The notes under the pieces are model-generated. The model did not search any database and was not told the origin of the DNA. It saw only the letters and a program-made list of their open reading frames with translations. 38,259 nucleotides of DNA from assembly GCA_019236395.1 (NCBI GenBank), contig JAFAJB010000061.1:1-38259 (forward strand), in the 5' to 3' direction. Numbering within the stretch: the first letter of the stretch is position 1; every line of letters starts with the position of its first letter. Positions 1 to 38,259 of the stretch are shown here, piece by piece. This DNA comes from Cupriavidus sp. (GTDB lineage: Bacteria > Pseudomonadota > Gammaproteobacteria > Burkholderiales > Burkholderiaceae). Both the position numbers and the translations under genes were made by a program.

Positions 1-1
1 T

Positions 2-3000
2 GGCCGCTCTGTGGTGGTGGAAGCCTGCGCGGGCAGCGGCAAGACATGGCTGCTGGTGGCGCGTCCGGTCCGGCTGTTGCTGGCCGGCGCGGCGCCACAC
101 GAGATCCTGGCCATCACGTTCACGCGCAAGGCCGCCGAGGAAATGCGCGAGCGCCTGCTTGAAGTGCTGTCGCAACTCGCCAGCGGGTCGGACGATGCGG
201 TGCTTGCTCAGCTTGAAATGCGTGGCCTGTCTCCCGATGCCGCCCGCGCAGCTCTGCCGCACGCGCGCACGTTGCATGCGCAAGTGCTGGCATCGCCGGG
301 CCGGATGGCGATCGACACGTTCCACGGCTGGTTCGGTACGTTGCTGCGTGGCGCACCGCTGTCGTCTGGCATCGTCCCTGGTGCTTCGCTGCGTGAAGAT
401 GCGCTGCGCATGAAGCGGGAGGCGTGGGCGCCGTTCTGGCGCGCGCTGGCGCAACCACAATATGCCGAGCTGCGCGAAGCGTACGAGACGCTGGTCGACG
501 CGATTGGCGATTTTCAGGCTCGCGGGCTGCTCGACCGCATGTTCCACGCGCGCAACGAATGGTTTGCGTTCAAGGAGTCCGGCGATCCTGCGGCAAAGCT
601 CGCCGAAGACCTTGGCGATGACGCCACGAACGATGTCCTGGCAGACGCGCTCTGCGACGACGACTGGCTTGAGGATTGCGCCCAACTGGCGCTGCTGTTG
701 GGGCGTGGCGGCAAGACCGAGCAAGGGCATGCGTCGAAGATCATCGACGCGCTGCGGGCGATTCGCGCCTGGCGCGATGCGGGCGCCGCGCCCGGCGATG
801 CAGCCGTGGAGGCCTTCCAGCTGTTGCGCGCCGCGTTCTTTACCGATGCCGGCAAGCCGCGCTCGCTGCGCCGCACAGCCGCGCTGACGAAGGCTTGCGG
901 CAGCGAGGGCGCGGTGGACGACCTGCTCGCGCACCATGCCGATCATTGCGCGAGGCTCGACGAGATTGCGGCACGCCGCGCCGAAGCCGCGGTGCTCGCG
1001 ATCAACCTGGCGCTGTATCGCCTTGGCGATGCGTTGCTCGATCGCTACCAGCGCCACAAGGGCGATCAGCGTGCGATGGATTTCGCGGACCTGGAATGGC
1101 TCGCCGCCAAACTGATGGCCGACGAGGAAACCGCGACCTATCTGCAGGTGCGCCTGGATGCGCGCTATCGCCATCTGCTGCTCGACGAATTCCAGGACAC
1201 GAACCCGCTGCAATGGCGCATCCTGCAGGGCTGGCTGGCGGGATACCAGGGGCTGGGCGAGAAGCCCACCGTGTTCCTGGTCGGCGACCCCAAGCAGTCC
1301 ATCTACCGATTCCGCCGCGCCGACGCCCGGCTGTTCGATGCCGCGCGCGAGATGCTGCAGGCCGGGTTCGGTGCCACCGTGCTGCGTACCAATCGCACGC
1401 GACGCAACCAGCCGGAGGTGCTCGACTGGGTCAACGCCGTGTTCGACCATGCACGCGCGGAAGGCCGCTATCCGCTCTATGAGACGCAGACGACGGCGCT
1501 GGGCGGTGCGGGCGGCTTGGGTGGCCCAGGTGGCCCGGTGTGGCTGCTGCCGCTCGTCGAGGCGGATGAGGCAGAGGCGGGCGATGAGCCTGAATCCGAT
1601 GGTCATCGCGATACGCTGACCCAGCCTCGTGCCCAGAAGGGCGATTCCCTGCGCTATGAAGAGGGGCGACGCGTGGCGGCATGGTTGCGCTATCTGCGTG
1701 ACCAGGTACCGGTGCGTGAAGGCGAGGGCGCGCGCCCGGCAAGCTGGCGCGACATGCATCTGCTGGTGCGTCGCAAGACCTTCCTGGCCGACTACGAACG
1801 CGCGCTGCGAGAGGCGGGCATTCCCTGCCTGAGCCCGCGCCGCGGCGGTCTGCTGACGACGCTCGAAGCGCTCGATCTCTCGGCGTTGCTGGCGTTCCTG
1901 ATGACCCCGGAGTCCGATCTCGACTTCGCCCATGTACTCAAGAGCCCGATCATCGGGGCAACCGACGATGACCTGGTCCTGCTGGCCGCGATGGAGGGCG
2001 AGGGGGGCTGGTGGGCGCGAATCGACGCGCTCGGGTTGCCTGAGCCGGCTTCCGATTCGTTGCGCACCGGCATCACACGGCTGCGTGCCTGGCTGGCGGC
2101 AGCGCCGCACAAGCCCGTGCACGACCTGATCGACCAGATCTATCACCAGGGCGAGTTGCGCCGGCGCTATGCGGAGGCCGCGCCCGCTGCGATTCGCGAA
2201 CAGGTGCAGGCCAACCTCGATGCGTTCCTGAAGCTGTCGCTCGACCTCGACGGCGGCCGCTATCCCAGCCTGCCGAAGTTCATCGACGAGTTGCAGGAAA
2301 TCCGGCGTGGCGACGAGGACGAAAGCCCCGACGAAGGCGGCATGGGCGAGGCCGTGGAAGACACCGAAGCCGAGTCCGACGATGCGGGAAGCAGTCAGCT
2401 CGATGCGGTACACATCCTGACCGTGCATGCCGCCAAGGGGCTTGAAGCACCATTCGTGATCCTGCTCGATGCCAATCACAGCGATCCTGCCTCCGATCGC
2501 GGCGGTATTCTCGTCGACTGGCCGCCAGCGTCGGCCGTGCCAAGGCATTTCTCGGCCTACGGCAAGCGTAGCGAGCGTGGTCTGGCGCGTGCACCGCTGT
2601 TCGAGGCCGAAGCCACCCTGGCCGAGCGCGAGAACTGGAACCTGCTTTATGTGGCGATGACTCGCGCGCAACAGGCGCTGCTGGTCAGCGGCGTCAAAGG
2701 CCGCGCAAGCAAGGCGGAAAAGGACGATGCCCCGGCAGCGGAGATCGCCGGAAGCTGGTACGTCCGGCTGGCCTCAGCCCGGGTCGGCGAAGAAATCACG
2801 GCCTATCCCGAAGCCGATATTGCTGCGGTGGATGCAGCGGCGCCAGCCAGCGAGCGCGTGCGTTATACCGATTTCCGCCTGCGTTATCGCGACGCGATCG
2901 ATGGCGGCGTGATGGCGCACGATGCGGAGGTCGGCGGGGAGGCAGAGGATGAGGGTGAGGGTGAGGGTGAGGGTGAGGGCATCGTCTTCGACGCCGATGC

Positions 3001-3541
3001 GGCCGCGCATGGCGAACTGCTGCACGCACTGCTCGAACGCGTGACGCGCTATCCCGAGGCCCACGGCGGCTTGCCCGATGTGCAGACGGTCCTGCGCTGG
3101 TTTCCGCTGACCGGTGCTGGCGCCCCGAACGCGCGCGAGCGCTGGCATCAGCAGGCCGAGGCGGCAGTGGAGGATCTGCGCGCAATGCTCGCGGCCCCGG
3201 CGTTGCGGCCGCTGCTGTTTCCGGATGATGCGGTGTCGGCGCGCAATGAGGTCGAGCTCTACGATGGCCGTGGCCGGCTGCTGCGTATCGACCGGCTCGT
3301 GGAGTGGGATGACCGTGTGGTGATCATCGACTACAAGCTCCGGCTGTTGCCGCAGGAGCACGTTGCCTATGGCGCGCAGCTCGCCCGCTACGTGGCGGCC
3401 GTGACGCCGATCTTCCCGGCCAAGCGGGTCGAAGCTGGCGTGGCCACGGCGGCCGGGGAATGGATCGATCTCGATGGCCTGCGCAGCGCGCCGGCGCGGA
3501 CGACGCCTATCGCCACGACGCTGCAGGGGTCATTGTTCTAG
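2..3541 (+). CDS. addA: UvrD/Rep-family ATP-dependent helicase-nuclease, AddA-like (5' end truncated by window)
   Basis: Walker A (VVEACAGSGKTW), AITFTRKAAEEMRERL, LLLDEFQDTNPLQW, VFLVGDPKQSIYRFRRAD, HILTVHAAKGLEAPFVILLD, NLLYVAMTRAQQ helicase motifs; C-terminal RecB-like nuclease motif RIDRLVEWDDRVVIIDYK. Frame is open to the left window edge. Confidence 0.9.
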   Translation, partial: GRSVVVEACAGSGKTWLLVARPVRLLLAGAAPHEILAITFTRKAAEEMRERLLEVLSQLASGSDDAVLAQLEMRGLSPDAARAALPHARTLHAQVLASPGRMAIDTFHGWFGTLLRGAPLSSGIVPGASLREDALRMKREAWAPFWRALAQPQYAELREAYETLVDAIGDFQARGLLDRMFHARNEWFAFKESGDPAAKLAEDLGDDATNDVLADALCDDDWLEDCAQLALLLGRGGKTEQGHASKIIDALRAIRAWRDAGAAPGDAAVEAFQLLRAAFFTDAGKPRSLRRTAALTKACGSEGAVDDLLAHHADHCARLDEIAARRAEAAVLAINLALYRLGDALLDRYQRHKGDQRAMDFADLEWLAAKLMADEETATYLQVRLDARYRHLLLDEFQDTNPLQWRILQGWLAGYQGLGEKPTVFLVGDPKQSIYRFRRADARLFDAAREMLQAGFGATVLRTNRTRRNQPEVLDWVNAVFDHARAEGRYPLYETQTTALGGAGGLGGPGGPVWLLPLVEADEAEAGDEPESDGHRDTLTQPRAQKGDSLRYEEGRRVAAWLRYLRDQVPVREGEGARPASWRDMHLLVRRKTFLADYERALREAGIPCLSPRRGGLLTTLEALDLSALLAFLMTPESDLDFAHVLKSPIIGATDDDLVLLAAMEGEGGWWARIDALGLPEPASDSLRTGITRLRAWLAAAPHKPVHDLIDQIYHQGELRRRYAEAAPAAIREQVQANLDAFLKLSLDLDGGRYPSLPKFIDELQEIRRGDEDESPDEGGMGEAVEDTEAESDDAGSSQLDAVHILTVHAAKGLEAPFVILLDANHSDPASDRGGILVDWPPASAVPRHFSAYGKRSERGLARAPLFEAEATLAERENWNLLYVAMTRAQQALLVSGVKGRASKAEKDDAPAAEIAGSWYVRLASARVGEEITAYPEADIAAVDAAAPASERVRYTDFRLRYRDAIDGGVMAHDAEVGGEAEDEGEGEGEGEGIVFDADAAAHGELLHALLERVTRYPEAHGGLPDVQTVLRWFPLTGAGAPNARERWHQQAEAAVEDLRAMLAAPALRPLLFPDDAVSARNEVELYDGRGRLLRIDRLVEWDDRVVIIDYKLRLLPQEHVAYGAQLARYVAAVTPIFPAKRVEAGVATAAGEWIDLDGLRSAPARTTPIATTLQGSLF

Positions 3542-3661
3542 GGCGGGGTGCATGGGGTGTGCCTGAATCGAAAATCAGGCGCACAATAGGACGCTGCTGA
3601 GCGCATGTCAGGCACGAGCATCAGAAGATCGCAGGGAAATGCAGGGAGATAAAAGAGGAAG

Positions 3662-3761
3662 GGGGACGAGCCTGACCCTCGGCACTGGTGGAAAACGGCT
3701 GTGGCTGCTTCGTTCCCGACCTGACCAGGTTGACCGCGCCGCCATGCGAGGAGGCCCGTCC
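3662..3761 (-). ncRNA. ffs: 4.5S / bacterial small SRP RNA
   Basis: Reverse complement contains GGTCAACCTGGTCAGGTCGGGAACGAAGCAGCCACAGCC, matching the conserved SRP RNA apical domain (CAGGTC.GGAA.GAAGCAGCC), with complementary flanks GGACGGGCCT...AGGCTCGTCCC closing a ~100 nt hairpin. Confidence 0.93.
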
Positions 3762-3768
3762 GAGCGGC

Positions 3769-3774
3769 ATTGTA
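3769..3774 (-). promoter_or_regulatory. Candidate -10 element (TACAAT) of the SRP RNA gene
   Basis: Minus strand reads GGGTTACAATGCCGCTCGGACGGGCC; spacing fits an RNA 5' end at about 3761. Confidence 0.55.
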
Positions 3775-3923
3775 ACCCATCCTTTGGCGGTGCTTCCAAT
3801 TTCGTACAATTGCGAGGGGTTTGGTGGGTTGTTTGATCTGACGCGGGGTTGGCTTCCGCCCGTGCTGGCAGCATGGCGGACGGCTATTTGAAGCCGATAG
3901 CTTCTCATCTGACAGGCTGGGAC

Positions 3924-6413
3924 ATGAACGCAAACGACCAGATCCTCCACGGTGCGCTCGCACCGCAAGACATCTCCATCGAAGTCCTCCAGGAAAAGTA
4001 CGCCAAAGGCGAAGAGCAGAGCATCGACGACGTGCGTCGTCGCGTGGCGCGCGCGTTGGCCGGCGTGGAGGTCGCCGACGAACGCGAAGCGTGGGCCGCG
4101 CGCTTCCTGTGGGCGCTCGAGAGCGGCTTCGTGCCGGCAGGGCGCATCAACTCCGCGGCCGGCACCGGCATCCAGGCCACGCTGATCAACTGCTTTGTCC
4201 AGCCGGTGGGCGATTCGGTCTCCGAGGCACGTGACGGCAAGCCAAGCATCTATACAGCCGTGGCCCAGGCCGCGGAGACGATGCGGCGCGGTGGCGGGGT
4301 TGGCTATGACTTTTCTTCGATCCGGCCGGGCGGGGCGCTGGTGCGCGCCACGCATTCGCGTGCGTCTGGCCCGGTGTCGTTCATGAGGGTATTCGATGCA
4401 TCGTGTGCCACCGTCGAATCGGCCGGCGCGCGGCGCGGTGCGCAAATGGGGGTGCTGCGCTGCGATCACCCCGATATCGAGAGCTTCATCCACGCCAAGG
4501 ATCGCGGCGACCTGACCAACTTCAATATCTCGATCGGTGTCACGGATGCATTCATGCAGGCCGTCGAGGCCGACGGAGAGGTCGAGCTGATCCACGAGGC
4601 GGAGCCCGGCCTGGACATGATTGCCGCTGGCGCCTATCGCCGCGACGATGGCCAGTGGGTCTACCGCCGTGTGCCGGCACGCCGACTGTGGGATCAGGTG
4701 ATGCAGGCCACCTACGACCACGCGGAGCCGGGCATCCTGTTCCTGTCGCGCATCAATGCCGACAACAATCTCTATTACTGCGAGACGATCGAGGCCACCA
4801 ACCCTTGCGCGGAGCAACCGCTGCCATCGTATGGCTGCTGTTGCCTGGGCTCGATCAACCTGACGCGCTTCGTGCGCGAGCCGTTCACCGAACAGGCCAG
4901 CTTCGACTTCGAGGCGTTCGCCGAGGTCGTGCGCGTGTCGACGCGGATGCTCGACAACGTGCTCGATGTCACATACTGGCCGCTGCCCGAGCAGCAGGCG
5001 GAGGCGCAGGCCAAGCGCCGCATCGGCCTGGGCTTCCTCGGCCTCGGTAGTGCGCTGGTGATGCTGGGGCTGCGCTACGACACGGACGCAGCACGCGGGC
5101 TGGCCGGACGCATCTCCGAGACCATGCGCGATCATGCCTATCTTGCGTCAGCCGAGCTGGCCGACGAGAAGGGCCGGTTCCCGCTGTTCGATGCCGATGC
5201 CTACATGAGCGGCGGCTTTGTGAGCCGGCTGCCGGAGCCCGTGCGCGACGCGATCCGCGAGCACGGTCTGCGCAATTCCCATCTGCTTTCCATCGCGCCG
5301 ACCGGCACGATTACGCTGGCGTTTGCCGATAACGCGTCAAACGGCATCGAGCCGGCGTTCTCGTGGACCTACAACCGCCGCAAGCGGATGCCGGACGACA
5401 GTTACCGCATGTTCGAGGTGGCCGACCACGCGTGGCGGCTCTATCGTCATATGGGCGGTGACATGGAGCAACTGCCGAACAGCTTCGTCACGGCGCTGCA
5501 GATGTCCGCGATCGACCATATGCGGATGCTCGAAGCGGTGCAGCCCTATATCGACACGAGCATCAGCAAGACCGTGAATGTGCCGGAGGACTACCCGTAC
5601 GAGGCATTCCGCAATCTCTACCTCGAGGCGTGGAAGGCCGGGCTCAAGGGGCTGGCCACATACCGGCCGAACCAGGTGCTGGGTGCCGTGCTTTCCGTGA
5701 CGCCGGCCACCACCGCGCCGGTGCCCGCGGCCACCAGCGATGACGACCCGCTGACGCGGCCATTCGGCAGCCGGCCACTCGGCGATCTGGAGGGCGTGAC
5801 CTCGAAGGTCGAGTACCTGACCTATGAGGGCCACAAGACTGTCTACCTGACCGTCAACTTCATGCGGGTGTCGGGCACCGTGGGCGGCCAGCAGGTGACC
5901 ATCGAACGGCCAATCGAGTTCTTCATGCCTGCCGGGCAGCGTACTGAAGGGCAGCAGTGGATCACGTCGACGATGCGGCTGTTGTCGATGGTCGCGCGCT
6001 CGGGCGGCCCGATCGCCAAGGCACTGGCCGATATGCGCAACGTGGTGTGGGACAAGGGCACGGTCCGCTACGGCACGCTGGTACGCCAGGACGGCACGGA
6101 GGTGCCGCGCTTCCATGACTCCGAGGTGGCCGCGCTGAGTTTCTCGATCCAGCGGATCCTGATCAAGCGCGGTTTCCTGGACGAGGAGGGTGGCCAGGTG
6201 CCGGTGGCGGCGCTGGCCGCCCGTCTGGCGCGGCGTGACGGCGGCGAGGCGGCCGTCGCGCTGGCTTCCCCCGTGGAGTCGGCGCCCGCCGCCAAGCTGG
6301 CCGCCGGAATCGGCACGGGCAAGCCGTGCCCCGAGTGTGGCGCACACGCCCTGCACAAGGTGGACGGCTGTGCCAAGTGCGCCAACTGCGGATATGTGGG
6401 GGAGTGCGGGTAG
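3924..6413 (+). CDS. nrdJ: Adenosylcobalamin-dependent (class II) ribonucleoside-diphosphate reductase
   Basis: Motifs [62 protein letters not shown]-terminal Cys-rich [28 protein letters not shown]. Start chosen at MNANDQ rather than the upstream ATG of the ORF. Confidence 0.9.
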
Positions 6414-6450
6414 CCGGGTGGCGCGGTAGCGCTTGGGGAACTGGCGTTTT

Positions 6451-6491
6451 CCCCCCTCCCCCGCATGCGGGAGAGGGGGCGGGGGAGAGGG
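6451..6491. repeat. Half copy of a REP-like hairpin repeat (CCCCTC(T/C)CCCGC...GCGGGAGAGGGG)
   Basis: cccccctcccccgcatgcgggagagggggcgggggagaggg: near-perfect hairpin with one mismatch; same left arm as the full elements at 13412 and 17542. Confidence 0.75.
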
Positions 6492-6549
6492 CCGGCGTTT
6501 GTTGCGCGAAGACCCATCATCCAACCCCGATCCCGGGTCCGCCTTTTGC

Positions 6550-6555
6550 TACAAT
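6550..6555 (+). promoter_or_regulatory. Candidate extended -10 (TGcTACAAT) immediately upstream of dnaX
   Basis: ttttgctacaatcgccgccATG; 7 nt between the hexamer and the ATG; no Shine-Dalgarno visible. Confidence 0.5.
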
Positions 6556-6562
6556 CGCCGCC

Positions 6563-8926
6563 ATGAGTTATCAAGTTCTAGCGCGCAAATGGCGCCCCAG
6601 GGATTTCACCACGCTGGTCGGCCAGGAGCACGTGGTCCGCGCGCTCACGCACGCGCTGGAACAGCAACGGCTGCATCACGCCTACCTGTTCACCGGCACG
6701 CGTGGTGTCGGCAAGACCACGCTATCCCGGATTCTGGCCAAGGCCCTCAATTGCACCGGCCCTGACGGCAGCGGCGGCATCACCGCCCAGCCGTGCGGCC
6801 AGTGCAAGGCCTGCCTGGAGATCGACAGCGGGCGGTTCGTCGACTACATCGAGATGGACGCGGCGTCGAACCGTGGCGTCGACGAGATGGCGCAACTGCT
6901 CGACAAGGCTGTCTACGCCCCGACGGTCGGCCGCTTCAAGGTCTACATGATCGACGAAGTGCACATGCTGACCAACCACGCCTTCAACGCGATGCTGAAG
7001 ACGCTGGAAGAGCCGCCCGGGCACGTCAAGTTCATCCTGGCCACGACCGATCCGCAGAAGATCCCGGTCACCGTGCTGTCACGCTGCCTGCAGTTCAATC
7101 TGAAGCAGATGCCGCCGGGCCATATCGTCTCCCATCTCGACCATATCCTGGGCCAGGAAGGCATCAGCCATGACGGCAGCGCGCTGCGTCTGCTGGCGCA
7201 GGCTGCCCATGGGTCGATGCGCGACGCGCTGTCGCTGACCGACCAGGCCATCGCCTATAGCGCCGGACAGGTTTCGGAAGACGCTGTGCGCGGCATGCTC
7301 GGCGCGATCGACCAGAGCTACCTGGTGCAGTTGCTCGACGCGCTGGCCGCCGAAGATGGCGCCACGATGCTCGGCATCGCCGATTCGATGGCTGACCGCA
7401 GCCTGTCGTTCGCCGGCGCGCTGCAGGATCTTGGCTCGCTGCTGCACAAGGTTGCGCTGGCGCAGGCTGTGCCGGCGTCGGTGCAGGAGGAATGGCCCGA
7501 AGCCGAGGATGTACGCCGGCTGGCGGGGCTGTTCGACGCGCAGGAAATCCAGCTTTTCTATCAGATTGCCAATCTCGGTCGCAGCGAGCTTGCGCTGGCC
7601 CCGGACGAGTACGCCGGCTTTACGATGACGCTGCTGCGCATGCTGGCATTCCGCCCGTCTGCGGCACCGGCCACGCCGGTAGGTGGGCAGGGTGGTGGCG
7701 GTCAGCAGGTGGCGCGTCCGCGCCCGGCTGGCACGAGCGCCGCCGCGCCGGCTCCCCGTGTCATGGCTTCCGCGGCGGCTGTGCCGGCTGCGCCGGCGCC
7801 TGCCGCGGTGGCTCCTGCGCCTGTGGCGCCGGCCGCCACGGCGGTCCCGGCTACCCCGATCGCCCCGGCTGCAACCGCTGCAACCGCTGCAACCGCTGCT
7901 CCGGCTACTCCGGCTACTCCGGCCGTTCAAGCCGTCCCGGGTGAAGCCGCCGCCCCGGTCCCGGTTGCGGGCGATGCGTCGATGTCGCCTGCCCGAGCCG
8001 CGCTGGCTGCTGCGCGACAGGCTTCTGCAGGGCGCGGGGGCGCGCGTGCGATACCGGCTTCGCCGACCGCAGGCGCCACCGCCGCGGCCGCCAGTCCGCG
8101 TCCGGCCGCTCAGCCGTTGCGTCCGCCTTCCGCCTCGCGACCTGCCACGACCGTCGCGCCAGCACCCGCACCGGCCGAGCCTGTGCGGGCTGCCGCCGAA
8201 CGTGCGGCTCCAGCCGCCAAACCGGCTCCGCAAGCCGAGACCAAATCGGTACCGCCCTGGGAAGGCGCTGGCGGTGGTGATGTTCCGCCATGGGAGGAAT
8301 TGCCGCCCGACCTGCCCGTGATCGGCCCATTTGACAGCGATCCCGGCTACGACCCGAACTTCGGCGGATTCGACAACGGTTTCGAGTCCGAAGGTTTTGA
8401 TCGTGCCCCACGAGCAGCGCGCAAGGCCGCATCGGCGCCGCCGCCCGCGCAGGCCCGCAAGCCTGATCCGGAACCGGAAGCGTCCGTGCCGCTGGCACCT
8501 GCCGTGCCGCCGGTCGCGCCCCGTGCATCCGACGATGGCACGCCGCCCGTTTTTACCGATGACTGGCCGACGCTCGCCGCCAGCCTGCCGCTCAAGGGCC
8601 TGGCGCAGCAACTCGCCCTTCAAAGCGAACTGCACCGCGTGGTCGGACGCACATTGCAACTGCGTGTGCCGGTTGCCGCCATTGCCGAAGCCAACGTTGC
8701 GGAGCGCCTGCAGGCCGCCCTCAACGAGCACTTCGGCGTCGATGTGCGTGTCCAGTGCGAGATCGGCGGCGTCACCCATACCGCTGCTGCCGTTGACGCA
8801 GCCGCGCGTGCCGAGCGCCAGCGCGAGGCCGAAGCCGATATCGACCGCGACCCGTTCGTACAGGGTCTGTTACGCGAATTTGGTGGGCAGATCCTGCCTG
8901 GTTCGATCCAACCGCGCGCAGCCTGA
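6563..8926 (+). CDS. dnaX: DNA polymerase III subunits gamma/tau
   Basis: MSYQVLARKWRPRDFTTLVGQEHVVRAL, GTRGVGKTTLSRILAKALNC, zinc-binding CGQCKAC, MIDEVHMLTNHAFNAMLKTLEEPP; Ala/Pro-rich linker then tau C-terminal domain. Confidence 0.95.
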   Translation: MSYQVLARKWRPRDFTTLVGQEHVVRALTHALEQQRLHHAYLFTGTRGVGKTTLSRILAKALNCTGPDGSGGITAQPCGQCKACLEIDSGRFVDYIEMDAASNRGVDEMAQLLDKAVYAPTVGRFKVYMIDEVHMLTNHAFNAMLKTLEEPPGHVKFILATTDPQKIPVTVLSRCLQFNLKQMPPGHIVSHLDHILGQEGISHDGSALRLLAQAAHGSMRDALSLTDQAIAYSAGQVSEDAVRGMLGAIDQSYLVQLLDALAAEDGATMLGIADSMADRSLSFAGALQDLGSLLHKVALAQAVPASVQEEWPEAEDVRRLAGLFDAQEIQLFYQIANLGRSELALAPDEYAGFTMTLLRMLAFRPSAAPATPVGGQGGGGQQVARPRPAGTSAAAPAPRVMASAAAVPAAPAPAAVAPAPVAPAATAVPATPIAPAATAATAATAAPATPATPAVQAVPGEAAAPVPVAGDASMSPARAALAAARQASAGRGGARAIPASPTAGATAAAASPRPAAQPLRPPSASRPATTVAPAPAPAEPVRAAAERAAPAAKPAPQAETKSVPPWEGAGGGDVPPWEELPPDLPVIGPFDSDPGYDPNFGGFDNGFESEGFDRAPRAARKAASAPPPAQARKPDPEPEASVPLAPAVPPVAPRASDDGTPPVFTDDWPTLAASLPLKGLAQQLALQSELHRVVGRTLQLRVPVAAIAEANVAERLQAALNEHFGVDVRVQCEIGGVTHTAAAVDAAARAERQREAEADIDRDPFVQGLLREFGGQILPGSIQPRAA
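7868..7894 (+). repeat. Coding 9-bp tandem repeat (gctgcaacc x3) in the dnaX linker
   Basis: gctgcaaccgctgcaaccgctgcaacc, encoding AATAATAAT; followed by a ccggctact duplication. Confidence 0.8.
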
Positions 8927-9004
8927 ACTCACATTTCCAGTGGCGGCTGCCCGGATTCAGGCGCCGCCCGCCCCCATCCACACGTATTTCCAAGGAGTGA
9001 TTCC

Positions 9005-9331
9005 ATGATGAAAGGTCAACTGGCCGGGCTGATGAAGCAAGCCCAGCAGATGCAGGAAAACATGAAGAAGATGCAGGAGCAGCTTGCTCAGATCGAGGTC
9101 GAGGGCCAGTCCGGTGCCGGTCTCGTGAAGGTGCTGATGACCTGCAAGAACGACGTCAAGCGCGTCACGATCGATCCGAGCCTGCTGGCCGACGACAAGG
9201 ACCTGCTGGAAGACCTGGTGGCCGCCGCGTTCAACGACGCCGTGCGCAAGGCCGAGGCCACCTCGCAGGAAAAGATGGGTTCGATGACCTCGGGCCTGCC
9301 TCTGCCCCCGGGCTTCAAGCTGCCGTTCTGA
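9005..9331 (+). CDS. YbaB/EbfC family nucleoid-associated protein
   Basis: [34 protein letters not shown]...; sits between dnaX and recR as is typical. Confidence 0.95.
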
Positions 9332-9359
9332 TGAACCTGCCCGTCCAGGCGGAAATGCC

Positions 9360-9974
9360 ATGAGAGCGGCTCCGCCCACCTCGCTGCAGGCGCTGATCGA
9401 AGCGCTCAAGGTGTTGCCAGGCGTTGGACCGAAATCGGCCCAGCGCATGGCATATCACCTGTTGCAGCACGACCGCGAAGGCGCGCGCAAGCTTGGCGAC
9501 GCGCTGCGCGGTGCTGCCGATGGCATCCGCCATTGCGAGCGCTGCAATACGTTCACCGAACAGGAAATCTGCGAGACCTGCCGCGATCCCGAACGCGACG
9601 CGTCGCTGCTGTGCGTGGTGGAAACGCCGGCCGATCAGGGCATGATCGAGCAGACGCTGACCTATCGCGGCCAGTATTTCGTGCTGATGGGGCGGCTGTC
9701 GCCGCTCGACGGCATCGGCCCGAAGGAAATCCACCTGGATCGCCTGCTGGCGCGTGCGACCGACCCCGAGCTCGGAGGGCCGGTCAGCGAGGTGATCGTC
9801 GCCACCAATTTCACCAGCGAAGGCGAGGCCACCGCGCACTACATCGGCGAGATGCTGAAGGCGCGCGGGCTCAAGGTCTCGCGCCTGGCGCGTGGCGTGC
9901 CGGTGGGCGGCGAACTGGAATATGTCGATGCCGGCACCATCGCGCGTGCCGTGATGGATCGCCGCACGCTTTAA
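9360..9974 (+). CDS. recR: Recombination mediator protein RecR
   Basis: [27 protein letters not shown], Cys4 zinc finger ([19 protein letters not shown]), Toprim domain [15 protein letters not shown]. Confidence 0.96.
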
Positions 9975-9980
9975 CCGAAT

Positions 9981-10886
9981 ATGAACCTGGCGCGCTTCGA
10001 CCTCGTCACGCTGGGCCTGTTCGTGGCAGTGGCCCGGCAGGGCAGCATCTCGGCCGGCGCGCGCCAGTCGCACCTGGCGGTGGCGGCGGCCAGCAAGCGC
10101 ATCTCCGATCTGGAGGCCGCGGTTGGCGCGCCACTGTTCTTTCGCCATGCCGCCGGGGTTCAGCTTACCGAAGCCGGGCAGGCCTGTTTTCACCACGCGC
10201 TGACGATCCTGCAGGATGTCGAGCGCATGGCCGGCGTGATGTCCGATTACGCGTCGGGCGTTCGTGGCCAGGTGCGCGTGTGCGCGAATACCTCGGCCAT
10301 CACGCAGTTCCTGCCCGACGACCTGGCGCAGTTCATGCGCCTGCATCCGACCATCCGCATCGAGCTCGAAGAGCACAACAGCAGCGACATCGTGGCCGCG
10401 GTGATGGAAAACCGGGCCGATGTCGGGATCTTTGCCGACCGTACGCCGTGCGCTGGGCTGGTGACAGTCGAGTATCGGCAGGACGAACTCGTCATCATCA
10501 CGCCGCCGGGGCATCCGCTCGCGCAGGCCGGCACGGTGCGGTATGCCGATGCGCTCGAATACGACTTCGTCAGCCTGCCGCAGGTGACGTCGCTGGCGGC
10601 GCGGCTGCTCGAGGAAAGCAGCCGGCTTGAGCGGCAGTTCCGCCTGCGTATCCAGGTGCGCAGCTTCGATGCGATGTGCCGCATGGTCATGGCCGGCCTC
10701 GGTGTGGGCGTACTGCCGCGCATCGCGGCCGAACCGCACGTCAAGTCGATGGGGCTGTCGCTGGTGGGCCTGCAGGACGCCTGGGCACGCCGCTCGCTGC
10801 TGATCGGCATGCGTGACCCGGCTGGCCTGACGGTTTCCGCGCGGCTGCTGATCACCCATCTCTGCGGCGACCGCGCGCCGTTCTGA
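9981..10886 (+). CDS. LysR-family transcriptional regulator
   Basis: N-terminal HTH LVTLGLFVAVARQGSISAGARQSHLAVAAASKRISDLEAAVGAPLFFRH followed by a substrate-binding domain. Confidence 0.92.
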   Translation: MNLARFDLVTLGLFVAVARQGSISAGARQSHLAVAAASKRISDLEAAVGAPLFFRHAAGVQLTEAGQACFHHALTILQDVERMAGVMSDYASGVRGQVRVCANTSAITQFLPDDLAQFMRLHPTIRIELEEHNSSDIVAAVMENRADVGIFADRTPCAGLVTVEYRQDELVIITPPGHPLAQAGTVRYADALEYDFVSLPQVTSLAARLLEESSRLERQFRLRIQVRSFDAMCRMVMAGLGVGVLPRIAAEPHVKSMGLSLVGLQDAWARRSLLIGMRDPAGLTVSARLLITHLCGDRAPF

Positions 10887-10900
10887 ATGTCTGGTTTATT

Positions 10901-11093
10901 AGAGACCGTTTAAAAATGAAGCGAAGCGGTTCTGGCTAGGGTGAAGCAGGGAATTCGGCTCGCATGCGAGCCGCCTGCGTAACGGCATGCGCATGTGAGT
11001 GCAAGCGCGCCCTGCAAGGGCGGGGCCGCAGACAGTACAAGTGGTACGGCCATGGCCCCGCAACGACGCCAGAATCATTTTTAAACGGTCTCT
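10901..11093. repeat. MITE-like structured element with 19-bp perfect terminal inverted repeats
   Basis: Left agagaccgtttaaaaatga (10901-10919), right tcatttttaaacggtctct (11075-11093), exact reverse complements; second inner arm ttctggc (10930-10936)/gccagaa (11068-11074); internal palindromes and hairpins. No plausible gene inside. Confidence 0.85.
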
Positions 11094-11109
11094 CAGGGTT
11101 CTCCCTGAT

Positions 11110-11152
11110 CTTTCGCATTCCAAGAAAGCCCGCTTTCCGGAATGCCAATTCC
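11110..11152. promoter_or_regulatory. Cluster of overlapping dyads, candidate regulator (LysR-type) operator or hairpin
   Basis: CTTTC-N9-GAAAG (11110-11128), GCATTCC...GGAATGC (11115-11145), GGAAT-gcca-ATTCC (11139-11152). Confidence 0.45.
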
Positions 11153-11229
11153 ACGTCACCCCGCTGCTGGGGCACACTCCGTCGAAACTACGCCAATCCC
11201 CGCAACGGGGCAGTTCTACGGAGACATTC

Positions 11230-12426
11230 ATGGCGCAACAGATTCTCGACGGCATCCGCGTGCTGGAGCTGGGCCAACTCATTGCGGGCCCGTTCGCTGC
11301 CAAGACGTTGGCCGATTTCGGCGCACACGTGGTCAAGGTGGAGCCGCCCGGTCAGGGTGATCCGCTGAGAAAGTGGCGCATGCTTCACGAAGACACCTCG
11401 GTCTGGTGGGAAGCCCAGTCGCGCAACAAGCAGTCGATTGCCATCGACCTGCGCCAGCCGGAAGGTCAGGCGCTGGTGCGCAAGCTGGCCAGCGAAGCCG
11501 ATGTGCTGATCGAGAACTTCCGCCCGGGCACCATGGAGAAGTGGGGGCTCGGCTGGGACGTACTGCACGCCGACAATCCGAAGCTCATCATGGTCCGCGT
11601 GTCCGGCTACGGCCAGACCGGCCCGAAGAAGGACGAACCGGGCTTTGCCGCGGTGGCCGAGGCGATGAGCGGCCTGCGCTACCTGACCGGCGAGCCGGGG
11701 CGCCCGCCGGTGCGCGCGGGCCTGTCGCTCGGCGATACGATCGCCGGCCTGCATGGCGCACTCGGCGTGCTGCTGGCGCTCTACCAGCGCGATGCGCGCG
11801 GCGGGGAAGGGCAGGTCATCGACGTGGCGCTGTACGAGTCCCTGTTCAATCTCAGCGAAAGCCTGCTGCCCGAATACTCGGCGTTCGGCGCCGTGCGCCA
11901 GCCGGCCGGTGGCGCGTTGCCCGGCATCGCCCCATCGAACGCCTACCTGTGCGGCTGCGGCGAGTATGTGCTGATCGCGGCCAATGGCGATGCGATCTTC
12001 CGCCGGCTGATGGCCGCGATGGGTCGCAACGATCTGGGCGAAGATCCGACGCTGGCACGCAATGATGGCCGTGTGAAGCGCGTCGAGGAAATCGATGGCG
12101 CGATCACCGCATGGACGAAAACACAGACCGTGGCCTCTGCGCTGGAAGTGCTGCGTGCCGCCGACGTGCCGTCAGGCCGCATCTACACCGTCAAGGACAT
12201 CGCCGAAGACCCGCATTACCGTGCGCGTGGCGTGATTGAAACGGTGACTTCGGCGAAGGGTTTGCAGGTGGAGGTGCCGGGCATCATGCCGAAGCTGTCG
12301 GGCAACCCCGGTGGCATCCACGATCGCGCCCCCACGCTGGGCGAGCATACCGATGCCGTGCTGGCCGATGCTGGTTTTGACGCGGCGGCCATTGCCGACC
12401 TGCGAGCCCGAGGGGTGATCGCATGA
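11230..12426 (+). CDS. CaiB/BaiF-family (class III) CoA-transferase
   Basis: MAQQILDGIRVLELGQLIAGPFAAKTLADFGAHVVKVEPPGQGDPLRKWR; NKQSIAIDLRQPEGQALVRKLASEADVLIENFRPGTMEKWGLG. Confidence 0.94.
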   Translation: MAQQILDGIRVLELGQLIAGPFAAKTLADFGAHVVKVEPPGQGDPLRKWRMLHEDTSVWWEAQSRNKQSIAIDLRQPEGQALVRKLASEADVLIENFRPGTMEKWGLGWDVLHADNPKLIMVRVSGYGQTGPKKDEPGFAAVAEAMSGLRYLTGEPGRPPVRAGLSLGDTIAGLHGALGVLLALYQRDARGGEGQVIDVALYESLFNLSESLLPEYSAFGAVRQPAGGALPGIAPSNAYLCGCGEYVLIAANGDAIFRRLMAAMGRNDLGEDPTLARNDGRVKRVEEIDGAITAWTKTQTVASALEVLRAADVPSGRIYTVKDIAEDPHYRARGVIETVTSAKGLQVEVPGIMPKLSGNPGGIHDRAPTLGEHTDAVLADAGFDAAAIADLRARGVIA

Positions 12427-13391
12427 GTGCCCCGAAGTATCCGCTGGCGGGTCCGGCGAAGATCGAAATCAACGAAGTGGCGCCGCGTGACGGGCTGCAG
12501 ATCGAGCCCGTGACGGTGCCCACCGAAGGCAAGGTCGCCTTCGTCAATGCGCTGGCCCATTGCGGCTTTGCGCGCATCGAAGCCACGTCGTTCACGTCGG
12601 CGCGCGCCATCCCCGCATTGGCCGATGCCGAAGCGGTGATGCATCAGGTCGAGCGCGTGCCCGGCGTGCGGCTCACGGTGTTGGTGCCGAATCTGCGTGG
12701 CCTGGAGCGCGCGCTGTCGTGCCGCCCGGACGAGGTCAACCTGGTGATGTCGTCGAGCGAGACGCACAACCGGGCCAACCTGCGCATGACGCGGGAGCAG
12801 TCGCAGGCGCAGTTGCTGGCGATGATCGCCGAGGCGGGCAAGGCCGGGGTGCCCGTGAATGTGTCGCTGTCCACCGTATTTGGCTGCCCGTTCGAGGGTG
12901 ACGTCAGCGAAGCCGAAGTCATGACGCTGGCACGGGTATTTGCCGATGCCGGCGCGGCGGGCATCACGCTGTGCGACACCACGGGCATGGCCTATCCCAA
13001 TCAGGTGGCGGCCCTGTGCGAGGCGTTCCAGCGCGCCTTGCCGCAGACCGGACTGACCATCCATCTGCACAACACACGTGGTATGGGCCTGGCGAACGCG
13101 ATTGCCGCCTGGCAGACCGGCGTGACGCGTTTCGACGCCGCGGCGGGCGGGCTTGGCGGATGCCCATACGCGCCCGGTGCAAGCGGCAACGTCAGCACCG
13201 AGGAACTCGTGCACATGTTTGCGTCGATGGGCGTCAATACCGGCGTGGATCTGGACGCGTTGCTCGATGTGGTCGGCGGCGTGTCCGCGCTGGTTGCGCG
13301 CGATGTCCACAGCCAGCTTTTGCGCGCCGGCCCGCGCCTGCGCACGCACCAGCCGCCTGCGTGGATGGCGGAGTATTTTGCTGGCGCCTGA
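12423..13391 (+). CDS. Hydroxymethylglutaryl-CoA lyase family protein
   Basis: KIEINEVAPRDGLQIEPVTVPTEGKVAFVNAL; VFGCPFEGDVS; GITLCDTTGMAYPNQV; HLHNTRGMGLANAIAAW; GGLGGCPYAPGASGNVSTEELVHMFASMG. Start overlaps the previous stop (ATGA). Confidence 0.93.
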   Translation: MSAPKYPLAGPAKIEINEVAPRDGLQIEPVTVPTEGKVAFVNALAHCGFARIEATSFTSARAIPALADAEAVMHQVERVPGVRLTVLVPNLRGLERALSCRPDEVNLVMSSSETHNRANLRMTREQSQAQLLAMIAEAGKAGVPVNVSLSTVFGCPFEGDVSEAEVMTLARVFADAGAAGITLCDTTGMAYPNQVAALCEAFQRALPQTGLTIHLHNTRGMGLANAIAAWQTGVTRFDAAAGGLGGCPYAPGASGNVSTEELVHMFASMGVNTGVDLDALLDVVGGVSALVARDVHSQLLRAGPRLRTHQPPAWMAEYFAGA

Positions 13392-13411
13392 CTGGGCGCG
13401 CGCCGGTTTCT

Positions 13412-13532
13412 CCCCTCTCCCGCGAGCGGGAGAGGGGCAGGGGGAGAGGGTATTGAGGTTCAAATCGCGACAGGTCGCATTGAGAAGCGCTTGCCCTCTC
13501 CCCCAACCCCTCTCCCACAGGTGGGAGAGGGG
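13412..13532. repeat. 121-bp double-hairpin REP-like element (full copy 1)
   Basis: Hairpins cccctctcccgc-ga-gcgggagagggg (13412-13437) and cccctctcccac-ag-gtgggagagggg (13507-13532); inner gggggagaggg complementary to ccctctccccc. Confidence 0.9.
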
Positions 13533-13600
13533 AGCGGACCAGCGGTAATGGAAACATTCAAGAACACCTGAGTTACTCAATAGAACACACGGAGACAACC

Positions 13601-14581
13601 ATGAAACGCACATTGATTGGCGCTGGCGCGCTGCTGGCCGCTGCTGGCTTGACCTTGTCCGTCACCGCGCACGCCGAGGCTGGCACCTATCCCGATCACC
13701 CGATCATGCTCGTGGTGTCGGCCGCCGCGGGCGGCACCACCGACCTTGCCGCGCGCATGATCTCGGAGCCGCTGTCGAGGGCGCTTGGCCAGTCGGTAGT
13801 CGTCGATAACAAGCCGGGCGGCAACGGCACGATCGCCGCGCAGGCCGTGCAGCGGGCCAAGCCGGACGGCTACACCTTGCTGGTGCAGTACTCGGGCTAT
13901 CACGTGATCACGCCGCTGCTGACCAAGGTGTCGTGGGACCCGGTCAAGGACTTTGCGCCGGTGGCCAACCTGCTGTCGGCGCCGCAGGTGCTGGTGGTGC
14001 GTCCGGGCCTGCCCGTGAAATCGCTCAAGGAGCTGGTCGCCTACGCCAAGGCCAATCCGAACAAGCTCAACTATGCGTCGTCGGGCAACGGATCGCTGCA
14101 GCACGTATCCACCGAACTGCTGAACCAGATGGCCGGCATCCAGATCACGCACGTGCCGTACAAGGGTACGGGTCCGGCGATGACCGACCTGCTGGGTGGC
14201 AACGTCGACATGACGATCACCACGCCGCCGCCGCTGATGGGCCATATCGCGGCGGGCAAGCTGCGTCCGCTCGTGGTCACGAGCAAAACCCGGCTGCCGA
14301 GCCTGAAGGACGTGCCGTCGGCGCCGGAGGCTGGCTATCCGGACCTCGATGTCTCGTCGTGGTTTGCGATGTACGCACCTGCCGGTACGCCCAAGCCGGT
14401 GATCGACCGCCTGACCACCGAGATCGAGAAGATCATGAAGTCGGAAGCGTTCCGCAAGAAGGCCGAGGAGCTTGGTGCCGAAGCCCGCTACATGAACCCG
14501 CAACAGCTCGACCAGTACCAGCGTGCCGAGCTGCAGCGCTGGTCCAAGGTGATCAAGTCCGCCGGCATCCATGCCGAATGA
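13601..14581 (+). CDS. Tripartite tricarboxylate transporter (Bug/TctC) family substrate-binding protein
   Basis: Signal peptide; YPDHPIMLVVSAAAGGTTDLAARMISEPLSRALGQSVVVDNKPGGNGTIAAQAVQRAKPDGYTLL is characteristic of Bug proteins. Confidence 0.94.
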   Translation: MKRTLIGAGALLAAAGLTLSVTAHAEAGTYPDHPIMLVVSAAAGGTTDLAARMISEPLSRALGQSVVVDNKPGGNGTIAAQAVQRAKPDGYTLLVQYSGYHVITPLLTKVSWDPVKDFAPVANLLSAPQVLVVRPGLPVKSLKELVAYAKANPNKLNYASSGNGSLQHVSTELLNQMAGIQITHVPYKGTGPAMTDLLGGNVDMTITTPPPLMGHIAAGKLRPLVVTSKTRLPSLKDVPSAPEAGYPDLDVSSWFAMYAPAGTPKPVIDRLTTEIEKIMKSEAFRKKAEELGAEARYMNPQQLDQYQRAELQRWSKVIKSAGIHAE

Positions 14582-14754
14582 TGGGCGGCGGGCAAGCTGT
14601 CTGAAAGGGGCGGCCGGTACGATGGCAGGCAGCATGTCAGGGCGCTTAGGTGTTGATCCCGATGCGGAAGGCCGCCGCGCCCGGTAGCATCGCCGGAAGC
14701 CGCCCCGCGGCACGCCCCTCAATCAAACAGAAGTAGAAAAGGCAGGAGAGCAAC

Positions 14755-15798
14755 ATGTACAACAAGACGTTCTGGAAGCAGTTGCTGATTGCGCTGGCGC
14801 TGTTCCTGGCGGGTTGGTTCACCATCGGCGGCGCGCAGGCGCAGGGCAAGCCGGAGAAGAGCAAGGTCACCATCGCCGTCGGGGGCAAGAACCTGTTCTA
14901 CTACCTGCCGCTGACGATTGCCGAGCGCCTGGGCTACTTCAAGGATGAAGGGCTCGACGTGGAGATCGTCGACTTCGCCGGCGGCGCCAAGGCGCTGCAG
15001 GCCGTGGTGGGCGGCAGCGCCGACGTGGTGTCGGGCGCGTACGAGCACACGATCAACCTGCAGGCCAAGGGCCAGCAGTACCAGGAATTCGTGCTGCAGG
15101 GCCGGGCGCCGCAGATCGTGCTGGTGGTGTCGAACAAGACGATGCCGAACTTCAAGTCGATCGCGGACCTGAAGGGCAAGAAGATCGGTGTGACGGCACC
15201 GGGCTCGTCGACCAACATCATGGCCAACTTCGTGCTGGCCAAGGCCGGGCTGAAGCCGTCGGACGTGTCGTTCATCGGCGTGGGCGCCAGCGCGGGCGCG
15301 GTGGCCGCGATGCGTTCGGGCCAGATCGATGCGATGGCCAACCTCGATCCGGTGATCTCGATGCTGACGCAGAAGAACGAGGTCAAGATCGCGTCGGACA
15401 CGCGCACGCTCAAGGAGACGCAGGCGGTATTCGGCGGCAATATGCCGTCGGGCTGCCTCTACGCCTCGACCAAATTCATCGAGCAGAACCCGAATACCAC
15501 CCAGGCGCTGACCAATGCGATGGTGCGCGCGCTGAAGTGGCTGCAGAAGGCTGGCCCGTCGGACATCGTCAAGACCGTGCCGGAGAGCTACCTGCTGGGC
15601 GATCGCGCGCTGTACCTGGCTGCCTGGGACAAGGTCAAGGAAGCGATCTCGCCGGACGGCGTGATGCCGGCTGACGGCCCGCATACGGCGCTGACCACGC
15701 TGCAGCAGTTCGACCCGGATCTCAAGGGCAAGACGATCAAGCTCGATAACACGTTCACGAACACGTTCGTGCAGAAGGCGAACGCCAAGTACAAGTAA
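14755..15798 (+). CDS. ABC transporter substrate-binding protein (NMT1/SsuA-like)
   Basis: Signal peptide; YYLPLTIAERLGYFKDEGLDVEIVDFAGGAKALQAVVGGSADVVSGAYEHTI. Confidence 0.9.
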   Translation: MYNKTFWKQLLIALALFLAGWFTIGGAQAQGKPEKSKVTIAVGGKNLFYYLPLTIAERLGYFKDEGLDVEIVDFAGGAKALQAVVGGSADVVSGAYEHTINLQAKGQQYQEFVLQGRAPQIVLVVSNKTMPNFKSIADLKGKKIGVTAPGSSTNIMANFVLAKAGLKPSDVSFIGVGASAGAVAAMRSGQIDAMANLDPVISMLTQKNEVKIASDTRTLKETQAVFGGNMPSGCLYASTKFIEQNPNTTQALTNAMVRALKWLQKAGPSDIVKTVPESYLLGDRALYLAAWDKVKEAISPDGVMPADGPHTALTTLQQFDPDLKGKTIKLDNTFTNTFVQKANAKYK

Positions 15799-15884
15799 GT
15801 ATCCTGTCCAGCCGGACAGCCCCCAGGTCGCCCGCCGCACGCCAGCCGTGCTGCGGGCGATGAGCTTCTTCGAGTCCTGCCGTC

Positions 15885-16697
15885 ATGAGTACGCCTGCAC
15901 TTTCCCTCGAAAACGTGACCTGCACCTTCGTCTCGCGCGAAGACCGCTCGCAGCGCTATACCGCCGTGCGCGACGTCACGCTGTCCATCCAGCCCGGAGA
16001 ATTCGTCTCCGTGGTCGCGGCCACCGGATGCGGCAAGTCGACGCTGCTGAACGTTTCGGCCGGCCTGCTCGAACCCTCCACCGGTGACGTGCGCGTCTTC
16101 GGCGAGCCGCTCAAGGGCATCAACGCGCGCGCCGGGTACATGTTCCAGGCCGAGGCGCTGATGCCGTGGCGCAGCGCGCTCGACAACGTGATCGCCGGCC
16201 TGGAGTTCCGTGGCGTGCCGCGTGACGAGGCGGTGAAGCAGGGCGAGGAATGGCTGCGGCGTGTCGGGTTGGGCGGGTTCGGCGACCGCTATCCGCACCA
16301 GCTCTCGGGCGGCATGCGCAAGCGCGTGAGCCTGGCGCAGACGCTGGTGATGGACCCGGACATCATCCTGATGGACGAGCCGTTCTCGGCGCTGGACATC
16401 CAGACGCGCCAGCTCATGGAAAACGAAGTGCTTGATCTCTGGGCCGCCAAGCGCAAGGCCGTGCTGTTCATCACGCACGATCTGGACGAGGCGATTTCCA
16501 TGAGCGACCGCGTGGTGGTGCTGTCGGCCGGCCCGGGCACCCACCCGATCGGCGAGTTCGCCATCGACCTGCCGCGCCCGCGTGACGTGGCCGAGATCCG
16601 CAACCATCCGCGCTTCGTGGAGTTGCACGCCGCCATCTGGGACGTGCTGCGCGAAGAGGTGCTCAAGGGCTACGCGCAGCAGCGCCAGGTGGCCTGA
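15885..16697 (+). CDS. ABC transporter ATP-binding protein (nitrate/sulfonate/taurine type)
   Basis: Walker A ATGCGKSTLL, signature LSGGMRKRVSLAQTL, Walker B IILMDEPFSALD, H-loop ITHDLDEA. Confidence 0.95.
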   Translation: MSTPALSLENVTCTFVSREDRSQRYTAVRDVTLSIQPGEFVSVVAATGCGKSTLLNVSAGLLEPSTGDVRVFGEPLKGINARAGYMFQAEALMPWRSALDNVIAGLEFRGVPRDEAVKQGEEWLRRVGLGGFGDRYPHQLSGGMRKRVSLAQTLVMDPDIILMDEPFSALDIQTRQLMENEVLDLWAAKRKAVLFITHDLDEAISMSDRVVVLSAGPGTHPIGEFAIDLPRPRDVAEIRNHPRFVELHAAIWDVLREEVLKGYAQQRQVA

Positions 16698-16724
16698 TTT
16701 TCCTGACCGGACAAGATCAAAGAC

Positions 16725-17516
16725 ATGGCTTTTCGTCCCAACTCCAATGGCATGCTGCGGGTCTGGCAGCTTCTGCTGCTTGCCGTGATCCTGATCGTGT
16801 GGCATCTGGCCACGCGATCGGAGCAGGTGGCGTTCTTCTTTGGCGAGCCGCTGATGGTGGCCCAGCGCGTCTGGAGCTGGTTTGTCGTCGAACGCGACAT
16901 CTACCTGCACCTCGGCGTCACGCTGCTGGAAACTGTGCTGGCTTTTGGCATCGGCACCGTGAGCGGCCTCGGCGTGGGCCTGTGGCTTGCACTGAGCCCG
17001 TTCACGTCCGCGGTGCTCGACCCGTACGTCAAGGCCGCCAACTCGATGCCGCGCGTGATCCTGGCGCCGATCTTCGCGGTCTGGTTTGGCCTCGGCATCT
17101 GGTCGAAGGTGGCGCTGGCCGTGACGCTGGTGTTCTTTATCGTCTTCTTCAACGTCTACCAGGGTGTCAAGGAAGTGAGCCCGGTGGTGCTGGCCAATGC
17201 GCGGATGCTCGGGGCCAGCAAGCAGCAACTGCTGCGCCACGTGTATCTGCCGAGCGCGACGAGCTGGGTGTTCTCGTCGCTGCATACCTCGGTGGGGCTG
17301 GCGTTCGTGGGTGCGGTGGTGGGCGAGTACCTGGGGTCGGCGCGCGGCGTGGGTTACCTGATCCTGCAGGCCGAGGGCACTTTCGACATCAATACCGTGT
17401 TCGCGGGCATCGTGGTGCTGACCGCGTTTGCACTGGTGCTCGACTGGATGGTGACGGTCGGGGAAAAGCGGCTGATGAAGTGGCAGCCGAAGACGGGGGA
17501 GACGGAGAAGCTCTGA
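16725..17516 (+). CDS. ABC transporter permease (SsuC/TauC-like)
   Basis: Hydrophobic TM protein with EAA-like region QGVKEVSPVVLANARMLGASKQQLLRHVYLPSATSWVFSSLHTSVGLAFVGAVVGEYLGS. Confidence 0.93.
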   Translation: MAFRPNSNGMLRVWQLLLLAVILIVWHLATRSEQVAFFFGEPLMVAQRVWSWFVVERDIYLHLGVTLLETVLAFGIGTVSGLGVGLWLALSPFTSAVLDPYVKAANSMPRVILAPIFAVWFGLGIWSKVALAVTLVFFIVFFNVYQGVKEVSPVVLANARMLGASKQQLLRHVYLPSATSWVFSSLHTSVGLAFVGAVVGEYLGSARGVGYLILQAEGTFDINTVFAGIVVLTAFALVLDWMVTVGEKRLMKWQPKTGETEKL

Positions 17517-17541
17517 CGCTTCAAGTTGCGCCCGGTTTTCG

Positions 17542-17662
17542 CCCCTCTCCCATTTATGGGAGAGGGGCGGGGAGAGGGTTCAGCGGATCAAGCCGAGACA
17601 AGTCGCAATCTGAACCTCAATGCCCTCTCCGCCAACCCCTCTCCCGCGTAGCGGGAGAGGGG
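17542..17662. repeat. 121-bp double-hairpin REP-like element (full copy 2)
   Basis: Hairpins cccctctcccat-tt-atgggagagggg (17542-17567) and cccctctcccgc-gta-gcgggagagggg (17636-17662); same layout and length as 13412-13532. Confidence 0.9.
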
Positions 17663-17681
17663 AGCGAACACATGTGATGCC

Positions 17682-18656
17682 TCACGGCGTAATGACGATC
17701 TTCCCCGTCACCTTGCGCGCTTCCATGTCCTTGAGCGCCTGCGGTGCCTGCGCCAGCGGATACCGCGCCGAGATATGCGGGCGGATCTTGCCTTCCTTCA
17801 TCCAGCCGAGCATCTGCACCATGTTGGCCTGATTGGCCTTGGGCTCGCGGCGCGCGAAATCGCCCCAGAACACGCCCACCAGCGATGCTCCTTTGAGCAG
17901 CGCCAGGTTCAGCGGGATCTTCGGAATCTCGCCGTTGGCGAAGCCCACCACCAGATAGCGGCCGCGCCAGCCGATCGAGCGGAAGGCCGGTTCGGCGTAG
18001 ATGCCGCCCACCGGGTCGTAGATCACGTCCGGACCCTTGCCGTCGGTCAGCGCCTTCACACGCTCGCGCAGGTCTTCGGTGCTGTAGTTGATCAGCGCGT
18101 CGGCGCCGTGCTCCTTGCAGACCGCAAGCTTTTCATCGGTGGACGCCGCCGCGATAACGCGCGCGCCGATGGCCTTGCCAATTTCGATGGCCGCCAGGCC
18201 CACGCCACCGGCCGCACCGAGCACCAGCATGGTTTCGCCGGCCTTGAGCTGGCCGCGGTCGACCACGGCGTGATGCGAGGTGCCATAGGTCAGCGTGAAC
18301 GCCGCGGCGACATCGAAATCGATGCCGGGCGGCATCGGCACCACGGCATTGGCGGGCGCCTTGGCCTGTGTGGCAAATGCACCGTTGCCGAGGTAGGCGA
18401 TGACCTTGTCGCCCGGCTTCACATGCGTCACACCCGCGCCAACCGCGTTGACCACGCCTGCCAGCTCCGAGCCGGGCGAGAACGGCAACTCAGGCTTTGC
18501 CTGGTATTTGTTCTGGATGATCAGCACATCCGGGAAGTTGACGCCGGCCGCCTTGACGTCGATCACGACCTCGCCGTCGCCCGGCACGAGGTCGGGCAGC
18601 GTTTCCAGGGTCAGGGAGTCGGGCGGGCCCCAGGCCTTGCACAGTACGGCTTTCAT
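17682..18656 (-). CDS. NADPH:quinone oxidoreductase family protein (zinc-type MDR)
   Basis: [52 protein letters not shown]; nucleotide-binding [30 protein letters not shown]. Confidence 0.93.
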
Positions 18657-18821
18657 CGTGTCTCCAATGTTGGTGGGCATGCGTGCGGGGTACGCATGCG
18701 CTGCGGGCAAGTGTAGCGCAGGAAAAGCACGGTCGTTCTGTTCGGAAAATCGCTGCATGTCCTCTATTCGGATGCCGCATGTCCGGCCGTACGATGACGC
18801 TCCCGCGCCGCTTTGCTCGGG

Positions 18822-18827
18822 TACAAT
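18822..18827 (+). promoter_or_regulatory. Candidate -10 (TACAAT) immediately upstream of surE
   Basis: gggtacaatcgcggccATG; 7 nt between hexamer and ATG, same as dnaX; no Shine-Dalgarno visible. Confidence 0.5.
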
Positions 18828-18834
18828 CGCGGCC

Positions 18835-19587
18835 ATGCATATCCTCCTAGCCAACGATGACGGCTATCTCGCGCCGGGACTCGCCGTCCTGCACGCCGCG
18901 CTCGCCCCCCTGGCGCGCGTGACGGTGATCGCCCCCGAGCAGAATCATAGCGGGGCGTCGAACTCGCTGACATTGCAGCGGCCGCTGTCCGTCTACGAGG
19001 CGCGCGAGGGCGTGCAGAAGGGTTTTCGTTTCATCAACGGCACGCCTACCGACTGCGTCCACGTGGCGCTGACCGGCCTGCTCGAAGATCGACCCGACCT
19101 GGTGATATCCGGGATCAATCAGGGTCAGAACATGGGTGAGGACGTCCTGTACTCCGGCACCGTGGCCGCGGCCATCGAAGGCTATCTTTTCGGTATCCCT
19201 TCGATCGCGTTTTCGCAGGTCAACCAAGGCTGGGAGCATCTGGACGCGGCAGCGCGGGTGGCGCGGGGGATCGTCGAACACGTGATCGCCCACCCGCCGA
19301 CCGAGCCGTTGCTGCTCAACGTCAATATTCCGAACCTGCCATACGAGCACATCCGTGGGCATCGCGCCACACGGCTCGGCAAGCGGCATCCGTCGCAGCC
19401 GGTGATCGTACAAGTCAATCCGCGTGGCGATACCAATTACTGGATCGGCCCGGCCGGCGATGCGCGGGATGCGACCGAGGGCACCGATTTCCACGCGACC
19501 GCCAATGGCTACGTCTCGCTGACTCCACTGCAGCTTGACCTGACCCATCGCGGCCAGCTCGAAAAAATCGAACAGTGGCTGGGGTGA
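18835..19587 (+). CDS. surE: 5'/3'-nucleotidase SurE
   Basis: [76 protein letters not shown]. Confidence 0.97.
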
Positions 19588-19675
19588 GCGTGTCATCGCC
19601 GCGCACCCGTCAGTCGTTCACACCGGATTGCCGCGCTTATCTGCGCCTGCCAGCCTTTCAGCCGTACTTGTCCAA

Positions 19676-20578
19676 ATGAGTTCCACGCCGCGCCGATCCC
19701 GCTTTCCTCTGCCGCTAGACGCGGTGGTCGAGCGCAAGCCTGCGCCGGCGCGTACCGCCGGCATGCCGGCCGTGGGCAAGCGAGCGGCCACGCCAGCGCC
19801 AGCGCCGGTCAAGCCGCGCAAGCCAGCCACGCCGCCCGCGGCGGCGCCGCTGCCCGGCAGTGCTGTGGAGGCGCGGGCGTCCGCCGCAACGGCGGGCGGG
19901 GGCGGCATGGCGTCGGATCGGGCACGCACGGCGTTGGCGGCACGCCTGCGCGCGGGCGGCATACGGGATGAGCGGGTGCTGGGCGCGATTGCCACGGTGC
20001 CGCGCCACCTGTTCATGGAGCCGGGCCTGGCGTCCCAGGCCTACGAGGATGCGGCGCTGCCGATCGGTCATCAGCAGACGATTTCCAAGCCGTCCGTGGT
20101 GGCGCGCATGATCGAGTTGCTGCGCGATGGGCTGCCGCCCGATCAGCCGCTGGCGCGCGTGCTGGAAATCGGCACCGGCTGTGGCTACCAGGCGGCCGTA
20201 CTGAGCCTGGTGGCGCAGGAAGTGTTCTCCATAGAGCGGATCCGTCCGCTACACGAACAGGCCAAGGCGAACCTGCGGCCGTTGCGTGTGCCAAATATTC
20301 GCCTGCATTACGGCGACGGGATGCTCGGCCTGCCGCAGGCCGCGCCATTCTCGTCGATCATCCTCGCCGCTGCGGGCATGGAAGTCCCGCAGGCGTTGCT
20401 GGAACAACTTGCCATCGGCGGACGTCTGATCGCCCCGGTGGTGGCGCCCAGTACCGGTGCGCCGGGGCAGACCGTGACGCAGCAACTGCTGCTGATCGAG
20501 CGCCTCAATCGGCATCGGTTTCACAGGACTGCGCTTGAAGCGGTTTTCTTTGTGCCCTTAAAATCGGGCACCATCTGA
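19676..20578 (+). CDS. pcm: Protein-L-isoaspartate O-methyltransferase
   Basis: [58 protein letters not shown]; between surE and nlpD. Confidence 0.95.
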
Positions 20579-20586
20579 GTCGAACT

Positions 20587-21465
20587 ATGCACAACATCGT
20601 GAATTCGGACTATTTCGCACGAGTCGGACAACGTTTGAGCGTCGTCGCTGGCGCAGCCGTGCTGGCCGCCTGCGCCAGCTCCCCCATGCCCGCGCCGGTG
20701 GTGGACCGCACGTCCACGGCCGGCGCCCCGCAGACCGCTGCCTCCACCGAGCCGGCACCCGCCGGATACTATCGGGTCAAGCGAGGCGATACGCTTTACC
20801 GTATCGCGCTCGAGAACGGGCAGTCCTACCGGGACGTGGCAACCTGGAACAATATGGCCAACCCGAACCAGATCGAGGTGGGTCAGCTGTTGCGTGTGGT
20901 GCCGCCGAGCGCCGACGTGAATGCCGCGCCGGGCGTCGCAACCGTGCCGGTGGCGTCGGGCGCGGTTCAGTCGCAGCCGATCGATTCGGCGCACCCTGTC
21001 GGGACCCCCGTAGGTACGTCGGCCGGTACGTCGGCGGCCGCTGCAACGGCACCGGCATCGGCCGCAGCAGCCACGGCTGCCGCCGCTTCGGCGCCAGCGT
21101 CCGATATTCGCCTGGCTTGGCCGGCGAGCGGTCAACTGGTCTCCAAATTTGACGACAAAGGCAACAAGGGCATCGATATCGCCGGCAAAAAGGGCGATGC
21201 GGTGCTGGCCGCGGACGAGGGTCGTGTGATTCACGTGGGCCCCTTGCGCGGCTACGGGAATCTTGTCATCATCAAACACAATGACACATACCTGACCGCC
21301 TACGGGCACAACGACAAGGTGCTGGTCACAGAGCAATCAACCGTCCGCAAGGGCCAGAAGATTGCCGAAATGGGTAACAGTGATTCTGACAGGGTCAAGC
21401 TGCACTTTGAGGTTCGCAAGAACGGAAAACCGGTCGATCCGATGCGGTATCTGCCGCCACAGTGA
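20587..21465 (+). CDS. nlpD: LysM / M23 peptidoglycan DD-metalloendopeptidase family lipoprotein (NlpD)
   Basis: Lipobox-like VLAACASS; LysM YYRVKRGDTLYRIALENGQSYRDVATWNN; degenerate M23 domain NKGIDIAGKKGDAVLAADEGRVIHVG; located upstream of rpoS. Confidence 0.94.
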   Translation: MHNIVNSDYFARVGQRLSVVAGAAVLAACASSPMPAPVVDRTSTAGAPQTAASTEPAPAGYYRVKRGDTLYRIALENGQSYRDVATWNNMANPNQIEVGQLLRVVPPSADVNAAPGVATVPVASGAVQSQPIDSAHPVGTPVGTSAGTSAAAATAPASAAAATAAAASAPASDIRLAWPASGQLVSKFDDKGNKGIDIAGKKGDAVLAADEGRVIHVGPLRGYGNLVIIKHNDTYLTAYGHNDKVLVTEQSTVRKGQKIAEMGNSDSDRVKLHFEVRKNGKPVDPMRYLPPQ

Positions 21466-21471
21466 GGTTTC

Positions 21472-22632
21472 ATGCCACGCCAGAAAACTGTCTCATCCGG
21501 AGTTGTCAGCAGGACCCGTCGTCCCAAGCAGCCGGAAGGAAAGGCTGGAGTGGCAAGACATGACGACGGGATCGCCGCCGAGGTCTTCGGCGAAGATCCT
21601 GCTTCCGAAATGGTGCCCGTCGCCGACGAGCCGATCACGCCCGTTTCGCGCGCAGGTTTGCGCAATACAGACCTGAATGCGGACGATGCCGATCACGATG
21701 ACGGCGACGAGGAAGAATCCGACGACGACGAGGAAGAGGGCGGCACCGAAGCCGCTGCCGAGCCCGACGACTTCCGCACCGTATTGCATACGGAACTGGC
21801 CGCCGACACGGTCCAGCACTATCTCAATCGCATCAGTATCAAGCCGTTGCTGTCCGCGCCGGAGGAGTTGCATTTCTCCACGCTGGCCAAGGGCGGCGAC
21901 TTTTCCGCGCGCCAAGTGATGATCGAGCGCAATCTGCGTCTCGTGGTCAGCATCGCCAAGGGTTATCTCAATCGGGGCGTGCCACTGCTCGACCTGATCG
22001 AAGAAGGCAACCTGGGCCTGATGCACGCGATCGAGAAGTTCGATCCGTCGCGCGGATTCCGTTTTTCGACATATGCCACCTGGTGGATTCGCCAGAGCAT
22101 CGAGCGCGCGATCATGAACCAGGCGCGCACCGTGCGATTGCCGGTGCACGTGATTCGCGAACTCAACCAGGTCCTGCGCGCCAAGCGCCATCTTGAAAAA
22201 GGTGGCACGGACGGCCGCGACGCCAGCCTCGAGGACATCGCCCACCTGCTCGGCAAGACGCCGGACGAGGTTCAGGACGTGCTGGCACTCAATGAACACA
22301 CCACCTCGCTCGACACGCCGTTCGATCTCGACCCGGGCTCAAGCCTGCTCGATTTCCTGTCCGACGAGCATAACGCCGCCCCCGATCAGGAGGTGGCCCA
22401 CCGCGAGCTGGAAAACCTGATGAAACTCTGGCTGGCACGCCTGTCGGAGAAGCATCGCTATGTGGTGGAGCGCCGCTTCGGCCTCAACCACATCGAGCCG
22501 GCCACGCTCGAGGAGTTGGCCGAGGAAATGGGTCTCACGCGTGAACGCGTGCGTCAGATCCAGCAGGAAGCGCTGGTCAAGCTCAAGCGGCATTTCGCTT
22601 CGCAAGGTGTACGCAAGGACGCCGTTTTATGA
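21472..22632 (+). CDS. rpoS: RNA polymerase sigma factor RpoS
   Basis: [74 protein letters not shown]; region 4 [25 protein letters not shown]; nlpD-rpoS order. Confidence 0.95.
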
Positions 22633-23465
22633 CCCCTGTGCTGGTATTCGACATCGAGACGATTCCCGATGTCGACGGCCTGCGCCGTTTGCATGACCAT
22701 CCCGCATCGATGAGCGACGCCGAAGTCGCCGAGCATGCGTTTGCCGCTCGCCGGGAGAAAACCGGCTCCGATTTCCTGCCGCTGCATCTGCAGCGCGTGG
22801 CCGCGATCTCCTGTGTGTTGCGCCGGACGCAGCGCGATGGTTCGGCGGTATTCCATGTCGGTTCGCTCGGCACGCTCGAGGATGGCGAGGCCACGCTGAT
22901 CCAGAAGTTCTATGAACTGATCGCGCGCTACAGTCCGCAGCTCGTATCGTGGAACGGCGGTGGTTTTGACCTGCCCGTGCTGCACTATCGCGGCCTGATC
23001 CACGGTGTGGCCGCGCCGCGCTACTGGGAAATGGGCGAGGGCCGCGACGACGACAGCCGTGACTTCAAGTGGAACAACTACATCAGCCGCTATCACATGC
23101 GGCACCTGGACCTGATGGATCTGCTGGCGATGTACCAGCCGCGCGCAAGCGCGCCGCTTGATGACCTGGCAAAGCTCTGCGGATTCCCGGGCAAGATGGG
23201 GATGGACGGCAGCAAGGTCTGGGACGCGTTCCAGGAAGGGAAGCTGAACGAGATCCGCGACTACTGCGAGACCGACGTCGTCAACACGTACCTGATGTAC
23301 TGCCGCTTTCAGCTCATGCGCGGCGGCCTGACGCAGCGCGAATTCGACATGGAAGTGGCGCTCGTGCAGGAAACGCTGGCCGAACTGCCGGGCGAGCAGT
23401 GGATGGAGTACTTGCGTGCCTTCCGCCTGCAGCCGATGAGCCCCGAGAGCGAAGACGACGATTGA
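22629..23465 (+). CDS. Predicted 3'-5' exonuclease, PolB-like (DEDD fold)
   Basis: [58 protein letters not shown]. Confidence 0.9.
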
Positions 23466-23466
23466 G

Positions 23467-24321
23467 CTACAGGTCCACCGTCAGGTGGATCGGCTGGTGG
23501 TCCGAGGCATCAGTCTGGCCGTTGACCTCGCAACGCCGTACCCTCCCGAGTAGATCCTCGCTGACGAGCATGAAGTCGCATGCAAATGGTGGCTCCGGCC
23601 ACTGCTGCTTGTCGTAGAGCGCGCAGGTGGGGGCGTGCGGCTGTCCCGGATGTGTATGGACCCAGGCGTCGCACCAGCCGGGCGTGCCGTCGCCATAGGG
23701 TTCGATCATGCGCCGATAGGCGATGTCATCGGGCCGGCTGTTGAAGTCCCCGCACAGGATCGCTTCGCTCGGCCGCGGCTCGGGCGTGAACGGGCCGGGC
23801 CTGCTTTCCGACCGGCCTGGGTGGCGAGCATGCGCGCAGGCCTGTGCGTGCCAGTCGCGCAATGCCTCGGCTTGCGCCGCGCGCTGCGATTTCGAGTAGT
23901 ACTCCAGGTGCGTGCAGATGATGCGAAGCGGCTGCGGGCCAGCCTGAACCGTGACTTCCAGCGCTACGCGTGGCATCGATGCGACGTCTGGGTCTGCCGG
24001 CCACGGCAGGGCATGGCGGAAGATCTCGCGCACCGGCAGGCGCGTGGCCACGACGTTGCCGAACTGGCGCGGGCTGCCGTCACGGTGGGTGCGGTCGACA
24101 CCCGGGGCAAAGATCACCTGGTAGTCCGGCAGCAGCGCCGCCAGCTCGGCGACTTGGTCGCGTTGCGGCTGCCCGGCCAGGTCCGAGAAGCCGCGTGTGA
24201 CTTCCTGCAGGCAAAGCACGTCGGCATCGGCCATGCCGCGCAGGGTGTTGATGGTGCGGGCCAGATCGACCTTGCCGTCGGCGCCCCGGCCCCACTGGAT
24301 GTTCCAGCAAATCAGTTCCAT
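23467..24321 (-). CDS. Endonuclease/exonuclease/phosphatase family protein
   Basis: [71 protein letters not shown]. Confidence 0.92.
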
Positions 24322-24409
24322 TGCTTGCCTCATCGTCTGGCTCTTCCATGACGGCGCCGTGACTGGACTACAATCGCGCTTCTGCAAAACAATACGTCAG
24401 GTCCCACTG

Positions 24410-25831
24410 GTGTCTCAAGCCGTGTCTACCCAGCCCACTCAAGCGGGCCGCCCAGGTGTGGCGTCCGCCGCTCCAGCAGCATCCTCCGCATCCGCCGATC
24501 CCATCGTCGCGATTGACAGCCTCGACATGGAGGCGCGCGGCGTCGGCCGTCTGGAAAACGAGGATGGCACGCCTGGCAAGGTGATTTTCGTCGAAGGCGC
24601 GCTTCCGGGCGAAACCGTTGCCTATCGCAGCTATCGACGCAAGCCAAGCTACGAGCAGGCCCATCTCGTCGAGGTGAAACAGGCATCCGTGATGCGTGTG
24701 AAGCCCGGTTGCCAGCATTTTGGCGTGTGCGGCGGCTGCTCGATGCAGCACCTCGATTCGCGCGCCCAGCTTGCCATCAAGCAGCGTGTGCTCGAGGATA
24801 ACCTCTGGCACCTGTCGAAGGTGAAGCCCGACGTCGTGTTCCGCCCGATCGCGGGGCCGGACTGGGGCTATCGCTACCGTGCCCGCCTGACTGTACGCTA
24901 CGTGGCCAAGAAGGGCGGGGTGCTGGTGGGCTTTCACGAGCGCAAGAGCAGCTATGTCGCGGACATGACGCGCTGCGAGATCCTGCCGCCACATGTGTCG
25001 GCGATGCTGGTGCCGCTGCGCGAGCTGGTGGCGGGCCTGTCGATCCGCGAGCGCATGCCGCAGATCGAGCTGGCTGTTGGTGCGGAGGTAACGGCACTTG
25101 TGCTGCGTATCCTGGAGCCGCTCAACGCCGCGGACGAGGACCTGCTGCGTGCCTTCGCCGATCAGCATCAAGTGCAGTTCTGGTTGCAGCCCAAGGGGCC
25201 CGATACGGTTTACCCGTTCTATCCGGCCGACCAGGAACTGGCCTATACGCTCCCCGAGTTCGGTGTCCGCATGCCGTTCAAGCCGACCGACTTCACGCAG
25301 GTCAACCACCAGATCAACCGCGTGCTGATCGGGCGTGCGCTGCGCCTGCTCGATGCGCGACCGACGGACCGCCTGCTCGACCTGTTCTGCGGCATCGGCA
25401 ACTTCACGCTGCCGCTGGCCACGCAGGGGGCTTCGGTGATGGGTATCGAAGGCAGCGAGGCGCTGACCACGCGCGCGCTGGCCAATGCCGAATACAACGG
25501 GCTGGCCGGCAAGACGTCGTTTGCATGCCGCAACCTGTTCGAGGTGACCGCGGAAGATGTCGCCGCATTGGGCCGTTTCGATCGCTGGCTGGTCGATCCG
25601 CCGCGCGAGGGCGCGCTGGCGGTCTGCAAGGCGCTGGGCGAGTTGCACCAGGCCGGCAGTGACGTGCTGCCGAAGCGCATCGTCTATGTGTCGTGCAGCC
25701 CGGCGACGCTCGCACGCGATGCGGGTCTGCTGGTGCATGAAGCCGGCTACCGTCTGGCCGGAGCCGGTGTCGTCAACATGTTCCCGCACACGTCGCACGT
25801 GGAGTCGATCGCCGTATTCGAGCGCGATTGA
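24410..25831 (+). CDS. rlmD: 23S rRNA (uracil(1939)-C(5))-methyltransferase RlmD (GTG start likely)
   Basis: TRAM-like N-term; Cys cluster [53 protein letters not shown]. Confidence 0.94.
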
Positions 25832-25851
25832 ATCAGCGTGGCGCGTGCATG

Positions 25852-25879
25852 AAAAAAGCCGCCCGAGGGCGGCTTTTTC
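25852..25879. terminator. Bidirectional Rho-independent terminator between convergent rlmD and the Bax inhibitor-1 gene
   Basis: aaaaaagccgcc-cgag-ggcggcttttt: GC stem flanked by A-tract and T-tract. Confidence 0.92.
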
Positions 25880-25894
25880 GTTGGCTGGCAGCGC

Positions 25895-26602
25895 TTAGTC
25901 GCGGCTACCGCCTGCAATGCCCAGCAGGGCCAGCAGGTTCACGAACACGTTGTAGACGTCCAGGTAGATCGCCAGCGTGGCCGTGACGTAGTTGGTTTCG
26001 CCGCCGTTCACCACGCGCTGCACGTCGATCAGGATGAACGCCGAGAAGATGCCGATGGCGATTACCGACAGCGTGATCATCAGCGCCGGCAGTTGCAGCC
26101 AGATATTGGCCAGGCTGGCCAGGATCAGCAGGATCACGCCGACGAACAGGAACTTGGCCAGGCCGGAGAAATCGCGCTTGCTGACGCTGGCGAGCGTGGC
26201 CATTACGCCAAATACCGCGGCTGTGCCGCCGAACGCGTACATGATCAGCGCCGGACCGTTCGAGAACGAGAGCGTGAAGCTGAGGATACGCGCCAGCATC
26301 AGACCCATGAAGAACGTGAAGGCCAGCAGCAGGACCACGCCCATTCCGCTGTTCTTGGTCTTTTCGATCGCGAACATGAAGCCGAAGGCAACCGCGAGGA
26401 ACAGCACGGCCGACATCATCGGGCTGCCAGCGATCATTGCCGTGAAGCCGGTGACCACGCCGATGTACGCGCCGATCACGGTCGGGATCATCGAAATGGC
26501 CAGTAGCCAGTAAGTATTGCGAAGGACCCGGTTGCGGACGGCCACATCGGTGACGTTCGCAGCACTATTGCCGAAACCATAGGTGTTCAGCTTGTTGTTC
26601 AT
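25895..26602 (-). CDS. Bax inhibitor-1/YccA family membrane protein
   Basis: MNNKLNTYGFGNSAANVTDVAVRNRVLRNTYWLLAISMIPTVIGAYIG; seven hydrophobic segments; C-term ALAIYLDVYNVFVNLLALLGIAGGSRD. Confidence 0.93.
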   Translation of the reverse strand: MNNKLNTYGFGNSAANVTDVAVRNRVLRNTYWLLAISMIPTVIGAYIGVVTGFTAMIAGSPMMSAVLFLAVAFGFMFAIEKTKNSGMGVVLLLAFTFFMGLMLARILSFTLSFSNGPALIMYAFGGTAAVFGVMATLASVSKRDFSGLAKFLFVGVILLILASLANIWLQLPALMITLSVIAIGIFSAFILIDVQRVVNGGETNYVTATLAIYLDVYNVFVNLLALLGIAGGSRD

Positions 26603-26807
26603 GGTGACTCCTGTCATCAGTATCAGTGAGGCGCCGGGGCAACCCGGCGAGCACAGCGCCAATGTGGCATCGCGCCCGCGGATTTGCAAGGGGCTTTGTA
26701 TTAACAATATCCCCATCAAATGGTTGTTCTCCGAAAACGCAAACATTTGACGGGGTTTGCGGGCGTCCGTTCCCGGGGGTTTCGTGCGAAATGAGCCTCC
26801 TGGGGCA

Positions 26808-26836
26808 CTTGGTATGCCAAAAACCGGCATGCCAAG
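26808..26836. promoter_or_regulatory. Inverted repeat in the divergent yccA-like/ndk intergenic region
   Basis: cttggtatgcc-aaaaacc-ggcatgccaag: 11-bp arms with one mismatch. Confidence 0.5.
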
Positions 26837-26940
26837 CGTGCTGGGGAACGCATTGGACCACGTGCTCGAAACCGCCATGCGGTCGTGCTAGAATTGCACG
26901 TTTAATCCATTTGTAACCCCTTCATTTTTCGGAGTTTTTC

Positions 26941-27366
26941 ATGGCGATCGAACGCACCCTGTCGATTATCAAGCCGGATGCCGTGGCCAAGAACGTTATC
27001 GGCCAGATCTACGCCCGTTTCGAGGCCGCTGGCCTGAAAGTCGTTGCTGCCAAGATGGTTCACCTGTCGCGCGGCGAGGCCGAGCAGTTCTACGCTGTGC
27101 ACGCTGCCCGCCCGTTCTTCAAGGATCTGGTGGACTTCATGGTTTCGGGCCCGGTCATGATCCAGGCCCTGGAAGGTGAAAGCGCCATCGCCAAGAACCG
27201 CGACCTGATGGGCGCCACCGACCCGAAGAAGGCTGAAAAGGGCACGATCCGCGCCGACTTCGCCGACAGCATCGACGCCAACGCCGTGCACGGTTCGGAC
27301 GCTCCGGAAACGGCTGCCGTGGAAGTTGCCTTCTTCTTCCCGGGCATGAACGTTTACAGCCGCTGA
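26941..27366 (+). CDS. ndk: Nucleoside diphosphate kinase
   Basis: [28 protein letters not shown]; active site [20 protein letters not shown]. Confidence 0.98.
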
Positions 27367-27415
27367 TTGTCTCTGACATCACGACTGAACCTGTAGTCAA
27401 GCTGGAACTGCCGTC

Positions 27416-28570
27416 ATGAACAATCTCGTCAACCTGCTCGATTTCGACGCGGACGCGCTCACCGCCTATTGCGGCGAGCTCGGCGAGAAGCCGTTCCGTG
27501 CGCGGCAGCTGCAACGCTGGATCCACCAGTTCGGTGCCAGCCAGTTCGACGCCATGTCGGATCTCGCCAAGTCGCTGCGCGAAAAGCTCGCGACGCGGGC
27601 CGAGATCCGGTCGCCAGCCGTCATCACGGACAACCTATCGTCCGACGGCACGCGCAAATGGCTGATCGATGTGGGCGCCGGCAACGCGGTGGAGACGGTG
27701 TACATCCCCGAGGACACGCGCGGTACGCTGTGCGTGTCGTCGCAGGCGGGGTGCGCCGTCAACTGCCGGTTCTGTTCGACCGGCAAGCAGGGTTTCTCCC
27801 GCAATCTGTCGACCGGCGAAATCATTGGCCAGCTCTGGATGGCCGAATTCGCGATGCGCGCCCAGCTGGGCCGCGGCCCCAAGGATGAGCGCGTCATCTC
27901 CAACGTGGTGATGATGGGCATGGGTGAGCCGCTGCTCAACTATGACGCGGTCGTGCCGGCTATGCGGCTGATGCTCGATGACAACGCGTACGGCCTGTCG
28001 CGCCGGCGCGTGACGCTGTCCACGTCCGGCGTGGTGCCGATGATGGACCGTCTGTCGAAGGACCTGCCCGTGGCACTGGCGGTTTCACTGCACGCTTCAA
28101 ACGATGCGCTGCGCGACGTGCTGGTACCGCTCAATCGCAAGTATCCGCTGGCCGAGCTGATGGCGGCATGCCGCCGCTACCTGGCATTCGCGCCGCGCGA
28201 TTTCATTACATTCGAATACTGCATGCTCGATGGCGTCAACGACGGCGTCGAACATGCGCGGGAACTGTTGAAGCTTGTTGCGGACGTGCCGTGCAAGTTC
28301 AACCTTATCCCGTTCAACCCGTTCCCGGAATCGGGGCTGAAGCGCTCGAACAACGAGCAGATCCGCCGCTTCGCCCAGGTGCTGATGGATGCGGGCATCG
28401 TCACGACGATCCGCAAGACCCGCGGCGACGACATCGACGCCGCATGCGGCCAGCTTGCCGGCGAGGTCATGGATCGTACCCGTCTGGCCGAACGCGGCAA
28501 GTTCGGCAAGATCACGCCACTGGTGCCGGTGGTTGAGGCCGGCACCCCTCGAGAGGCTCGTCCTGCATGA
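27416..28570 (+). CDS. rlmN: Dual-specificity 23S rRNA/tRNA (adenine-C2)-methyltransferase RlmN
   Basis: Radical SAM CxxxCxx[40 protein letters not shown]. Confidence 0.97.
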
Positions 28571-29343
28571 CCCGTCTGATTGTCGCTGCCCTGTTCGGGC
28601 TGATGCTGTCCGCCTGTTCGCTGCCGCCTGCACCCGCGCAGGACATCAAGACCGCTTCCGACCAGACTTCCGTCAACAAACGCGCCACCATCCGGCTGCG
28701 ACTCGCTACGCAGTATCTTGAGGCGCGTCAGTACCCGGTGGCGCTTGACGAGGTCAAGCAGGCCATCAATATCGATCCGACGCTGGTCGATGCGTATCAC
28801 GTCCGCGCGTTGATCTACATGGGCATGAACGAAAATGCCCTGGCTGACGACAGCTTCCGCACCGCGCTGAGCATGCGCGAGAACGACCCGGACGTGCTGA
28901 ACAACTATGGCTGGTTCCTGTGCCAGAGCAAGCGCTATGCGGAGGCGAAGGCCACGCTGCAGCGCGCGGTGCAGGCGCCGTCGGTCAACGGACCGGTCAA
29001 GCCGCTGACGAACCTTGGTGCCTGCGAGATGCGCAATGGTGACCTGGCGTCGGCGGAAAAGAATCTGCAGACAGCCTACGGTTACGATCGCAATGATCCG
29101 GCCGTTCTGACCAACCTCGCGCAACTCAGCTTCCAGCGCGGGAACATGGGCGAGGCCAGGCAGTATGTCGAACGCGTAAATGGCGGCCGCTTCGTCAGCG
29201 CGCAATCCCTCTGGCTGGGTGCGCGCATTGCCCGCCGTCAAGGCGACACCGAAACACAAAACGCACTCACGGCGCAACTGCGGAGCCGGTTCCCGGACTC
29301 GCGCGAGCTGACCGCATACGAGAGAGGAGCTTGGGATGAGTGA
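28567..29343 (+). CDS. pilW: Type IV pilus biogenesis/stability protein PilW (PilF-like TPR lipoprotein)
   Basis: Lipobox [11 protein letters not shown] repeats; position between rlmN and rodZ. Confidence 0.88.
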
Positions 29344-30514
29344 ACAAGAGCGCGCCGACAGCCAGGCCGCAACGACGGAACACGTCGGCGGTGGCGCGAC
29401 AGACTCCGACCGCGAGGCCGTGGCCCGCGAAATCGGGGCGCAACTGAAAGAAGCCCGTGAAGCCCAGCGGCTGTCGCTGGAAGATGTCGGCGCGCGGCTG
29501 AAGGTCGCATCGTCGAAGCTGGTGGCGATCGAGTCCGGCAATGTGTCGAGCTTGCCCGACGTGACATTTGCCAAGGGCGTGATGCGTGCCTATGCGCGCG
29601 CGCTTCAGGTCAATATCGACGGGTTGCTGGGTCGCTATCACGCGCAGGCCCAGGCAGCGCCCGTGACAGGGATCACGCGCCGGAATGAAGGCGCGCTCAA
29701 CCAGGCCTTCGACGATCGCAAACGCTTTGGTACGAAGAGTACCGGTGGTGCGGGCGGCGGGCGCTGGATCTGGCTCGTCTGCGTGCTGGCACTGGCTGGC
29801 GTCGGCGCGTACTTCGGCTTCGACCACGCCAAGGCATGGATGAAGGCGCATAGCGAGAAGACTGCTGAGGCGCCGGCACCGGTCGTAGAGGAACGGGCCA
29901 CTGAACAGAGCAACAATGACGGCACGGTGAGCGCAGCATTGCCGCCGGTGATGACGGGCAACGATTCGCCGGCGCCTTCGGAAACCGCGCCGGCGTCGGC
30001 TGCGACGACGTCACAGGCCGCCCCGGCACCGACGGTACAGGCCGCGCCGGCCCCGGCAAAGACGCCGGACCCGGCACCGGCAAAGACACCGGATTCGGCA
30101 TCTGCAAAGACACCGGATTCGGCATCGGCAAAGACACCGGATTCGGCGAAAACATCGACTGGCATGCCGCTGGCAACCGGTGGAGCGCTGACCCCGGCCG
30201 AAACAGTGTCCGCGCCCACTAACGTGGCTGCCGCAACGCCGGATGCAAAGGCGTCTACCGCGGCGCCGGGCGCAAGTGCCGTGCAGATTCGCTTCTCCGC
30301 CGATTCCTGGTATGAAGTGCGCGATCGGTCGGGCAAGGTCATCCTGGGCGGAACCGCCAAGGCTGGCGATGCCGTCTCGGGCGGCGGCGCAGGCGGTCCC
30401 TACAAGGTCATCCTTGGAAATGTAAAGGGCGTGGAATCGCTGACGCACAATGGTGCAGCTGTGAATTTCCATTCGGCCAACCGGAACAACGTGGCACGCC
30501 TGACCCTGCAGTAA
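29336..30514 (+). CDS. rodZ: RodZ-like protein: HTH, single TM, C-terminal DUF4115 domain
   Basis: [55 protein letters not shown]-term [27 protein letters not shown]. Confidence 0.88.
30056..30147 (+). repeat. Coding 24-bp tandem repeat (about 3.8 units) in the rodZ linker
   Basis: gcaaagac(g/a)ccgga(cc/tt)cggca(c/t)c(g/t) units at 30056, 30080, 30104 and a partial unit at 30128; encodes [31 protein letters not shown]. Confidence 0.9.
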
Positions 30515-30560
30515 TGCGCGGAGGGTGGCGCGGCCAGCCATGCAAGAAGGTGGTAATGCA

Positions 30561-31853
30561 ATGAACCAGAACGCTTTCCAGCCCGTTATTCCGGGTCCGC
30601 TGTCGCGTCGCATGTCGCGTCAGGCCAGCGTCGTGTGGGGTGACAACATTGTCACGATCGGCGGCGGCGCGCCAGTGCGCGTGCAGTCGATGACGAATAC
30701 CGATACCGTCGATGCCATCGGCACCGCCATCCAGGTCAAGGACCTGGCGCGCGCCGGCTCCGAGATCGTTCGTATTACCGTGAACACGCCGGAAGCTGCA
30801 GCCGCGGTGCCCGCTATCCGCGAGCAACTGGACCGCATGGGCGTGAACGTGCCGCTGGTGGGAGATTTCCACTACAACGGCCACACGCTGCTGCACGACT
30901 ATCCCGAGTGCGCGCAGGCGCTGTCGAAGTACCGGATCAACCCGGGCAACGTGGGCAAGGGCGCCAAGCGCGACAAGCAGTTTGCCGAGATGATCGAAAT
31001 GGCGTGCCGCTACAACAAGCCGGTGCGCATTGGTGTGAACTGGGGCAGTCTCGACCAGGACCTGCTCGCGCGCATCATGGACGAGAACGCCCAGCGTGCC
31101 GAGCCGTGGCCCGCACAGAGCGTGATGGTTGAAGCGCTGATCACGTCGGCGATCGAATCGGCGCAGAAGGCCGAGGAGATTGGCCTGCCGGGCGACCAGA
31201 TCATTCTGTCGTGCAAGGTTTCGCAAGTGCAGGAGCTGATCGCGGTGTACCGCGAACTGGCCCGCCGTTGCGACTACGCGCTGCACCTGGGTCTGACCGA
31301 GGCCGGCATGGGCAGCAAGGGCATCGTGGCATCGACGGCCGCGCTGTCGGTGCTGCTGCAGGAGGGCATCGGTGACACGATCCGCATCTCGCTGACGCCG
31401 GAACCCGGTGCCCCGCGCGAGAAGGAAGTCTACGTCGGTCAGGAAATCCTGCAGACGATGGGCCTGCGCAACTTCACCCCGATGGTGATCGCCTGCCCAG
31501 GCTGCGGCCGTACCACCAGCACGACGTTCCAGGAACTGGCGGCCAGCATCCAGTCGTATCTGCGCGAGCAGATGCCGGTCTGGAAGACGGCTTACCCCGG
31601 CGTGGAAGAGATGGATGTGGCCGTGATGGGCTGCATTGTCAATGGTCCGGGCGAAAGCAAGCACGCCAACATCGGCATTTCGCTGCCGGGTTCGGGTGAA
31701 TCGCCGGCGGCGCCGGTGTTCGTCGATGGCGTCAAGGTGAAGACTCTGCGCGGCGAGAATATCGCCCAGGAATTCCAGGCGATCGTCGACGAATACGTCC
31801 GCACCCACTACGGTCCGGGCGCGGCACAGGCAACACAGGAAGCGGCGGCCTGA
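30561..31853 (+). CDS. ispG: (E)-4-hydroxy-3-methylbut-2-enyl-diphosphate synthase IspG
   Basis: [75 protein letters not shown]. Confidence 0.96.
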
Positions 31854-31907
31854 TGGCCCTTTCGCTGTCGCGACAGGATCAGGCATCACCGTAACAACAA
31901 ATCAGAC

Positions 31908-33248
31908 ATGAGCGAAGAGAAGACGAAGGCCGCCAAGGCACTGCAGGGCGTGAAGGGCATGAACGACATGCTGCCCACCGACGCCCCGCTGTGGGATATG
32001 TTCGAGAGTGCCGCACGCAGCATGTTGCGTGCCTATGGCTACCAGCAGATCCGCACGCCGATCGTCGAGCATACCCAGCTGTTCGTGCGCGGCATCGGCG
32101 AAGTCACCGACATCGTCGAGAAGGAAATGTATTCCTTCACCGATTCGCTGAATGGCGAGAACCTGACGCTGCGTCCGGAAGGCACCGCTGCGGCCGTGCG
32201 TTCCACGATCGAGCACAACCTGCTGTACGACGGCCCCAAGCGCCTCTGGTACACGGGTCCGATGTTCCGCCACGAGCGTCCGCAACGCGGCCGCTATCGC
32301 CAGTTCCACCAGCTCGGCGCCGAGGCTCTCGGCTTTGCCGGCCCGGATGTCGACGCGGAAATCATTCTGATGTGCCAGCGTCTGTGGGACGATCTCGGGC
32401 TGGTCAACGTCCGCCTCGAGCTCAATTCACTGGGCCAGGCGCATGAGCGTGCCGCGCACCGCGAGGAACTCATCAAGTATCTGGAGGGCTTCAGGGACAT
32501 CCTCGATGAGGACAGCAAGCGCCGGCTGTACACGAACCCGCTGCGCGTGCTCGATACGAAGAATCCGGCGCTGCAGGAAATGGCCGCCAACGCGCCGAAG
32601 CTGATCGATTTCCTTGGCGAGGAATCGATGGCGCACTTTGAAGGCGTTCAGACGATCCTGCGCGCCAACAACATTCCGTACAAGATCAATCCGCGTCTGG
32701 TGCGCGGGCTGGATTATTACAACCTGACCGTGTTCGAGTGGATCACGGACAAGCTTGGCGCGCAGGGCACCATCGCCGGCGGTGGTCGCTACGATCCGCT
32801 GATCCAGCAGATGGGCGGCAAGCCTGCCCCGGCGTGCGGCTGGGCAATGGGCATCGAGCGGATTATCGAACTGATCCGCGAAGAAAACCTGGTGCCCGAA
32901 GCGCAGGGCTGCGACGTCTATATGGTCCACCAGGGCGAGCTTGCGAGCCAGCAGTCGATGATTGCCGCGGAGCGCCTGCGCGATGCGGGCCTGGACGTGG
33001 TGCTGCACGCCACGCCGGACGGCAAGAGCGGAAGCTTCAAGTCGCAGATGAAGCGGGCCGATGCAAGTGGCGCATCCTTTGCCGTTATCATTGGCGACGA
33101 CGAAATCGCCGCAGGTACGGTGCAGGTCAAGCAGCTGCGCGGCGGCAACGGCGCTGAAGGCGGCGCGCAGACCAGCGTGCCGGCCGAGCAGGTGGTCGAA
33201 TTCATCATCGACGCGATGGTCGATGAAATCGAAGGCGACGAGCAATAA
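31908..33248 (+). CDS. hisS: Histidine--tRNA ligase
   Basis: [73 protein letters not shown]. Confidence 0.97.
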
Positions 33249-33331
33249 TCCGGCAATCTGCCACGGAGTCACCCGGCCTCTGCTTCGGCAGCGGCCGGAT
33301 ACGTTCAACATAAGCGGGTAACTGCCTCGAC

Positions 33332-33964
33332 ATGGCTTACGATCTAGAAGAACAGGAACAGCTTGAGAGTCTCAAGGCCTGGTGGAAACAGTACGGCAAT
33401 ACCGTCACCTGGGCGCTGATTGTCGTCTTGCTCGCGTTCGCGGCCTGGAGCGGCTGGGGTTACTGGCAACGCTTGCAGGCGCGCGACGCCGCGCAGTTGT
33501 ATGAACAGGTCACCAAGGCTGCGGAAAGCCGCGACGTGGAACGCGTCAAGCGCGCGGCCACTGACCTCGAAGACAAGTTTGGCCGGACCGCCTATGGCCC
33601 GATGAGTGCGCTGGTTGCGGCCAAGGTGCTCTACGATGCCGGCGACCTGGCCGGCGCCAAGACCCAGCTCCAATGGGCGATCGACCATGGCAGCGAAGAC
33701 TACGCACCGCTGGCGCGCGTGCGTCTGGCTGGCGTGCTGCTCGACGAAAAGGCCTATGACCAGGGTCTGGCGTTGCTCAAGGACGAGCCCGCCGCACCGT
33801 ACCAGGCGCTGTTCGCGGATCGCCGCGGGGATCTGCTGGCCGCGCAGGACAAGCGCGAGGAAGCGCGTGGCGCTTACCGCCAGGCGCTTGAGAAGCTCGG
33901 CGGCGGTGAAGCAGCCATGCGCCAGATCATCCAGTTCAAACTCGACGCGCTGGGCACGGCCTGA
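33332..33964 (+). CDS. yfgM: YfgM-family tetratricopeptide protein
   Basis: MAYDLEEQEQLESLKAWWKQYGNTVTWALIVVLLAFAAWSGWGYWQ; between hisS and bamB. Confidence 0.92.
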   Translation: MAYDLEEQEQLESLKAWWKQYGNTVTWALIVVLLAFAAWSGWGYWQRLQARDAAQLYEQVTKAAESRDVERVKRAATDLEDKFGRTAYGPMSALVAAKVLYDAGDLAGAKTQLQWAIDHGSEDYAPLARVRLAGVLLDEKAYDQGLALLKDEPAAPYQALFADRRGDLLAAQDKREEARGAYRQALEKLGGGEAAMRQIIQFKLDALGTA

Positions 33965-33997
33965 GCGGCCCCAGTTCCTCAATAAGGATCGTACCGT

Positions 33998-35149
33998 ATG
34001 ACGTCATTGCTTCGCGCAGCTGCTTCCCGCACGATTGTTGCCAGCACCTGCCTTGGCCTGCTGGCTGGCTGCTCGCTATTCAGCAAGGAAAACAAGCATC
34101 CGCCCACGGAGCTGAAGCCGCTCGCCGCGACGCTGTCGGTCAAGCAGGCCTGGAAGGCCGACGTGGGCAAGAGCGGTCCGTACGTGATGGCACCCGTGGC
34201 TTCGGGTAGCACGGTCTATGTCTCGTCGAAAGGCGGTACGGTGCTTGCGCTCGACGGCGCGACCGGCCAGACCCGCTGGAAGGCGAAGACCGATCTGGAC
34301 CTGACCTCGGGCCCCGGCACCGATGGCTCGGTGACGGCCGTGGCGGGAGAGAAGGGCGCGATCTACGCGTTCGATGGCAGCGGCAAGCAGATCTGGAAGA
34401 AGCAGGTCAACGGCGAAGTGCTGTCGGCCCCTCTGGTTGGCAATGGTCTCGTGGTGGTGCGTACCACGGACACACGCCTGATCGGCCTGGATGCGATGAC
34501 TGGCGAACGCCGCTGGATCTACCAGCGTACGCAGACGCCGCTGAACCTGCGTGCCGCCATGGGTATGGTGTTCGCCGGCGACGGTATCGTCACCGGCTTC
34601 CCGGGCGGCAAGCTCGGGGTGCTGGCGCCGTCCAATGGCGCGCTTCGCTGGGAAAGCACAGTGTCGTACCCGAAGGGTGTTTCCGAGATCGAGCGCCTCA
34701 ATGACGTGACCGGCATGCCGGCGGTCTATGGCCGCCAGGTGTGCGCCACGACATTCCAGGGCCGCGTGTCGTGCCTGGAACTGGCCAACGGCCAGCCGCA
34801 GTGGGGCAAGGATTTCTCGTCGCCGACCGGCCTGGCGCAGGATGACACGTCGCTGTTTGCCAGCGACGAAACGTCGGCCGTGTATTCGTTCGATCGCCAG
34901 AACGGCAACGAACGCTGGAAGAATACCGACCTGCGCTATCGTGGTCTTGGCGCACCGGCGGCCGTGGGCCGATCGGTGGTGGTGGGGGACTATGAAGGTT
35001 ATGTCCACTTCCTGTCGCGCGAGGACGGCAAGATGCTGGCTCGTATGAAGACCGATGGCAGCGCAGTTGCCGCGGCGCCGGTCATGGCTGGCCAGACGCT
35101 GGTCGTCCAGACCCGCGATGGCGATATCTACGGCTTCGTGCCGGACTGA
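33998..35149 (+). CDS. bamB: Outer membrane protein assembly factor BamB
   Basis: Lipobox [11 protein letters not shown]-like beta-propeller repeats ([32 protein letters not shown]); upstream of der. Confidence 0.95.
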
Positions 35150-35173
35150 TCGCCAGCGCACGTAACGCACGCA

Positions 35174-35206
35174 AGGCCGCCCGTGCCCCTGTCGCACGGG
35201 TGGCCT
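35174..35206. other. Stable hairpin downstream of bamB (possible Rho-independent-like or processing structure)
   Basis: aggccgcccgtgc-ccctgtc-gcacgggtggcct: 13-bp stem with one mismatch; no clear U tract. Confidence 0.55.
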
Positions 35207-35381
35207 CAATCCGGTAGCATGATCCCTGGTCGTGCCAACAACCGCGGAAGAGGAGCCCGAGGCTCCAGTACCGCCGACAGGAAAAGCGACCAGCCGTGCG
35301 CGAGCACGGTGGTTGTCGGATCAACATGACTCCGGAGTTGCTGGGGGACGGCGCAGGCCGCCCCCTGTTTCCGTTTATTGC

Positions 35382-36725
35382 ATGAAACCAGTTATCGCAC
35401 TCGTCGGTCGCCCCAATGTGGGCAAGTCGACGCTATTCAATCGTATGACCCGCTCGCGCGACGCGCTTGTCGCCGACCTGCCGGGCCTGACGCGGGACCG
35501 CCATTACGGCGAGGGCCGCATCGGCGATCGTCCGTTCATTGCCATCGACACGGGGGGCTTCGAGCCCGTCGCCAAGGATGGCATCGTCGCCGAAATGGCG
35601 AAGCAGACGCGCCAGGCCGTGGTGGAAGCGGACGTCGTAATTTTCCTTGTCGATGGCCGTCTGGGTCTCGCGCCGCAGGATCGCGTCATTGCCGACTACC
35701 TTCGCAAGACGGGCCGCCGCGTGATGCTGGCCGTCAACAAGGCGGAGGGCATGAAATACACCTCGGTGGCGGCGGATTTCTATGAGCTCGGCATGGGTGA
35801 TCCCTACGCGATCTCGTCGACACATGGCGACGGCGTGAGCGAACTCGTCGATGAGGCGCTCGACCTGGCCATTCAGGAGCGTCCGGAACTGGCCGAGCAG
35901 GAAGATGCCGGTCAGCGCGGTGTCAAGATCGCCATCGTGGGGCGTCCCAATGTCGGCAAGTCCACGCTCGTCAACACCCTGATTGGCGAAGAGCGCGTGA
36001 TTGCATTCGACATGCCGGGCACCACGCGCGACGCGATCTATGTGGAATTCGAGCGCGGCGGCAAGCCGTACACGCTGATCGACACGGCTGGGTTGCGCAA
36101 GCGCGGCAAGGTGTTCGAGGCGATCGAGAAGTTCTCGGTGGTCAAGACGTTGCAGTCGATTGCGGATGCCAACGTGGTCGTGCTGCTGCTCGATGCACAG
36201 CAGGATATTTCCGAGCAGGATGCCCACATTGCCGGGTTTATCGTCGAGTCCGGCAGGGCGCTGGTGGTTGGCGTGAACAAGTGGGACGGCCTCGATGGCC
36301 ACGCCCGCGATCGCATCAAGCACGATCTGGAGCGCAAGCTGCAGTTCCTGAACTTCGCGAACTTCCACTTTGTTTCCGCGCGTGAGCGAACCGGTATCGG
36401 CGCGCTGCTGCGCTCGGTCGACGACGCCTACGCTGCTGCGATGGTCAAACTGCCGACGCCGCAACTCACGCGTGTGCTGTATGAAGCGGTGGAGTTTCAA
36501 CAGCCGAAGCGCGTGGGCATGGGGCGTCCGAAGCTGCGCTACGCGCACCAGGGTGGTTCCAATCCGCCGATCATCGTGGTGCACGGCAATGGGCTGTCAG
36601 GGGTGACCGACGCGTACCGGCGTTACCTCGAAAACCGCTTCCGGGAGGCGTTTAAGTTGAAGGGAACACCGCTTCGGATCGAATTTCGTACGAACAAAAA
36701 CCCGTACGCCGAATCGAAGGATTGA
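35382..36725 (+). CDS. der: Ribosome biogenesis GTPase Der (EngA)
   Basis: Two tandem G domains: [29 protein letters not shown] and [39 protein letters not shown]. Confidence 0.97.
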
Positions 36726-36761
36726 CCCGGGTATGGGGCGTTTCAGGCGGCCAAGTTTCGT

Positions 36762-36790
36762 TTGCGTTCGTTTGGAACTGCGGCTAAATT
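36762..36790 (+). promoter_or_regulatory. Candidate sigma70-type promoter for hfq
   Basis: TTGCGT (36762-36767), 17-nt spacer, TAAATT (36785-36790). Confidence 0.4.
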
Positions 36791-36936
36791 CACGGTAGCG
36801 GGGGAAACCCTGCACGTTGATGCCAGCCTGGTACAGTTTTTTGACTTTTTTCCGGCGCGATCTTGCGCCAACTGACTTGAACCGGGGATTTTCGTCCCCA
36901 TGATCTACCACTAAATCTATAAATTTGGAGTGTGCC

Positions 36937-37176
36937 ATGAGCAACAAAGGGCAATTGCTACAAGACCCGTTCCTGAACGCGCTGCGCAAAGAGCACGTGC
37001 CGGTTTCAATCTATCTCGTCAATGGCATCAAGCTGCAAGGCAATATCGAGTCGTTCGACCAGTACGTCGTCCTGCTGCGCAACACCGTGACGCAGATGGT
37101 TTACAAGCATGCGATTTCTACCGTCGTGCCGGCGCGCGCGGTCAATTTCCGCGTGGATGATACTTCCGAGAGCTGA
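36937..37176 (+). CDS. hfq: RNA chaperone Hfq
   Basis: [71 protein letters not shown]. Confidence 0.98.
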
Positions 37177-37399
37177 TTTTTCCTCTCCCGTGGGCGGCCG
37201 CATCGTAGTGCGGCCGTCACGCTGCGTGTCCCGGCTTACGAGCCGTCTCCCTCGTCCTGAACGGGCGAAACCATCCGCCGCCTCCCGATCGCAACCCCGT
37301 CCGACCCCGAGCCTTGCGGCATCAGGGTGTGACTGGCTGTGCCAACGCGGCCAGACTTTGTCTTAACAACGACTCCTCCGGCGCTCCGCGTCCTCCCGT

Positions 37400-38259
37400 T
37401 TGCAACCCAGAGCCACCTCCCAGACCGAACCAACCCGCGCCATCCTGGTGGGCGTCGATTTCGGCAAGCATGACTTCCAGGAAAGCCTGTCCGAATTGGC
37501 GCTGCTGACTACCACGGCCGGTTCGTCACCCGTTCACACGCTGACGGGCAAGCGTTCGCGTCCCGATCCCGCGCTGTTCATCGGCTCGGGCAAGGCGGAG
37601 GAACTCCGGCAGGCGGCGGATGCGCTGGATGCCGATGTCGTGGTGTTCAACCACGCGTTGAGCCCGGCCCAACAGCGTAACCTCGAGCGCTTCCTGAACC
37701 GTCACGTGATCGATCGCACAGGCCTGATCCTCGATATCTTCGGCCAGCGCGCGCAGAGCCACGTCGGCAAGGTACAGGTGGAGCTGGCGCAGGTTCAATA
37801 CCAGGCGTCGCGCCTGGTTCGCGCTTGGAGCCATCTGGAGCGGCAGAAGGGTGGTATCGGCATGCGCGGCGGCCCGGGCGAGCGGCAGCTCGAACTCGAC
37901 CGCCGGATGCTGGACGACCGCGCCAAGCGGCTCAAGGCCGATCTGGCGCGTCTGCAGCGCCAGCATCATACGCAGCGCCGTGCCCGCGCGCGCAACGATA
38001 CGCTGAGCATTTCACTGGTCGGCTATACCAACGCTGGCAAATCGACGCTATTCAACGCCCTGACCAAGGCCCGTGCCTATGCGGCGGACCAGTTGTTCGC
38101 CACGCTCGATACCACGTCGCGGCGGTTGTTCCTCGATGGTCTCGGAAACGTGGTGCTGTCCGACACGGTTGGTTTCATCCGCGACCTGCCGACGCAGTTG
38201 GTGGCGGCGTTCCGGGCCACCCTCGATGAAACCGTTCATGCCGACCTGCTGCTGCACGT
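37400..38259 (+). CDS. hflX: GTPase HflX (3' end truncated by window; TTG start probable)
   Basis: Open frame from 37367 to the window end, absent from the supplied ORF track: RAILVGVDFGKHDFQESLSELALLTTTAGS...FIGSGKAEELRQAADALDADVVVFNHALSPAQQRNLER...GPGERQLELDRR...SLVGYTNAGKSTLFNALTKA...SDTVGFIRDLPTQLVAAFRATLDE. Confidence 0.93.
   Translation, partial: MQPRATSQTEPTRAILVGVDFGKHDFQESLSELALLTTTAGSSPVHTLTGKRSRPDPALFIGSGKAEELRQAADALDADVVVFNHALSPAQQRNLERFLNRHVIDRTGLILDIFGQRAQSHVGKVQVELAQVQYQASRLVRAWSHLERQKGGIGMRGGPGERQLELDRRMLDDRAKRLKADLARLQRQHHTQRRARARNDTLSISLVGYTNAGKSTLFNALTKARAYAADQLFATLDTTSRRLFLDGLGNVVLSDTVGFIRDLPTQLVAAFRATLDETVHADLLLH

Follow-up and report, generated by a model that had tools for sequence, protein, structure and literature searches.

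Correia elements, the earliest MITEs described in bacteria, have been reported as found only in Neisseria. In gonococci and meningococci they influence the expression of genes, and what mobilises them is unknown (PMC2649163). Searches of the open-access literature, subscription papers not being covered, gave no report of Correia elements or of their core sequence outside Neisseria; a MITE of Thiomargarita has been likened to them, its sequence being divergent according to its authors. Two other repeats offer parallels to the element analysed here. RUP of Streptococcus pneumoniae is likewise a MITE that shares its ends with an insertion sequence (IS), IS630-Spn1, and has a TA-containing target (PMC2229807), although its transposase family differs from IS5 and no shared core is known, no comparison having been made. 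The enterobacterial ERIC/IRU repeats are likewise intergenic fold-back sequences (~127 bp) with effects on mRNA at 3′ ends (PMC10969869); no sequence relation to our element is known, again without a comparison.

The window, i.e., the whole 38,259-nt stretch of Cupriavidus sp. DNA that was analysed, carries a structured element between a LysR-type regulator gene and a CoA-transferase gene. Its parts and neighbours are as follows:

9981–10886, + strand: LysR-type regulator, upstream; its stop codon lies 15 bp before the element
10899–10901, no strand: left target-site copy TTA (target consensus C-TWA-G)
10902–11092, + strand (orientation of the core taken as +): mobile element, long form, 191 bp
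10902–10919, + strand: left terminal inverted repeat GAGACCGTTTAAAAATGA; both ends of an IS5-family element (L152) match it at 16/18 positions
10920–10929, + strand: conserved one-sided bulge AGCGAAGCGG, across genera AGCGNAGCGG
10930–10936, + strand: 5′ side of the inner stem, TYCTGGC, pairing with GCCAGRA at 11068–11074
10941–11019, + strand: 79-bp insert with palindrome CGGCTCGCATGCGAGCCG, separating the long (~191 bp) from the usual (~112 bp) form
11020–11061, + strand: core hairpin GCGGGGCC..GGCCCCGC; its internal loops GCAGACA and ACGGC are conserved
11025–11050: core segment common to Correia elements, 24/26 bases identical
11068–11074, + strand: 3′ side of the inner stem, GCCAGRA, pairing with 10930–10936
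11075–11092, − strand: right terminal inverted repeat, exact reverse complement of the left one
11093–11095, no strand: right target-site copy TCA, one base decayed
11230–12426, + strand: CoA-transferase family III gene, downstream

The inverted arms listed in a preliminary description of this DNA are all present at the positions given there: perfect 19-bp inverted ends (10901–10919 and 11075–11093), a second arm pair (TTCTGGC, 10930–10936; GCCAGAA, 11068–11074), a perfect 18-bp palindrome (10956–10973) and further internal arms, including GCGGGGCC/GGCCCCGC enclosing GTAC..GTAC; the start 15 bp past the LysR stop codon was confirmed as well. The extent of 10901–11093 proposed there is correct for the inverted arms but too wide for the mobile element proper, GAG...CTC, which spans 10902–11092, the outermost A and T belonging to the target site. 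This interval, composed of inverted repeats and nested hairpins between perfect ends, gives fold z-scores of −6.4 (RNA, + strand), −6.9 (RNA, − strand) and −6.4 (DNA), and none of 200 shuffles folded as well. The element is short, lacks a transposase gene and has terminal inverted repeats, as expected of a MITE. It matched none of 4227 Rfam families; a cobalamin riboswitch of ordinary appearance was seen elsewhere (L213, 1776–2006). The 79-bp insert, with its perfect 18-bp palindrome, recurs in long copies of several Cupriavidus species, and L015 represents a partial version of it.

A BLAST search of the element's own genome assembly (3.2 Mb, 54% complete) recovered the window copy, three further complete copies of the long form and around twelve short ones, ~15 in total. 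The suspicion that the element is multicopy is thus borne out in its own genome, in relatives and across the order, and a single-copy locus, which would have refuted the initial reading, is not what was found. The usual short form (~112 bp) lacks window positions 10941–11019, and one copy in the same genome (L016) consists of two ends placed back to back (67 bp). Within the genus, 36 of 60 genomes contain copies; several relatives have dozens per genome, with at least 20 in each of four (scoring stopped at 22 per genome). Across the order, related copies (E ≤ 1e-5) occur in 100 of 399 genomes, representing 53 of 158 genera, and a 20-mer from the inner stem region has exact matches in more than 100 places, including Cupriavidus, Ralstonia, Polaromonas, Chitinimonas, Roseateles, Dechloromonas, Azospira and Crenobacter. 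In those genera the core is kept while the ends vary; Chitinimonas, for instance, has GAGCGGCTAACAAAACCC. Searches of a phage collection and IMG/VR yielded no copies of the window form. One full copy (L239, 660–772; E 5e-26) was seen outside Betaproteobacteria, in a MAG that carries the label Moraxellaceae, and could reflect transfer or mis-binning.

Identical triplets flank 25 of 80 Cupriavidus copies, compared with 12% expected from random pairing of flanks; they are always TAA or TTA, in most cases with C before and G after them. A multi-genus set of 110 copies contains TTA/TTA 21 times and TAA/TAA 14 times. The target duplication is 3 bp long, TAA or TTA, inside CTWAG. The preliminary description saw no obvious duplication, and none is visible as such in the window copy; it is nevertheless present as TTA/TCA and was missed because one base has decayed. 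An empty site, sought in related strains, was also found: the orthologous LysR–CoA-transferase gap is present across the genus, and the element is absent from it in C. metallidurans CH34 and several other species. Genome G050 is that of CH34, its place C4:1554239–1554434 coinciding with NC_007974.2:1554239–1554434, which identifies the genus as Cupriavidus. Two genomes of sister species (G006 and G017) carry short-form copies right at the LysR stop codon, in the orientation opposite to the window copy; these are separate insertions in the orthologous gap. The element is a mobile MITE, as initially proposed, since it is multicopy, generates target duplications, has an empty counterpart site and shares its ends with insertion sequences.

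Comparison with Correia elements started from GCCGCAGACAGTACAAATAGTACGGC, which we took to resemble them. Correia repeat sequences used as queries came from PMC2649163, and IMG/VR matches to Correia ends revealed true Correia elements on three viral contigs. A covariance model (R1), built from 38 non-neisserial copies only, aligns to the core of these elements, albeit weakly because they are long-form copies. In family f44 (genomes of 1.8–2.8 Mb) the model gives 2–82 matches per genome, typically over positions 1–112 with E ~1e-8 to 1e-9, and in several f44 genomes the published Correia ends lie on R1 matches (e.g., L342 in G103). The window copy is identical to the f44 Correia elements at 24 of 26 core bases; the core GCCGCAGACAGTACAARTRGTACGGC is common to the element and to Correia elements, and the ends vary by lineage. 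Some f44 relatives (L337, L344, L346 and L364) combine the shared core with other ends (TATAGTCGATTAAAATC, TATAGTGAAACAAAAT), so end variation is seen there too.

Besides the homologous core hairpin, the element shares with Correia repeats (CREE/NEMIS/SRE) a fold-back structure, a similar size, short and long forms, high copy number, the absence of an ORF and a TA-containing target; a very short form made of paired ends measures 67 bp in Cupriavidus and 69–73 bp in gonococci. The ends, however, are GAG... in Cupriavidus and TATAGYGGATTAA... in Correia elements, and the window ends GAGACCGTTTAAAAATGA are not the Correia 26-bp repeat TATAG[CT]GGATTAA(CAAAAA / ATTTAAA) (PMC2649163). Nor is there a strict TA duplication: unlike the one described for Correia elements, the duplication here is 3 bp (TAA/TTA in CTWAG) and merely contains TA. 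The long-form insert is located on the 5′ side and is unrelated to the neisserial 50-bp insert; the IHF site of the Correia long form (WATCAANNNNTTR, ≤1 mismatch) is absent from 10902–11092; and the Cupriavidus element lies mostly at gene 3′ ends, whereas 76 of 123 Correia copies in gonococcal strain FA1090 lie 5′ of genes (PMC2649163). Because ends and target duplication differ, we classify the element, by sequence comparison, as a Correia-like relative and not as a strict CREE. Overlap with an already described IS-derived family, considered in the preliminary description as a possible refutation, is therefore partial: the core is that of neisserial Correia elements, while ends, target site and distribution are different. 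The comparisons show the kinship: Correia repeats are one branch of a hairpin family spread across Betaproteobacteria. It is hard to maintain that the element is an ordinary IS5-derived MITE private to Cupriavidus, resembling Correia elements by chance; its ends do match insertion sequences of the genus, and recent high-copy bursts in single genomes would suit such an origin, but the same core occurs with different ends in more than 50 genera, and R1 finds tens of full-length Correia elements per genome.

The fold itself is conserved. In alignment A3, standard pairs fill 95.7% of cells, and double changes affect 22 of 37 pairs (232 cells, compared with 78 in shuffles); sliding the alignment by 1–3 columns abolished the covariation signal every time. 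The terminal stem contributes its largest part. Double changes are seen in 5 of 8 pairs of the internal hairpin, and the inner-stem Y/R pair switches jointly (T-A in 21 sequences, C-G in 16); neither belongs to the transposase ends. Coupled changes also arose after insertion in orthologous copies (L075/L097/L108 and L052/L058). The structure of the element is under constraint, as its strong covariation, internal hairpin included, demonstrates, and its initial description as structured holds. Arm complementarity could alternatively be kept by DNA template switching (quasi-palindrome correction) instead of selection, which would explain double changes in otherwise unchanged copies (in one genome, 17 double changes were compensated, compared with 11 single ones that disrupt or weaken pairing). 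We find this unlikely, as the internal hairpin and the inner-stem Y/R position covary too, and the wobble pairs that persist show a strand bias.

This bias was seen among derived single changes that leave a transition mispair (L036–L115): read on the + strand of the element, G-T outnumbers A-C by 28 to 3, independently of the direction of the neighbouring gene (p = 5e-6 if the changes are independent, a value weakened by shared ancestry). Several unpaired segments are nearly invariant across genera as well, namely AGCGNAGCGG, TAGGCG, GCAGACA, ACGGCAAG and CAACRAC. Both the invariance and the 28:3 asymmetry would be compatible with the element encoding its own + strand small RNA, of which the conserved unpaired bases are functional parts. 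We give this possibility little credence: no sigma-70 promoter-like site was found in or near the window copy, no Rfam family is matched, conservation could equally serve transposition at the DNA level, and common ancestry of the copies inflates the wobble count.

None of the 80 Cupriavidus copies lies inside a predicted gene, with the reservation that gene calls were made by a simple codon-usage caller and single assignments may be wrong. Stop codons are abutted by 57 of the 80 copies, compared with 13 of 55 comparable CTWAG sites that do not break a gene (p = 8e-8); a stop-codon preference arising as a mere by-product of the target sequence is insufficient to explain this. Convergent gaps are over-represented (33/80 vs. 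34/256, p = 3e-7) and divergent gaps are depleted. Abutting copies favour one orientation (76:21, in two sets with some copies in common), and the bias is found in copies whose duplications have decayed (31:6), being absent where they are intact (10:8; p = 0.045). Where duplications are imperfect (L036–L115), the gene-side triplet is often another stop (TAG or TGA) and the other target copy drifts, the pattern to be expected under constraint on the stop alone.

The over-representation of copies at stop codons and in convergent gaps, the prevalence of one orientation among older copies (imperfect duplications 31:6, perfect 10:8) and the maintenance of the fold after insertion in the orthologous copies listed above raise the question of whether hosts have domesticated the hairpin as a 3′-end signal, i.e., a terminator or an mRNA-stabilising hairpin that MITE insertion has distributed and selection acting on host mRNAs has preserved. 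We cannot dismiss this explanation, yet consider it doubtful. A scan of the window copy revealed no signature of an intrinsic terminator, and the terminator function suggested in the preliminary description is not supported, no canonical one having been found. Moreover, the G-T over A-C excess tracks the strand of the element and not that of the gene, so a location in the 3′UTR leaves the 28 vs. 3 asymmetry on the + strand unaccounted for. Selection on the neighbour's mRNA would not predict this strand dependence.

A candidate mobiliser is offered by IS5-family insertion sequences. The L152 element (915 bp) has GAGACCGTTTCAAAAAGA at both ends, identical at 16/18 positions to the window repeat and at 17/18 to the best Cupriavidus element end. 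The ends of L140, L144, L153, L154, L158 and L162 match element ends, from their own or other genera, at 15–17/18; among 3000 control 18-mers starting with GA, two reached 15 and none 16. Most of the end-matching insertion sequences have TAA/TTA flanks. L152 encodes an IS5-family transposase (NF033580 of NCBIfam; PF13340 and PF01609 of Pfam) in two overlapping frames. Assignment to the IS427 group rests on annotated relatives (IS402, ISBugl2, ISAzba7 and ISMra6) and on the published group description, which fits two overlapping ORFs, a length of ~0.9 kb and a 2–4 bp duplication (PMC3281130). C. metallidurans CH34 carries the IS427-group elements ISRme1 and ISRme6 (PMC2864759), and IS5/IS427 transposases also occur in N. 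meningitidis (PMC9778887). Insertion sequences of this group share the terminal 18 bp and a TNA-type target site with our element; they differ from it in encoding a transposase and in length (~0.9 kb), and no likeness to the core was seen inside their ends. A separate insertion sequence (L124 in G020, 1037–2227) is bordered by TTAG on either side and has near-perfect ends GGATGGTGTTCAAAAC.

The matching ends came from a genus-wide protein search, and the insertion sequences that bear them are mostly found in other species of the genus than the high-copy genomes. No intact insertion sequence with exactly window-type ends was detected in the high-copy genomes examined; a pattern search for element ends returned only MITE copies and no insertion sequence; and searches with PF13340, PF01609 and PF13586 in five to seven genomes yielded insertion sequences that were degenerate or had other end types. 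The search for a transposase with matching ends, suggested in the preliminary description, thus succeeded within the genus at 15–17/18 but gave no exact match in the same genome. IS5/IS427 is proposed as the mobiliser because of this 15–17/18 match; mobilisation of the element in trans by such a transposase is well supported but inferred, as no transposition has been observed.

Our preferred reading, to which we assign a probability of about 0.85 with the inferred mechanism included, is a non-autonomous MITE of a Betaproteobacteria-wide superfamily whose structured core is shared with neisserial Correia elements. According to this mechanism, an IS5/IS427-type transposase would work in trans on the element ends, which would drift or be swapped to track the resident insertion sequence, and the core would be retained for its fold, which the element would require, as RNA or extruded DNA, to propagate itself. 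When a TAA stop is the target, insertion regenerates the stop and would hence be tolerated. In transcripts, the long hairpin would be expected to be cleaved by RNase III, a fate reported for Correia elements; any part played in gene regulation or RNA processing, like any other function beyond mobility, is inferred only. We tentatively speculate further that Correia elements may represent, in Neisseria, one branch of an ancient parasitic hairpin spread through the order, in which the core is selected, the ends are refitted to the host IS5/IS427 transposase and the loops are needed, as RNA or extruded DNA, during transposition, although the odds do not favour this extended version. If true, it would make the element a structure-dependent, end-swapping MITE and not a passive deletion derivative of one insertion sequence.

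A family spread across Betaproteobacteria would provide non-pathogenic hosts, such as Cupriavidus, for studying Correia-type elements. It would also supply a concrete mobiliser candidate in the IS5/IS427 transposases, together with comparative evidence that the fold itself, and not the ends alone, is conserved.
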